Shown here piece after piece: positions 1-64,000 of a stretch of DNA of 64,000 bases. A program made the translations under genes and the position numbers. Position 1 is the first letter of the stretch. The number at the start of each line of letters is the position of its first letter. This stretch comes from SAR202 cluster bacterium bin127 (GTDB lineage Bacteria; Chloroflexota; Dehalococcoidia; Lucifugimonadales; Lucifugimonadaceae): the NCBI GenBank assembly GCA_002239045.1, contig MPNN01000002.1, positions 349,061-413,060 of the forward strand, in the 5' to 3' direction. Under the pieces are notes generated by a model that was given only the letters and a program-made list of their open reading frames with translations, ran no database searches and had not been told where the DNA came from.

Positions 1-1219
1 CGGCGATGGCTTCGCCGGGCGCGGGTGTGCATTCGGCGATGGTGTGAGTGCGGACCGGTACCGTTGGCGTAGCGAGGACGTCGACGTCTTTGGTTGCCTC
101 GGCCATGGCGACGGAGAATGCTTGGCGGGCGCGTTGGGCACGGACGTAGTCGACGGCGGGCATTGCGAGTGCGGATTGGATGCGGCTACGGACCGCCGGT
201 GTGTAGTCGTCGGCGTGGTAGGCGAGCATTTTTTCGTGGACCGCGGTGGCTTCGGCCAGGGTGATGATCATATTGATCGACCTGCCGTTCGATACCCAAT
301 CCAAAGGCACGGGAACGATCTCGGCGCCGTTGTTGGCCAGCAACTCGATGGCGGTATTGACTGCGGCGGCTATTTCGGGATCGACGATGTCGGGATCGAA
401 GAAGTAGTTCTCGGGGACTCCGATGCGCAATCCGTCGACACCCTTGTCGAGATCTGCCGCGAAGTCGGGAACCGGGCGCGTGGATGACGCGATGTCGAGC
501 GGATCATGTCCGGCGATTACGTTGAGCATGTGGGCGCAATCGGCGGTTCGGCGGGTCATCGGCCCGACGTGGTCACAACTCCAGCAGAGGTCAAGGACGC
601 CGGTGCGGGGAACACGTCCGTATGTAGGTTTCAAACCTGCGATGCCGCATAGCGATGCGGGCATCCGAATGCTTCCGCCGGTGTCGGAGCCGAGTGCGCC
701 GTAGACCATGCCGGCGGCGACACCAGCACCGGATCCGCTGCTTGAGCCACCGGTAATCTTGTCGGTGTCCCACGGATTGCGGGCATCTCCGGTGTAGGGA
801 TTCACGCCAGCCGCTCCGAACGCGAACTCGACAAGGTTGGTCTTGCCGATAGAGATTGCACCAGCGCAATTCAAACGGTCAGTGATGGTTGCGTCGTTCT
901 TGGCGATGTTGGATTGGAGGACTTTCGAGCCGCCGGTGGTGACTTTGCCGGCGACATCGACGAGGTCTTTAAGACCGATCGGGATTCCGTGCATTGGACC
1001 CAAGTATTGACCGTCGGCAATATCTCTTTCGGCTTTGGTCGCGGCCGCGAGCGTTTCATCATGCCAGATGTCGAGAAAGGCGTTCAACTTTGGATTGAGG
1101 ACCGCCGTGCGTTCGAGCGCGATCTCGGTGATATCGACCGGTGAAACCGATCCATCTTTGATTTTCGGGGCTAGTTCGTGGATCGAATCGAATGCCAACT
1201 GTGTGCGCTCGTCGCTCAT
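1..1219 (-). CDS. Amidase signature family protein (GatA-like amidohydrolase), C-terminus truncated at left window edge
   Basis: Reverse translation from ATG at 1219 gives MSDERTQLAFDSIHELAPKIKDGSVSPVDITEIALERT...GPMHGIPIGLKDLVDVAGKVTTGGSK...ITGGSSSGSGAGVAAGMVYGALGSDTGGSIRMPASLCGIAGLKPTYGRV (amidase signature). Missing from the ORF track because it runs off the window. Confidence 0.93.
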   Translation of the reverse strand, partial: MSDERTQLAFDSIHELAPKIKDGSVSPVDITEIALERTAVLNPKLNAFLDIWHDETLAAATKAERDIADGQYLGPMHGIPIGLKDLVDVAGKVTTGGSKVLQSNIAKNDATITDRLNCAGAISIGKTNLVEFAFGAAGVNPYTGDARNPWDTDKITGGSSSGSGAGVAAGMVYGALGSDTGGSIRMPASLCGIAGLKPTYGRVPRTGVLDLCWSCDHVGPMTRRTADCAHMLNVIAGHDPLDIASSTRPVPDFAADLDKGVDGLRIGVPENYFFDPDIVDPEIAAAVNTAIELLANNGAEIVPVPLDWVSNGRSINMIITLAEATAVHEKMLAYHADDYTPAVRSRIQSALAMPAVDYVRAQRARQAFSVAMAEATKDVDVLATPTVPVRTHTIAECTPAPGEAIA

Positions 1220-1455
1220 CGGTCGTTCCTTTCGCGGGGATCGTCGTTGGAACCGACGGGATTGAACACGTTGGAGGGTTCGTGGGCTTGGTAGTCGATG
1301 GCGCGTACGACGTTGGCGGATTGATAGAGCGAGTCGCCCCACTGCGCGGCGAGTTTTGCGTGTTCGTCGGAGATCGGTATTCCGACGCGACCACCAGCGT
1401 TGGCGATATCTTCGGCGCGTTGGCTTGCGTTGGGGGGTATTTTTGATTCGGTCAT
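1216..1455 (-). CDS. Small hypothetical protein translationally coupled to the amidase
   Basis: ORF MTESKIPPNASQRAEDIANAGGRVGIPISDEHAKLAAQWGDSLYQSANVVRAI...; its stop overlaps the amidase start (ATGA at 1216-1219). Confidence 0.6.
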   Translation of the reverse strand: MTESKIPPNASQRAEDIANAGGRVGIPISDEHAKLAAQWGDSLYQSANVVRAIDYQAHEPSNVFNPVGSNDDPRERNDR

Positions 1456-1596
1456 GGGAGGAGATGGCATCGATTGACCTGAGCCAACCGAACGCGTTTT
1501 CTTATCCTTATATATGTACGGAAGTTGGTGTGTTAGCAGGATACATGTGCGGTCGAGAATATCGGCTTGCGCGTACGGATTTCAGATTGGGATAGT

Positions 1597-3270
1597 ATGC
1601 ACCCGCAAAAACAGATAGCAGAAATGGTGGTTTCGGCTCTCGATTCGGCTATTGCAGCAGATGCATTGCCGCAGATCGGGGAGGTAACTCCGACGGTTGA
1701 GCGTCCGAAACACGCGGAGCACGGGGACTACAGCACGAGCATTGCGCTGGCTTTGGCTTCGAGCATGCGAATGGCGCCGCGCGAGATCGCTGCCAAGATC
1801 GCGGAATCCGTTGAGCAGTCTTCGATGGTCTGCGATGTGAGCATCGCGGGCCCGGGATTTATCAATTTCCGATTGGACGACGAATGGCTCCGATCGCGGG
1901 TTAACGTTATCCGCCAGCAGGGCGTGAGGTTCGCGCATTCCGACATCGGTGCGGGTCAGAAGGTCCAGGTCGAGTTCGTGAGCGTAAATCCGACGGGACC
2001 ATTGCATATTGGGCACGTACGGGGCGCGGTGATCGGCAACGGCATCGCGAACATCTTGGATGCGGCGGGTTTCGATGTGCAGCGGGAGTACTATGTCAAC
2101 GACGCGGGCAATCAGATGCGTATTTATATGGAATCTGCCTATGTTCGTTTCCTGCAGGCAGCTGGAAAAGATGTTGAATTGGGTGTGGAGTCTTATCCGG
2201 GCGAATTCGTCGCAAAGTTGGGCGCAGAGTTGTACGCCGAGTATGGTGACGCGGTGGTTGAGATGAGCGAGGACGAAGCGATTGGCGTCATCAGGAAGAC
2301 GGCATTGGATCGCACATTGGCTAACATTCGCGCCACGTTGTCGAGGATGGGGATCGAGTATGACGAGTGGTTCAGCGAGAAATCGTTGATCGACGGCGAT
2401 GATTTCAACGAATCGTTGGAACTGCTGAAGGACCGGGGTTTCATCTCAGAGCGCGAGGGAGCGTTGTGGTTCCTGGGCACCAAGGTGGGTCTCGAGAGCG
2501 ATAGCGTGATTATTCGTTCGATGGAGCGTGGGCCATCGTATTTCGGAACCGATATCGCATACCACTACAACAAATTCGTGAAGCGAGGTTTCGATCGCGT
2601 GATCAACGTTTGGGGCGCTGATCACCATGGACACATTGCCAGAATGAACGCGGTGGTCGATTCATTGGGCGTCGAATCCGACAATCTGACGATCATCATC
2701 AACCAGATGGTCAATTTCAAAGAGGGCGATGAGACGGTCAGTTTCAACAAGCGTAAAGACAATTTCATCGGTGCAGACGAATTATTGGACGCGGTGGGTG
2801 CCGATGCGTGCCACTACATCTTCTTGGAGCGAACACCTGGTACACACATGGAGTTCGACCTTGAGTTGGCTAAAGCTGAGACAGCGGAGAACCCGGTGTT
2901 TTACGTGCAGTACGCGCATGCGCGGCTTTGCGCGGTGCTTCGTGCCGCGAAGGATCGGGGAATCGAATTCGCGGATGGCGATGTTTCGTTGCTGACGACA
3001 AGCCAGGAACTTGCGCTGATGCGGCGGTTGAACGAGCTGCCCGATGTGATCGCGCGCTCGGCGGAGATGTTGGAGCCACATCACATGCCGCACTTTGCAT
3101 ATGAAGTGGCGCGCGAGTTGCAGCGCTTCTACGAAGCATGCCGCGTGATCTCGAGCGAACCGGCTAATGCGGAGTTGACCAAGGCCAGGTTATTGCTGGT
3201 CGATGCGGCGCGAATCGTGCTTGAGGGCACGTTGAACATCATGGGGATGAATGCGCCGGAGCGGATGTAA
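1597..3270 (+). CDS. argS: Arginyl-tRNA synthetase
   Basis: VEFVSVNPTGPLHIGHVRGAVIGN (HIGH motif), YYVNDAGNQMR, DALRM-type C-terminus; ATG at 1597 preferred over upstream 1567. Confidence 0.96.
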   Translation: MHPQKQIAEMVVSALDSAIAADALPQIGEVTPTVERPKHAEHGDYSTSIALALASSMRMAPREIAAKIAESVEQSSMVCDVSIAGPGFINFRLDDEWLRSRVNVIRQQGVRFAHSDIGAGQKVQVEFVSVNPTGPLHIGHVRGAVIGNGIANILDAAGFDVQREYYVNDAGNQMRIYMESAYVRFLQAAGKDVELGVESYPGEFVAKLGAELYAEYGDAVVEMSEDEAIGVIRKTALDRTLANIRATLSRMGIEYDEWFSEKSLIDGDDFNESLELLKDRGFISEREGALWFLGTKVGLESDSVIIRSMERGPSYFGTDIAYHYNKFVKRGFDRVINVWGADHHGHIARMNAVVDSLGVESDNLTIIINQMVNFKEGDETVSFNKRKDNFIGADELLDAVGADACHYIFLERTPGTHMEFDLELAKAETAENPVFYVQYAHARLCAVLRAAKDRGIEFADGDVSLLTTSQELALMRRLNELPDVIARSAEMLEPHHMPHFAYEVARELQRFYEACRVISSEPANAELTKARLLLVDAARIVLEGTLNIMGMNAPERM

Positions 3271-3281
3271 GTCCGAATTGG

Positions 3282-3803
3282 TTATAGAGGGTTGTCTTCG
3301 GTGGATGACCGCTTGTAGCGTTCGATGCGGTTGACGTAGCTCAGGGCGGCGCGTTTCTGTAACTCTTGGTGTCTAGCGCGTAAATTGCCGATGGCTTTGC
3401 CCGGAACGCCGCGGATCAATTGGTTGTCGTCGAACTTGGCGTTTTCAGGGATGACGGAACCAGCGGCAACGAGGCAGCCTTTTCCCAACACGACGCCGTC
3501 GTTGAGAACTGAGCCGTTGCCGAGCAGGCATCCATCGCCGATCGTCTTGCCGTGGCATACGACGCCGTGGCCGATCGTCACACCATCGCCGATTGTGGCG
3601 TCGTCGTCGGCATGGATGACGGAGTTGTCTTGGACGTTCGATCCGGAACCGATGGTGATGGTTCCACTGTCTGCTCGGATTACGGCTCCGGGCCAGACAC
3701 TGGATCGGGGTCCGACGCGCACGTCTCCGATCAGCGTAGCTTGTGCGCTTACGAACGCCGTCTCGTCGACATGGGGAGCGCCGCCGCCGAGTTCGAGGAG
3801 CAT
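3282..3803 (-). CDS. Gamma carbonic anhydrase family / hexapeptide-repeat protein
   Basis: Left-handed beta-helix hexapeptides (GTITIGSGSNVQDNSVIHADDDATIGDGVTIGHGVVCHGKTIGDGCLLGNGSVL). Confidence 0.85.
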   Translation of the reverse strand: MLLELGGGAPHVDETAFVSAQATLIGDVRVGPRSSVWPGAVIRADSGTITIGSGSNVQDNSVIHADDDATIGDGVTIGHGVVCHGKTIGDGCLLGNGSVLNDGVVLGKGCLVAAGSVIPENAKFDDNQLIRGVPGKAIGNLRARHQELQKRAALSYVNRIERYKRSSTEDNPL

Positions 3804-4354
3804 TATTGTGCGTTCAACTCGCCCGGTCCCATCGGGAAGTTGAGATCTAGCTCGACCTCTTCGAAGGTCCCGGTGTTTTCGTATTCAACGGTTTCGTTCG
3901 CTTTGACTGCGACACCTTCGGGGTCGCCGAGGCAGAAGACGAAGGGCACATCATTGTCGGGCGGGTGAACCGGACCGTGAATGATGTCGCGATATTTGCC
4001 GTTCTCGAGAATCTCGACTGCGTGTGAGCGTGACGCGGTGAGTTTCACGTAGAGCATTTCGCCTTCGGGCGCGGGTTGACCATCAATATAGGCAGTGCCA
4101 GCGAAGATGTAGGGCATTCCCGGGGGCGGTCCCAGCGGAGTGTCGCCAACGTTCGGCGGTGTTTCGAGGTCTGGGCACTGCAAATCTTGTGTGCTGATCT
4201 CTAATTCGGATTTGGCGGTCGATGTGCCGTCTCCGTCAATGTTCACGATGTTGATTTCGGATGAACTACACGCGAAAACTGTGGCAAGCGCAAAGACCGA
4301 CATCGCGGCAATGATTTTGACGAACGAAGGTTTTGGGACGGTTAGGCTTTTCAT
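3803..4354 (-). CDS. Putative lipoprotein of unknown function
   Basis: MKSLTVPKPSFVKIIAAMSVFALATVFACSSSEINIVN; signal peptide plus lipobox-like FAC; start overlaps gatA stop. Confidence 0.6.
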   Translation of the reverse strand: MKSLTVPKPSFVKIIAAMSVFALATVFACSSSEINIVNIDGDGTSTAKSELEISTQDLQCPDLETPPNVGDTPLGPPPGMPYIFAGTAYIDGQPAPEGEMLYVKLTASRSHAVEILENGKYRDIIHGPVHPPDNDVPFVFCLGDPEGVAVKANETVEYENTGTFEEVELDLNFPMGPGELNAQ

Positions 4355-5817
4355 AATTCTGGAGGTGTCAGCTTCCAATTTGCCGATTGCTCGTAGGCAT
4401 GCGCGATCTGCAACGCGGTGCGGTCTCCCAATTGAGGGGCGACGATTTGCAGTCCTACTGGTAGACCTTCGGAGAGGCCGCAAGGGACCGATATTCCTGG
4501 CAATCCCGCGATGTTGACCGGTATGGTGCAGACGTCGCTGAGATACATCTGGAACGGGTCCTGCGTTTTTTCGCCGATTTCGAAGGCTACGGTCGGAGAG
4601 GTCGGCATGACTAGAGCATCGAACTTTTGGAATGCGTCTTGGAACTCTCGCCGGATGAGAGTCCTGACTTGCTGCGCTTTCTTGTAGTAGGCGTCGTAGT
4701 ACCCGGCTGAGAGTGCATACGTTCCGATGAGTATGCGCCGTTTCACTTCTGGCCCAAATCCGTTACCCCGTGTTGCTTCGATCGATTCGCGAGCGTTTGG
4801 CTCGCCATCGACCGACATTCCGTATTTGACGCCGTCGAAGCGGGAAAGGTTTGCGGACGCTTCAGATGGGGCAATGATGTAGTAGACGGCGAGGGCGTGG
4901 TCGGTTAGGGGAAGGCTGGTCTCTTCGACAACGGCGCCTAGACTTTCGAGGACGGCGATCGAGGCGTCGAATGCGGATCGTACGCCGGGTTCGATGCCTT
5001 CGACGAGGTATTCACGGGGAATACCGATCCGCATTCCATCGATGTCGCGATCGAGGTATTCGGTGAAATCTAGGTCGAGTTCTAGTGATGTTGAGTCGAA
5101 TGAGTCGCGGCCGGAAATTGCATTTGCGGTGTCGGCGCAGTCTGCGACGGTTCTTGCGATGGGTCCGATTTGGTCGAGCGATGAGCCGAATGCGATGAGG
5201 CCGTATCGACTGACGGTGCCGTAAGTAGGTTTGAATCCGACGACGCCGCAGAGCGATGCGGGTTGGCGGATGCTGCCGCCAGTGTCAGATCCGAGAGCGA
5301 TTGCGGCTTCTCCCGCCGCGACGGCCGCCGCGGCTCCGCCGCTGGAACCGCCGGGCACGCGGTTTTTGCCCCACGGGTTGATGACCGCTCCGAATGCGGA
5401 GTTTTCGTTCGACGAGCCCATGGCGAATTCGTCGAGGTTGCCTTTGCCAAGGATGATTGCGCCGGCTTTTTTGAGCCGTGAAACTACGGTGGCATCGAAT
5501 GGCGGGACGTATCCGTCCAAGATCTTGGAGGCGGCGGTGGTGCGGACGCCATCGGTTGATATGTTGTCCTTGATCAGGAACGGTATGCCGGTCATGGCTG
5601 AGGCTTGGCCAGCTCGGATCATCTCGTCTGCGGCGTCGGCTTGGGCGACGATTTGATTTTCGTCCAGTACTGTAAGGAAGGCGTGTGTGTGTTTGTCGAC
5701 TTTTTGAATGCGTTCTAGGTGTGCGAGCGCGGTGTCTCGGACGGTTGCTTGGCCGGATTCGTACTTGGCGCGCATTTCGCGCGCCGACGCGTGGGTTTCG
5801 GGAAGGGTTTCTGTCAT
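4351..5817 (-). CDS. gatA: Asp-tRNA(Asn)/Glu-tRNA(Gln) amidotransferase subunit A
   Basis: GIPFLIKDNISTDGVRTTAASKIL...GGSSGGAAAAVAAGEAAIALGSDTGGSIRQPASLCGVVGFKPTYGTVSRYGLIAFGSSLDQIGP. Confidence 0.97.
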   Translation of the reverse strand: MTETLPETHASAREMRAKYESGQATVRDTALAHLERIQKVDKHTHAFLTVLDENQIVAQADAADEMIRAGQASAMTGIPFLIKDNISTDGVRTTAASKILDGYVPPFDATVVSRLKKAGAIILGKGNLDEFAMGSSNENSAFGAVINPWGKNRVPGGSSGGAAAAVAAGEAAIALGSDTGGSIRQPASLCGVVGFKPTYGTVSRYGLIAFGSSLDQIGPIARTVADCADTANAISGRDSFDSTSLELDLDFTEYLDRDIDGMRIGIPREYLVEGIEPGVRSAFDASIAVLESLGAVVEETSLPLTDHALAVYYIIAPSEASANLSRFDGVKYGMSVDGEPNARESIEATRGNGFGPEVKRRILIGTYALSAGYYDAYYKKAQQVRTLIRREFQDAFQKFDALVMPTSPTVAFEIGEKTQDPFQMYLSDVCTIPVNIAGLPGISVPCGLSEGLPVGLQIVAPQLGDRTALQIAHAYEQSANWKLTPPEL

Positions 5818-5861
5818 CGTGGGAAACGCAATCTGGTGGCGGTTGGCGTCAGCAGTAACGG

Positions 5862-6158
5862 TTATTCAATTACTGGCCTGACGCGGACGAATTCGCCGTC
5901 GATAAATGGCGCATTTGCGAGAGTCTGCTCGCGATCGAGGGCCGCCATTTCTTCATCGTCACGCATCACAGAGTGCGCGTCGGTGGTGTGTCCGGTTGGC
6001 GGCACTCCTTGGGTGTCAAGTTGTGCCAGCGTCTGAAAGTGAGCGAGGATGTCGGATAACTGGCTTCGCATCGTCTCGACCTCTGCATCATCGATGCGTA
6101 GAGCGGCTAGGCGTGCGATGTGTCGGACGTCGTCTTCCGTCAGCAATGGGGAGTTCAT
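5862..6158 (-). CDS. gatC: Asp-tRNA(Asn)/Glu-tRNA(Gln) amidotransferase subunit C
   Basis: MNSPLLTEDDVRHIARLAALRIDDAEVETMRSQLSDILAHFQTLAQLDTQGVPPTGH; immediately upstream of gatA. Confidence 0.9.
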   Translation of the reverse strand: MNSPLLTEDDVRHIARLAALRIDDAEVETMRSQLSDILAHFQTLAQLDTQGVPPTGHTTDAHSVMRDDEEMAALDREQTLANAPFIDGEFVRVRPVIE

Positions 6159-6317
6159 TTGACTGGCACTTGGGCTTGCACTTGGATTGGTGTCACAAAC
6201 GAAGATTCTATATGTGAGCAAATCTGCGCGTTTTCGGATTGAGACGCTCACGAACAGTTCGATTTTTGGGTACACTTTTCATGTGCCGAACCTCCGCAAC
6301 AACGCTCGTTTTTCACG

Positions 6318-8066
6318 TTGAGTAAGCGCCGGCGATACATCTTCGTTACGGGCGGCGTAACCAGCTCTTTAGGCAAGGGCATCGCCTGTGCATCTATCGG
6401 GCGCATGTTAAAGAATCGGGGACTGCGGGTCACTATACTCAAGCTCGACCCTTATCTGAACGTCGACCCAGGGACGATGTCGCCTCTTGAACACGGCGAG
6501 GTGTTCGTGACGATGGACGGTAGCGAGACGGATCTGGACCTGGGGCATTACGAGCGCTTTTTGAACCAGGATTTCACGATCCTGTCAAATGTGACCGCGG
6601 GGCAGATCTATAACGAGTTATTGGACAAGGAACGTTTGGGTTCGGAGTATTTGGGGGAGACGGTGCAAGTGGTGCCGCATCTGGTGAGTGCGGTTGCCCG
6701 GCGGATCAGGAAGTTGGCGGAGAGTGAGGACGCGGATGTTGTGATTGTCGAAGTGGGTGGAACGGTAGGCGACATGGAGGCGGAGGCATTTATCGAAGCA
6801 GTGCGGTGGATGCGGGACATGGAGGGGCACCAAAATTCGTTTTCGATACACCTCACGTTCGTTCCCATGCTAAAGCCGACGAACGAGTTGAAGACGAAAC
6901 CGACGCAACACAGCGTTCGCGCGCTTCGAGCGTTGGGTATCCAACCGGATGCGATTCTCTGTCGTCTTAACGACCCGACGGATTCGGAGGAAGAGGCGGA
7001 GAGCCTGAAGGACAAGATCAGTCTGCATTGCGGTGTGCCGCGCGACGCGATCATCTATCTACCAACTTTGGGCAATGTTTACGCGGTTCCTGGTTGGTTG
7101 GAAAATCAGGGTTTGGCGGAGGTGATCATGGATCGCCTCGGCTTCGAGCGGCGGGATCCGGTGGTGCCTCCGGTATGGAAGGCTTTGGCGGATACTCCGA
7201 ATTTGGCGAATAACGGCGAGGGTTCGTTCGTATACGACAGCGACATGGAACGAGTGTCTATCGCGATCGTCGGCAAATATACGAGCCTCCAGGATTCCTA
7301 CCTGTCGGTAGTTGAAGCGTTGCGACATGCGGAATTAAACCAAGGTGTCCGCATCGATCTCGAATGGACACCTTCGGAGTTGATCGAGGAGAATGGCGCC
7401 GATCGCTATCTTTCGAAGGCGCAGGGGATTGTGGTACCGGGCGGTTTCGACAAGCGCGGGACGGAGGGGATGATTCAGACGGCGCGGTACGCGCGTGAAG
7501 GGGGCATTCCGTATCTGGGTCTGTGTCTAGGTTTGCAGATGATGATCATCGAGTTTGCCCGCCACGTGGCCGGAATCGAAGAAGCGGATTCGACGGAGTT
7601 CGATGCGGCAGCGATGGAACCGGTCATTGCGCTGATGGAGGAGCAGAAGCAGGTTACCGAGATCGGCGGAACGATGCGGTTGGGCGAGTATTCTTGCGTT
7701 CTTACCCCGGGAACGAGGGCCTACGAAGCATACGCGATTGCCAAAGACGCGGGTGACACGAGTAACGGGACGTTAAAGATCAGCGAACGGCACCGCCATC
7801 GGTTTGAGTACAACAACGCGTATCGGAAGCGTTTGGAGAATTTAGGTCTTCTGAGCAGCGGGATGAATCCGGAGCTGTCGTTGGTCGAGATCGCGGAGTT
7901 AGCTGATCACCCGTTCATGCTGGGCAGTCAGTTCCATCCGGAGTTTCGGTCTCGTCCCGAACAGCCGCATCCGCTGTTCGATCTCTTCGTGCAGTACGCT
8001 CGGCAGTTCCAACCAGAAGGCACGCAGCATCAACTTTTCGCGAGTGCGTTGTCTGTTGGCAGTTGA
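6318..8066 (+). CDS. pyrG: CTP synthase
   Basis: YIFVTGGVTSSLGKGIACASIGRMLKNRGLRVTILKLDPYLNVDPGTMSP...; C-terminal GATase IPYLGLCLGLQMMIIEFAR. Confidence 0.98.
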   Translation: MSKRRRYIFVTGGVTSSLGKGIACASIGRMLKNRGLRVTILKLDPYLNVDPGTMSPLEHGEVFVTMDGSETDLDLGHYERFLNQDFTILSNVTAGQIYNELLDKERLGSEYLGETVQVVPHLVSAVARRIRKLAESEDADVVIVEVGGTVGDMEAEAFIEAVRWMRDMEGHQNSFSIHLTFVPMLKPTNELKTKPTQHSVRALRALGIQPDAILCRLNDPTDSEEEAESLKDKISLHCGVPRDAIIYLPTLGNVYAVPGWLENQGLAEVIMDRLGFERRDPVVPPVWKALADTPNLANNGEGSFVYDSDMERVSIAIVGKYTSLQDSYLSVVEALRHAELNQGVRIDLEWTPSELIEENGADRYLSKAQGIVVPGGFDKRGTEGMIQTARYAREGGIPYLGLCLGLQMMIIEFARHVAGIEEADSTEFDAAAMEPVIALMEEQKQVTEIGGTMRLGEYSCVLTPGTRAYEAYAIAKDAGDTSNGTLKISERHRHRFEYNNAYRKRLENLGLLSSGMNPELSLVEIAELADHPFMLGSQFHPEFRSRPEQPHPLFDLFVQYARQFQPEGTQHQLFASALSVGS

Positions 8067-8311
8067 TGCCAACGTGGAGCGGTGGCAACGGGCCGGAAAT
8101 TTGGAATTCGTGACATCTGATTGATTTGACTCGCTGTTGTTTTTTCATATAGACTTTCTCGCAGAACGCGGAATGCCATGCGCGGTGTGGTGTGTAACTG
8201 ATGGTTGATGGGGACGATTGGCGGGCAGGCAACCGCTCCACTCGGAGACATATCGCCCAGAAGCGATCCCTCACTTTAGTAATTCGCTGAGTCCTAACGC
8301 GAAGGTGCTTA

Positions 8312-9694
8312 ATGACACGTACCCCTATTGATACGTCGATTCCGATTGATCAGAACGGACAACGGAGGCAAGTTGCAATTGCCCCGAAACCAGCTCCACG
8401 TCAATCAGAACGATTGAGTCCGGATGCCCTTGGCAATCTTGGAACCATGACCAACGCTGAGTTGATGGTGGAGGCGCGGAGCATCGGTCTGGTTGATATC
8501 CCGGAACGTCGCACCGAGCTTGCATTGCAGGTGCTCCTTGCCAATTCTGAGACGACCGGCATCGCAATCGGTGCTGGCATTCTGGATGTTCACGACAAGG
8601 GTTACGGTTTTTTGCGACCTCCCGGAGGTGGGAGCAGCGACGATGACATCTACGTTCCCAATGGACTGATTCGCAAGAGCGGTCTTCGGCAGGGCGATTT
8701 CATCGCCGGTCCGGTGCGGTCACAGGGCGAGCGCACGCGGGGACGCGGCAACAATCCGTTGCTGTGGCCGGAGTTGGTCAACGGTCGCGACGTTGAATTC
8801 GCCCGCCGTCGCCCGCGTTTCGAGCATTTGACGGTCGTCTACCCGGACAAGCAGTTGACCCTGGAGACTCTGCCGAACAAGCTCAATAGCCGGGTGATCG
8901 ACATCATTGCACCGATCGGCAAGGGCCAGCGCGCATTGATTGTGGCGCCTCCCAAAGCTGGCAAGACGGTGATCTTGAAGGACATCGCGCACGCGGTGGC
9001 CGAAAACTACCCGGCGATTCACATCATCGTCGCTTTGATCGGCGAACGGCCGGAAGAAGTGACTGACATGCGCCGGTCGATTAAGGGCGAGGTCTACTCC
9101 TCGACTTTCGACGAGCAGGTCGAGCATCAATGTGAGACGTCGGACCAGGCTTTGGACCGTGCGAAACGGCTCGTGGAATCTGGCGAGGACGTGTTGTTGG
9201 TACTTGACAGCTTGACTCGTCTGGCACGCGCCTTCAACGTTAAGCTGCCGAGCAGCGGCAAGACGTTGTCGGGAGGTATGGACCCGTTGGCACTCTACCC
9301 GCCGAAGCAATTCTTCGGCGCGGCTCGGAACTGCGAAGAGGGCGGCAGTCTGACGATCGTCGCAACCGCATTGGTCGAGACCGGCAGCCGTTTGGACGAC
9401 TTGATCTACGAGGAGTTCAAAGGCACCGGGAACATGGAACTCCACCTTGACCGCACGATGTCGGATCGCAGGATTTATCCGGCGGTCTCCATGGAACGCA
9501 GCGGCACTCGGCACGAAGAGTTGCTGCAGAGCCCGGACACTTTGCGACAGGTCTGGTTGTTGCGTCGGATGCTCTCGTTGTTGCAACAGCAGTCATCTAA
9601 TGGGAACCCGACAGAGGCGACCGAGCGCATCTTGGAACGTCTTGCGCGATCAAAGGACAACGCATCGTTCCTTCGGAGCATCACCGAGAAATAA
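8312..9694 (+). CDS. rho: Transcription termination factor Rho
   Basis: [76 protein letters not shown]. Confidence 0.97.
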
Positions 9695-9898
9695 GGGTCG
9701 CAGTCGTCCCTGATCGCTACGATTGGAGCGGATCGAGACCGCTTCAATTCTTTCGATGGAACAAAATCCACGTCGAGAACGTTTATCTTTATGAACGCGT
9801 GTGAACGCGGTTCGACGTTGACGCGACGGAAATCGATTTTCTTGGATCGAAAGTCGACTCGCCGGTTAACGCACGCGACCAATCTGGAATAGGCTCCG

Positions 9899-12800
9899 AT
9901 GAGAACTCCGCAGCACAACACTAAGTACATAAAGTGGAACTTTTTGGGAATTGCGCTGATCGTCTCCATTGCGTTCGGCGTGTTCGGGGTGCAGATGAGC
10001 GGATACGGCGTGCAACGTGCGGACGCTGCCACAGGGGTGATTGATGCTCTGAACGTCGGCACGTGTCTGGCCACGGATGCCTCGGTATTCGAGGACGAAA
10101 CATGCCATTTGTCCGACCGGTCCGATGGTTGGGAAATCCGGGATGAGATCGAAGATGCGCGGACCCTGTATGCGACGTATGCCCACGATCCCAAGACGGC
10201 TTGGGATGAGCCGCGAGCGATCCTTGAAGATACCGATCTCCTTAAGATCAGCATCTACGATCCCGACCGCGACAAACGAACCGGCGTGCTGGTGAGAGGT
10301 GAGGGCCATGCCGAAATTGTCGGCGACTTGGCGGAGATTAGACGACTGCTGCGAAACCGCGATCTCATCGCCAGCGATGAAGATACTGTATTCGAAACGG
10401 GTACGAGACTCACAGTCCGCGACTCGAGCGGGGTCGCTACTATTCCAACTTCGGGCAGTCGAACGCTGAACTTTGAATACGGCTCGAGCTATAAGCCGAT
10501 GGACGGTGACAGCAATATCCGTTTCTTCGGTTGCGTAACCGATCTTGTTGTCTGTTCGCTGTCGAGTAGCGGTGATGACAGGTTGACCGATGTGAGCGAT
10601 TCGGTAGGAGTCGACGAAGACCGTGTATCCGGTAGCGTTAGCCCGTCGGTCGCCCCTTGGCTGGCCGTCAACGCCAGCGTGCCGGCGAGCAAGAACGTCT
10701 TGATCCATGCCATCTTTTACGAGACCAGCGGGCGCGAAGAGATGGTCGGCGATCGGTCGTATTACCACTGCGGCGTATCCAGCACCACCGATCCAACACG
10801 CGAGCGGAACGATGTTTGGAGGTGCGGAAGCAGCGAGGCGGACGAGCGGGACGGCGGCCGTGATGTGCAATACACGAGCAATGAAATCGACGGCAATGAC
10901 CAGCTGCTGCTTCTGGCTAGCTCCGACGGCGACCGCGACGCCGTAAATCTACATCTGGAGGAGACCGGTCTATTCACTGGCCGGTACGAAGGGTACGTAC
11001 GGTTGACCGACACCAATGGCGATGGGCGATACTCCTCAAGCGATACACAAAGTACTAACTGGGGAGCGCGCGTGCGCGACGCGGCGGGCAGCGGGGAGTC
11101 GGATACGGCGGTGCTTGGCGTTGCGAGCGGCCCGGTAACTATCGAGTATCGCGATTCAGGCGGACGCCGACGAACGCTCCGCATCGCGATCGATTATGAA
11201 CCGCCGCGCATCGAAATCGATCAGCCTCGGCACGCATCTTCCAGCGATGACCATTCGCCGGACTTCATCGGATCGTTTGACGACAACGACTCCGGCCTCG
11301 CTCGAGACTCGTTCCGATTGGTCGTGGACAACGACTCGGATTCCTCACGCAACTTTGCGCTTGATGGCATCGTTCCGAGATTCAATGTCCGAGGAAGCGG
11401 CCCGAACGGAAGCGTGTCTCGACGAGAGGACTATGTCGGATACAACACCTCGAGGGACGACCCGTTCGGCGTTATCGACCCGCGTCGACTGTTCGACCTG
11501 GGAGACGACTCGTGCAGTCGGAATCAAGACCGGTGCTACATCGAGGCTGACAACTACAACGATGGCGCTAGCTCCGGCCGTTTCGACGATTCGGTGCGCT
11601 TACGGCTTGGAGGCGATGAACAGGAGTTCGGTGTCGATTTCCAAGCCTTTGTCGTCGACATTGCCGGAAATATCGGGTTCTCCGATGCCGACCGTGATGA
11701 TCCGTATTTCATCGACGATCTTGGGGAAGAAGACCCGCGTGATCGGAATCAGCCCAACGTTTTGGGATATCTCTCCGCGCACATCGTTGGCCTTGATGAA
11801 AAAGATCCGGAGATCAGTACTGAGCGATCTGCGACTGGTTACTATGGTCGGGACCGCGACGATGACCCCGTGCCCGACCGGCGCGGCGTAATGCTCGTGT
11901 TCGACGGACCTATTAATCCTTCGTCTATCGGATTGAACACGTTCTATGTCGAGCTGGATGATGGTTCGGAGGCCGAGGTGGTCGACGTCGATGTCGACGA
12001 AGAACATGTCTTCTTGAAGTTGGCGGACGAACTCGATTCGGATGAGACGCCGTATGTTGGCATCTCGGCTGGCGAGAGCGTCCGTGACTTCGCGGGCAAT
12101 ATCACGTCGGGCCGCGAGTTACGACGATTTGAAGCTAACGACGGTATCGGGCCACGTTTAACTGTGACGTTGAGCGGTGGTTCGGGCCGGGGAGATGAAT
12201 TTGAAGGCCCGGATCGGCTGACGAACAGTTTCATCAACATCCACGTCGAATCGGACGAACCGTTGCAGGGAACTCCGACGGTCGTAGTGGTGTGTGAAAG
12301 CTTGAGTTGGGAAGAGACGGTCAACGGGCGCAAGATCGAGTACGACGTAGACGATTTCATTGCGAATCGTCACGGCGCCTTCTCCGGCGAGCCACGCGAA
12401 CCTTCCGGCACTGATTACACCTGTGGATACAACCGTGACCGAGACAGTCGTGGCGATTCCTTCCAGCTGACCGAAAGGTCGATGAATTCAAGGCCCGGTG
12501 AGAACTGGGAGGTCGAGTGGCTCAACACGCGCAGCGGCATCGCATCGCTCGAAGATGGTCGACTGCGGGTCGTGGCATTCGCGCGCGACCGGTCGCGGCA
12601 CGTCCGCGATGGTCAGCGCGTGCAGAGCTGGGGCGCGGCATCGACCGATTTCACCTTGGACACCGAGTTCCTGTCTCCGCTACGATCTGGCGGCGGTGAA
12701 GTTCAACCCGAAGACGACTCGACATCGACCGAACTGCGTCCCTTCATCTTCATCGAATTCGCCGAGGCGACCACAGTCACCCTCGACAGCGTGACGCTGG

Positions 12801-13525
12801 ATGGCGTTGAGATCAAAGACGACTTTACGAACCGGGAGACGAACCGTTTCGTCTACTGGCCGCCCAGCATCTCGCGCGGAGAGCATGAGATCGTCGTCGA
12901 AGCGACCGACGCCGCGGGCAATCCGTTGGAGTTCGATCTCGAATTCGTCTCAACCCAGCGCGGCGACTTCGTATTGGACCTCGTCACTGGCTGGAACGCG
13001 ATATCAGTGCCGGCCGATCCGATAGATACGAGCATCGAGACCGTGTTCACGAATCCGGCGATCCAAGCGGTCATTGGATGGGATACCCAAGGATGGCGCG
13101 TTGCGGTTCGCCGCGACGGCATCTGGGAATCGAGCCAGTCCTTCGGTACCTTGCCCGACATCCGTGCCCGTTACGGTTACTGGGTGAAGTCCGCATCCTT
13201 TGTACAGCAGCCCGTCGCGCTACGCGGCACGATCCGGCGCAGCGACGGCGTCGTCCCGAGCCTCTACGAGATTCCGACATTGGATGGCTGGAACTTCGTC
13301 GGCGTAGTCGACAACGACGGCGACCAGACCGAAGACCACTTCGGCGTCTCCCTCCGCGACAGCCAAGCCGCGCCCGTGACCGCCAGCGACTACCTAGGCC
13401 CAAACTTCATCCGCGCCTACACCTGGGACGCCACCTTCAGCCGCTTCAACACCCTCCGCCCAAGCGACACGATGACGATCGGCGACGGGGTTTGGGTGTT
13501 TTATGGGGGTGGGATCGCGCCTTAG
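9899..13525 (+). CDS. Large secreted surface/S-layer-like protein, paralog 1 of 5
   Basis: 1208 aa; signal peptide, ADAATGVIDALNVGTC mature start, YATYAHDPKT.DEPRAIL..., SbsA/Big_5-like segment, AGNIGFSD, C-terminal GWNAISVPADPIDT...GYWVKS...GWNFVGVVDNDGDQTEDHFG...AYTWDATF...WVFYGGGIAP. Confidence 0.85.
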   Translation: MRTPQHNTKYIKWNFLGIALIVSIAFGVFGVQMSGYGVQRADAATGVIDALNVGTCLATDASVFEDETCHLSDRSDGWEIRDEIEDARTLYATYAHDPKTAWDEPRAILEDTDLLKISIYDPDRDKRTGVLVRGEGHAEIVGDLAEIRRLLRNRDLIASDEDTVFETGTRLTVRDSSGVATIPTSGSRTLNFEYGSSYKPMDGDSNIRFFGCVTDLVVCSLSSSGDDRLTDVSDSVGVDEDRVSGSVSPSVAPWLAVNASVPASKNVLIHAIFYETSGREEMVGDRSYYHCGVSSTTDPTRERNDVWRCGSSEADERDGGRDVQYTSNEIDGNDQLLLLASSDGDRDAVNLHLEETGLFTGRYEGYVRLTDTNGDGRYSSSDTQSTNWGARVRDAAGSGESDTAVLGVASGPVTIEYRDSGGRRRTLRIAIDYEPPRIEIDQPRHASSSDDHSPDFIGSFDDNDSGLARDSFRLVVDNDSDSSRNFALDGIVPRFNVRGSGPNGSVSRREDYVGYNTSRDDPFGVIDPRRLFDLGDDSCSRNQDRCYIEADNYNDGASSGRFDDSVRLRLGGDEQEFGVDFQAFVVDIAGNIGFSDADRDDPYFIDDLGEEDPRDRNQPNVLGYLSAHIVGLDEKDPEISTERSATGYYGRDRDDDPVPDRRGVMLVFDGPINPSSIGLNTFYVELDDGSEAEVVDVDVDEEHVFLKLADELDSDETPYVGISAGESVRDFAGNITSGRELRRFEANDGIGPRLTVTLSGGSGRGDEFEGPDRLTNSFINIHVESDEPLQGTPTVVVVCESLSWEETVNGRKIEYDVDDFIANRHGAFSGEPREPSGTDYTCGYNRDRDSRGDSFQLTERSMNSRPGENWEVEWLNTRSGIASLEDGRLRVVAFARDRSRHVRDGQRVQSWGAASTDFTLDTEFLSPLRSGGGEVQPEDDSTSTELRPFIFIEFAEATTVTLDSVTLDGVEIKDDFTNRETNRFVYWPPSISRGEHEIVVEATDAAGNPLEFDLEFVSTQRGDFVLDLVTGWNAISVPADPIDTSIETVFTNPAIQAVIGWDTQGWRVAVRRDGIWESSQSFGTLPDIRARYGYWVKSASFVQQPVALRGTIRRSDGVVPSLYEIPTLDGWNFVGVVDNDGDQTEDHFGVSLRDSQAAPVTASDYLGPNFIRAYTWDATFSRFNTLRPSDTMTIGDGVWVFYGGGIAP

Positions 13526-13532
13526 GGGGTTG

Positions 13533-13676
13533 TTTTGAACTAGGATGCGAAGGATGGGGAAGGATTTTAAGGATGGGTTGTTGTGAGAGGTCCTACGTCA
13601 TTCCGGCGAAAGCCGGAATCCAGGGGGTGGTGGGGATCATTCCCATCTTTTCCAATCATGCGCATCATAGTTCAAA
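13533..13676. repeat. MITE-like element: TIR TTTGAACTA(G/T)GATGCG.. / hairpin core / inverted TIR
   Basis: Left end ttttgaactaggatgcgaaggatggggaaggattttaaggatggg; core gtcattccggcgaaagccggaatccag; right end cattcccatcttttccaatcatgcgcatcatagttcaaa (reverse complement of the left-end pattern). Confidence 0.7.
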
Positions 13677-13682
13677 GGCGGG

Positions 13683-14126
13683 TTAGGGGCGAGGGTTCCA
13701 ATTTCCAGCGGCCAACTCGGAAAGGTACCTGATGTGTTGGTTTCGTTCGTTTTCATCCGCTAGTGCCGTTTGGGGCAGAAGAATAAGGGCGTGGTAGGGG
13801 TTTTCGGGCATCTGGCCGATGGCTGGTGCAGGGTCAGCTTGTACTTTGAATCCTCTGTTCGTTATTTCTTTAACCGGGAGCATTCCCCAACCTTGAAACC
13901 TACGTTTCCCCGATGTACCGCGCTGAAGGATGATGTTTACAAGGTCGGTGATTTCGCCTCGTTTCTCGGCTGCGCTTACGCGGTTGACAGATAACTCGGG
14001 ACCGTCCTTGATGTTTTGACGCATCGAGTCGTAGATCGCCTCGGGGGTACGCGCTCTTGGTTCAGATGAGCGCGTTATATCGTGCCCCACATCCTCATCC
14101 AGTTCGACCGGTCCCAAACGAATCAT
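13683..14126 (-). CDS. Hypothetical protein (147 aa), downstream partner of antitoxin-like gene; toxin candidate
   Basis: ORF with ATG at 14126 (MIRLGPVELDEDVGHDITRSSEPRARTPEAIYDSMRQNIKDGPELSV...) starting 5 nt after the stop of the upstream antitoxin-like ORF. Confidence 0.5.
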   Translation of the reverse strand: MIRLGPVELDEDVGHDITRSSEPRARTPEAIYDSMRQNIKDGPELSVNRVSAAEKRGEITDLVNIILQRGTSGKRRFQGWGMLPVKEITNRGFKVQADPAPAIGQMPENPYHALILLPQTALADENERNQHIRYLSELAAGNWNPRP

Positions 14127-14131
14127 ACCGT

Positions 14132-14602
14132 TCAATATCGGACAGTTTCCAACAGCGCCTTCAAGAATCCTGCGCGCTCGGCCTCCCCCATATCCTTGTA
14201 CCGCGCGTATGATCTGACGTTGAACATCACCGACACCTCGCCGTTTTCCTGACACTCGACCGAGATGTAGTTGAGATCTGCGCCCCGGGCGGTTGCCATC
14301 ATTCCTTCCTCTAGGACAGCCACGCTAGATAACCCTTGTGGGCAATGATCATCCATCATCTTCACTGCTCGTAGCGCGTTCGATAGAACCGAATCGCTTG
14401 GCGTCGGAATCTCTTCCTCTTCAGCCTCCTCAAGCGCGTCTTTGAAGCGGAGTTTGGCTTCGGCGATGGTTGCGGGTGAGATCCCCTCGTTTCCGCGTCG
14501 CAAAGCCTCATTCGCCACCTGCTCGAAGGGCTTTTTCTCGTCTCGACTTCGCTTTTCGAGAATCTCAGCGACATCATCATCGATCGTCAATGTGGCTCTC
14601 AT
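14132..14602 (-). CDS. Protein with VapB/CopG-like antitoxin N-terminus and a distinct C-terminal domain
   Basis: MRATLTIDDDVAEILEKRSRDEKKPFEQVANEALRRGNEGISPATIAEAKLRFKDALEEAEEEE...; N-terminus shared with the 15484-15753 ORF. Confidence 0.6.
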   Translation of the reverse strand: MRATLTIDDDVAEILEKRSRDEKKPFEQVANEALRRGNEGISPATIAEAKLRFKDALEEAEEEEIPTPSDSVLSNALRAVKMMDDHCPQGLSSVAVLEEGMMATARGADLNYISVECQENGEVSVMFNVRSYARYKDMGEAERAGFLKALLETVRY

Positions 14603-14656
14603 ACAGATACCTCGCATCGCTTCAACACATGCCAACAAGTCTATACAGGGGGGGTG

Positions 14657-15024
14657 AACTAGGATGGGCATGATTTGGAATGATGGGAATGATGGGTTGT
14701 TGTGGGTGGGGATTGTTGCGTTGATGTGGGTTGGGGGGGCTGGGGGTGGTTTGCTGCGTGACGACTGTCATTCCGGGGGTTTGCGGGAAACTGGGCCTAC
14801 GTCATTCCCGCGCACGGGTGCTGTGCATAACCCTCCCCCTTGATGCCCAAGGGGGAATTAAAGGGGGTTTAGGTGTGGCGTTTAGCTTTGCGCTCCGTTG
14901 CCCGGCCCCTCTGGATTCCGGCTTTCGCCGGAATGACGGTAGTTATGCACAGCACCCGGACGCGGGAATCTATGGGGGTGGTGGGGATCATTCCCATCTT
15001 TTCCAATCCTCCGCATCATAGTTC
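14657..15024. repeat. MITE-like / palindromic repeat cluster
   Basis: ttgaactaggatgggcatgatttggaatgatgg ... ctctggattccggctttcgccggaatgac ... tcttttccaatcctccgcatcatagttcaaa. Confidence 0.65.
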
Positions 15025-15061
15025 AAAGGCGGGAATGGCGTGGTGGATTTGCGCGTTATCG

Positions 15062-15487
15062 TTACAGAGGGTCTATCCACTTGAGGCCGGGGAACTGCGC
15101 AAACTTGGAGTCTTTTGAGTGGACTTCTGCGTTGTGCTCAATAGCGATAGCCGCGATGTGGGCATCGGTAACGACGTTGCGGCTAGTTCCTGTTGCCTCA
15201 ACCATTAGTCGCATTACATCAAAGTGATCGGCTCCGGGGTGTATCGCGAAGATGTGCGTGCGTTCAAACCAATTTCGGACACGGTCTATAGAAACGACCG
15301 GAGAGACTGGTGGGGCGATGACTTTCGGATTAGCCATCAAGCGGACGAAGCCAGTTGAAACTGCCGAAGGTATGCCAACATCCTCAGATCCTTCGAGCAA
15401 ACCGTACCACCAATCCTTGGCGACGTTGTGCATGGGAGAGGTTTCGTTGTAGGCGTAGACCAACATGTTTACATCCGGAACGATCAC
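15062..15487 (-). CDS. PIN-domain ribonuclease toxin, VapC family
   Basis: MIVPDVNMLVYAYNETSPMHNVAKDWW...VTDAHIAAIAIEHNAEVHSKDSKFAQFPGLKWIDPL; conserved PIN acidic residues; overlaps antitoxin gene. Confidence 0.88.
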   Translation of the reverse strand: MIVPDVNMLVYAYNETSPMHNVAKDWWYGLLEGSEDVGIPSAVSTGFVRLMANPKVIAPPVSPVVSIDRVRNWFERTHIFAIHPGADHFDVMRLMVEATGTSRNVVTDAHIAAIAIEHNAEVHSKDSKFAQFPGLKWIDPL

Positions 15488-15753
15488 TCTCTGATACTCC
15501 GAAGGTAGTCTTCCACTTCCATATCTGCCAAGATCTCTTTTAGTCGCGCGGGGTCATCGCCGGCCATCCATTTACCGTCGTGCGGTTTCAATTCAGACGG
15601 CTCCTTCGCCGGTTGCTGGGCGTCAGCAGTTTGTGGAGATGTTCCGCGCCGCAAAGCCTCATTCGCCACCTGCTCGAAGGGCTTTTTCTCGTCTCGACTT
15701 CGCTTTTCGAGAATCTCAGCGACATCATCATCGATCGTCAATGTGGCTCTCAT
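15484..15753 (-). CDS. VapB-type antitoxin
   Basis: MRATLTIDDDVAEILEKRSRDEKKPFEQVANEALRRGTSPQ...; directly upstream of and overlapping the VapC-like gene. Confidence 0.8.
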   Translation of the reverse strand: MRATLTIDDDVAEILEKRSRDEKKPFEQVANEALRRGTSPQTADAQQPAKEPSELKPHDGKWMAGDDPARLKEILADMEVEDYLRSIRE

Positions 15754-15824
15754 ACAGATACCTCGCATCGCTTCAACACATGCCAACAAGTCTATACAGC
15801 CGGTGATTGGTGCGGTTTTGAACT

Positions 15825-15985
15825 AGGATTTGAAGGATTGGTAAGGATTTTAATGATGGGTTGTTGTGGGAGGGGGTTGTTGCGTTGATGTCGGTTGCGC
15901 TGGCCTCCGTCATTCCCGCGGACGCGGGAATCTAGGGGGTGGGGATCATTCCCATCTTTTGCCATCATGGGCATCATAGTTCACA
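15825..15985. repeat. MITE-like / palindromic repeat element
   Basis: ttttgaactaggatttgaaggattggtaaggattttaatgatggg...cattcccgcggacgcgggaatctag...catcatgggcatcatagttcacagg. Confidence 0.65.
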
Positions 15986-16074
15986 GGCTGGCGGGGAACG
16001 GTGATGAGCGATCCATCTGATACGATAAAGGCGCGGTTAATCTGTGAACGTGCGATTTCATAAGGCGGAACGGA

Positions 16075-16311
16075 ATGCCGACACTCGAAGAACGTGTTGA
16101 ACAGTTAGAAGCTGATCTCCCGACGCGTCGGGCGTATGTCGTAGAACTGCAGTCACTCCGGCAAGGCCAGCAATTTCTGCTTCAGCGCATGGGTGCGCTG
16201 GAGCAGCGCGTGGGTCGCCTAGAAAGTGATATGGCAGAAGTGAAGTCCACACTCGCAGAGATAATGACTGACCTCAAATCGATCCTGCAACACTTCAAGA
16301 TCGAAACGTAG
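16075..16311 (+). CDS. Small coiled-coil protein, copy 1
   Basis: MPTLEERVEQLEADLPTRRAYVVELQSLRQGQQFLLQRMGALEQRVGRLESDMAEVKSTLAEIMTDLKSILQHFKIET; near-identical to 21474-21752. Confidence 0.7.
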   Translation: MPTLEERVEQLEADLPTRRAYVVELQSLRQGQQFLLQRMGALEQRVGRLESDMAEVKSTLAEIMTDLKSILQHFKIET

Positions 16312-16322
16312 ATCATCTCTCC

Positions 16323-16705
16323 AATTGAACTAGGATTTGAAGGATTGGGAAGGATTTAAAGGATGGGTTGTTGTGGGTGGGGTTGTTGCGTTGATGTCGA
16401 GGTTTTTGAACTATGATGCGAAAGATTGGTAAGGATGGAAATGATGGGTTGTTGTGGGAGGGGGGTGTTGCGTTGATGCGGGTCGCGCGGGCTGGGCGTC
16501 GTTCGCTGCGTGACAACCGTCATTCCGGCGAAAGCCGGAATCCACGGGGGCGGCGGGGATCATTGGCATCTTTTGCCATCATGGGCATCATAGTTCAGAG
16601 GCTGGCGAGGGAACGGCGTGCTTTATGTTCCCTGGTTTCCCGCGTGCGCGGGAATGACGGTGGCGGGGATCATGGGCATCATAGTTCAGAGGCGGCGGCA
16701 TCCTA
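16323..16705. repeat. MITE-like / palindromic repeat cluster
   Basis: Repeated ttgaacta(g/t)gat..., attccggcgaaagccggaat, atcatagttcagagg. Confidence 0.6.
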
Positions 16706-16921
16706 GTTCTCGCGAAAATGCTTCGCTAAACGCGTTGTGGTGCATTGAATCGGATTCGTCTGGATTCGTATATTCGGGAACATGAACGCCAAATGGCGAA
16801 CTTTTGTGTATGCGAGCGAGGGATTGCTTGCGTCTGAAGGTCAGCCTGAGGCGAGGTTCTATCGACAAATACGGTGACCCACAAGACAGTGAGTGAGATC
16901 CGCATGAGAGAGAGAATTAGC

Positions 16922-19900
16922 ATGAAATCGAAGATGCTGGGTGCGCTGGCACTCTTTACGCTAATCGGCGCGCTGTTTATTTTGCAGTCGGCAGGAACTG
17001 GCCCGCCAACCGTGGATGCGGCGACCGGCAGCATCGACGCGTTGAATATGGGGACGTGTCTGACGACGGACGCAACCCTGTTCAAGGATGAAGACTGCGA
17101 CCTGTCCGGTGAGTACGATGGGGTCAAGTGGGAGATTCGCGACAAGGTCGTCGAGGTCTCTACGCTCTATGCGACATACGCGCATGACCCGAAGACTTCG
17201 TCGGACGCGCCGAGGGCGATCCTTACCAACTCTGACCTGATCAAGATCAGCATCGCCGATACCGGACGCGACAAGCGGACGGGTGTGTTGGTACGAGGGC
17301 GTTCTTATGAGGGCGTAAACGATGATTCCGACGCGGATGACACTGCCGTCGATTTCGACGAGGATCAATCCGGTTCGCTGGCGGTTTTAATCAGAACGGA
17401 TTTGGACGCCGATGGTTTGAGTTACCAGACAGCTGTTGATCTGGATACTACCGACACTGATGAAGATATCAAGTTCACGTCTGAGGAAGCCGGAAATGGC
17501 ACGGACGGGATATGGCTATACCAGGGTGCTGCTACAGTTACAACTTCCGAAGTAACTTCCAGCGGCAATTACACGCTGAACTTTACGCGAGACGGTGGTA
17601 TTGGTGATGGGGTAGCTAATCCTTGGCAATTCAAGCCGGCCGATTTCGATGTCGCCAACGGTGCTGAGGTTAGGTTCTACGGTTGTGTTTCTACTAATGC
17701 AACATGCGGGGACGACGGGACTTCTCCTAATTTCACGGATCCCATCAAAAAGTTGACCGAATTGGAGGTTGACGAGGACGCGTCGAACGGCGACGCTGGG
17801 GGCAACACCGCGCCGTGGCTCGGAGTGAATGCAAGTGTGCCTAGCGGCTCAAGAGTCGTCATCCTCGCCATCTACTACCGCACGAGCAATGAAGAGAACT
17901 TGGTTGGTGGGCAGACCTACCGCGAGTGTTCGGGAGAAGGTAATACTCCAACCAAGACGAATGGTGATACGTGGAGGTGCTCGCCTGATGGTACGTTGAG
18001 CACGAACGATGGCGTGGGCGGTGAGGATAATGTCGTCTTCACCGACAATGAGAAGAATCGCAACACTGCGTTGGAGGTTCGGGCATTAGCGGATGGCAAC
18101 CTTGAAAATCGAAGTGTCGACCTGTTCCTGACGGAGACGGGGCGCTTCGATGGTGTCTATCAGGGCTACCTGCGGCTGACCGATGCCAATGGCGATGGTA
18201 GAGGCACTGGCACAAGTCCAGATAACTGGGGTCGCGTAGTTGGAGACGGCAAGACGGATAACTCTATTGGCAATGCGGCGGTTCTGGCGGTTCAGAGCGG
18301 TCCGGTGACGATCGAGTACCGTGACAGCAGTGGGACGAAGCGCACGTTGCGCATCGAGATCGACAACCGGGCGCCGACGATAACGGTTGCGAACCCGGCG
18401 CACGGCGCTGCCAGCGGAGACCAATCGCCCGACTTCGCGGGCGCGATGGAAGACACCGACTCCGGTCTGGTGGACGGCTCGTTCCGACTTGTGGTCGACA
18501 ACAAGGTCGACAGCAACGGAGCACCAGGCAGTAACAGTGACTACGCTTTGGAAGCCAAGGCGCCGAATGCGGAAAAAGTAATTCTGAGAACAGTAAGCCC
18601 GGTTCTAAAGCGAGCGACACGCATAGCAGATTACGCCGGGTATTCCGCTTCGGACCAGACATTCGGAATTTCAGATGCGGATGCTCTCTACGCCTTGGGC
18701 GATGATGCGTGTGACGATGGTCAAGAGGTTTGCCACATCTTGTCGGATGAGTACGACGACGGCGCCACTCGTGGCACGTTCGAGGACTCGCTGCGGCTGG
18801 ATCTGTGGGAGACCGAGGGCGAGACTCTGGTGTTGCGTGACAAGGAGTTCCAGATCGACTTCCAGGCGTTCGTGATGGACATGGCGGGGAACATCGGTTT
18901 CTCGGATTCCGATCCTGCGAACCCGCGCTTCATCAACGACCTTGGCACGGAAACCGCTGACCGCGACCTGGAAATAGCGAAGCAAGTTCTCGGTTACTAC
19001 TCGGCGCACATCATCACCTTGGACGAGAAGGATCCGGAGGTCATGACCGACGAGTCGGCTACTGGCTACTACGGTAGGACATCGGACAAGAGCTTGATTG
19101 CGGATCGTTCGGGTATCGTGGTGGTGTTCGACAACAATGTCGCGGCGAGCTCGATCTCGACCGACACGTTCACGGTTGAGTTGGACGACGAGTCGGCGGC
19201 GCAGATCACGGACGTGGAGGTAGATGGCAAGTACGTCTTCCTGAAGCTCGCTTCGGAGCTGGCGTCTGACGCCACGCCGGAGATCGACATCGCGCAGGGC
19301 GCGAAGGTCGAGGACATGGCCGGCAACGAGACGTTCGGCCGGGAGCTGGAAGCGTTCGATGCCAAAGACGGGATCTCCCCGCGGCTGACGGTGACGTTGA
19401 GCGGCGGTTCCGGCACTGGCACCGGCAATGAAGGCCCGGACAAGCTGACTAGGGATCAGATCATGGTTCATGTGTCGTCCGACGAGCCGTTGCAAGGGTC
19501 GCCGAGAGTGGATGTCGTTTGCACCAGCCTGGAATGGATGAGCCAAGACGATACGAAGATGGATGTCGACGACTACGTTGCGAACCGCATGAGGGCTTCC
19601 AGTAGCGAACCAATGGACAATCCGAAAGAAACGATGGAACGTGCCAACAGAAACGAAGTGTACGACTACACCTGCGGTTACGAGGATGCCGACAGCGACC
19701 TCGTGCAGGCATACTCGCCGAACTCTGGGAGTCGTGCGCTTGCTCTGCCGGGCGAGAACTGGCAGTACACTTGGCAGAACCCGCCCAGCGCCGATATGGC
19801 ACTAGAGGATGGCGGAGCCACCGTAGTGGTATTCGCGAGCGACCGTTCGCGTTACACGATGGGCAGCGATGCCAGCGTCCGTAACTGGGGTTCAGCTTCG

Positions 19901-20779
19901 GCAGACTTCACTCTCGACCGCGAGCTGTTGTCGCCTCAGGCAAACGGCGGCGGAGACTTGCAGCCGGAGGACGGCGGAGAGTCGAAAGAGTCGCGACCGT
20001 TCATCCTGATTGAGTTCAATGAAGGCACGACGGTCACCCTTGACTCGGTGGAGCTTGACGATGTCGAGATTGCCGACCAGTTCACTAAGCCGGCGATGAA
20101 CCGCTTCGTCTACTGGCCCGACACGATCACGCAGGGCGACCACGAGGTCGAGGTCGATGCATCGGATGCCGCGGGCAACGAGGTAACCTTCGACTACGAA
20201 TTCAAGGTTGTCGATCGTGGCGACTTTGTGATCGAGCTGCAGGCCGGTTGGAACGCCATCTCGGTACCTGCAACTCCGGTCGACACGGCAATCGGTTCGG
20301 TCTTCACGGACGCGGCGGTCACGACCGTTATCGGTTGGGACACGCAGGGCTGGCGCATCGCAGTGCGACGCGACGGCGTGTGGGAATCGAACCAGCAGTA
20401 CGGCGCATTGAACGACATTCAATCGAAGTACGGCTACTGGGTGAAGTCCGACCGTTTCGTGAGCCAACCCGTGGCGCTACAGGGCCCGATTGGCCGCGAC
20501 GCAGGCTCGCCAGGGACACCGGATGCGATCGACACGATTGCTGGCTGGAACTTCGTCGGGGTCATCGACCAGGACGGCGACCAGACGGAGGGCCACTTCG
20601 GCGAAGGCTTGCGGAGCGGTATCGCACCTGTTTCAGCAGGCGAGTACCTAGGTTCGCACTACATTCGAGCGTACACTTGGGACCCGACCTTCAGCCGGTT
20701 CGAAAACCTGGCTAAGGACGTTCAAATCGAGATCGGCGGCGGCGTGTGGGTCTACTACGAAGGCGGCATTGCACCGTAG
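16922..20779 (+). CDS. Large secreted surface/S-layer-like protein, paralog 2 of 5
   Basis: MKSKMLGALALFTLIGALFIL... signal peptide (ORF opens at 16874), VDAATGSIDALNMGTC, AGNIGFSDSDPANPRFINDLG, GWNAISVPATPVDTAIGSVFTDAAVTTVIGWDTQGWRIAVRRDGVW. Confidence 0.87.
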   Translation: MKSKMLGALALFTLIGALFILQSAGTGPPTVDAATGSIDALNMGTCLTTDATLFKDEDCDLSGEYDGVKWEIRDKVVEVSTLYATYAHDPKTSSDAPRAILTNSDLIKISIADTGRDKRTGVLVRGRSYEGVNDDSDADDTAVDFDEDQSGSLAVLIRTDLDADGLSYQTAVDLDTTDTDEDIKFTSEEAGNGTDGIWLYQGAATVTTSEVTSSGNYTLNFTRDGGIGDGVANPWQFKPADFDVANGAEVRFYGCVSTNATCGDDGTSPNFTDPIKKLTELEVDEDASNGDAGGNTAPWLGVNASVPSGSRVVILAIYYRTSNEENLVGGQTYRECSGEGNTPTKTNGDTWRCSPDGTLSTNDGVGGEDNVVFTDNEKNRNTALEVRALADGNLENRSVDLFLTETGRFDGVYQGYLRLTDANGDGRGTGTSPDNWGRVVGDGKTDNSIGNAAVLAVQSGPVTIEYRDSSGTKRTLRIEIDNRAPTITVANPAHGAASGDQSPDFAGAMEDTDSGLVDGSFRLVVDNKVDSNGAPGSNSDYALEAKAPNAEKVILRTVSPVLKRATRIADYAGYSASDQTFGISDADALYALGDDACDDGQEVCHILSDEYDDGATRGTFEDSLRLDLWETEGETLVLRDKEFQIDFQAFVMDMAGNIGFSDSDPANPRFINDLGTETADRDLEIAKQVLGYYSAHIITLDEKDPEVMTDESATGYYGRTSDKSLIADRSGIVVVFDNNVAASSISTDTFTVELDDESAAQITDVEVDGKYVFLKLASELASDATPEIDIAQGAKVEDMAGNETFGRELEAFDAKDGISPRLTVTLSGGSGTGTGNEGPDKLTRDQIMVHVSSDEPLQGSPRVDVVCTSLEWMSQDDTKMDVDDYVANRMRASSSEPMDNPKETMERANRNEVYDYTCGYEDADSDLVQAYSPNSGSRALALPGENWQYTWQNPPSADMALEDGGATVVVFASDRSRYTMGSDASVRNWGSASADFTLDRELLSPQANGGGDLQPEDGGESKESRPFILIEFNEGTTVTLDSVELDDVEIADQFTKPAMNRFVYWPDTITQGDHEVEVDASDAAGNEVTFDYEFKVVDRGDFVIELQAGWNAISVPATPVDTAIGSVFTDAAVTTVIGWDTQGWRIAVRRDGVWESNQQYGALNDIQSKYGYWVKSDRFVSQPVALQGPIGRDAGSPGTPDAIDTIAGWNFVGVIDQDGDQTEGHFGEGLRSGIAPVSAGEYLGSHYIRAYTWDPTFSRFENLAKDVQIEIGGGVWVYYEGGIAP

Positions 20780-20805
20780 ATTGCACAGTAGGACATGTGC
20801 CCTCA

Positions 20806-21180
20806 CCCCTACCCTCTCCTGCTGAGCGGGAGAGGGGGTAGGGTGCGCCTTTGAACTAGGATTTGAAGGATTGGGAAGGATTTTAAGGATGGGGTGTTGT
20901 GCCCTCCGCCGTCATTCCGGCGAAAGCCGGAATCTAGGGGGTAGCGGGGGATGACGTTTTTTGAACTATGATGTGAATGATTGGGAATGATTTTAATGAT
21001 GGGTTGTTTTGGGAGGGGGGTGTTGCGTTGATGTTGGGCGTGTTCCTCGCCGTCGTTCCCGCGTTCCCTCCTTCGTCATTCCGGCGAAAGCCGGAATCTA
21101 GAGGGGCGGTGGGGGGATCATTTCCATCTTTTTCAATCATGGGCATCATAGTTCACAGGCGCGTGGGGTTGTGTGACCGC
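20806..21180. repeat. Repeat cluster: ccctctcc-gctgagc-gggaga element, AGGAT and ATGAT versions of the MITE-like arm, GGCGAAAGCC palindromes
   Basis: 20851-20893 ttgaactaggatttgaaggattgggaaggattttaaggatggg; 20961-21003 ttgaactatgatgtgaatgattgggaatgattttaatgatggg. Confidence 0.75.
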
Positions 21181-21473
21181 GCCCCTTGGCCGCCCCGTTG
21201 CCCTCACCCTGGGAACCCCTCTGTATCTCCCCTTGGGAAGGGGAGGGAATTAGCTCGCGGGAGAGGGGATCGTTGTTGTGGTTTGGGGGTGTTGCGTTGA
21301 ATTTCGAGCATCCCCTGCGTGCGAGGGCGGGTTTCAAACCCGCCCCTACGTCGCGTCCCCTTCGCGGGGCGAAGGGGAGGTGGTGGTGGTGGTGGGACGG
21401 TGGTGAGCGATCTATCTGATACGATGGAGGCGCGGTTACTCTGTGAACGTGCGATTTCATAAGGTGGAACGGA

Positions 21474-21752
21474 ATGCCGACACTCGAAGAGCGTGTTGAA
21501 CAGTTAGAAGCTGATCTCCCGACGCGTCGGGGGTATGTCGTAGAACTGCAATCACTCCGGCAAGGTCAGCAATTTATGTTTCAGCGCATGGATGCGCTGG
21601 AGCAGAGTATGAGTGCGCTGGAGCAGCGTATGGGTGCGCTGGAGCAGCGCATGGATCGCCTAGAAAGTGATATGGCAGAAGTGAAGTCCACACTCGCAGA
21701 GGTGATGACTGACCTCAAATCGATCCTGCAACACTTCAAGATCGAAACGTAG
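21474..21752 (+). CDS. Small coiled-coil protein, copy 2, with expanded heptads
   Basis: Same as 16075-16311 but with ALEQSMS-ALEQRMG-ALEQRMD heptad repeats encoded by 21-bp units. Confidence 0.72.
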   Translation: MPTLEERVEQLEADLPTRRGYVVELQSLRQGQQFMFQRMDALEQSMSALEQRMGALEQRMDRLESDMAEVKSTLAEVMTDLKSILQHFKIET

Positions 21753-21777
21753 ATCATCTCTCCAACGCCTGCGATTT

Positions 21778-22800
21778 TTTGAACTATGATGGGCATGATT
21801 TGGAATGATGGGTTGTTGTTGGAGGGGGTGTTTGCGTTGATGTGGGTTGCGCTGGCTGGGCGTCGTTCGCTGCGTGACAACCGTCATTCCGGCGGACGCG
21901 GAAAACCGGGCCTACGTCATTCCGGCGAAAGCCGGAATCTAGAGGGGCGGTGGGGGGATCCTTTCCATCTTTTCCAATCATGGGCATCATAGTTCACAGG
22001 CGCATTCCCCGTTGCCCGGCCCCTCTGGATTCCGGCTTTCGCCGGAATGACGGAAGTTATGCACAGCGCCCGTAGGGGCAGGTTTGAAACCTGCCCCTAC
22101 CACCCAAACCACCAACCTCCCATCACCGCAGTACCTTGAACGACCACGCCCCATCCTTCCCATCTTTTCCAATCCTTTGCGTCCTAGTTCAAAGGCGCGT
22201 GGGGTTGTGTGACCGCGCCCCTTGGCCGCCCCGTTGCCCTCACCCTAGCCCTCTCCCGCTGAGCGGGAGAGGGGATCGTTGTTGTGGTTTGGGGGTGTTG
22301 CTTTGAATTTCGTGTATCCCCTGCGTGCGAGGGCGGGTTTGAAACCCGCCCCTACGTCGCGTCCCCTTCGCGGGGCGAAGGGGAGGGAGAAGGCGTGCGC
22401 CCCTACGGGCCAAACGACGAACGTCACGATCACCGCGGTACCTTGAACGACTACAACCCATCCTTCCCATCCTTCCCCATCCTTCGCATCCTAGTTCACA
22501 GGCGCGTGTGGGATCGGCGTGCTTTGCTTTACTCTGGATTCCCGCGTGCGCGGGAATGACGGGATGTTTGCGGTGATGACGGGGTGTTTGCGCCCCTTCG
22601 CCCGACGCGTAGGGGCGGGTTTGAAACCTGCCCCTACCACCCAGACCACCAACCTGACTATCACCGCAGCATCCCAAACCGCCGACACCGCATCCTTCCC
22701 ATCCTTCCCCATCCTTCGCATCCTAGTTCAGAGGCGCGTGTGGGATCGGCGTGCTTTGCTTTACTCTGGATTCCCGCGTGCGCGGGAATGGACGGGGTGT
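21778..22800. repeat. Dense palindromic repeat array (several families)
   Basis: attccggcgaaagccggaat; gggcgggtttgaaacccgccc; ccctctcccgctgagcgggagaggg; attcccgcgtgcgcgggaat; catccttcgcatcctagttca. Confidence 0.75.
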
Positions 22801-23032
22801 TTTTAGCCGGTAAAATCGGTGAAACGATTTATTGTGGGTTTACGCGCGCACAGAAGTTTGGGTATCATATACTTTTCATGGCACGCCGCGCGCGTTGCGC
22901 GTTGGCGCGCTTGCAAGTATTATGCAAACATCGCACAGATCCGGACAGAGGACGTATCGGGCTTGGCTTGGCACATTTGCCGACAAGGTTCGTTCACGAT
23001 CGTGCCGGGAAAGTAAGCAGGAGGACTGAAGC

Positions 23033-26000
23033 GTGCAGCTTTCAGCGAGAATCTTGACAGCACTGGCCGTGCTCGCATTCGTCGTCGGCGTCGTCGTCGG
23101 CACGAGAGGTGCGACGGACGAAGTCAGCGCAGCTACCGGAACGATCGATGCTTTGAACGTGGGCGCATGCGCGACGAACAACGCGGATGTGTTCGTGTTG
23201 GCAAACTGTACACAGAAGATGGCGCGCTTCCAGCAGGAAGAACTCAAGGACCTTATCGAGGTCGACACGCTCTACGCCACTTACGCGCATGACCCGAAGA
23301 CGGGCGCCGAAAACCCACGCGCAATCCTCGGAGACTCCGACCTCATCCGGGTAAGCATCTCCGACAAGGGACGCGACCGCAGGGACCCGGTTTTGATTAC
23401 GTCGGCGAATCCGGAGTTTAATGGCACTGGCCTCGGTACCACGGACTCACCATTTCTCAATGCTGATGGAGACCCGTTCGGAGCACCTGCCGCTCCAGAC
23501 GATCCAGCTACTACTACTGTTGACGAACAAGTTGTTTACACGTTGTTGGAGACGAGCGCAGACGACGATGCAACCACGCGGGATGTTGATGAAAGCGTCA
23601 AACCTCGGGCAATCGTCGCGGAGTCGGCGATTGGCGATGCTGAAAAAACAATGGACTTGCCGCCTCTCGAGCAGGTCGTCCAGTTTGGTGCTGACGGTGT
23701 CGCTCCCACCGGAATTACGGACGATGAGGGGACAACCTTCGGCAGTTCGGGTTCGTATCAGGTGCTTTTCGAGGATGGAGACCTCACCGCTACTCCCCCG
23801 GTACACTACAAACCCATCGCGCCTGATGGTACCGTGAAGTTCTTCGGGAGAGTCAGTGATAATGGGGACACAACTATTGACCCTGACGAAAAGTTCCAGG
23901 ACATCGGGACATGGATCAAGATCGACGAAGACGTGATATCTGGGGACACCAATGTCGCGCCGGCGATCAAGTTGAACGTCAGCGTTCCCAATGGTGGTGC
24001 CGTCCAACTCCAACTCATCTACTACGAAACCAGCGGGGTTGAGTACATCCAGGGCGGATTTAAGTGTGTAGATGAACCTGAAGCGGATCCGACTGACCTT
24101 GTTTCGTTTGCCCAGGCTGAATGTACGGCTAAAGAGCGTGAGCCCGCGGGCGAGGAAGACAATGCGTCGTTCGAGTTGTATGCGGAATCGGATGAGGACG
24201 CAGGCGGTGACGGAACCGACCGAAGCCATCGCAAGAATCTCGCGCTGATCGAGACCGGAAGATTCACTGGTGTGTTCCAGGGATTCCTGCGACTGACCGA
24301 CGCCGATGGAATAGGCGGCACTAACCGCGACAACTGGGGTTTGATGAAGAAGAGCGGCGCATTGGTGGGTGATCTGGCAGAAGGGATCGATCTGGCAGAC
24401 GGGATCGATGCCGATGAACTCGCAGCCGCGCAAGCGGTGCTGGGTGTTGGCAACGGTCCGATTACGATCAGGTACAAGGATTCGGACGACAAAAACAAGT
24501 CGTTCGATATCCAACTCGACATTGAACCGCCTTCGATCCAGATCGATTCGCCGATGCACAACGACCGAAGCGACGACGAGAAGCCGTCCTTCATCGGCAC
24601 GTTCAACGACGCCGATTCCGGCTTGGCGGCGGAATCGTTCCAGTTGAACATCGATAACCGCGATATACAAGAGCCTGAGTCAGCAGTGATGCGGATCATG
24701 TCCGATGTCAAAGGCACGGGTGATGACATGGACGGACAAGTTCTTCGTCGTTTGGACTACCAGGGTTTCTCCGATGAAATGAAACAGTTCGGCGTGATCG
24801 AAGGCGATAATCTGACCATGGAGATTTACAAGATCGATTTGGAAATTGAGCTTGAACCTGGTCAATCTGCGGCTTTCAAGGCAGTCGAAGCGGATGACTT
24901 CGATGATGGCGACCCTGACGGCGCCTTCAACGAAGAGCAGGAGATCGACTTCGACGAAGTGACCGGTGTTGCAGCCGACTTTGTGTTCAACCACGCGATC
25001 GACTTCCAAGCGGCGGTGCGTGACCTTGCGGGCAACATCGGCTTCTCGGACAGCGATGCTGCGAACCCGCGCTTCATCGACGCCCTCGGCGAGGAGAAAG
25101 CAGCAAAACGGACATCTGAAGGGAAGAAGCACAACGTCTTGGGTTACTTCTCCGCCCACATCGTCCACATCGACGATTTGGATCCCAAGATCGCGAAAGA
25201 AATGTCGGTTACTGGTTTCTACGGATTGAACAGCGACGACGAGCCGGTGAGAGATCGTTCGGCGGTGATGGTCGTGTTTGATGGTGGAGTGAACGGCGAC
25301 CTGATCGATACTGGCACCTTCACCCTGGAGTATGACGACGAATCGGCGATTGCGATCGAGGATGTCGTGGTTGACGGCAAGTTGGTGTTCCTGAAACTCG
25401 GCGAAAAGTTGGCATCGGATGCCCGTCCGACGTTGAGCATCTCCGAGGGGCGTGAAGTAGAAGACATGGCCGGGAACGTTTTGTCTTGGCAAGAGAAAGA
25501 TGCGGAAGCATTCAAGTTGGCGGATGGCATCCTGCCGGTCTTGACGCTGACTTTGAGCGGCGGCTCTGGCACCGGCATTGGCCGAGAGGGTCCGTCGGAA
25601 CTGACTGATGGTGCTATCGACATCGCAATCGCCTCCGATGAGGACCTGACGGGAGCTCCGAGCGTTTCGGTCGTCTGCCCGAACGTCACTTGGAAGGACG
25701 GTGATGATAAGGAACGTGGTCTGAGCGACTTCGTGAATAACCGCACCGGTTACACCGATGCATCCACGGGCGAGATGGATCTGGGTCTACTTTGTGGTGA
25801 AGCCGCTGAACCAAACTCGTTCATCAGGTCTGCATCGCTGGCTCGTCCGGGCAACAACTGGGTCTACGCGTGGCGCAACAGCAACACTAAAACGCTGAAG
25901 CTGAACGACGGCGAGTTGGTGATTGTGGTATGGGCTCGCGACCGCTCGGATTACGATGGACACAACGACGAAATTTGTGACGGCAGCAAGTGCGAGAACT

Positions 26001-26926
26001 TTGGTTCGGTGACGACGAGGTTCGTTCTGGACAACACGTTCAACAGTCCATTGAAGCTAGACGGTTCTGGCGGCAGTGTGCAGCCGGCAGCCGATTCGGA
26101 AGTGAAAGAGCCGCGTCCGTTCGTCTACCTCGACTTTGCTGGCGAGCCTACGACGGTGAAGGTTACGGAGTTCACGATCGATGGCGAAGACGCATTGAGC
26201 TCGTTGTCGACGGTCGGCGATAACCGTTTCCTGTATTGGCCGGAGTCGTTGGCGTTTGGTACGCACACGATTGAGTTCGACGCGCGCGACGCGGCGGACA
26301 ACGAGCCAATTGGCAACACATCGTTCGATTTCGATGTGACGGCACGCGACCCATTCGTAATCGACCTCACGGCTGGCTGGAACGCGATATCGTTGCCGGC
26401 CAACCCGGTCGACACTGCGCTAGACGCGGTGTTCACGGAGGAAGCCGTGGATCGAGTTGTGGGTTGGAACCCGCTTAGCTCGACCGGTCCGTGGAGCATC
26501 GCGACTCGCATGGACGGCGTGTGGTCGACAAGTGCGAACTTCGCACCGCTTACCGATGTCGTTGTGCGTTACGGATACTGGGTACACTCGATGGCCTTCG
26601 TGAAACAGAGCGTCGACCTGAAGGGTCAGCTGGACCGCGAGACTGGCGACAACCCGGCTCCGATCGGCATTATCACCGCGCCGGGTTGGAACTTCGTGGG
26701 CGTGATCGACCAAGACGGCGATCAGACGGAGAACCACTTCGGCAAGGTGCTGCAAGACAGCGAAAAAACCGATGTGACGGCGGATGACTACATGCCGGGC
26801 TTCCGCCAGGCCTACACGTGGGATGCGATAGCCAACGGCTACCGTGTGCTAAACGGCGACGGCAACATGATCATCGGCAAAGGCATCTGGGTCTTCTTCC
26901 CGGATGACGAGACGATCGCGCCGTAA
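23033..26926 (+). CDS. Large secreted surface/S-layer-like protein, paralog 3 of 5 (GTG start)
   Basis: MQLSARILTALAVLAFVVGVVVGTRGATDEVSAATGTIDALNVGAC; upstream aggagg; C-terminal GWNAISLPANPVDTALDAVFTEEAVDRVVGW...GYWVHS. Confidence 0.88.
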   Translation: MQLSARILTALAVLAFVVGVVVGTRGATDEVSAATGTIDALNVGACATNNADVFVLANCTQKMARFQQEELKDLIEVDTLYATYAHDPKTGAENPRAILGDSDLIRVSISDKGRDRRDPVLITSANPEFNGTGLGTTDSPFLNADGDPFGAPAAPDDPATTTVDEQVVYTLLETSADDDATTRDVDESVKPRAIVAESAIGDAEKTMDLPPLEQVVQFGADGVAPTGITDDEGTTFGSSGSYQVLFEDGDLTATPPVHYKPIAPDGTVKFFGRVSDNGDTTIDPDEKFQDIGTWIKIDEDVISGDTNVAPAIKLNVSVPNGGAVQLQLIYYETSGVEYIQGGFKCVDEPEADPTDLVSFAQAECTAKEREPAGEEDNASFELYAESDEDAGGDGTDRSHRKNLALIETGRFTGVFQGFLRLTDADGIGGTNRDNWGLMKKSGALVGDLAEGIDLADGIDADELAAAQAVLGVGNGPITIRYKDSDDKNKSFDIQLDIEPPSIQIDSPMHNDRSDDEKPSFIGTFNDADSGLAAESFQLNIDNRDIQEPESAVMRIMSDVKGTGDDMDGQVLRRLDYQGFSDEMKQFGVIEGDNLTMEIYKIDLEIELEPGQSAAFKAVEADDFDDGDPDGAFNEEQEIDFDEVTGVAADFVFNHAIDFQAAVRDLAGNIGFSDSDAANPRFIDALGEEKAAKRTSEGKKHNVLGYFSAHIVHIDDLDPKIAKEMSVTGFYGLNSDDEPVRDRSAVMVVFDGGVNGDLIDTGTFTLEYDDESAIAIEDVVVDGKLVFLKLGEKLASDARPTLSISEGREVEDMAGNVLSWQEKDAEAFKLADGILPVLTLTLSGGSGTGIGREGPSELTDGAIDIAIASDEDLTGAPSVSVVCPNVTWKDGDDKERGLSDFVNNRTGYTDASTGEMDLGLLCGEAAEPNSFIRSASLARPGNNWVYAWRNSNTKTLKLNDGELVIVVWARDRSDYDGHNDEICDGSKCENFGSVTTRFVLDNTFNSPLKLDGSGGSVQPAADSEVKEPRPFVYLDFAGEPTTVKVTEFTIDGEDALSSLSTVGDNRFLYWPESLAFGTHTIEFDARDAADNEPIGNTSFDFDVTARDPFVIDLTAGWNAISLPANPVDTALDAVFTEEAVDRVVGWNPLSSTGPWSIATRMDGVWSTSANFAPLTDVVVRYGYWVHSMAFVKQSVDLKGQLDRETGDNPAPIGIITAPGWNFVGVIDQDGDQTENHFGKVLQDSEKTDVTADDYMPGFRQAYTWDAIANGYRVLNGDGNMIIGKGIWVFFPDDETIAP

Positions 26927-26956
26927 GAGACACAGAGACGCCAAGAACGGAAAGAG

Positions 26957-26987
26957 ACGCCCCCCGTGGAAACACGGGGGGCGTTTT
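26957..26987 (+). terminator. Intrinsic terminator, 12-bp stem with GAAA loop
   Basis: acgccccccgtg-gaaa-cacggggggcgt-ttt. Confidence 0.88.
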
Positions 26988-27600
26988 GAACTAGGATTTG
27001 AAGGATGCCCACCGCCCCCTGTCATTCCCGACTCACCGCCTCCTGTCATTCCCGGCCTCGCTTCCGTCATTCCCGCAAACTCCTCCGTCATTCCGGTGAA
27101 AGCCGGAATCCAGAGGGGGGATTGCGTTTTTTGAACTAGGATTTGAAGGATGGGTAAGGATGTGAAGGATGCCCACCGCCCCCTGTCATTCCCGACCTCG
27201 CCCTCTGTTATTCCCGCGAACTCCTCCGTCATTCCGGCGAAAGCCGGAATCCAGAGGGGGGGGGATTGCGTTTTTTGAACTAGGATTTGAAGGATGGGTA
27301 AGGATGTGAAGGATGGGGTGTTGTGGGAGGGGTGGTTGCGTTGATGTCGTCCTCGCAAGCCCCGCGTCATTTCCGGCTCCGACTCCGTCATTCCCGCGGA
27401 TGCGGGAATCCAGAGTAAGGCAAAGCACACCGATCCGACACGCGCTTTGAACTAGGATTTGAAGGATGGGTAAGGATGGAAAGGATGGGGTGTTGTGGGA
27501 GTGGTTGTTGCTAACGATGGAAATCATGAAGATTGCCATTGGTGAGGCCTTCACCCGTAGTATCTCCTAGACCCTCAATCCTTCGCATCCTAGTTCAAAC
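26985..27600. repeat. MITE-like / palindromic repeat cluster
   Basis: Repeated ttttttgaactaggatttgaaggatgggtaaggatgtgaaggat and gtcattccggcgaaagccggaatccaga. Confidence 0.7.
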
Positions 27601-27650
27601 GAAAGTATGATTTATGGTCTTGGCGGTTCTTTGTATGGAGACGTTGAAAC

Positions 27651-28052
27651 ATGGATAAGAGTCATGTTCATTTCGAGTTGACAGGGGCGGTGATCGGGTG
27701 TGCGATGGAGGTGCACAGGGAGCTGGGTGCTGGTTTCCAGGAAGTGGTTTATCAACGATCTCTTGAAGTTGAGATGACGCAAGCGGGGCTCGACTTCGGG
27801 CGCGAGGTTGAGATACCGATCTATTACAAGGGCCGGCAGGTGGGACTACGCCGCGTTGATTTTCTGGTGGGTGATGTTGTCTCAGTGGAGTTGAAGGCGG
27901 TAGGGACGTTGGACAGTGTCCACCAAGCCCAAGCGATCAACTACTTGGAGGCGTTCAACTTCGAAATCGGCCTGCTTATCAACTTCGGCGGGGAACGCCT
28001 AGAATTCAGGCGACTGTTCAACAACCGCTACAACGCAAATCGGCGTTTGTGA
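27651..28052 (+). CDS. GxxExxY family protein (PD-(D/E)XK-like fold)
   Basis: TGAVIGCAMEVHRELGAGFQEVVYQRSLEVEMTQAGL...VELKAVGTLDSVHQAQAINYLEAFNFEIGLLINFG. Confidence 0.88.
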   Translation: MDKSHVHFELTGAVIGCAMEVHRELGAGFQEVVYQRSLEVEMTQAGLDFGREVEIPIYYKGRQVGLRRVDFLVGDVVSVELKAVGTLDSVHQAQAINYLEAFNFEIGLLINFGGERLEFRRLFNNRYNANRRL

Positions 28053-28735
28053 ACTAGGATTTGAAGGATGGGGAAGGATGGTAAGGATTGAGGGTTTGAA
28101 CTAGGATTTGAAGGATTGAGGGTCTTGGAGGATACTTCGGGTGAAGGCCTTGCTTTCGGGTTTGAACTAGGATTTGAAGGATGGTTAAGGATTTGAAGGA
28201 TTGAGGGTCTAGGAGGATACTTCGGGTGAAGGCCTCACCGATGGCAATCCGCATGATTTCCATCCTAAGCATCCCCGTCCCCAACCAACATCCCATCCTT
28301 TCCATCCTTCCCCATCCTTAGCATCCTAGTTCAAAAGCGCGTGTGGGATCGGCGTGCTTTGCCTTACTCTGGATTCCCGCGTGCGCGGGAATGACGGGGG
28401 CGGCGGGGATCCTTCCCCATCCTTCGCATCCTAGTTCAAAACCCCGACATCGACGCATCCCCGTCCCCAACCGACACCCCATCCTTTCCATCCTTCCCCA
28501 TCCTTAGCATCCTAGTTCAAAAACCCGACATCGACGCATCCCCGTCCTCAACCAACACCCCATCCTTTCCATCCTTCCCCATCCTTAGCATCCTAGTTCA
28601 AAAGCGGGTGTGGGATCGGCGTGCCTTGCCTTGCTCTGGATGGGCGTTCCGCCCGCTGAAGCGCCCGCGTGCGCGGGAATGACGATTGCGGCGGGCATCC
28701 TTCCCCTCCTTCCCGATCCTTCGCATCCTAGTTCT
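28050..28735. repeat. MITE-like / palindromic repeat cluster on both strands
   Basis: ttgaactaggatttgaaggat..., gattgagggtct(a/t)ggaggatacttcgggtgaaggcc..., catccttagcatcctagttcaaa, attcccgcgtgcgcgggaat. Confidence 0.7.
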
Positions 28736-29111
28736 CAACTGTTTGAGAGAATTTGATTGACAGGGCGCGCGTGGTGGCATATATTCGGTATCATATAGTT
28801 TTCAGGGCGTGCCTACGGACGTGTGGTTCGTTGCGCGTCTTGAGAGTGCTATGGAAACATCCGGGCAAGACCGCTTTGATTTTGGCGAAGAGTTCGCTGG
28901 GGTCTACGTGTCGGGTATCGAACCGGTAGAGATATAGATAGAGGAGGACTGCAGCTGTGCAGCTTTCATCGAGAATCTTGACGGCTCTGGCCGTGCTGAT
29001 ACTGGCCGTTGCGGTGGTGGCGGTGCGAACCGGCTCACCGGAGACGGTAGAAGCGGCTACCGGTACGATCGACGTGCTGAACGTCGGAACATGCTACACC
29101 ACCGACGACGA
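28734..29111. repeat. 378-bp module (promoter, 5' UTR, signal-peptide coding) nearly identical to 35011-35388
   Basis: Collinear at constant offset 6277 with 3 substitutions by eye. Confidence 0.93.
28757..28785 (+). promoter_or_regulatory. Candidate sigma70-type promoter of surface-protein paralog 4
   Basis: TTGACA-N17-TATATT. Confidence 0.65.
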
Positions 29112-32100
29112 GGTCTTCACCGTCGACGATTGCGACGATGGCGATGGCGGCGATGCCTACGAAGTGGCCGAACGCGACACCATCACCGAGACCGGCACGG
29201 TATACGCGACGTATGCCCACGATCCGAAGACCGCGCCTGACAGCCCGCGCGCAATCCTCGAAAACTCCAACCTCCTGAAGATCAGCATCACCGACACCGG
29301 CAGAGACAAGAGGACACCGGTTTTGCTCGGTGTGGGAGGTGCCCGGCCATGCGACTCGACTGACATGGAAATCGATGACACTGTGGATCCCCAGACGGAT
29401 CCCCCGACGATGAGGCTAGTAGACATTGATTGTCAAGTAGGTTTTAATTCCGCCGAAGACGGTTCTGGTCACATTGACACCATCCGTAAGGACTACTCTG
29501 ACATTGTCGCTGACGCAAACGATTTTCGGTGGGTAGAGCGCAATCAGACCACAGCCGCCACAGATCCCATACCCAACGCGCAAGCCATGACTTTCCTTGG
29601 AACGCCTGATCCTACTGCTGCCGAAAGGGTGATAACGGGTATCACGATCCACAAGAACGGTTTGTCCGACAGTCTGCCGTACAAACCCATGTACGTGGCT
29701 GATGGGGATGATTCGCCTATCTCTCTCTACGGCACAATCGGCGGACTGACTCCGGCCTCGGAGGATGGGTTCAAGAAGCTGAACAAATACCTCGCGATTG
29801 ACGAGGACGTTGGACCAGGACGGGTTTTCAACGAAGCTGGGAATCGTGAGTTAGAAGTTGCACCGTGGTTCAGCGTTAAGTTGAATATCCCTGCTGGTGC
29901 GACTGTGACAGTGATGTACGTCGTGTATGAGACGAGCGAATTTGAGTCGCTCGTAGGTGGATCGACGGTTGGTGATGAAAATGGCAAAGCCGCTGTCGGT
30001 ACCACAGCCGTTACCGAAGCCAAATCCGATGCGCCCGCCTTTACAACGACTGAGTTACGATCCCCCAATACGGCGCTGGTCGTTGAGGCAAGGTCGGACG
30101 GGCGGAAAAATTCGCAAAATCTCGCACTCAGAGAGACCTCCCGCTTCAGCGGCAAATACGAAGGCTATCTAAAGCTGACGGACGAGAATGGCATCAGCAA
30201 AGACGGCGATGGAGACGCCACGAACTGGGGTCTAGATAACACGGACGCTACTCGTTGTGAAGACCGCACCGGCTGTCAAACTGGCGAAGCTGCCATCTTG
30301 GGCGTTGAGAGCGGTCCGGTCGTGATCGCATACAAAGACACGGACGGCACGACGCAGCTTCTGAATGTGGCGATAGATACGGCGCCGCCGATGGTGGAGA
30401 TTCACGAGCCGGCCCACGAGGCGCAGATCCAAGACCTTTCGCCAGAGTTCTCGGGCGCGTTCAGCGATGCCGGATCGGGCCTGCGCCGGAATTCCTTCCG
30501 AGGATATGTTGACCACACAGATGACACGAATGAGAACGGTGAAGATGCCGGTAAATTGGCGTTGGACTTCAGAGTCGACCATGTGAATGGTACTGTCGAG
30601 ACCTATGGTGTTGTCACGATCGACGGAGACAAGAAGACGGTTGAATCGCACGCCGACTACGCGGGATACGAAATGAACGCGGATGGTTCGGTGTTCGGTG
30701 TCATTCCGCACGGCGATGTGTTCGACCTCGATGCAACGGGGAACGACGAGAATGACGAGATCAAGTTGGTCGAGGGCGATTCGCACAACGATGGCGCGAC
30801 CAGCGGCACCTTCGGTGATTCGGTTCGCATCGCCTTCCGAGGGTCTGATGAAGAGTACAACGACACGATCGACTTCCAAGCGTTGGTTGCGGACGTTGCG
30901 GGTAACATCGGCTTCTCGGACAGCGATGCTGACGGTCCGCGTTTCATCAATAATCTTGGCGAAGAGGCCGGCAACAAACGCAAGACCGGACGCTACAACG
31001 TCCTTGGTTGGTATGCGCGGCACATCTTCTTCCTTGATGAAGTGAATCCGGATATCTTCAAAGAGCAGTCGGTAACTGGTTTCTATGGCGAGAACGACGA
31101 CGATATGCCGCAAGTCGACCGCTCCGGTATCTTGGTCGCGTTTGACCGCGCGGTAGACGAAGACTCGATCGATCTCGGAACGTTCACGGTGACGCTGGAT
31201 CCGACTGGCGCCGCGGGTTCGACAGGAGCGTCGGCGGAGATCATGGACTTCGATGTTGAAGGACGAGTGGTGTATCTGAAGTTGAGCAACGAGCTCGCTT
31301 CGAATGCGACGCCGATGGTCGATATCGCATCTGGCAAGTGGGTCTCGGACCCGGCTGGCAACCGGTTGACTGGCGGCACGTTAGAAGCGTTCGAGGTCAA
31401 GGACGGCATCTCGCCGATAATCACGGTGTCGTTGAGCGAAGGTTCCGGCTCCGGCGAGGGCGACGAAGGCCCGTCCATGCTGACCAAAGACTCGATCGTC
31501 GTCACGATAAATGCTGACGAGGAGATCGCGACGCCATCACTGGTAGTGGTGTGTTCCAACATCACTTGGGACAGTGCGGATGAGGATACCGAGAACGACA
31601 AGAAGTTGTCGGATCTGGTCAAGAGCCGGACTGGCGGTCTCGACAATTCGAGTGCGGACTTCCAGTTCCCGCCCGACTTGAAAGACACAGGTGAGACCCG
31701 CACGCCGAACGTGTACGATTGCGGCAGCGGCGATAGCGGTTATGGTCCGGTGACCATGCAACAGGCGCCGTCATACTCTCGACCTGGCCTCACATGGGAG
31801 TACCAGTGGGTCAACTTCGAGGATGATAAGGCACTTAGAGACGGCGATCTGACCGTTGTTGCCTACGCCCGCGACCGTCAATCCTACGCCAGTCTGACGA
31901 ACCGCGAGATCGACGATCCGGCGACTGCACCGGATAGGTACAGCTGGGGAGCTGGCACGGCGGAGTTCTTGTTTGACAAGACACTGAATGACCCGGCTCC
32001 GACGCCGATGAAAGATGCTGTCGTGACGGAGATGCGTCCGTTCGTGATGCTGACTTACGAAGACAAGACAACGGTCACGATCAACGAGTTCAAGATCGAC

Positions 32101-32844
32101 GGCACGGTGCAAGAGGTGTCGGATCTCGGCGGTAACCGCTTCCTCTACTGGCCAGAGATGCTTGCCTTGGGCAAACACGAGATATCGGTCAAAGCGACGG
32201 ACGCGGCTGGTGTCGAGGACACGTTCGAGTACAGCTTTAAGTCGGCGGAACGCAGCGCCTTCGGTCTGAAGTTGATCGCTGGTTGGAACGCGGTTTCGTT
32301 CCCGGCCAACCCGATGGACCCGATGATCGAGAGCGTCTTCACCGACAGCCAGGTGGACATGGTTGCTGGCTGGGATGCCAGCGACCCGGAGAAACCTTGG
32401 AGCATTGCGACACGGATGGAAGACGAGTGGTCGACGCACGAAGAGTTTGCGACCTTGAACAAGATTCACGCCCAGTATGGCTACTGGGTGCACTCGCTCG
32501 GCTTCACGACGCAACGCGTGCAACTCGTCGCCGGCCCAAGCCGGACCGATCCGAACGTGGTGCCGGCCGACTTGGTGACGATCCCGACAATGCCAGGTTG
32601 GAACTTCGTCGGCGTCATCGACCAAGATGGCGACCAGACGCAGGACGACTTCGGCGAAAAGCTGATGAACCGCGACGAAGCTGGTGATCAAACCACAGTC
32701 AAAGCAGGTGATTATCTTGGCACCAACAAACGTGCCTACACCTGGGATCCGATTCGCAGCAAGTTCGATGTCATCGAAGATGACGACGAACTCCAGATCG
32801 GCGACGGCATCTGGGTCTACTTCGGCCCCGGCATCGCCCCGTAA
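28957..32844 (+). CDS. Large secreted surface/S-layer-like protein, paralog 4 of 5 (GTG start)
   Basis: MQLSSRILTALAVLILAVAVVAVRTGSPETVEAATGTIDVLNVGTC; gaggagga RBS; GWNAVSFPANPMDP...GYWVHS...GWNFVGVIDQDGDQTQDDFG. Confidence 0.88.
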   Translation: MQLSSRILTALAVLILAVAVVAVRTGSPETVEAATGTIDVLNVGTCYTTDDEVFTVDDCDDGDGGDAYEVAERDTITETGTVYATYAHDPKTAPDSPRAILENSNLLKISITDTGRDKRTPVLLGVGGARPCDSTDMEIDDTVDPQTDPPTMRLVDIDCQVGFNSAEDGSGHIDTIRKDYSDIVADANDFRWVERNQTTAATDPIPNAQAMTFLGTPDPTAAERVITGITIHKNGLSDSLPYKPMYVADGDDSPISLYGTIGGLTPASEDGFKKLNKYLAIDEDVGPGRVFNEAGNRELEVAPWFSVKLNIPAGATVTVMYVVYETSEFESLVGGSTVGDENGKAAVGTTAVTEAKSDAPAFTTTELRSPNTALVVEARSDGRKNSQNLALRETSRFSGKYEGYLKLTDENGISKDGDGDATNWGLDNTDATRCEDRTGCQTGEAAILGVESGPVVIAYKDTDGTTQLLNVAIDTAPPMVEIHEPAHEAQIQDLSPEFSGAFSDAGSGLRRNSFRGYVDHTDDTNENGEDAGKLALDFRVDHVNGTVETYGVVTIDGDKKTVESHADYAGYEMNADGSVFGVIPHGDVFDLDATGNDENDEIKLVEGDSHNDGATSGTFGDSVRIAFRGSDEEYNDTIDFQALVADVAGNIGFSDSDADGPRFINNLGEEAGNKRKTGRYNVLGWYARHIFFLDEVNPDIFKEQSVTGFYGENDDDMPQVDRSGILVAFDRAVDEDSIDLGTFTVTLDPTGAAGSTGASAEIMDFDVEGRVVYLKLSNELASNATPMVDIASGKWVSDPAGNRLTGGTLEAFEVKDGISPIITVSLSEGSGSGEGDEGPSMLTKDSIVVTINADEEIATPSLVVVCSNITWDSADEDTENDKKLSDLVKSRTGGLDNSSADFQFPPDLKDTGETRTPNVYDCGSGDSGYGPVTMQQAPSYSRPGLTWEYQWVNFEDDKALRDGDLTVVAYARDRQSYASLTNREIDDPATAPDRYSWGAGTAEFLFDKTLNDPAPTPMKDAVVTEMRPFVMLTYEDKTTVTINEFKIDGTVQEVSDLGGNRFLYWPEMLALGKHEISVKATDAAGVEDTFEYSFKSAERSAFGLKLIAGWNAVSFPANPMDPMIESVFTDSQVDMVAGWDASDPEKPWSIATRMEDEWSTHEEFATLNKIHAQYGYWVHSLGFTTQRVQLVAGPSRTDPNVVPADLVTIPTMPGWNFVGVIDQDGDQTQDDFGEKLMNRDEAGDQTTVKAGDYLGTNKRAYTWDPIRSKFDVIEDDDELQIGDGIWVYFGPGIAP

Positions 32845-32873
32845 GGGACACCGAGACACCAAGAACGGAAAGA

Positions 32874-32904
32874 CGCCCCCCGTGGAAACACGGGGGGCGT
32901 TTTG
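32874..32904 (+). terminator. Intrinsic terminator identical in core to that at 26957
   Basis: acgccccccgtg-gaaa-cacggggggcgt-ttt. Confidence 0.88.
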
Positions 32905-33960
32905 AACTAGGATGCTAAGGATGGGTAAGGATTTGAAGGATTGAGGGTCTAGGAGATACTACGGGTGAAGGCCTTGCTTTCGGGTTTGAACTAGGATTTG
33001 AAGGATGGGTAAGGATGGAAAGGATGGGGTGTTGTGGGAGGGGTGGTTGCGTCGATGTCGTTCGCGCAAGCCCCGCGTCATCCCCGCAGGCCACCGTCAT
33101 TCCCGGCCTCACCTCCGTCATCCCCGCGTCCTTCTCCGTCATTCCCGCGTACGCGGGAATCTAGGGACATAAAAACAACCGTTTCTTTCGGGTGGTGCGT
33201 GTGGGTCTCGGCGTGGGTTTTGCTGGCGTGCTTTGCTTTACTCTGGATTCCCGCGTGCGCGGGAATGACGGAGGGTTTGAACTAGGATTTGAAGGATTGG
33301 GAAGGATGGGTTGTTGTGGGAGGTGTTGTTGCGTTGATGTCGGTCGTGGGGGGTGCCGCGCGACCGCGTCATTCCCGGCTCCGACTCCGTCATCCCCGGC
33401 TCCGCCTCCGTCATTCCCGCGCACGCGGGAATCTAGGGTTGGTGGTGCGGATGGTTCGCGTCCGTTGGCATGGTGGTTCGAGGGTGTGGTAGGGGATCGG
33501 CGTGCTTTGCTTTACTCTGGATTCCCGCGTGCGCGGGAATGACGGAGGGTTTGAACTAGGATTTGAAGGATTGGGAAGGATGGGTTGTTGTGGGAGGTGT
33601 TGTTGCGTTGATGTCGGTCGTGGGGGTGCCGCGCGACCGCGTCATTCCCGGCTCCGACTCCGTCATTCCCGCGTACGCGGGAATCTAGGGGTGGTGGTGC
33701 CTATGGTTCGCGTCCGTTGGCATGGTGGTTCGAGGGTGTGGTAGGAGATCGGCGTGCTTTGCTTTACTCTGGATTCCCGCGTGCGCGGGAATGACGGGAT
33801 GTTTGCGGTGATGACGGATGGTTTTGCGGGAATGACGGGTTGTTTGCGGGAATGAGGGATGCCGGGCACAACCATCGTCATTCCCGCGTGTCATTCTTCG
33901 TCATTCCCGCGCACGCGGGAATCCAGGAACATAAAAACAACCAGTTCCCCGGCGACCGGT
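32902..33960. repeat. MITE-like / dRS3-like repeat array with a ~274-bp tandem duplication
   Basis: gagggtttgaactagg... recurs at 33271 and 33545 with matching downstream sequence; attcccgcg(t/c)(g/a)cgcgggaat palindromes. Confidence 0.75.
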
Positions 33961-33973
33961 GCGCGTCTGGCTC

Positions 33974-34261
33974 TCACACAATATCGTCGTATAGATCCCG
34001 CCAGTTGGGATTTAGCTGTTCGATCAGGTCAAGCTTCCACTCCCGTCGCCAACGCTTGATGTTCTTCTCGCGTTGGATCGCATCCTCTATCGTCCCGTGC
34101 TCCTCGTACCACACGAATTTGTGCACACCGTATCGCTTGGTGAATCCATCGACCGAATCGTTCTTGTGCTCCCAAATGCGTCGCACCAAATCGGAGGTAA
34201 CCCCAACGTAAAGGGTGCCGTTCCGCTTGCTGGCCAGAATGTATACGTAGCCCACAGCCAT
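33974..34261 (-). CDS. GIY-YIG nuclease superfamily protein
   Basis: GYVYILASKRNGTLYVGVTSDLVRRIWEHKNDSVDGFTKRYGVHKFVWYEEHGTIEDAIQREKNIKRWRREWKLDLI. Confidence 0.93.
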   Translation of the reverse strand: MAVGYVYILASKRNGTLYVGVTSDLVRRIWEHKNDSVDGFTKRYGVHKFVWYEEHGTIEDAIQREKNIKRWRREWKLDLIEQLNPNWRDLYDDIV

Positions 34262-34279
34262 ACGCCTAATGTACTAGCC

Positions 34280-35010
34280 GGGAATGATGTGGCGCGTGGG
34301 TTTTTGCTGGCGTGGTTTGCTTTGCTCTGGATTCCCGCGTGTTCTCCGTCGTCATTCCCGCGTCCTTCTCCGTCATCCCCGCGTGTCCTTCTCCGTCATT
34401 CCCGCGCGTCCTTCTCCGTCATTCCCGCGCACGCGGGAATCTAGGATGGTGGTGCGGATGGTTCGCGTCCGTTGGCATGGTGGTTCGAAGGTGTGGTAGG
34501 GGATCGGCGTGCTTTGCCTTACTCTGGATTCCCGCGTGTCCTTCTTCGTCATTCCCGCGCACGCGGGAATCTAGGGTGGTGGTGCGGATGGTTCGCGTCC
34601 GTTGGCATGGTGGTTCGAGGGTGTGGCAGGGGATCGGCGTGCTTTATCTTCTCTGGATTCCCGCGTGTCCTTCTTCGTCATTCCCGCGCACGCGGGAATC
34701 TAGGGTGGTGGTGCGGATGGTTCGCGTCCGTTGGCATGGTGGTTCGAAGGTGTGGTAGGGGATCGGCGTGCTTTGCCTTACTCTGGATTCCCGCGTGCGC
34801 GGGAATGACGGAGGGTTTGCGGGAATGACGGGGGCGGCGGGGATCCTTCCCATCCTTCCCCATCCTTAGCATCCTAGTTCAAAAGCGCGTGTGGGATCGG
34901 CGTGCTTTATCTTCTCTGGATTCCCGCGTGCGCGGGAATGACGGGGAGTTGCGGGAATGACGGTGGCGGCGGGGGTCCTTCCCCTCCTTCGCATCCTTCG
35001 CATCCTAGTT
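34280..35010. repeat. dRS3-like repeat array including a ~130-bp unit tandemly repeated about three times
   Basis: tggtggtgcggatggttcgcgtccgttggcatggtggttcga... starts at 34447, 34577, 34706. Confidence 0.78.
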
Positions 35011-35388
35011 CTCAACTGTTTGGGAGAATTTGATTGACAGGGCGCGCGTGGTGGCATATATTCGGTATCATATAGTTTTCAGGGCGTGCCTACGGACGTG
35101 TGGTTCGTTGCGCGTCTTGAGAGTGCTATGGAAACATCCGGGCAAGACCGCTTTGATTTTGGCGAAGAGTTCGCCGGGGTCTACGTGTCGGGTATCGAAC
35201 CGGTAGAGATATAGATAGAGGAGGACTGCAGCTGTGCAGCTTTCATCGAGAATCTTGACGGCTCTGGCCGTGCTGATACTGGCCGTTGCAGTGGTGGCGG
35301 TGCGAACCGGCTCACCGGAGACGGTAGAAGCGGCTACCGGTACGATCGACGTGCTGAACGTCGGAACATGCTACACCACCGACGACGA
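35011..35388. repeat. 378-bp module nearly identical to 28734-29111
   Basis: 3 substitutions, no indels by eye. Confidence 0.93.
35034..35062 (+). promoter_or_regulatory. Candidate sigma70-type promoter of surface-protein paralog 5
   Basis: TTGACA-N17-TATATT. Confidence 0.65.
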
Positions 35389-38300
35389 TATCTTCAAGGT
35401 CGGCGCTTGCGACTCCGGAGAAACGGATACAGACGGCGATAAGGTCGACTACAACGTCGCTGGGCGCACGACGATCACCGAGGTGAAGGCAGGGACTTCG
35501 ATATACGCCACCTATGCCATCGACCCCAAGACTTCGGGTGATGCGCCGCGTGCAATCGCCAAAAACGCCGACGTCATCAAGATCAGCATTGAGGACAAAG
35601 ACCGCGACAAGAGGACGGGTAAGCTTTACACCGTGAGCGGATCTGAGCCTACGCGCCTTGCGGTTGATAATCCGGGTACCACCGATGACGAGGGTGAAGC
35701 GAATGAGAAGATTATCAGAGCAATTGGGCTCGATTCTATGGACGAAGACAAGCTGTTGGCACCTCTAACTGGTACGCCGTTGCCGACACGGTCGGTAACA
35801 AATAGCCTCGTTATGCCTACTAGTACCGTTGTTGCCGAAGCTGCCTTCGCCCACAGTGCCGGAGGTACCAGTGGAACTATAAACAACTCGGGTAATGCTA
35901 CGTTCCGTTTAGAGGGGAGTGAGAGCACTAACTACCCGATGGCATCAGAGGATGACCGAGGCAAGTTTTACTGGTTCGGCACTTTTGACCCTGACACGAC
36001 TGTGGACGCCGACGAAACATTTGAAAACCTGACAGGTCAGTACATCAATCTGGACGAAGACCAGGCGCCTGGTAGCGTTCGAAACTCTATCGCGCCTTGG
36101 ATGCAGGTAACCGCATCGATCCCTCAAGGCGCATCAGTCACAGTTGAGTACATCTACTACCAGACCAGCGAAGAGGAGGAGATCATCGGCGGGATGAAGG
36201 ATAGCGTTGACTACGATAGCGAGAATCCGCCCGTCTTCGTGGATAAAGAAAAGCGTTCAGAAACCAATGACGATCCCGACGCATTGGTTCTTCGGGCAAG
36301 CAGTGACGGCAATTCGAGCAATGAAAATGTACCGACTCGGAACCTCTGGCTTAAGGAGACAAGCCGCTTCTCCGGCCAGTACGAAGGCTACCTCCGACTG
36401 ACCGACGCAGACGGCGACGGACGTTGCAAGGTAGAAGATTCGGACCCGACCACATACGAACCATGTAACTGGGGTTTGATGACGAGGGACGCTACGGGTT
36501 CAGGCATGGATGATGCAGCGTATCTCGGAGTTGAAAGCGGCCCGGTCACCATCACGTATAAGGACTCGACTGGCGACAACGAGACGGTAACGATACTGAT
36601 CGACAAAACGCCTCCGGCTATCCAGGTCGATTTGCCGTTGCATGAAACCGCCAGCAAGGACGACTCGCCCGACCTTATCGGTTCGTTCAACGACGGCGGC
36701 GGATCAGGTCTACGCGCCGACTCGTTCAAGGCCTACGCCGACAACAGCGCCGACAATAAGGACGAGACTCCGGTTTGGGATTTGGGGGTCAATGACGAGG
36801 ATGATCCGGATCCAGATCGTGGCCTTGTCTGTGTCGATCTCGATGCGGACGGAGAGTGCGATGCCGATACAGCCGTAGCCGTGTTGCGAGCTCACTACGC
36901 GGGATACAGCCAAGTAGCAACCTTCGGCATCATCAAGAGTAAAGACATCTACAAAGCTGAAGACACGGATCCGGATGAAGAAAACGGCGACGAGTACAAG
37001 ACCGCGGATGCCGAGGACTTCGAAGACGGTGCTGTAGAGGGTGGGTTCGACACGGTAGTTCGTATCGACTTCCCTCCGGGAAACGAGCAAAACCGCTACA
37101 ACCACGAGATCGACATCCAGGCGGTCGTGATGGACGTTGCGGGTAACATCGGTTTCTCGGACAGCGACCCCACGGCTCCGACCTTCATCCACGACCTCAA
37201 CACGAAGAAAGATGACCGCGATGCGGATCGGCACAACGTGATCGGTTGGTACTCTCGGCACACCTACTACCTCGACGATGTCGATCCGGAGTACGACAAG
37301 GATCAGTCGGCGACCGGTTTCTACGTGGACTCGGATGGCGACGAGATGATGTCGAATTCCGGTCTCAAGGTGGTGTTCGACGGTAATATCGACGCGAGCA
37401 CGGTGGGCCCCGGCACGTTCGACGTGACGCTCGACGATAGGAGTTCCGCCACCATAACCGGCGTCAAAGTCAAAGATGACAAGGTTTACCTGCTGATTGA
37501 AGAGGAGTTGCCACCTGACGCCACGCCGCAGGTCGACCTGGCGACGGGTCAGTCGATCTCCGACCGCGCCGGCAACGAGTCTACGGACCGCCGTCTGGAC
37601 GGGATTGAGTTGAGCGATGGCATCCTGCCGACCTTCACGGTAACGCTGAGCGGCGGCACCGGACTGAACGAAGACATTGACGGTGAAGGACCATCTGAGT
37701 TGACCAAGGGTCAGATCAAGGTCTCCATCTCGGCCAACGAACCGGTTCAAGGCTCACCGAAGTTTGCAGTGGTCTGTTCGAACCTCTACTGGGGCGGAGA
37801 CGCGGTTGACAACCATGTTGCCAAGTTCGAAGCTAACCGCACCGGAACCTTCACCAGCGCGAAAATCAACGAAGCCGCGCCGACGGGCACCAAGCCGCAC
37901 AACGGCGCTAAAATCGATCGACAGAAGATGGTGGACGGAGAAAACGTTGATCAAGGGACGATGTGTCCGGATCACGTTAAGGACGCTGCGACCACTGACG
38001 ATACGGCGAAATACTTTGACGTAGCCGTAACGTCGGCGCTGGCCCGTCCGGGCAACAACTGGGAATACCAGTGGTCTAACCTGTCGTCCGACCAAGAGGT
38101 CGAAGACGGCGATCTCTCGGTCATCGTTTGGGGTCGCGACCGTAGCTCCTACAAGAAGGGCGATGACACGGTCTACAACTACTCGGCCTCGACCGCGAGC
38201 TTCGTCTACGACACGGATCTCGAGGCTGCGTGGGAAGGCAACGATGACGCAGACGAAGCAGTTGGCGAACTCGTTCCGGACGAAAATGAAGACGTCTTCG

Positions 38301-39112
38301 AAGTGCGACCGTTTGTCCTGCTGGACTTTGGCGATGAAGGCACGACGGTAAACGTCACAACCTTTGAGATCGACGGTACTGACTACACTGCCGACTTGCA
38401 GGCGATTGAAGACAACGAGTTCGTATGGTGGCCCGAGCCTCTGGCCTACGGCACCTACGAGGTCTACGTCGAGGCTAACGACGCCGCCGACAACACTGGC
38501 GAGCACACCTATAGCTTCACCGTCAAGGAGCGGGCACCGTTCGTTATCGACCTGCTGGCAGGTTGGAACGCGATCTCGTTCCCGGCCAACCCGGTCGACC
38601 GAGCCTTGCACGCAGTGTTCACGAACTCGGCAGTCGACCAGGTCATCGGTTGGAACGTAACCGAACCGGTCAGCCCGTGGCGCATGGCGACACGAGTAGA
38701 CGGTGTCTGGATGACTAGCGACGAAGTTGCTGCATTGAACGATGTAGAAGCACGTTACGGTTACTGGGTCCACTCGCAAGGCTTCGTAACGCAGGCTGTG
38801 AACCTCGCAGGCAAGGGCGACCGTTCAACCGACGGTCAACCCAACCCGGCGGACATTCCGACCGATGAGGGCTGGAACTTCGTAGGCGTCGTGGACGTCG
38901 ACGGCGACCAGACGCAGGACAACGCCGGCGAGTCGTTGCGCAACAGCAGCAACGATCCGATCACCGCGGCCACGTACCTTGGGAACTACACCCGCGCCTA
39001 CACGTGGGACCACATCAACAACACGTGGGATGTGCTCAAGGCGAACGAAGACGTCGTGATTGGTAGCGGTATCTGGGTCTACTACACGAAGGGCCACGAC
39101 ATCGCCCCATAA
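35234..39112 (+). CDS. Large secreted surface/S-layer-like protein, paralog 5 of 5 (GTG start)
   Basis: Same N-terminal 46-aa region as paralog 4; AGNIGFSDSDPTAPTFIHDL; GWNAISFPANPVDRALHAVFTNSAVDQVIGW...GYWVHS. Confidence 0.88.
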   Translation: MQLSSRILTALAVLILAVAVVAVRTGSPETVEAATGTIDVLNVGTCYTTDDDIFKVGACDSGETDTDGDKVDYNVAGRTTITEVKAGTSIYATYAIDPKTSGDAPRAIAKNADVIKISIEDKDRDKRTGKLYTVSGSEPTRLAVDNPGTTDDEGEANEKIIRAIGLDSMDEDKLLAPLTGTPLPTRSVTNSLVMPTSTVVAEAAFAHSAGGTSGTINNSGNATFRLEGSESTNYPMASEDDRGKFYWFGTFDPDTTVDADETFENLTGQYINLDEDQAPGSVRNSIAPWMQVTASIPQGASVTVEYIYYQTSEEEEIIGGMKDSVDYDSENPPVFVDKEKRSETNDDPDALVLRASSDGNSSNENVPTRNLWLKETSRFSGQYEGYLRLTDADGDGRCKVEDSDPTTYEPCNWGLMTRDATGSGMDDAAYLGVESGPVTITYKDSTGDNETVTILIDKTPPAIQVDLPLHETASKDDSPDLIGSFNDGGGSGLRADSFKAYADNSADNKDETPVWDLGVNDEDDPDPDRGLVCVDLDADGECDADTAVAVLRAHYAGYSQVATFGIIKSKDIYKAEDTDPDEENGDEYKTADAEDFEDGAVEGGFDTVVRIDFPPGNEQNRYNHEIDIQAVVMDVAGNIGFSDSDPTAPTFIHDLNTKKDDRDADRHNVIGWYSRHTYYLDDVDPEYDKDQSATGFYVDSDGDEMMSNSGLKVVFDGNIDASTVGPGTFDVTLDDRSSATITGVKVKDDKVYLLIEEELPPDATPQVDLATGQSISDRAGNESTDRRLDGIELSDGILPTFTVTLSGGTGLNEDIDGEGPSELTKGQIKVSISANEPVQGSPKFAVVCSNLYWGGDAVDNHVAKFEANRTGTFTSAKINEAAPTGTKPHNGAKIDRQKMVDGENVDQGTMCPDHVKDAATTDDTAKYFDVAVTSALARPGNNWEYQWSNLSSDQEVEDGDLSVIVWGRDRSSYKKGDDTVYNYSASTASFVYDTDLEAAWEGNDDADEAVGELVPDENEDVFEVRPFVLLDFGDEGTTVNVTTFEIDGTDYTADLQAIEDNEFVWWPEPLAYGTYEVYVEANDAADNTGEHTYSFTVKERAPFVIDLLAGWNAISFPANPVDRALHAVFTNSAVDQVIGWNVTEPVSPWRMATRVDGVWMTSDEVAALNDVEARYGYWVHSQGFVTQAVNLAGKGDRSTDGQPNPADIPTDEGWNFVGVVDVDGDQTQDNAGESLRNSSNDPITAATYLGNYTRAYTWDHINNTWDVLKANEDVVIGSGIWVYYTKGHDIAP

Positions 39113-39156
39113 GCGTAAGCGATGACGCTCAAGTCGTAAGACTGAAATTGCACGCT

Positions 39157-39186
39157 ACGCCCCTTGGGAAACCGAGGGGCGTGCGT
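39157..39186 (+). terminator. Intrinsic terminator after paralog 5
   Basis: acgccccttgg-gaaa-ccgaggggcgt followed by gcgtgttt. Confidence 0.7.
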
Positions 39187-39235
39187 GTTTGTTGGGCTTT
39201 CCCCAAACTAACGATTCATATACTTGAATCCAGCC

Positions 39236-40337
39236 ATGGACCCACAGCTCCAATCAAACGCCAAAGAGTTACGCGGACGCATCGCGCAGATCGTGAGGCA
39301 TCTTTGACCTCGCCAAAAAGCATTCGCAAATCTCCCTCTTGGAAAAGCAGACTCTGGATCCTGGTTTCTGGTCAGATCACCAAGATGCACAAGGTCGCAT
39401 GCAGTCTTTGACCGCATTGAAAGATCAGGTGACCGCATGGGAGACGCTCCAACGACGATCAGAGGAGTTGGTGGAACTTATCGAGTTGGCGGATGACGAG
39501 TCTGATGATGTGATGCTGACCCAACTCGGACTCGATGCGGAGAGCTTGAGTGCTGATCTGGCGGACCAAGAATTCCGATTGCAGTTGAGCGGAAAACACG
39601 ACTCAAGACCAGCGATCCTCTCGGTGAAGCAAGGCGCTGGCGGGGTCGACGCCCAAGATTGGTCGGAGATGTTGCTGCGAATGTATTTGCGGTGGAGCGA
39701 GCAGGCCGGCTACGATGCGGACGTTCTGGACTTTACTCCGGGCGAGGAAGCAGGAATCAAGTCGGCGGCGGTGCGGGTTTCGGGTGACCACGCCTACGGG
39801 TATTTGAGGTCTGAAAGGGGTGTGCATCGCTTGGTCCGGCTTTCGCCTTTCGATTCAGGGAATCGTCGTCACACGAGTTTCTCATTGGTTGAGGTATATC
39901 CCGAACCCGCCGCTGCCGATGAAGTTGAGATCGACCCTTCGGAAGTGCGCATGGAGGCTTTTCGAGCGAGCGGACACGGTGGCCAGAGTGTGCAAAAAAA
40001 CTCAACCGCGGTCCGCCTGACGCACGAACCAACGGGTATCGTGGTGTCCGTCCAAAACGAACGTTCGCAAGCCCAAAACCGCCAAGTTGCGATGAAGATT
40101 TTGCACGCTCGAGTTACGGATCTCGAGAATCAAAAGCGTGCGGCCGCACAGGCGAAGCTCAAGGGCGATCACATTTCGGCGGAGTTCGGGCGCCAAGTAC
40201 GCAGCTACGTCTTGCATCCCTACCAGATGGTGAAGGACCACCGCACCGACTATGAAGTTTCGGATGCTCGTGGTGTGTTGGAAGGTGATCTCGGTGGATT
40301 TTTGAAGGCGTATCTTCAATCCTCGACCGGTGGCTAA
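39236..40337 (+). CDS. prfB: Peptide chain release factor 2 with programmed +1 frameshift
   Basis: ATG 39236, 23 codons, in-frame CTT TGA C at 39302-39308; +1 shift yields DLAKKHSQISLLEKQTLDPGFWSD continuous with ORF 39339-40337; GHGGQSVQKNSTAVRLTH (GGQ motif). Confidence 0.97.
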
Positions 40338-40520
40338 CCGGTGGTGTTGACAAGAATGACCGTCCTAGGATTGAAGACCACATGAATGGCAAGTAACCAT
40401 GGTGTCCGGATATTCCAAGTTAATTTGATACGACATCGCAGACTCGCAATCCAATGTGAGTAACTGATTCGTAAGAATAATTAGGCAGTCAGAAATCGAA
40501 GTGATAGCTGGAGATAGCAG

Positions 40521-42269
40521 ATGAAGATAGCCCGTTTCTTTGGTGTATCGTTGATCGCCGCGGTTGCCTTGTTCGCCGCAGCGTGCACGACCGAACCAGA
40601 ACCGACGCAACCACCCGCACCCGAACCAACCGCGACGCAAGTCCCGACCGTAGTTTCGACACCCCCGCCGACCCGGGCCGAGCGCCCAACGCCGAGTTCA
40701 GGCCAGCCGAAAGTTGCCCCCGAGTTGCTTCAAACACCGGAGAGTTCCGGCGATGAAGAGCGAAGTGGTGGGATCTTCCGGCGGCTGTGGTCAGACCCGC
40801 CGACGTTGGACCCCGCTCTGGTGACTGACGGTACGTCGTACGGTATCGTGATTGAGTTGTTCAGCGGTCTGGTGAAGCTGACAGGAGAATCGGACGAACC
40901 GATCGTAGCCGATTTAGCCGAGAGTTACACGGTCAGTAATGGTGGGAAAACCTACAAGTTCATCCTCAGAGAAGATCTGAAGTTTAGCGACGGTTCGCCC
41001 GTTACTGCTTCGGACTTTAAGTGGTCGTGGGAACGGGCGGCAAACCCGGACACCGAGTCGCCGATCGTCGACGAGTTTTTGGGCGACATCGTAGGGGTGC
41101 AGGCGATCATCGACGGCGACGCCACCACGGCCGACGGCATCGAGGTGATTGATGACCACACTTTGCAGGTCACAATCGATGCACCGAAACCGTATTTCAT
41201 CGCCAAGTTGACCTATCCTATTGCGTTCGTCGTCAATGCCGATAACGTCACGTCCGGAGGCGAAAACTGGACGGATTCCCCAGTTGCCACAGGCCCGTTC
41301 ATATTGAAGAGCTACAGCATCGGCGAACGTATGATTTTGTCGAAGAACCCCAACTACTGGGGTGACGCCGCGCACCTCGATGAAGTGCACCTCTTGCTCG
41401 CCGGCGGCTCCGCAATGGCGATGTACGAGAATGACGAGATCGACATCACCGGTATCGGCCTAGCAGACTTGGAACGGGTTACCGATCCTACCCAGGAGAT
41501 TTCCAAGGATGTGATCGAGGTACCCCCGTCATTTAGCACTAGTTACATCGGCTTCAACATGGAAGAGGCGCCGTTCGACGATGTGCATTTCCGACGCGCC
41601 CTGAATTTCGCGGTAGATAAGCAGCTGGTCGCAGAGGCCGTATTCTCCGATTTGGTCCGACCTGCGACGGGCGTGATACCACCGGGTTTCGTTGGCTTCA
41701 ACTCGGATCTTGAAGGGTTGAGTTTCGATGAAGAGAAGGCGAAGGAAGAGCTGGCATTGTCGAAATATGCCGATCCTGATACCAGACCTCGCATCGTGAT
41801 TACTCTGCCGGGCACCGGCGGCTCACCCAGTCTGACGACCGAGGTAGTTGCCGACATGTGGCGCCGAACGCTGGAAGTGGATGTGGAGATACAGCAGGTC
41901 GAATGGGCAACGTTCTTGCAGGACCTGCATCGAAATCGACTCCAGGCGTTCTCGCTGGCTTGGCAGGCCGACTATCCCGATCCGCACACATTCGTCGATG
42001 TGCTCTTCAGGACGGGTAGTTCAATCAACAACACGAACTACTCGAACGCTGAGGTCGACGCATTGCTGGAGGAGGCTAACGTTGAAGCCGATCCAGTGCG
42101 TCGGATTGAGTTGTACCAAGAAGCTGAAGAGATCATCGTTGAGGATGCAGCGTGGTTGCCGTTGTGGTGGGGCGTGGAAGGCAAGGTTCTGGTGAAGCAG
42201 CACGTCGAAGGATTGATGTTCCCACCGTTGTCAGTGCCGATTTATCAACACGTTTGGATAGACGGTTGA
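40521..42269 (+). CDS. ABC transporter peptide-type substrate-binding lipoprotein (SBP_bac_5)
   Basis: Lipobox AAACTTEPEPTQ; GGIFRRLWSDPPTLDPALVTDGTSYGIVIELFSGL...; OppA/DppA-like. Confidence 0.93.
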   Translation: MKIARFFGVSLIAAVALFAAACTTEPEPTQPPAPEPTATQVPTVVSTPPPTRAERPTPSSGQPKVAPELLQTPESSGDEERSGGIFRRLWSDPPTLDPALVTDGTSYGIVIELFSGLVKLTGESDEPIVADLAESYTVSNGGKTYKFILREDLKFSDGSPVTASDFKWSWERAANPDTESPIVDEFLGDIVGVQAIIDGDATTADGIEVIDDHTLQVTIDAPKPYFIAKLTYPIAFVVNADNVTSGGENWTDSPVATGPFILKSYSIGERMILSKNPNYWGDAAHLDEVHLLLAGGSAMAMYENDEIDITGIGLADLERVTDPTQEISKDVIEVPPSFSTSYIGFNMEEAPFDDVHFRRALNFAVDKQLVAEAVFSDLVRPATGVIPPGFVGFNSDLEGLSFDEEKAKEELALSKYADPDTRPRIVITLPGTGGSPSLTTEVVADMWRRTLEVDVEIQQVEWATFLQDLHRNRLQAFSLAWQADYPDPHTFVDVLFRTGSSINNTNYSNAEVDALLEEANVEADPVRRIELYQEAEEIIVEDAAWLPLWWGVEGKVLVKQHVEGLMFPPLSVPIYQHVWIDG

Positions 42270-42411
42270 TCTAGACGGATTTTCGTCAACAAAAAGATGG
42301 TTAGGTGAGTTTCGTTAACTCACCTAACCAATTGTGAAGTCGATCAGAATTTCCCATTTTTGGATCGTGGTTTGATACCGTGTATCTAAGTTGGGAGTCT
42401 GAAAATCTGAA

Positions 42412-44283
42412 GTGAAGAAAGTGCAAAGAGCGATGAGATACGTAAGAAGATTGATGATTGCCGGACTAGCTGTCGCGGTGATGTTTGCAATCGGTTGCAG
42501 TGCAGACGAACCAACTCCCGTGCCTCCTACCGCCACGTCGGTTCCCGAACCGACTGCTACACAGGTCCCCACGAAGGCGCCGGAGGTTCAGCGAACCAGT
42601 TCAGGCGTCGCACCTACGGCGACTGCCATCGCCGCCGCCACATCTACGGCAGTTGCGGAAGCTACCGCGTCCGCCGGGGAGCAGGCAACCGTTGTCGCTG
42701 AAGAGACGGCCACGGCTGCGTCGCAGGCGGTTGAGGATGTTGATGACCGCGAATTCGATGCGCGAAGGGGTGGCGTTTTCCGTCTACTGGGTTCGGATCC
42801 GGTTACATTCGATCCAGCCTTGACCACAGACAGCACTTCCTACGACATTACTTTGCAGTTGTTCAGCGGTTTGACGAGACTGACCGATGATCCGAATAAT
42901 CCAATCGTGACGGATCTGGCCGAGAGCTTTACCGTCAGTTCGGATGGAACTGTATATCGTTTCGTGCTCCGCGAAGGCTTGGTATTCAGCGATGGCAGCC
43001 CGTTAACGGCGTTCGATTTCAAGTGGTCGTGGGAACGGGCGGCGTTGCCGGAGACGGGTTCGCCGATCGTGAAGGAATTTCTCGGTGACATCGTCGGGAT
43101 CAACGACATCGTAGAAGGTAATGCTACGTCGGCAGAAGGAATCACTGTGATCGATGATCTCACGTTGGAAGTCAAGATCGATAGTCCCAAGCCGTATTTC
43201 ATCGCCAAATTGACCTACCCAGTTACCTTCGTGGTCAATCGTGACAACGTCGAATCTGGGGGTGAGACCTGGACTGAAGCGCCGATCGGGTCTGGTCCGT
43301 TCGTATTGAAGTCGTACGAAATTGGCGTAAGCATGGTTCTTGCTCGCAACGACAACTACTGGGATACACCTGCGTTCTTGGATGAGGTGCACTTCATCCT
43401 AGCGGGTGGTTCTGCGATGGCGATGTATGAAAACGAAGAGATACACGTCACGGGGATTCCGTCGGCCTCCTACGAACGGGTAACAGACCCGAATGAGCAG
43501 CTATCGCAAGAGGTTGTCGATGTACCGGCCGAGTTTGTTACGTATTACATCGGATTCAACGTCGAGCAAGCGCCGTTCGACGATGTTCACTTCCGAAGGG
43601 CGCTCAATTACGCGGTCGATAAGGAACTCATCGCTGAGGCGGTACTAAATAATCGAGCGAAACCAGCATACGGTCCGATACCGCCAGGTTTCGTCGGATT
43701 CAATCCCGACCTTGAAGGATTGAGGTTCAATGCCGAAAGAGCCCAGGAAGAACTGGCGATGTCGAAGTATGCGGACCCTGAATCACTTCCTCGCATCGTA
43801 TTCACAACTCCAGGAACCGGAGGCTCACCGCCTACCTACCTTCTGGCGGTCGCAGACATGTGGGCGCGAACACTTGGGGTAGAGGTCGAGTTCCAAGAAG
43901 TTGAATGGGCGACGTTCTTGCAGGAAATCGACAACTACCGGCTCCAAGTCTTCTCATTGGCATGGAGTCCCGATTACCCGGATCCTCATACCTTCGTAGA
44001 CGTGTTGTTCCGTAGTGACAGCTCCATCAACCAGACTCAGTACTCGAACGCTGAGGTGGACGCATTGCTCGATGAGGCGACCACAGAGCCAGACCCAGCG
44101 CGACGAGTTCAGCTATACCAGCAGGCGGAGCAGATAATCGTCAACGATGCTGTGTGGGTGCCGATGTGGTGGGGCACCGAGGGCAAGATACTGGTCAACC
44201 GCCGGGTCAATGGATTCCGTATCTCGCCGCTCGGCAGTTACTACCTGAAGGACGTATGGATCGAAAAGCAGATCGATTTCTAG
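42412..44283 (+). CDS. ABC transporter peptide-type substrate-binding lipoprotein (SBP_bac_5), paralog
   Basis: Lipobox FAIGCSADEPTPV; strong similarity to the preceding CDS. Confidence 0.93.
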   Translation: MKKVQRAMRYVRRLMIAGLAVAVMFAIGCSADEPTPVPPTATSVPEPTATQVPTKAPEVQRTSSGVAPTATAIAAATSTAVAEATASAGEQATVVAEETATAASQAVEDVDDREFDARRGGVFRLLGSDPVTFDPALTTDSTSYDITLQLFSGLTRLTDDPNNPIVTDLAESFTVSSDGTVYRFVLREGLVFSDGSPLTAFDFKWSWERAALPETGSPIVKEFLGDIVGINDIVEGNATSAEGITVIDDLTLEVKIDSPKPYFIAKLTYPVTFVVNRDNVESGGETWTEAPIGSGPFVLKSYEIGVSMVLARNDNYWDTPAFLDEVHFILAGGSAMAMYENEEIHVTGIPSASYERVTDPNEQLSQEVVDVPAEFVTYYIGFNVEQAPFDDVHFRRALNYAVDKELIAEAVLNNRAKPAYGPIPPGFVGFNPDLEGLRFNAERAQEELAMSKYADPESLPRIVFTTPGTGGSPPTYLLAVADMWARTLGVEVEFQEVEWATFLQEIDNYRLQVFSLAWSPDYPDPHTFVDVLFRSDSSINQTQYSNAEVDALLDEATTEPDPARRVQLYQQAEQIIVNDAVWVPMWWGTEGKILVNRRVNGFRISPLGSYYLKDVWIEKQIDF

Positions 44284-44362
44284 TCGATCATATGCAGTGC
44301 TGTCCGGGCGTCCGTTGCTGTCGTTGAGAGAAGCGGCGCTGAATGCTAGCATTTGAAGCGCA

Positions 44363-45295
44363 ATGCTGATCTACATTTCCCGACGACTGCTTTGGACGCC
44401 CGTGTTGTTGTTCGTCGCCGGGTTGTTCATTTTCTCACTCGGTTCCGTGGCACCAGGTGATCCGGCCGAATTAATGGCGGGTCAGCGCGCGGATCCAGAA
44501 GCGATAGCGCGGATCCGCGATCGGCTTGGCCTTGATGACCCGTTCCTAGTTCAGTACACACGCTATGCCGCAAATGCACTGAAAGGCGATTTCGGCGAGA
44601 GTTACCGGTACCGCGGGCGCGATGTCATCGAACTCTTGGGACCGAAACTGCTCGTGTCGTTGGAATTGAATATCGTTTCGTACGTGGTGACTCTTCTCAT
44701 CGGGTTGCCACTCGGGTTCTGGGCAGCAATGCGTCAAGGGACTTGGAAAGACCCGACGATGACGACTTTCATGCTCCTTGTCTACGCATTGCCGGTGTTC
44801 TTTACCGCACCGTTCTTGATCTTGGTATTCGCGCTGTGGCTTGATTGGATTCCAGTTTCGGGATGGTCAGGCATGTTCTCGACGCATGCGATATTGCCGG
44901 CGTTCACGATTGGCGTGCCCGGCGCGTTCGTCTTTATGCGCTACATGAGGGCGTCTACTCTGGATGTGTTGGGTCAGGAATATGTGCGAACGGCTCATGG
45001 CAAAGGCATGGGACACATGACGGTCAACCGTAGACATATCGCCCGTAACGCATTATTGCCGATAGTAACAATCTTGGGGTTTTCCCTGGCTGGGTTGTTC
45101 GGCGGTTCGCTGATCGTGGAGTTGATTTACGGAATTCCAGGGGTGTCACGGTTGGCCTTAGAGGCGGTTTTCCAACGCGATTATCCGGTGCTGACGACTT
45201 TGACGTTGCTCGGTGCGACAATGCTCGCAATTGCGAACTTGGTCGCGGACATCATGTACTCGCTAATCGATCCGAGGATAAGGTTGCGAGCGTGA
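44363..45295 (+). CDS. ABC transporter permease, DppB/OppB-like
   Basis: MLIYISRRLLWTPVLLFVAGLFIFSLGSVAPGDPAELMAG...EYVRTAHGKGMGHMTVNRRHIARNALLPIVT. Confidence 0.95.
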   Translation: MLIYISRRLLWTPVLLFVAGLFIFSLGSVAPGDPAELMAGQRADPEAIARIRDRLGLDDPFLVQYTRYAANALKGDFGESYRYRGRDVIELLGPKLLVSLELNIVSYVVTLLIGLPLGFWAAMRQGTWKDPTMTTFMLLVYALPVFFTAPFLILVFALWLDWIPVSGWSGMFSTHAILPAFTIGVPGAFVFMRYMRASTLDVLGQEYVRTAHGKGMGHMTVNRRHIARNALLPIVTILGFSLAGLFGGSLIVELIYGIPGVSRLALEAVFQRDYPVLTTLTLLGATMLAIANLVADIMYSLIDPRIRLRA

Positions 45296-45296
45296 A

Positions 45297-46301
45297 ATGA
45301 ATCAGACTGGAACTACGACGTCTGCACAACCCGAACCTTCGCAGTTACTTGAGGTAGACGCGTCTGACAGCTTTCTAAGACACGCTTGGACCGAGTTACG
45401 GAAGCGGAAGTTGGCTTTAATTGCGGTCTGCGTGCTTCTGTTCCTCTACACGCTCGGGATCTTTGCACCGCTGGTCGCTACTCACGATTACTCTGAGACC
45501 AATCTCGCCAAAACGCAAGCAGGGCCAGACGCCGAAAACTGGTTGGGCACTGATCGTTTGGGGCGGGACATTTTCACGCGGGTAGTTTGGGGAATTCAGA
45601 CGACGATCATTCTCACCGTGATCACGATATTGACGGCCAGCGTTTTCCTTGGTTTGGCTTTGGGGATGGCGGCAGGGTACTTACGAGGGATCGCGGACAT
45701 CATCACCATGAGAACGGGAGAGGTGGTCGCGGTCGTACCCGATTTCCTTTTGGTGTTGATCATCGCCGCGACCGTGCGGCCTAGGATCAAAGAGTTCGGC
45801 TACTGGATAGAGGACAATACGTTCATATCCGGCGTCAATTCGTCCGGTGCCGTTGATTACATTGTTTTGGGTTTGGCCTTTCTACCGCTTTCTTGGTTCG
45901 GTGCAATGCGACTGATACGAGGGCAGACACTCGCAATTCGCGATGCGCCTTATGTTGACGCGGCACGGTCAATGGGAGTGGGCACTCCGACGATCCTGTT
46001 GCGGCATATCTTGCCCAACGTGATCACCCCATTGATCGTGAGCGTCAGTTTTGGAATGGGTGCCGTCGCTCTCGGGGAGGTTGTTGCCAGTTTCTTCGGT
46101 ATCGGGGTTCAGCCGCCGCGACCAAGTTTGGGGGTAATGATTGGTGACGTGACCGCACGAACGGGCAGTGCGGCGGTCGAGACTTTACGGAGCCACCCGG
46201 AGCAGTTGCTTTCACCGATTGTGGTGGTTTGGCTGATGATATTCTGCTGGAACATATTAGGTGACGCGCTCAACGATATCCTGAATCCGCGCGCACGTTG
46301 A
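45297..46301 (+). CDS. ABC transporter permease, DppC/OppC-like
   Basis: LAPLVATHDYSE...NWLGTDRLGRDIFTRVVWGIQTTI...DAARSMGVGTPTILLRHILPNVITPLIV. Confidence 0.95.
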   Translation: MNQTGTTTSAQPEPSQLLEVDASDSFLRHAWTELRKRKLALIAVCVLLFLYTLGIFAPLVATHDYSETNLAKTQAGPDAENWLGTDRLGRDIFTRVVWGIQTTIILTVITILTASVFLGLALGMAAGYLRGIADIITMRTGEVVAVVPDFLLVLIIAATVRPRIKEFGYWIEDNTFISGVNSSGAVDYIVLGLAFLPLSWFGAMRLIRGQTLAIRDAPYVDAARSMGVGTPTILLRHILPNVITPLIVSVSFGMGAVALGEVVASFFGIGVQPPRPSLGVMIGDVTARTGSAAVETLRSHPEQLLSPIVVVWLMIFCWNILGDALNDILNPRAR

Positions 46302-46316
46302 TCGGAGGTCGGTTCA

Positions 46317-47417
46317 ATGGGTGACAAGCTGAAGGTGGGGTTGGCGTGCAACGCGGGCTATGTTGAGCGGGGTATCAAGGACCATGAGGTTGACCTTCTC
46401 AAAGAATTCGCGGAGTTCGAAATTCGGGAATTCAATGAATCGTCTGACTGGTATTCGGCGCCGGAATCTTCGCATGAGGTGATCGCTGAATTCAAAGATT
46501 TCGCGTCAAGTGTTGATGCCATGATTGTTTGTCATGGGTCGCCGCGCGTGACAGGTGACATCTTGGACGCCGCACCGTCGTTGAGGTTGGTCGGTGAGCT
46601 TGAGGGGGATCGGTTCGCGCAACGGATCGATGCGGAGGCGTGTGCTGATCGAGGCGTGAAGGCGGTGGATACCACTCATGCGTCGAGTTTGCCGGTGTCG
46701 GAGTGGGCGTTGGCGATGATGATGATGGGGTTGAAGAAGGTCGGGGCGCACTATCGAAGACTGATCACCGATCAAGAATGGGGGACCGGATATCAGCGTG
46801 CATTTGAGCCGGACTTCCAGATGATGGGTGATCTGACCGGTCGAACGGTGGGATTGATCGGCGGCGGCAACATCGCTCGTCGATTGATCGAGCTTTTGGA
46901 GCCGTTCCGCGTGGATATCTTGCTGCACGACCCTTATTTGCCCAGGGAGTTGGCTTCGGCAATGAACTTCACGATGACATCGTTGGAGAACGTGATGAGC
47001 ATGCCGGATGTCGTTGTATGTCTGGTACCTCACACGCCGGCGACGGAGGGTATGTTGGGGGCGAAGGAGTTGGGTTGGATTCGGTCCGGGGGCGTATTCG
47101 TCAACGTGTCGCGGGGCCAGGTTGTTCAGTCGGACGCTTTGATCGAGCGGTTGCGCAAGAACGACATCTACGCGTGTTTGGACGTATTCGATCCTGAACC
47201 GGTGCCGACCGATTCGCCGATCCGAGAATTGTGGAACGTGTTCTTGACGCCACATATCGCGAGCACGACAGACGGGACTGGCATCTCGTTCTTCGGAGAA
47301 ATGATCGATGAGCTTCGTCGATTCCATCTGGGTCACGACACGAAGCATGACCTAATGCCGCGGACGCTGGCGAATCGACGGGGTGAATCGCCGACCAATC
47401 TTGACGCGGTCCGTTGA
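46317..47417 (+). CDS. D-isomer-specific 2-hydroxyacid dehydrogenase family protein
   Basis: GRTVGLIGGGNIARRLIELLEPF, VVVCLVPHTPATEGMLG, GGVFVNVSRGQVVQSDALIE, LDVFDPEPVPTDSPIRELWNVFLTPHIA. Confidence 0.93.
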   Translation: MGDKLKVGLACNAGYVERGIKDHEVDLLKEFAEFEIREFNESSDWYSAPESSHEVIAEFKDFASSVDAMIVCHGSPRVTGDILDAAPSLRLVGELEGDRFAQRIDAEACADRGVKAVDTTHASSLPVSEWALAMMMMGLKKVGAHYRRLITDQEWGTGYQRAFEPDFQMMGDLTGRTVGLIGGGNIARRLIELLEPFRVDILLHDPYLPRELASAMNFTMTSLENVMSMPDVVVCLVPHTPATEGMLGAKELGWIRSGGVFVNVSRGQVVQSDALIERLRKNDIYACLDVFDPEPVPTDSPIRELWNVFLTPHIASTTDGTGISFFGEMIDELRRFHLGHDTKHDLMPRTLANRRGESPTNLDAVR

Positions 47418-47526
47418 AGTATGGGTTTCATTAAAGTCGTGTGCCAGCTTGGACATTAGACGGGATGACGATGCGACTTGCTTGCTAACATGTAAGGCGT
47501 ACGCATTTCCGCCCATTTGTTAGCAG

Positions 47527-49176
47527 GTGACCCCCGTGTCAAAGATCGATCCTTACTCATCCTCATATTTCCAGTCGCGTCGATCGGCGGTGATGGCGCG
47601 CAACGGCGCGGTTGCCACTAGCCAACCGTTGGCGGCCCAGGCAGGGCTTCGCATCATGCTCGACGGTGGTAACGCAGTTGATGCGGCAGTGGCAATGGCT
47701 GCGGCGTTGAATGTGGTTGAACCCGGCTCGACAGGTATCGGCGGTGACATGTTCGCGCTGATTTGGAATAAAGACGAGCGGAAGGTTGTTGCTCTGAACG
47801 GGAGTGGACGCTCCGGAGCGGCGGCGAACCCGGATGATGTGCGCAATGCAGGATTCGATTCGATACCGAATCTGTTGGATGGTTGTGCGTTTTCAGTCAG
47901 CGTGCCGGGCACGGTGCACGGTTGGGAGACAGCGTTGGCGCACTATGGCCGCATGACGCTAGCGGAGGTACTCAAACCGGCTATCGAATATGCGTTGAAC
48001 GGATATCCGGTATCAGAGGTGATCGCGAACGGTTGGAAGGGATGCGAGGAGAAGCTGAGGCATCGGCCATCCGGTGTTGAGATGTTGCCGATTGGTGGGC
48101 GTGCGCCGAAATGCGGAGAGGTGGCCGCATTGCCGGAACTAGGTGGATCGTTGCAGGTGATAGCTGAGGGTGGTAGTGAGGCTTACTACAAGGGAGATAT
48201 CGGGAAGAAGATCGCGGCGTATGTGCAGCAAGAGGGTGGTTGGTTGACGGAGGATGATTTGACGTCGCATCACTCGGATTGGGACGAGGCGATACACACG
48301 AACTACCGTGGAGTTGAGGTCTGGGAATGCCCACCGAACGGTCAGGGGATAGCGGCGTTGATGGCGTTGAATATCGCCGAGGGGTTTGACATTGGAGGGA
48401 TGGGAAGCCAATCGGTGGACGCATACCATCATTTGATCGAATCGATGCGTTTGGGATACGAGGATGCTTTGCAGTACGTGGCGGACCCGCGAGTTGCTGA
48501 GGTGCCGATCGGCCCGTTGCTGACTAAGGAGTATGGCGACCGACGGCGATCGAGTATCGACTCGATGCAGGCGAATCCGAATGTTTCATATGGAGATCCG
48601 ATGGGTGGTGGAGACACGATCTACTGCACGGCGGTTGACGGTGACGGTAACGCGTGCTCGTTGATCAACAGCTTGTTTGCAGGATTCGGTTCTGGGTTGG
48701 TGGTTCCAGGCACCGGGATCGCGTTGCAGAACCGCGGTTCGCTGTTCTCGTTTGATCCTGACCACCCGAACTATCTGGAAGGTCGGAAGCGACCTTATCA
48801 GACCATTATTCCGGCGATGGCGACGCGTGACGATGAGATGTGGTTGTCGTTTGGCGTGATGGGTGGTTTCCAACAGCCGCAAGGTCATCTTCAGGTCATT
48901 TCGAACATGGTCGACTTCGGGATGGACTCGCAGAAGGCGTTGGACGCTTTGCGGTTCAGCATCGACGTGCAGGGCGACAAGAGCGTGAAGGTCGAGGAAG
49001 ACCTCGACGGCTCGGTCGTTTCAGCGTTGAGGAAACGTGGGCACGATGTATTGGTTCAGCGGGCCTACGATCGCGTTGGGTTTGGTGGCGGGCAGGTTGT
49101 ATCGCGGGATGCGGAAACGGGTGTGCTTTGCGCTGGAACGGAGCCGCGGAAGGATGGGTCTGCGCTGGGTTGGTAG
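47527..49176 (+). CDS. Gamma-glutamyltransferase family protein
   Basis: MARNGAVATSQPLAAQAGLRIMLDGGNAVDAAVAMAAALNVVEPGSTGIGGDMFALIW; GGDTIYCTAVDGDGNACSLINSLF. Confidence 0.94.
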   Translation: MTPVSKIDPYSSSYFQSRRSAVMARNGAVATSQPLAAQAGLRIMLDGGNAVDAAVAMAAALNVVEPGSTGIGGDMFALIWNKDERKVVALNGSGRSGAAANPDDVRNAGFDSIPNLLDGCAFSVSVPGTVHGWETALAHYGRMTLAEVLKPAIEYALNGYPVSEVIANGWKGCEEKLRHRPSGVEMLPIGGRAPKCGEVAALPELGGSLQVIAEGGSEAYYKGDIGKKIAAYVQQEGGWLTEDDLTSHHSDWDEAIHTNYRGVEVWECPPNGQGIAALMALNIAEGFDIGGMGSQSVDAYHHLIESMRLGYEDALQYVADPRVAEVPIGPLLTKEYGDRRRSSIDSMQANPNVSYGDPMGGGDTIYCTAVDGDGNACSLINSLFAGFGSGLVVPGTGIALQNRGSLFSFDPDHPNYLEGRKRPYQTIIPAMATRDDEMWLSFGVMGGFQQPQGHLQVISNMVDFGMDSQKALDALRFSIDVQGDKSVKVEEDLDGSVVSALRKRGHDVLVQRAYDRVGFGGGQVVSRDAETGVLCAGTEPRKDGSALGW

Positions 49177-49184
49177 CGGTTCGG

Positions 49185-50690
49185 CTACACGCGGTTTCGG
49201 CGGAATACGAAGACGCTTGCCAGTAGGCCTGCGATAAGCAGAGCGGATGCTTCTAATGGTCCGTTGCCGTTTGAGTTGCACAGTCCGCCGGAGCTCGTTG
49301 GCTCATCGGTTGGGGAATCCTCTTCTGGCGCGGGTTGTTCCGTCGGTTCGTCGGTCGCTTTGACCAAAACTTCGGGCGCTTCGGTCGCGATCGCAGTGGG
49401 CGTGGGCGGTACTGGAGTGATGGTCGGTTCTGGTGTCGGTTCAGTTCCGGTTTCACCGACGGCGATTCCACCTTCGACCGGTGTCAGGGTGAGGAGTTTG
49501 TATCCTGACGTTTCGGTGGCCTCGGCTTCGGGCGTTGGCGTTGGAGTCGGTGGGACGTATGGGTCGGCGCCGATATTGTCTCGCCATTCGTTGTCGAGTT
49601 GTTGGATGGTCTTGCCGTAGATGTTGCGGATGGCGATGTCTCCGCTGCGTCCTTCGCCAATTGAGGCGAGGGTTTCGGCAATCTTGTCGGCGCCGTAGGT
49701 TTCGATTAGGTATTCGACGAAGTCGCGACTTTGACCGTAGGAGACGATGACGAGGTTCGGATCGCCGGGGAAGGTTTGGAGTCTAGTGAAGGGGATGAGT
49801 CTTTGGGTATCGACGGCCCAGTCGAGGAAGTAGACGTATGAGAGCCCTTTGTCTAGGTTGCCGAATTCGGCGAGGCCTTCGTTCAACCACAGTGGGACGA
49901 GAGCGGTGCTGCCGCCGGCGGCTCTCCCGACGAGGATGTGGGTGAGTTCGTGAGTGAGGGTGCCGATGTCTCGGCTGCCGGAGAGGACGAGGACGACGCT
50001 GTGGTCGAAGAATGCTTGTCCTTCGGTGATGAGTTCTCGACTGATGGTGGCGCTTCGGGCGCTGACGGCACCGATCATCTCGGCGTTGTTGTTGTAAAGG
50101 GTGACGACGATGGGGGTTTCGATCTCGCTGCCGGTGATGGGACCCATCATTTCCATGGATTCCTGCGCGGCTTCGGCGAGGCGTTCGGCACGGACTTGCA
50201 CGGGGCCGTGGTAGTAGACGTGAATCGGGCCGCGACTGACGACTTCCCATTCGAATCTGGCGTCGAAGACCATTTGGCTGTATTGCTCTGAGAGGTATTC
50301 GTTACCGTCTTCATCGATGGCTTCGAATACGAAATCGACGGTGGTTCCGGGTGGCAAATAACGAGCGGAGGTGTTTACTCGCCATAGGAGTTCGCCATCG
50401 AAGAGCGATTCGGAACGTTCGTCGATGTCTAGGTAGTCGTATTGACCAGTGGTTATTGGCCCGGTGGTGAATCTGACTCTGACGTCGTCGATCTCGATGT
50501 CGCTTTCGAAGCTGGTGAAGAATCGAATGCTCTCGGGGAAGTTGCTCTCGAGGCCGCCGTCGAGGAATCGCACCGGGGAGTTTTCTTCGGTGTTCTGGGC
50601 GGTCGTTGGTTGATCGCTATTGAATGCGAAAAGGGTCGCAATCAGGGCGATGGCGACGGTGATGACGGTGAGTTGGGCTGCCCTATTCAT
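49185..50690 (-). CDS. Membrane-anchored peptidase-MA-like metallohydrolase
   Basis: GTLTHELTHILVGRAAGGSTALVPLWLNEGLAEFGNL (HExxH); N-terminal signal, C-terminal TM and RRNR. Confidence 0.82.
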   Translation of the reverse strand: MNRAAQLTVITVAIALIATLFAFNSDQPTTAQNTEENSPVRFLDGGLESNFPESIRFFTSFESDIEIDDVRVRFTTGPITTGQYDYLDIDERSESLFDGELLWRVNTSARYLPPGTTVDFVFEAIDEDGNEYLSEQYSQMVFDARFEWEVVSRGPIHVYYHGPVQVRAERLAEAAQESMEMMGPITGSEIETPIVVTLYNNNAEMIGAVSARSATISRELITEGQAFFDHSVVLVLSGSRDIGTLTHELTHILVGRAAGGSTALVPLWLNEGLAEFGNLDKGLSYVYFLDWAVDTQRLIPFTRLQTFPGDPNLVIVSYGQSRDFVEYLIETYGADKIAETLASIGEGRSGDIAIRNIYGKTIQQLDNEWRDNIGADPYVPPTPTPTPEAEATETSGYKLLTLTPVEGGIAVGETGTEPTPEPTITPVPPTPTAIATEAPEVLVKATDEPTEQPAPEEDSPTDEPTSSGGLCNSNGNGPLEASALLIAGLLASVFVFRRNRV

Positions 50691-50781
50691 TGCTCGAGGT
50701 AGTTGGTGCGAACGACGCTACTTTAGTAGTTACGCCTGCGCGGTGTGGTTGGACGTATTGCGACGTATCTATAAGGGTAAG

Positions 50782-51393
50782 TTAGTCGGCGCTGCGCCAC
50801 TCGGCCCAGAAGCGGTAGAAGGCGCTTAGGGGGGTGCCGATGGCGAGTATCCATAGGCCCCAGATGGGTTGGCCGATGATAAGTGCGACGGTCATGATGA
50901 CTACGCGTTCGGGTCGGGTGAGGAATCCGGAGGTGCCTTGGTAGCCGAGGCCTTCGGCTCGGGCTCGGATGTAGCTGACCATTATGGAGCCGACGAATGC
51001 GACGAATGCGAGAATGATGGCGTCTTGACGGAAGGTGTTAGTCGATGAGTAGTAGATGAGTAATCCGAGGAGGAGGGAGGCTTCGGAGAGGCGGTCGAAG
51101 GTGGAATCGAGGAGTGCGCCGCGGTCGGAGACTTTGTTGGTGCGGCGGGCGATTGCGCCGTCGATCATGTCGAATAGGGCGGCGGGTATGCTGACGAGTC
51201 CGGCGATGAGGAATTGGCCGGTGGCGGCGAATCCGGCGGCAACTACGGCGATGAGGAAGCCCGCGATGGTTGCGGCGTTGGCGTTGAAGCCGAGTGCGAC
51301 GAGAGCGCCGGAGACAGGTTCCTCAAACCATCGTGCGATCGCGGCGCGGGCGGATCTGCGGAGCTTTTGAAGTCCGCTCTCGGTTTCAGCCAC
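50782..51393 (-). CDS. CDP-alcohol phosphatidyltransferase family protein
   Basis: DMIDGAIARRTNKVSDRGALLDSTFDRLSE (DGxxARxx..GxxxDxxxDRxxE motif, one residue varied). Confidence 0.9.
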   Translation of the reverse strand: MAETESGLQKLRRSARAAIARWFEEPVSGALVALGFNANAATIAGFLIAVVAAGFAATGQFLIAGLVSIPAALFDMIDGAIARRTNKVSDRGALLDSTFDRLSEASLLLGLLIYYSSTNTFRQDAIILAFVAFVGSIMVSYIRARAEGLGYQGTSGFLTRPERVVIMTVALIIGQPIWGLWILAIGTPLSAFYRFWAEWRSAD

Positions 51394-52555
51394 TGCTGGC
51401 TCGCTGCTCGTAGGTGGCGTACGGCACCTGTGCGTTCGCGGCGACCTGGTGGTAGTAATCGATCACGTCGTCCGCGACGCGTGCCCACCCGAAACGTTGG
51501 ACTTTTTCGCGTCCGTTTTCGACAAGGCGTTGTCGGAGGTCCGGTTCTTCGATCAGTCTACGGATCGCTTTGGCGATAGCGTATTCGTCACCAACGTCAA
51601 ACAGGAGGGCGTCTTGTTCGTGGTCGGCGACGCCTTCAAAGCCGAGAATACGGGAAGCTACGATCGGAGCGCCGGACGCCATGGCCTCGATGAGCACGAG
51701 TCCAAAACTCTCTTGGCCGGTATTGGGCGCGCAGAATATGTCGGCGTGCTGGTAGTAGCCGGGTAGCTCCGTGTCGGTTACGGGCCCGGCAAAGATGACA
51801 TCGTCGATGCCGCGTTCGCCCATCATCCGGTACGATTCGCGGTCTGGGACACCGGCGCCTACAACAATGAGCCGAAGGTTGGGATATCGCCATCGGAGGG
51901 TGCTGTACGCGCCCAGAAGGTATCGCAGACCTTTGCGTTTCTCGCCGACTCTTCCGACAAATACGATGTTGATGGCGTCGTCTCTGAACTCGCTCGGTCT
52001 GGGGCTTGGCTGTTCGAACTTCGGAACGTCGATGCCGTTGGGGATGATGGTGTAGTTGTCAGGGAAATACTTGTCCGCGTAGGCTTTTGCGGCCTTTGAG
52101 ACTGCGATGCGGCCGTGTAGTTTATCGGCGACCAAGGTGAAGAATGGTTTTCCGGCGAGATATCCGGGGTGAATATTCTCGCTGTAGGCGTGGAAGGTAC
52201 CGACCGTGGGCCAAGGAGAGAACCAGCTTGCAGTTGTTGCCAAGAAGGGCATGAGCGGCTCGTGGATGTGTACGATGTCGAACCGTTCGGCGGTCAGCAC
52301 CTTTTGCATCTGACGCGCCGCTTTGACGCTCATGGAGATGCGGGATACGGAACCGCCGGCGGCGAACGGAACGCTGCCGCCAAGGGGGACGACTTCGAGG
52401 TCGCTGACATCGGGCGCCGTCTGTGGTCGGGACCGGGGTGCGAACAGCACGACTTCGTTGCCTCGGCGCGCAAGCTCTTTGCTGAGGCTCGCCATGTGGG
52501 CGACTACGCCGCCGTGGTAGGAGAGGTCGTATGGGGAGATCTGAGCGATTCGCAT
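51386..52555 (-). CDS. GT4-family glycosyltransferase, PimA-like
   Basis: MRIAQISPYDLSYHGGVVAHMASLSKELARRGNEVVLFAP...HIHEPLMPFLATTAS...VGRVGEKRKGLRYLLGAY...QESFGLVLIEAMASGAPIVAS. Confidence 0.92.
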   Translation of the reverse strand: MRIAQISPYDLSYHGGVVAHMASLSKELARRGNEVVLFAPRSRPQTAPDVSDLEVVPLGGSVPFAAGGSVSRISMSVKAARQMQKVLTAERFDIVHIHEPLMPFLATTASWFSPWPTVGTFHAYSENIHPGYLAGKPFFTLVADKLHGRIAVSKAAKAYADKYFPDNYTIIPNGIDVPKFEQPSPRPSEFRDDAINIVFVGRVGEKRKGLRYLLGAYSTLRWRYPNLRLIVVGAGVPDRESYRMMGERGIDDVIFAGPVTDTELPGYYQHADIFCAPNTGQESFGLVLIEAMASGAPIVASRILGFEGVADHEQDALLFDVGDEYAIAKAIRRLIEEPDLRQRLVENGREKVQRFGWARVADDVIDYYHQVAANAQVPYATYEQRASSG

Positions 52556-52659
52556 TTGGTGGAGTAGCTACCGCGAACGTTGACCGCGTTTTAGAAATAC
52601 GGTACCTGTCGGTACATCATACCAAGTCTTTTTGCGGTTTTGGCGAACGTAGGACAGGG

Positions 52660-52860
52660 GATTTTGAACTAGGATGCGAAGGATGGGGAAGGATTTTAAG
52701 GATGGGTGTTGTGGGGAGAGATTGTTGCTGTGATCGCCACGGTGTTTGAACCGCGGATTGCGCGGGTTTACGCGGATGGGGTTTGATGGGTTGTTGTTTG
52801 AACTAGGATGCGAATGATGTGGGAAAATTTTGAGGATTTTTTGTTTTGGGGCGTGTTTAA
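52660..52860. repeat. MITE-like repeat arms
   Basis: ttttgaactaggatgcgaaggatggggaaggattttaaggatggg; tttgaactaggatgcgaatgatg. Confidence 0.6.
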
Positions 52861-52929
52861 ATGAAGGTGGGGGTGTGCCTCCTTTGTGTTTCCGCTTGGG
52901 CGGGGTTGGTTATGTTTCCTTTTCAGAGA

Positions 52930-53600
52930 AAGGGAACGGGTATTGGTTGTTGAGCTTGCTTCGAGTTTCGAAGCGTTGCTCGGTGGGACATCGCCGCTTT
53001 GCTGCGAGATGTTGGACTGCCGACTTCCCTCGTCCGGTCACTGCCCGCGTCGCCAGTCCGCGGGCCCTCTCGGCGACCAATCTGTTGAGTCGCGTCGCCG
53101 ATCATCGGGTAGTTTTGCACATCCTCGTGCCGTAGCCGCGGCCCCGCAGCGAGTGGGGCCCGACGTCTGCCGAATCCACGACCGTTTATCTGGCCCTTGG
53201 CTTGACATTGGTGGCCTCCCCCTGGCCCCCTCCTGAAGGAGGGGGGGACAGGCACTTCCCGTCCTCCTGGAGGAGGGGGGATAGGTGCTTCCCTTCTTGG
53301 GGGAGGGCATGAATGTCTTGCTGGCTCGTGTTGCCGGGGGTGCATTAGTCCCCGGCGACCAGAACTTGTTACTTCGATCGCTTCGAACGGAACCTCTAGA
53401 CCTTGCGCCCGTCTCAAGATTGGGCGAGGGGCGTCGCTGCTGGTCGTTTCTGCGCGCGGACGGGTCCGGGTTACCTTCGCAGGACCCCGTGTACCCGTTT
53501 GTTGTTCCTTGCGTTTCCACGATCTGACGCTTTGTCCCTTCGGTCTTTCGGCTAGATTGGTGTCCGCACTCGTCAGGGCGGCGATGTCTTTTGAATTCAC
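52930..53600 (-). ncRNA. Candidate structured non-coding RNA (identity unknown)
   Basis: Minus-strand TTGACA (53628-53633)-N16-TATTAT (53606-53611) promoter; multiple hairpins (e.g. GCCGGGG/CCCCGGC, GGCCCC/GGGGCC, GGGTCC/GGACCC); no convincing ORF or RBS. Confidence 0.35.
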
Positions 53601-53637
53601 TTTTAATAATACTACGTATGTAACGGTTGTCAAGTGG

Positions 53638-53810
53638 TTGTTTGAACTAGGATGTTAAGGATTGGGAAGGGATTTAAGGATGGGTGTTGCGGGATGGGAT
53701 TGTTGCGGTGATGGTGGGTGGATGCATGTTGGGGTGGTCCGCGCCCCTTGGCCGCCGGGTTGCCCTCACCCTAGCCCTCTCCCGCCGAGCGGGAGAGGGG
53801 ACGGTTGTTG
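53638..53810. repeat. MITE-like arm plus ccctctcccgccgagcgggagaggg palindrome
   Basis: tttgaactaggatgttaaggattgggaagggatttaaggatggg; ccctcaccctagccctctcccgccgagcgggagagggg. Confidence 0.65.
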
Positions 53811-53956
53811 GGAGCGAGGGTACTTCTGCGACTGCGGGGTGGTGATGCGGGAGGGGATTGTTGTGTTGATGAGGGGTTGTTGCGGGGGACGGAGTGCAAA
53901 GAATTGGAAATTATATATCAGGGTTGACACGCCAAGTGTTTTAGGTTAGCCTTCTG

Positions 53957-54051
53957 GTTGCTACAAACCGTATCTTTTGTCGAACCGACACATGCGACCG
54001 TTCCGGGGCGTTCCGCGCCCCCTGAGCGGTTCGACGCTGGTTTGTAGCAAC
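53957..54051 (+). ncRNA. Nested hairpin leader inside the transposon
   Basis: GTTGCTACAAACC (53957-53969)/GGTTTGTAGCAAC (54039-54051), GTCGAACCG/CGGTTCGAC, GGGGCG/CGCCCC. Confidence 0.6.
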
Positions 54052-54083
54052 ACCTCGAAAGGTCGCGTAAGGGGGTATTCCCT

Positions 54084-54704
54084 ATGGGTGCGAGGGTTTT
54101 TGGGGTGGTTGTGGTATCTATGCTCGCCGCTATTGTCTTGACGGCATGTTCCACGGGTTCGGCATCGTTCACCGTCACGCCAGAACCAGACGTAGTTTCA
54201 GATTGGTATGGCGACATGAGCGCGTTTGAGTTGGGCGCGGTTGCATGTGGGCATATAGGGCGTGCGTTTGGTTCGTATTCAGTCGGAAATGTGGCCGATG
54301 AGAGGGCGCACGCTATCGTGGCGACAAAGATCGATATGGAATTGAAGATCGGTGTGTCTGGCGATGTTTCTTACGGCGACGCGTTGAGGTTGTGTTCCGA
54401 TCTCTACGGCGTCAACGTTGCCGTCAACGGAATTTCACCGACGGACGTAACCTCGGAGCCAAGTGCCACACCGACGATTGAACCGTCGCCGACGATCACG
54501 CCTCCAACCGGCCCGTTGATCCGTGTGACATCGAAGGGTATGACGTTCATGTGCGAACGATTGCGAATGGCGTATAGCACGATGTCGTCCCTGGGTTCGG
54601 ACGCGGCATACACGCACGTCGCGAACACGATGATGATAACCGCCGACTACTCGGAGTATTTCGACGGATACGACGCGAAGACGGCGTTGCGGAAATGCAA
54701 CTGA
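54084..54704 (+). CDS. Transposon passenger: putative lipoprotein
   Basis: MGARVFGVVVVSMLAAIVLTACSTGSAS (lipobox LTAC); Pro/Thr-rich linker. Confidence 0.7.
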   Translation: MGARVFGVVVVSMLAAIVLTACSTGSASFTVTPEPDVVSDWYGDMSAFELGAVACGHIGRAFGSYSVGNVADERAHAIVATKIDMELKIGVSGDVSYGDALRLCSDLYGVNVAVNGISPTDVTSEPSATPTIEPSPTITPPTGPLIRVTSKGMTFMCERLRMAYSTMSSLGSDAAYTHVANTMMITADYSEYFDGYDAKTALRKCN

Positions 54705-54755
54705 TCGGCGTGTGCTAACATCGCGAATCTCGCAGTTAAGGACGAGGACGATACG

Positions 54756-55001
54756 TTGAACCTATACGTCGTCAACGACAACATTCCCGCCAACAGTGTG
54801 CGTGTCCACCTCGCGCGGTGCGATCGTGCCACAGAACGCGCGGGCGTCGGATGGTCAAAGGAATTCAACGATTTGGAATCGGCGATCATCTTCGCCCGTC
54901 AGCTCAACCGCAGAGATGCCAAGGGATGTTACTGGTGCATCAGGGTAGGCGATCTCACGCGCCCGATGAACGAGCTTCTCGAAGAGAACCGATGGCGTTG
55001 A
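54756..55001 (+). CDS. Transposon passenger: hypothetical protein
   Basis: ORF MNLYVVNDNIPANSVRVHLARCDRATERAGVGWSKEFNDLESAIIFARQLNRR... Confidence 0.5.
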   Translation: MNLYVVNDNIPANSVRVHLARCDRATERAGVGWSKEFNDLESAIIFARQLNRRDAKGCYWCIRVGDLTRPMNELLEENRWR

Positions 55002-55026
55002 CGAACCGCGAGGAGGGTGTATAAGA

Positions 55027-55290
55027 ATGAAAATGCCAGGACCTCATTACATCGGCATCACCGCCGGCCCTGCACCAACTGATCTGGTTTTCACATTTTC
55101 ATGTGGGCCAGACAATATTTTCGATCGGAGGCCAGCTGCGCAGGCACAGATCATAGAGTGCGAGAAACATGGGAAGTTCATCGCCATGATGCCTGTTGGC
55201 TTGAGGTTGCCGGACATTTTAGGAAACCCGAGCCCGGTATTGCTGGTTCCGTTCGATGCCGTCGAGTTCGCTCATCAGTTGATGAACTAG
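55027..55290 (+). CDS. Transposon passenger: hypothetical protein
   Basis: ORF MKMPGPHYIGITAGPAPTDLVFTFSCGPDNIFDRRPAAQAQIIECEKHGKF...; upstream gaggaggg. Confidence 0.5.
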   Translation: MKMPGPHYIGITAGPAPTDLVFTFSCGPDNIFDRRPAAQAQIIECEKHGKFIAMMPVGLRLPDILGNPSPVLLVPFDAVEFAHQLMN

Positions 55291-55379
55291 AAGGAAGACT
55301 AAGGAAGACTAGAACGGTTGCTTAATCGTAGAATCGAGGGTAGGATGTTTTCCACATTCAAGATTGGACGAGGATCGCC

Positions 55380-55646
55380 ATGAATGTCTTTGTTGTGATA
55401 TTTGACGGACCTTTGCCGGCGGAATTTCTCCAAGAGGCAAAGAACATCTACGGCGAGCCCAACGTATACCGAGTTTCGGGCTCGGTTGCCGCCGTTCGTT
55501 CTCCAACAATCGACAACCCAGGAGATATCAGTGCGGCGTTGCGTGTGCAGGGTGATAGAACAGCCGCCGTGCTCAAGTTGAACGGCTCCCACTCAGGTTA
55601 TTACTACATACCGTTCTGGGATTGGTTGCGGGAGGCAGTGACATGA
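55380..55646 (+). CDS. Transposon passenger: hypothetical protein
   Basis: ORF MNVFVVIFDGPLPAEFLQEAKNIYGEPNVYRVSGSVAAVRSP...; stop overlaps next start (ATGA). Confidence 0.5.
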   Translation: MNVFVVIFDGPLPAEFLQEAKNIYGEPNVYRVSGSVAAVRSPTIDNPGDISAALRVQGDRTAAVLKLNGSHSGYYYIPFWDWLREAVT

Positions 55647-55873
55647 ACGGCAACCGTGACGACCAGATAGGTTTCGCCAATTACCATGTGCAACAATTAA
55701 CCGAAGTTGGGCAACGGTTGTCGCATCTCGAAGGCGAATTAAAACATTTGGCAACGAAGAAAGATGTCGAATCTGCCAAACTTTCAATGATGACGGTATG
55801 GGTATCAACTGGCGCACTGATCCTCGTAGGTGCGATTGACGTAGCGATCATGCTATGGCGCGCTCTCGATTGA
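55643..55873 (+). CDS. Transposon passenger: small coiled-coil/TM protein
   Basis: MNGNRDDQIGFANYHVQQLTEVGQRLSHLEGELKHLATKKDVESAKLSMMTVWVSTGALILVGAIDVAIMLWRALD; one C-terminal TM. Confidence 0.55.
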   Translation: MNGNRDDQIGFANYHVQQLTEVGQRLSHLEGELKHLATKKDVESAKLSMMTVWVSTGALILVGAIDVAIMLWRALD

Positions 55874-55903
55874 CAGTGTGGCAGACATGAGAACCTCGTT
55901 CGA

Positions 55904-56899
55904 TTAGGCGATCAAGTCCCGATAGCGCAACCGTTTGCCGGACATCCCGCGCACCAGATACACCATCTGGTCGACGGTATCCATGTCCCGAACGCCTTGC
56001 CGTCCCGCGAACTCCGCCACATAGCGGTGCAGGTGCTTGGGCGAGATGCGGTGATACGTGCCGTGGAACCCACGCTTGAGCATCGACCAGAACGACTCCA
56101 CGGCGTTCGTGTGCGCTTGACCACGCACATACTCGCCTACCGAGTGGTTCACCGCTTCATGGCGGATGCCGTTTAACAGGTCGGCGATGTTGTCGTACGC
56201 GGTCGCGCCGTCCGTGTAAAGCGTCGCGCCGTCTTCAACGCTATCTTCCACGAACAAACGCAGGGTTTCACGATCCGTGCTTTGAACCACCCGCGCCTTG
56301 ACCTTGCCGGTCTCGCGATCCTTCGCGCCCACGACGGCGGTTTTGCCGACGGTGCCGCGTCCTGCCTTGGTGCGCTTCCACTCGTGCTTGTTCGATTCCT
56401 TGCCGCCGAAATACGCCTCGTCGACCTCGACCGCGCCGCCGAACGGCGGATCGTCGTTGTCGTCGAACGCCTCGCGGATGCGCTGAAGCATGAACCACGC
56501 CGTCTTTTGAGTAACGCCGATGTCCCGATGGAGTTTCATGGACGACACGCCCTTGAGGGATGTCAGATGCAGGTATATCGCCCACGCCCATTTCCGCAAC
56601 GGGACTTTGGACGTTTCAAGCAACGTTCCGGTGCGGACGCTGAAATACTTGCGGCAGTCGGAACACCAGTAGGGCATTTTGGCGTGGGACGACTCGACGG
56701 TGCGTTCGCCGTTGCATCGCGGGCATTTGCGCCCGTCCGGCCACATCTTGGACTCGAACCAATCCTGTGCCGTTTCTTCGTCTGGGAACATGTCGCCGAG
56801 TTGCAACATGGTGATGCCTCGGCGGTGCGATTTTCCGGGTGCTTTGGAGTGCGCGTCATTCACAACGCCAACCCTTTCAATCCCGCTTTTTCGAGACAT
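55904..56899 (-). CDS. IS1595-family (ISXO2-like) transposase
   Basis: Zn-ribbon CPRCNGERTVESSHAKMPYWCSDCRKYFSVRTGTLLETSKVPLRKW; VEVDEAYFGGKESNKHEW; YTDGATAYDNI; HTNAVESFWSMLKRGFHGTYHRISPKHLHRYVAEFAGR. Confidence 0.96.
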   Translation of the reverse strand: MSRKSGIERVGVVNDAHSKAPGKSHRRGITMLQLGDMFPDEETAQDWFESKMWPDGRKCPRCNGERTVESSHAKMPYWCSDCRKYFSVRTGTLLETSKVPLRKWAWAIYLHLTSLKGVSSMKLHRDIGVTQKTAWFMLQRIREAFDDNDDPPFGGAVEVDEAYFGGKESNKHEWKRTKAGRGTVGKTAVVGAKDRETGKVKARVVQSTDRETLRLFVEDSVEDGATLYTDGATAYDNIADLLNGIRHEAVNHSVGEYVRGQAHTNAVESFWSMLKRGFHGTYHRISPKHLHRYVAEFAGRQGVRDMDTVDQMVYLVRGMSGKRLRYRDLIA

Positions 56900-57168
56900 C
56901 GGTCGATGTCGATTTTGTCGTTTTGGAGTTCCGTCAACTTGTCCACAAGGTCGAACACGTCACGCACGATATCCAAATCGACATCGGGACGATTCGACCA
57001 ATTGCTTCCCTCGTCCATCCTGAACCCCGATGCATATTGCTCCATAGCGGACGCCATGCGTTGAAGGATTTTACGGCGATCATCCAACTCGCTTTCAACG
57101 ACGGCTATCGCCTCGGAATTCGCTTTGGCTTTTTGAACGAGTCGTCCGATTGATGCTTCTTTGTTCAT
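56860..57168 (-). CDS. Small protein upstream of and overlapping the transposase start; possibly leaderless
   Basis: MNKEASIGRLVQKAKANSEAIAVVESELDDRRKILQRMASAMEQ...; ATG at 57168 follows TACGAT at 57175-57180 (minus strand). Confidence 0.55.
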   Translation of the reverse strand: MNKEASIGRLVQKAKANSEAIAVVESELDDRRKILQRMASAMEQYASGFRMDEGSNWSNRPDVDLDIVRDVFDLVDKLTELQNDKIDIDRCLEKAGLKGLAL

Positions 57169-57174
57169 ACTTGA

Positions 57175-57203
57175 ATCGTATCAAATTTGAACTGATTTGT
57201 CAA
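57175..57203 (-). promoter_or_regulatory. Promoter within right IR of IS1595 element
   Basis: Minus strand TTGACA-N17-TACGAT; -35 lies inside the IR. Confidence 0.6.
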
Positions 57204-57429
57204 CCCTGATATATAATTCCCAAAGAATTCATACGGTGGTGGTAGGGCAACGACGAGGGGTGTTGCTGCGGTGGTGGTTTTCGGGATCATCTGGGAACTC
57301 GTTTCGCTTGTTCGTTTCTCATTCATTCCGATGTGGCGAGCATTAGTTGCACTTTGAGGGAATTTGTTAGAAAATGATGGAAGAATGTGGAACCGCCGCG
57401 TTGGGAAGTTTTAGGAAGGAGCTTTGAGC

Positions 57430-58821
57430 ATGGCCAATTTGAAGGTGCGTGATGTTGCTGAGCGTTTGGATGTCAGCAGCAAGACGGTCTACAAGTGGCT
57501 TCGTGAGGGGCTTATACCGGCGAGTCGGCTGGGGAGGAGTTGGATCGTATCGGAGGAGGCGCTGCAGGCAGCGCTGGCTCCGGGGTCGAACCGTCCGCTG
57601 TCGAGCGCGGTAGTTGACGAAGACGCGGTGACGTCGGCGTCTGGTTCTGGTGGCGTTCTGGATTCCCGCGTGCGCGGGAATGACGTAGCGCTTGGCGCGG
57701 AACCGATGGTTTCCGTCAAACCATTTGAAAGGAGAACCCCTGTGGGTCGAATTAATGTTGCAGTTGTTGGCTTGGGGAATTGTGCCTCATCGCTGATTCA
57801 AGGTGTTCACAAATATGGCGAGGTCGATGAGAACTCGTCGTCGGTGCCGGGTGTGATGCACAACGTTCTTGGCGGTTACACCATCGGCGATGTGAACATC
57901 GTCGCCGCTTTCGACGTTGACAAGGAGAAGGTCGGCGTAGACATAAACGAAGCGATCTTTGCGAAGACGAACAATGCATTGCAGTTCCACGACGTGCCTC
58001 GTGCTGGCATTGCGGTGGATCGCGGAATGACGCACGATGGGATCGGGCAGTATTTGGAGGATGTGGTGGAGAAGGCTCCGGGATCGACGGCTGACATCGT
58101 GGGGATTCTGCGGGACCGGGAAGTGGATGTAGTGATCAACTACCTTCCGGTGGGTTCGGAGCAGGCGACGAAGTGGTATGTGGAGCAGGTGTTGGCGGCG
58201 GGTTGTGCGTTTGTGAACTGCATCCCGGTGTTTATTGCGAAGGAGCAGTATTGGCAGAAGCGTTTCGAGGACAAGGGAGTGCCGGTCGTTGGGGACGACA
58301 TCAAGTCGCAGGTGGGTGCGACGATCATCCATCGGATGTTGGCGAGGTTGTTCGAGGACCGGGGCGTTCGGTTGGACCGGACGTATCAGCTGAACTTCGG
58401 CGGGAACACGGATTTCTACAACATGCTAGAGCGTGCGCGGCTGGTGACGAAGAAGATATCCAAGACGCAGTCGGTTCAGTCGCAGTTGGAGAAGGAGTTG
58501 CCGACGGATGATGTTCACATTAGTCCTAGCGACCACGTTTCGTGGTTGGAGGATCGGAAGTGGGCTTACATCCGGTTGGAGGGGACGTCTTGGGGCGATG
58601 TGCCGCTGAATGTGGAGTTGAAGTTGGAGGTTGAGGACAGCCCGAACTCTGCGGGGGTAGCGATCGATGCGATTCGTTCGGCGAAGATTGCGCTGGACAA
58701 GGGAGTTGCAGGAGCGATCGAGCCGGCGTCGGCGTACTTCATGAAGTCGCCTCCGGTGCAGATGCGAGACGATGATGCGCGTAAGGCGGTGATTGAGTTT
58801 GCGGGGAATGGGATGGTTTGA
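57430..58821 (+). CDS. HTH (excisionase/MerR-like) domain fused to myo-inositol-1-phosphate synthase-like protein
   Basis: [45 protein letters not shown] (HTH); from residue ~105 [26 protein letters not shown]...[39 protein letters not shown]...[13 protein letters not shown]. Confidence 0.92.
57658..57685. repeat. dRS3-like palindrome located inside the HTH-inositol synthase ORF
   Basis: ctggattcccgcgtgcgcgggaatgacg, encoding LDSRVRGND. Confidence 0.9.
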
Positions 58822-58880
58822 ACTGTGATTAAGGTATTGGCTATGATGGTAGCGTGAAGAGATAGCAGGGAGGTCTGAGC

Positions 58881-59132
58881 ATGACTGAGGCAGCATTTAG
58901 CAAATCGTTGCGCTTCAATATCGAGATCGAAATTGACGAAGATGGACGGTACATTGCGGAATGTACCGATTTACCGGGGTGTGTGTCCGATGGAGCGACG
59001 GAAGAAGAGGCCCTTGACAACATTGCCGATGCAATAGGCGGTTACTTGGCTTCGATGGCGAAGCATGCACGAGCGGAACACGGTACGAAGGTCCGCGTGA
59101 TCGAAACCGAGGTGGTAGCGGCGGTTGGCTGA
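58881..59132 (+). CDS. HicB-family antitoxin
   Basis: FNIEIEIDEDGRYIAECTDLPGCVSDGATEEEALDNIADAIGGYLASM. Confidence 0.87.
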   Translation: MTEAAFSKSLRFNIEIEIDEDGRYIAECTDLPGCVSDGATEEEALDNIADAIGGYLASMAKHARAEHGTKVRVIETEVVAAVG

Positions 59133-59364
59133 ACGACTACCGGTAATTTCTTCGCGGGATTTCGAGCGAGCTGTGGGCCGAATCGGGTATCGATTTGATC
59201 ACGCGACAGGGAGCCACAGAATACTGCGCAATGAAACTGGCGCGATGTTGTCGGTGCCGTTTCGGAGGGAACTGGCGAAAGGCACCTTGAGGAAACTGAT
59301 CCGGCACGCGGGATTGGAGGTTAGCGAGTTTATGGATCTGTATCGGGGTAGGCGTCGTCCTTGA
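59125..59364 (+). CDS. HicA-family mRNA interferase toxin
   Basis: LPVISSRDFERAVGRIGYRFDHATGSHRILRNETGAMLSVPFRRELAKGTLRKLIRHAGLEVSEFMDL; overlaps hicB. Confidence 0.87.
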   Translation: MAERLPVISSRDFERAVGRIGYRFDHATGSHRILRNETGAMLSVPFRRELAKGTLRKLIRHAGLEVSEFMDLYRGRRRP

Positions 59365-59475
59365 TCGGTTGTAGCGGAAGTCGCTGACTAGGAGCGAAGG
59401 CTGTCGAGATTGATGAGGATAGATTGGGTGGTGGATTAGAATCGCATCAGTAGATGGTTTAGAGAGGTTTCGAAT

Positions 59476-59832
59476 ATGGGTACATTCAACTGGCCGTTGC
59501 GGATATCCAGTATGGATGGTGAACGGTCCCGGGAGATTGATGCGACGGTTGATACCGGTGCTGCGTATACGACGTTGCCAACTAGCCTTTTGCTTGAGAT
59601 AGGCGTTGAGCCGAGGGGGAAGCGGAGGTTTTTGTTGGCCGACGGGCGCAGGATTGAGATGGACTACGGTGAGGCGCGGGCGAGCGTCAATGGAGAGGAT
59701 GTGACGACGTTGGTGGTTTTTGGGGAGGATGAAGGTCCCGCGTTATTGGGTGCTTACACCTTAGAAGGATTGGCTCTGGCGGTCGACCCGGTGGAGCAGC
59801 GGTTGGTCCCGACTCACCTGATTATGTATTAG
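59476..59832 (+). CDS. Retropepsin-like (clan AA) aspartic protease family protein
   Basis: REIDATVDTGAAYTTLPTSLLLEIGVEPRGKRRFLLADGRRIEM...ALLGAYTLEGLALAVDPVEQRLVP (DTGA motif). Confidence 0.82.
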   Translation: MGTFNWPLRISSMDGERSREIDATVDTGAAYTTLPTSLLLEIGVEPRGKRRFLLADGRRIEMDYGEARASVNGEDVTTLVVFGEDEGPALLGAYTLEGLALAVDPVEQRLVPTHLIMY

Positions 59833-59960
59833 GACAATGGATCGCTTGTACGGTTCGTATTAGGCGTAAACGCGGTCAAAATTGGAACATCCCCCGTTTG
59901 CCCTTCCCCTCTGGATTCCCGCCTTCGCGGGAATGACGATGGCGGACAGGGATGGCGATG

Positions 59961-60821
59961 CTAGCTAGCGTTTACGGTGTGGATGCCGCATTCTTTGGCG
60001 TCGGGGTCGGATTCCCACCACCAGCGTCCGGAGCGTTCGTCTTCGCCGGGTTTTACGGCTCGGGTGCAGGGGGCGCAGCCGATTGAGGGGTAGCCTTTGT
60101 CGTGGAGGATGTTGTAGGGGACTTTGTTGTCGAGGGCGTATTGGCGGATTTGTTCGGCGGTCCAGTTGGCGACGGGGTTGATTTTGTATGCGTCGTGGGC
60201 GAGGTCTTTTTCGACGATCTGGATTTCGGAGCGCTTCATTCCTTGGTCGCGGCGGAGTCCGGTGATCCATGCGTCGGCTTCGCTGAGGGCTTGGTTGAGC
60301 GGGTTGACCTTGCGGATTTCGCAGCAGAGTTTGCGGTTGTTGACGCCTTTGTAGAAGAGGTTCATGCCGTGTTGGCGGATCATTCGTCCGACTTCACGAA
60401 TGTCGGGGTAGTGGACTTCCACCTCGGTGTTGTAGCGGCGGGCGATGCGGTCTATGAGATCGTAGGTCTCTTCGAACAGTCGCATGGTGTCGAGTGTGGC
60501 GAGTCGGGCTTTGGGGTTGACCTTCCAGTACATGTCGAAGATGGCCATGCCGTCGACGGCGAACGAGGACATTTGGATGGCGCGATCGCCGAAGGTATCG
60601 TCGGCCCATTGGAGGATGTCTGACGGGTGCGCCTCTTCGAGCTGTTGGTTGACTTCGGCGAGCTCTTGGTCCGAGAAGCGGTCTAGGACGCGAGGGTTCT
60701 CAAAATCGATCTCGATCGTTTCATAGGATTCGATCTCGTGTTTTGCGAGTGTCAAGTTGAAGTCTCTCAGCTTTGGTATGGGTTGCAGCTTGGTGTCTGG
60801 GGGCTTTATGTTTTGGGGCAA
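59961..60821 (-). CDS. cysH: Assimilatory APS/PAPS reductase; true start probably near 60755, not 60821
   Basis: MNLFYKGVNNRKLCCEIRKVNPLNQAL...GYPSIGCAPCTRAV...ECGIHTVN (CC and CxxC pairs typical of Fe-S APS reductases). Confidence 0.93.
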   Translation of the reverse strand: MPQNIKPPDTKLQPIPKLRDFNLTLAKHEIESYETIEIDFENPRVLDRFSDQELAEVNQQLEEAHPSDILQWADDTFGDRAIQMSSFAVDGMAIFDMYWKVNPKARLATLDTMRLFEETYDLIDRIARRYNTEVEVHYPDIREVGRMIRQHGMNLFYKGVNNRKLCCEIRKVNPLNQALSEADAWITGLRRDQGMKRSEIQIVEKDLAHDAYKINPVANWTAEQIRQYALDNKVPYNILHDKGYPSIGCAPCTRAVKPGEDERSGRWWWESDPDAKECGIHTVNAS

Positions 60822-60853
60822 AAAAATACCCCTGCGGCGTGATTTGCAGGGGT
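60820..60853 (-). terminator. Intrinsic terminator in the cysH leader
   Basis: Minus strand ACCCCTGC-aaatcacgcc-GCAGGGGT-ATTTTTTT. Confidence 0.88.
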
Positions 60854-60990
60854 CATGCGGGCGGCGTAGCGCGGTTTTGGACCGGCTTTACGCGTTGGAA
60901 GGTGCATCTAACCCCGGCACGGGGCTGATACAAGGACACTCTGCGGTTCGAGACCGCTCAGTCAAATAGGACATTCCACGCGTCATTATA
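60854..60990 (-). promoter_or_regulatory. Candidate riboswitch/attenuator leader upstream of cysH
   Basis: TATAAT, then ACGCGTGGAA...TTCCAACGCGT closing stem enclosing hairpins GCGGT-ctcga-ACCGC and CCCCG-tgc-CGGGG, then terminator. Confidence 0.6.
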
Positions 60991-61223
60991 CCTTGCGCTG
61001 GAGAGTTGCGACTAGGTGTTCTAGTTCGTTCGGATTTAGAATGGATTGTAACTTGGGCGATTGTCAGAAGGCACGCGGGTGATGTGCGCAACCTCACTTA
61101 CGACGGATTCACGGTCAGATCACGTGCGCCTCCCCGTTGCCCAACCCCTCTGGATTCCGGCTTTCGCCGGAATGACGGAGGTTATGCACAGCACCCACCC
61201 GCGGAATTTGGAGGTTTACCTCG

Positions 61224-62603
61224 ATGGCAACGATGACCAAAGCACCGATCACCGGCGAGCGTATCGAGGAGTTGCAGAGCATCGCTAGCGAGCATCTTTT
61301 CATGCACGCGCAGCAGGTTGAGGATTGGCGGGGACAGCTCAAGATTTTCATCAAGGGCGAGGGCGCGTGGGTCGAGGACATCGAGGGAAATCGATTGCTG
61401 GACGCGTTGGGCGGTCTTTGGTACAAGGCGGCGGGTTATGGCAGGCGGCAGATCGCGGATGCGATGTACGAGCAGTTGATGGCGATTGAGACGCCGCCGG
61501 CGAACTCGGCGACGCCAACCCAGATCGAATTGGCAGGTCGGATCGCGTCGTTGTATCACGACAAGGATGCGCGAACGTTTTTCTTGTCGGGAGGTTCGGA
61601 GGCGGTCGAGACGGCGGTGAAGATGGCGAAGAAGTACCAGTCGCTAAATGGCAAGGCTGGTGCGTTCAAGGTTATTTCGCGCCGATATTCTTATCACGGA
61701 GCGACGGCGATGGCGGTGAGCCTTGGTCGAAGTCCGGCGGCAGACCCTTGCGGTCCGGAGATGCCGGGTGTGGTTCATGTGACGAACTGGGATTCGTATC
61801 GGTTGCCGTTTGATGGAGACCCGGTTGATGTGGCGATTCGCTGCGCGAATGAGTTCGAAGTTGCGATCAAGCACAACGGCCCGGAGTCGGTTGCGGCGAT
61901 GATTGCGGAGCCGATTTCTGCGGCGGCTGGAATTCATGTTCCGCCGGCGGAGTATTGGCAGCGCTTGCGAGAGATTGCGGATCAGTATGATGTGGTGCTG
62001 ATCGCTGACGAAGTGATCACGGGGTTCGGACGGACTGGCGAGTATTTTGCGCCGATGAATTGGGATGTGAAGCCGGATATCACGACGGTGGCGAAGTCGC
62101 TGACGAGTGGTTACTCGCCGTTGGGCGCGGCGATCGCGTCGAAGAAGATAGCGGATGCGTTCCAAGGCGGTGCGGACGAAACATTTAGGCACCTGGTAAC
62201 TTTTGGGGGGCATCCGGTGAGTACGGCGGCAGCGTTGGCGAATTTGGACGTGTTCGAGGATGAAGACCTAGTGGGCAATAGCCGTCGGATGGGTGATTAT
62301 CTGTATGACGAGTTGCAGCGGTTGCGGGATCATGAGATCGTAGGTGATGTGCGCGGTGGATTGGGTCTCCTAGCAGCCGTTGAGCTGGTGCAAGATCGGG
62401 AGAACAAGACGCCGTTCCCGGCGAGTGCCGGATTGGCGAAGCGAATGCCGCCATTGCTTTTCGAGAATGGCTTGGTTACGTTCCGGGCTGGTGACACGAT
62501 TGCGCTGTGCCCGCCGCTGATGGTCGACAAGGACGAGATCGACTACATAGTCGATGCGGTCGATCGCTCGTTGGCTACGGTGAGTCGTGAGCTTGAACTA
62601 TGA
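61224..62603 (+). CDS. Class-III aminotransferase (aspartate aminotransferase family, omega-transaminase-like)
   Basis: FFLSGGSEAVETAVKMAKKYQ...VLIADEVITGFGRTGEYFA...ITTVAKSLTSGYSPLGAAIAS (PLP Lys). Confidence 0.94.
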   Translation: MATMTKAPITGERIEELQSIASEHLFMHAQQVEDWRGQLKIFIKGEGAWVEDIEGNRLLDALGGLWYKAAGYGRRQIADAMYEQLMAIETPPANSATPTQIELAGRIASLYHDKDARTFFLSGGSEAVETAVKMAKKYQSLNGKAGAFKVISRRYSYHGATAMAVSLGRSPAADPCGPEMPGVVHVTNWDSYRLPFDGDPVDVAIRCANEFEVAIKHNGPESVAAMIAEPISAAAGIHVPPAEYWQRLREIADQYDVVLIADEVITGFGRTGEYFAPMNWDVKPDITTVAKSLTSGYSPLGAAIASKKIADAFQGGADETFRHLVTFGGHPVSTAAALANLDVFEDEDLVGNSRRMGDYLYDELQRLRDHEIVGDVRGGLGLLAAVELVQDRENKTPFPASAGLAKRMPPLLFENGLVTFRAGDTIALCPPLMVDKDEIDYIVDAVDRSLATVSRELEL

Positions 62604-62990
62604 TGGGCATGATTTGAACTAGGATGCGAAGGATGGGGAAGGATAGGAAGGATGGGTTGTTGTGGGAGGGGGTTGTTGCCGAGTGTGCTACGTCATACCC
62701 GCGCTGCCCTACGTCATACCCGCGCACGCGGGTATCCAGAGAAAAACAAAGCACGCCATTACCCCTCTCCGCCGCCCCTCTGGATTCCGGCTTTCGCCGG
62801 AATGACGGTGGGTTGGCGCGGGATTGACGTGGGGCTTTCGCGGGAATGACGTGGGGGATGGCGCGGCAATGACGGCAGTCGACCACAACCCCCCATCCTT
62901 AAAATCCTTCCCCATCCTTCGCATCCTAGTTCACACCCTACGTCATACCCGCGCACGCGGGTATCCAGAGAAAGGCAAAGCACGCCATAG
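62594..62990. repeat. MITE-like / palindromic repeat cluster
   Basis: ttgaactatgatgggcatgatttgaactaggatgcgaaggatggggaaggat...; right arm catccttaaaatccttccccatccttcgcatcctagttcaca. Confidence 0.7.
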
Positions 62991-63066
62991 TTCGTGTGGT
63001 ATTGTGGGAGATATTGCATAATGCAGAGCAATAACAAGGATAAGGACAAGGATATCCCCGCCATGC

Positions 63067-63260
63067 CCTCTACCCCCCCCCCCAAAAAAAAACATTTTTT
63101 AATCTTTTAAAAAGCCCCCCAAAGTTGCGGGCCCCCCCCTTCCCCCGCCCCCCCCCCCCAGCCCCTCTACCCCCCCCCCCAGAACAACACATGTTCTAAT
63201 CTATTCAGAAGGCCCCCAATGATGCGGGCCGCCTCCTTCCGCCGCCTCTCCCCGCTCCTT
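63067..63260. other. Degenerate direct duplication at offset 97 nt; probable assembly/read artefact
   Basis: 63084-63147 aligns without gaps to 63181-63244; most mismatches in the first copy equal a neighbouring base. Confidence 0.8.
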
Positions 63261-64000
63261 CTGCTGGCCGCCGCGCTCGTTGCGCTGGCGGTTCTCGTTG
63301 CGCCCGGCGCACAGCCCGCCCAGGCCCAGACCACCACCGTCTGGTCCGCCACGCTGACGGCGGGGGATATTTTTGTCGGCCAGAATAATGCCGGTTGCGA
63401 CAATACCGTTACCAGCGCCGCCTGCAGTACAACTGCCGTGCTCACGGACGACAACTTCACGTATGACAGCGTCGACTACGAGGTCGTGCTCTTGAATATA
63501 AACTCAGGGATCCTTGTTTTGACACTCAACAAGGTAATCCCCGCGGAACTCAGGTCGGCTCTGACACTGCATGTCGGCAACGACCAGTTCCCCCTTGCAG
63601 ACGCGAACCTTCCCGCTAGCGACACCGTGAACTGGTCCAACACCGGCCTGAGCTGGTCCGTCGGCGATACGGTGCAGTTGAGCCTGACGGAGCCGCGGAC
63701 GGCGTCCAGCGACGCGGACCTGTCCGGTCTGACGGCGAGCGCGAGCACGAGCGCCTCGGGGACGTTCAGCGCGCTGACGCTGAGCCCCTCGACCTTCGCG
63801 GCGGCGACCACGGCCTACGCGGCGCCGGTGGAGAACGACAGGACGCACGTGAAGATCACCCCGACAGCGAGCGACTCCAACGCCACGGTGGAGGTGGGCA
63901 AGGGGTCGAGCCTCGCGTCGGTGACGAGCGGCAGCGCCAGCGCCGCCATCGCGCTCTCCCCGGGCGCGAACGCGATCACCGTGAAGGTCACCGCCGAGAA
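63219..64000 (+). CDS. Secreted cadherin-like/beta-sandwich repeat protein, 3' end beyond window
   Basis: MMRAASFRRLSPLLLLAAALVALAVLVAPGAQPAQAQTTTVWSATLTAGDIFVGQNNAGCDNTVTSAACSTTAVLTDDNFTYDSVDYEVVLLN...LTLSPSTFAAATTAYAAPVENDRTHVKITPTASDSNATVEVGKG; open to window end. Confidence 0.75.
   Translation, partial: MMRAASFRRLSPLLLLAAALVALAVLVAPGAQPAQAQTTTVWSATLTAGDIFVGQNNAGCDNTVTSAACSTTAVLTDDNFTYDSVDYEVVLLNINSGILVLTLNKVIPAELRSALTLHVGNDQFPLADANLPASDTVNWSNTGLSWSVGDTVQLSLTEPRTASSDADLSGLTASASTSASGTFSALTLSPSTFAAATTAYAAPVENDRTHVKITPTASDSNATVEVGKGSSLASVTSGSASAAIALSPGANAITVKVTAE

What the first reader, a model, noticed from the sequence alone, without database searches (positions are those of the whole stretch)
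53898..57229. Complete IS1595-family transposon carrying five or six passenger genes
Perfect 8-bp AAAGAATT target duplication (53898-53905 / 57222-57229), 24-bp inverted ends with one mismatch, and an ISXO2-type transposase delimit a 3316-bp element. Only ~1 kb is transposase. The rest encodes a lipoprotein, three small unknown proteins, a coiled-coil/TM protein and a protein co-transcribed with the transposase. 8-bp duplications are typical of IS1595. None of the passengers is a standard resistance gene, so the cargo could be a new defence, adhesion or regulatory module.
Basis: partly seen in the sequence, partly recalled or inferred. Interest (0 to 1): 0.7.

Follow-up and report, generated by a model that had tools for sequence, protein, structure and literature searches.

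The report
Cargo-swapping IS1595 transposon with small-gene cassette
This is an intact jumping element in a Chloroflexota bacterium whose relatives, found in many unrelated and often sponge-associated bacteria, keep the same kind of transposase and ends but exchange the genes they carry, often DNA-modification genes; this copy carries an unnamed gene pair that recurs in other such elements and may be a defence or addiction module.

Summary
Window 53906-57221 is a complete 3316-bp IS1595-family element with 24-bp inverted ends, an exact 8-bp target duplication and a DDE/zinc-ribbon transposase. A same-genus genome has the empty site. IS1595 elements with passenger genes are already known ("transporter IS"). 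New here: 79 elements (66 with exact 8-bp duplications, median 2.77 kb, many phyla) nearly all carry cargo. In aligned pairs the transposase arm and often the last ~80-170 bp are conserved while the middle is replaced. 21 of 79 carry an N6/N4 DNA methyltransferase, against 1 in 627 kb of flanking DNA.

In the window's cargo two overlapping genes form a conserved module. p4 is 88 aa; AlphaFold2 gives a Cas2-like ferredoxin fold (pLDDT 88). p5 is 76 aa, coiled coil plus one membrane helix. All ten p4 loci found have a p5-like partner downstream. Three lie in TSD-bounded IS1595 elements with divergent transposases (Chloroflexota, Alphaproteobacteria). A lipoprotein domain of p1 probably recurs in one of them. 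p3 and p7 are orphans.

Function is inferred: a mobile defence or addiction module is most likely (about 0.35-0.4). No known defence family matches.

The parts
53898..53905 (.). left copy of the 8-bp target duplication AAAGAATT
   Evidence: exact match to 57222-57229; single octamer AAGGAATC at the empty site of G004
53906..53929 (+). left inverted repeat, 24 bp
   Evidence: 23 of 24 match the right end; GGGRATTATATAC-type end shared by the 66 elements
53994..54080 (+). leader upstream of p1, conserved in another IS1595 locus of the same genome
   Evidence: 78% identity to L121:4140-4226, again directly upstream of a lipoprotein ORF; no Rfam match
54084..54704 (+). p1, 206-aa predicted lipoprotein; C-terminal ~60-aa domain with two Cys
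   Evidence: lipobox LTAC in sequence; C-terminal domain shared with L149 (52-54%) and probably L162:6234-6551 (E 0.02); no Pfam
54756..55001 (+). p2, 81-aa His/Cys-containing small protein (H-x3-C ... C-x2-C)
   Evidence: phrog_4298 E 1e-6; 54% paralog L124:4055-4288 near a transposase remnant
55027..55290 (+). p3, 87-aa ORF without relatives
   Evidence: no convincing match in 301 Chloroflexota genomes; Shine-Dalgarno-like GAGGAGG upstream
55380..55646 (+). p4, 88-aa protein of predicted ferredoxin-like (Cas2-like) fold; first gene of the conserved pair
   Evidence: family alignment A3 of 8 sequences; AlphaFold2 pLDDT 87.7; homologs in IS1595 elements L097 and L162
55643..55873 (+). p5, 76-aa coiled coil plus one C-terminal membrane helix; second gene of the pair, ATGA overlap with p4
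   Evidence: p5-like gene directly follows p4 in all ten loci; hydrophobic segment 52-70
55904..56899 (-). IS1595-family transposase (likely start GTG 56863)
   Evidence: PF12762, PF12760, NF033547; D160, D230, N265/E268, K275 and two CxxC present
56860..57168 (-). p7, 102-aa coiled-coil-like ORF upstream of and overlapping the transposase
   Evidence: GTGA overlap with the probable transposase start; no convincing relative in 301 genomes
57175..57203 (-). sigma-70-like promoter, -35 TTGACA inside the right inverted repeat, reading into p7-transposase
   Evidence: TTGACA-17-TACGAT, 10 of 12; total matches in the region are no more than in shuffles, so not proof
57198..57221 (-). right inverted repeat, 24 bp
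57222..57229 (.). right copy of the 8-bp target duplication

Best explanation
The element is an intact IS1595-family transposon of the passenger-carrying ('transporter IS') kind. It belongs to a lineage built as a chassis (transposase arm plus a short opposite end) with an exchangeable cargo slot, spread across many phyla. Shown: ends, target duplication, empty site, chassis/cargo split, methyltransferase enrichment of the slot, recurrence of p4-p5. Inferred: the transposase moves everything between the ends, duplicating 8 bp of AT-rich target. The conserved pair p4-p5 (small protein of Cas2-like fold, gene overlapping that of a membrane-anchored coiled-coil protein) is most likely a mobile defence or addiction module that helps carrier and element persist, with p4 sensing or controlling and p5 acting at the membrane. 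p1 (lipoprotein) and p2 (probably metal-binding) would be accessory cargo.
For: Ends, duplication, domains and empty site. 66 elements with exact 8-bp duplications, median 2.77 kb. Same chassis, different middle: L078/L088, L097/L076, L064/L069, L098/L099. N6/N4 methyltransferase in 21 of 79 elements versus 1 in 627 kb of flank, p about 3e-14; other restriction-modification domains. p4-p5 adjacent in all ten loci and in three TSD-bounded IS1595 elements with divergent transposases. Confident fold for p4.
Against: No known defence or toxin-antitoxin family matches. The window element has no methyltransferase. Six of the ten p4-p5 loci show no IS1595 transposase nearby, so the pair is not tied to transposons. 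The element sample was drawn by similarity to this transposase and capped at 80. No phenotype data.
Confidence: 0.55

Rival explanations
1. Passive cargo: the element picks up host genes by chance and keeps them briefly; p4-p5 is a small operon of unrelated function, for example in the envelope, that elements happen to capture.
For: p3 and p7 are orphans; six p4-p5 loci lie outside recognisable IS1595 elements; cargo differs between close chassis; p5 is frameshifted in L156.
Against: Recurrence of p4-p5 in three divergent elements of two phyla, and the strong methyltransferase bias of the slot, are not expected of random capture.
Confidence: 0.3
2. p4-p5 is a GhoST-like toxin-antitoxin pair: p4 acts as a Cas2-fold antitoxin or RNase, p5 as a small membrane toxin.
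For: Gene order small soluble protein then membrane protein; GhoS, VapD and Cas2 are among the fold neighbours of similar size; genes overlap.
Against: Fold matches are all weak (no E <= 0.001; GhoS TM 0.42, E 0.067), and the ferredoxin fold is very common. p5 has one membrane helix after a coiled-coil-like stretch. No invariant acidic residue at the end of strand 1 across the p4 family.
Confidence: 0.15
3. p4-p5, p7 or the lipoprotein help the element transpose or regulate the transposase.
For: p7 overlaps the transposase start; p4-p5 sits next to transposases in four loci.
Against: Most sister elements lack all of these genes, and p4-p5 occurs without a transposase nearby.
Confidence: 0.1
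4. A surface or envelope module: p1 lipoprotein with p5 as membrane partner alters the cell surface, for example for adhesion or phage-receptor masking.
For: p1 has a lipobox; a p1-like lipoprotein probably co-occurs with p4-p5 in L162; L121 also has leader plus lipoprotein.
Against: p1 is absent from most p4-p5 loci fetched and the L162 match is weak, E 0.02. No adhesion domain was found.
Confidence: 0.12

Closest known systems
IS1595 family, passenger-carrying 'transporter IS' members (Siguier, Gagnevin and Chandler 2009, cited in PMC3129680 and PMC8101967)
   Same: Transposase domains, GG-beginning inverted repeats, 8-bp target duplications, passenger genes unrelated to transposition
   Different: Cargo here is an undescribed small-gene set; in this lineage cargo is the rule and is swapped on a fixed chassis with a restriction-modification bias, which I did not find described in the open papers searched
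Restriction-modification cargo of sister IS1595 elements (e.g. L041, L046, L061, L063)
   Same: Same slot between transposase arm and opposite end
   Different: The window element carries no methyltransferase or nuclease recognised by Pfam, NCBIfam or PADLOC
BPSL1038 and the Cas2/VapD nuclease group (PMC10491678)
   Same: Predicted strand-helix-strand-strand-helix-strand-helix fold and size of p4; PDB 7vxr_B at TM 0.56
   Different: No significant sequence match; the catalytic Asp at the end of strand 1 is not invariant in the p4 family; no sign of a CRISPR locus in the neighbourhood read
GhoS/GhoT type V toxin-antitoxin system
   Same: Small ferredoxin-fold protein encoded before a small membrane protein
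   Different: Weak fold match only; p5 has a coiled-coil-like stretch and one membrane helix; no toxicity data

Membership tests
IS1595 family | DDE_Tnp_IS1595 domain | tested here: met
   PF12762 E 2.1e-41, NF033547 E 1.1e-60
IS1595 family | N-terminal zinc ribbon (all groups except IS1016, PMC8101967) | tested here: met
   PF12760 E 2.8e-7; C59xxC62 and C79xxC82
IS1595 family | 8-bp target duplication | tested here: met
   AAAGAATT both sides; empty site in G004; 65 further elements with exact 8-bp duplications
IS1595 family | Terminal inverted repeats beginning GG | tested here: met
   23 of 24 match
IS1595 family | Complete catalytic residues | tested here: inconclusive
   D160, D230, N265/E268 and K275 located by eye at the expected motifs; activity not tested
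Transporter IS (IS1595 with passenger genes) | Genes unrelated to transposition inside the inverted repeats | tested here: met
   p1-p5 between the ends; p4-p5 also occurs away from transposases
Cas2/VapD nuclease group (p4) | Ferredoxin-like fold of about 90 residues | tested here: met
   AlphaFold2 model pLDDT 87.7; a prediction, not a solved structure
Cas2/VapD nuclease group (p4) | Conserved catalytic Asp after strand 1 | tested here: not met
   Positions 9-10 vary (D/K/A/Q/E and G/E/D) in A3
Cas2/VapD nuclease group (p4) | Significant sequence or fold match | tested here: not met
   No Pfam, PADLOC or PDB sequence match; Foldseek E >= 0.01
GhoST-like type V toxin-antitoxin (p4-p5) | Small soluble gene followed by small membrane-protein gene | tested here: met
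   All ten loci; one partner frameshifted (L156)
GhoST-like type V toxin-antitoxin (p4-p5) | Membrane toxicity neutralised by cleavage of toxin mRNA | not testable with these tools
   Needs expression experiments
Known anti-phage defence systems (window cargo) | Match to a PADLOC model | tested here: not met
   0 families for all seven proteins and for the p4 alignment

The most novel reading that the evidence does not exclude
p4-p5 is an undescribed two-gene toxin-antitoxin or abortive-defence system (Cas2-like-fold controller plus membrane-anchored coiled-coil effector), spread between phyla by a cargo-swapping IS1595 lineage whose slot is otherwise rich in DNA-methyltransferase genes.
Probability: 0.25. 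Interest if true: 0.75.

Novelty: new variant of a known kind. Interest (0 to 1): 0.5.

Why it matters
If right, small single-transposase elements, usually treated as bare insertion sequences, act as interchangeable carriers of defence-type genes across phyla. The cargo slot then becomes a place to look for unknown defence or addiction modules, and p4-p5 is a compact, testable candidate.

Tried and rejected
Inverted-repeat pattern in viral contigs: none. p2 and p4 in viral contigs, phages or plasmids: none. phrog_4298 in 201 Chloroflexota genomes: none, not even the window's own p2, so p2 is a divergent member at best. Rfam on the element: two sub-threshold chance matches, rejected. PDB sequence search with p4: chance level. 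AlphaFold2 of p2 alone: pLDDT 61, not used. The p1 match in G062 (L150) lies in a Pro/Thr-rich stretch of a larger hydrolase-like protein and was rejected. The longest ORF in the L097 cargo (4258-5238) is only partly the real reading frame; p4 4511-4792 and p5 from 4792 were preferred. Exclusive adhesion reading: no domain support.
Full report
WHAT IS THERE. Window 53906-57221 (3316 bp) has 24-bp ends with one mismatch and an exact AAAGAATT duplication at 53898-53905 and 57222-57229. About 8e-8 such pairs are expected by chance in 12 kb. The transposase (55904-56899, minus) matches PF12762 at 2e-41, the IS1595 zinc ribbon PF12760 and NF033547 at 1e-60. That these MAG series come from marine sponges rests partly on titles (Spongia, lac_sponge) and partly on memory.

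EMPTY SITE. In same-genus G004 the flanking gene neighbourhood is about 90-95% identical. Where the window has GACGGAGTGC-AAAGAATT-[element]-AAAGAATT-CATACGGTGGTGGTAGGGCAAC, G004 reads GACGGAGTGC-AAGGAATC-GCTGCGGTGGCGGTAGGGCAAC, with one octamer and no element. G004 also has about 350 bp of other intergenic repeat nearby that the window lacks, so the region is generally unstable.

THE LINEAGE. The one genome-collection scan returned 80 loci from many phyla. Of these plus same-genus copies and the window, 66 have closely matching ends and an exact 8-bp duplication; 13 more have clear ends only, or are cut by a contig end. Lengths of the 66 are 1.4-5.6 kb, median 2.77 kb, so about 1.6 kb beyond the transposase is usual. 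Ends share GGGRATTATATAC; half of the 66 carry TTGAC in both ends; duplications are 75% AT. In the window TTGACA-17-TACGAT points at p7/transposase with its -35 in the inverted repeat; this is a consensus match only.

CHASSIS AND CARGO. Pairs with similar transposases show what is exchanged. L078 and L088 are 89% identical over bp 1-1078 and 92% over the last 146 bp, with nothing alignable between (1.6 and 1.8 kb). L097/L076, L064/L069 and L098/L099 behave similarly, the last two with some shared cargo pieces; other pairs share only the transposase arm. On the transposase tree the methyltransferase label needs 14 changes for 21 rows (quick tree, many weak forks). N6/N4 methyltransferases occur in 21 of 79 elements (156 kb outside the transposases) but once in 627 kb of flanking DNA, p about 3e-14; removing three near-copies leaves p about 4e-12. 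Other cargo includes HNH, type I M and S, C5 methylase, NgoFVII and HSDR_N domains. The sample is biased: it was drawn by similarity to this transposase and capped at 80.

THE WINDOW'S CARGO. p1-p5 read left to right, each with a plausible ribosome site. None matches Pfam, NCBIfam or PADLOC; p2 matches phrog_4298 at 1e-6. p3 and p7 have no convincing relative in 301 genomes. p2 has a 54% paralog in the same genome about 1 kb from an IS1595 transposase remnant (L124). The leader before p1 recurs at 78% in another IS1595 locus of the same genome, again just before a lipoprotein ORF (L121).

THE p4-p5 PAIR. An all-against-all comparison of cargo ORFs linked p4 to an ORF in L097, a TSD-bounded element from an alphaproteobacterium. 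A two-sequence profile then found p4 in nine of 400 Chloroflexota genomes, the window's included, one of them only weakly. In each of the ten loci read (window, L097, L153-L159, L161) a small protein with a coiled-coil-like stretch and a membrane helix follows; the weak hit L160 was left out. In the window the genes overlap as ATGA, in L097 as TAATG. In L156 the partner is frameshifted, and in L097 the membrane helix precedes the coiled coil. L162 (which contains L161) is a third TSD-bounded IS1595 element (4139 bp, AATAGCTT) with p4 and p5, and probably a p1-like lipoprotein (E 0.02, first hit after the input sequences). L163 (which contains L157) has the pair beside a decayed transposase; the six other loci show no transposase nearby (for L156 only 3.3 kb was read). 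Distribution is patchy: 4 of 24 genomes in the order of G199.

p4 STRUCTURE. AlphaFold2 on two sequences gives pLDDT 87.7, pTM 0.79 and strand-helix-strand-strand-helix-strand-helix. Foldseek has no match at E <= 0.001; among proteins of similar size the best include BPSL1038, Cas2, VapD and GhoS. BPSL1038 is a reported Cas2/VapD-like nuclease with a catalytic D11 (PMC10491678). p4 lacks a conserved equivalent, so it is at most similar in fold to that group and is not filed in it.

MECHANISM AND CONFIDENCE. That this is a complete IS1595 passenger element: about 0.97. That p4-p5 is a genuine conserved two-gene unit: about 0.9. That it acts in defence or addiction: about 0.35-0.4, by company (methyltransferase-rich slot), patchy mobile distribution, and the architecture of a small soluble protein plus a membrane protein. 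How p4 and p5 act is inference.

KNOWN OR NEW. Passenger-carrying IS1595 elements are known: PMC3129680 cites Siguier et al. 2009 for transporter ISs. The open-library searches did not turn up methyltransferase cargo exchange in IS1595; the p4-p5 pair has no name to search by, and subscription papers were not searchable. I file it as a new variant of a known kind.

Noticed in passing
window 57424-58821 (repeat near 57657-57685): The inositol-phosphate-synthase-like ORF with an N-terminal helix-turn-helix carries, between the two domains, a ~29-bp dispersed repeat (peptide LDSRVRGND) that occurs dozens of times in this genome and its relatives.
   Followed up: no
window 9899-39112: Five very large, mutually similar secreted-type proteins of about 1200-1300 aa lie in a row on the plus strand.
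   Followed up: no
L145:2850-3215 (G004): About 350 bp of intergenic repeat next to the empty site is absent from the window, a second indel at the same locus.
   Followed up: partly
L124:547-2367 and 4055-4288: The p2 paralog lies near a large ORF that looks like a DUF262-type protein (from memory, not tested) and a transposase C-terminal remnant.
   Followed up: partly
L121:4140-4226 and window 53994-54080: A conserved GC-rich leader with possible stem-loops precedes two unrelated lipoprotein ORFs in two IS1595 loci of one genome; it could be a regulatory RNA or promoter region.
   Followed up: partly
Distal ends of about 20 elements (e.g. L052:10558-10899, L054:7655-7813, L098:5046-5234): A family of short ORFs recurs near the end opposite the transposase, possibly part of the chassis.
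   Followed up: no
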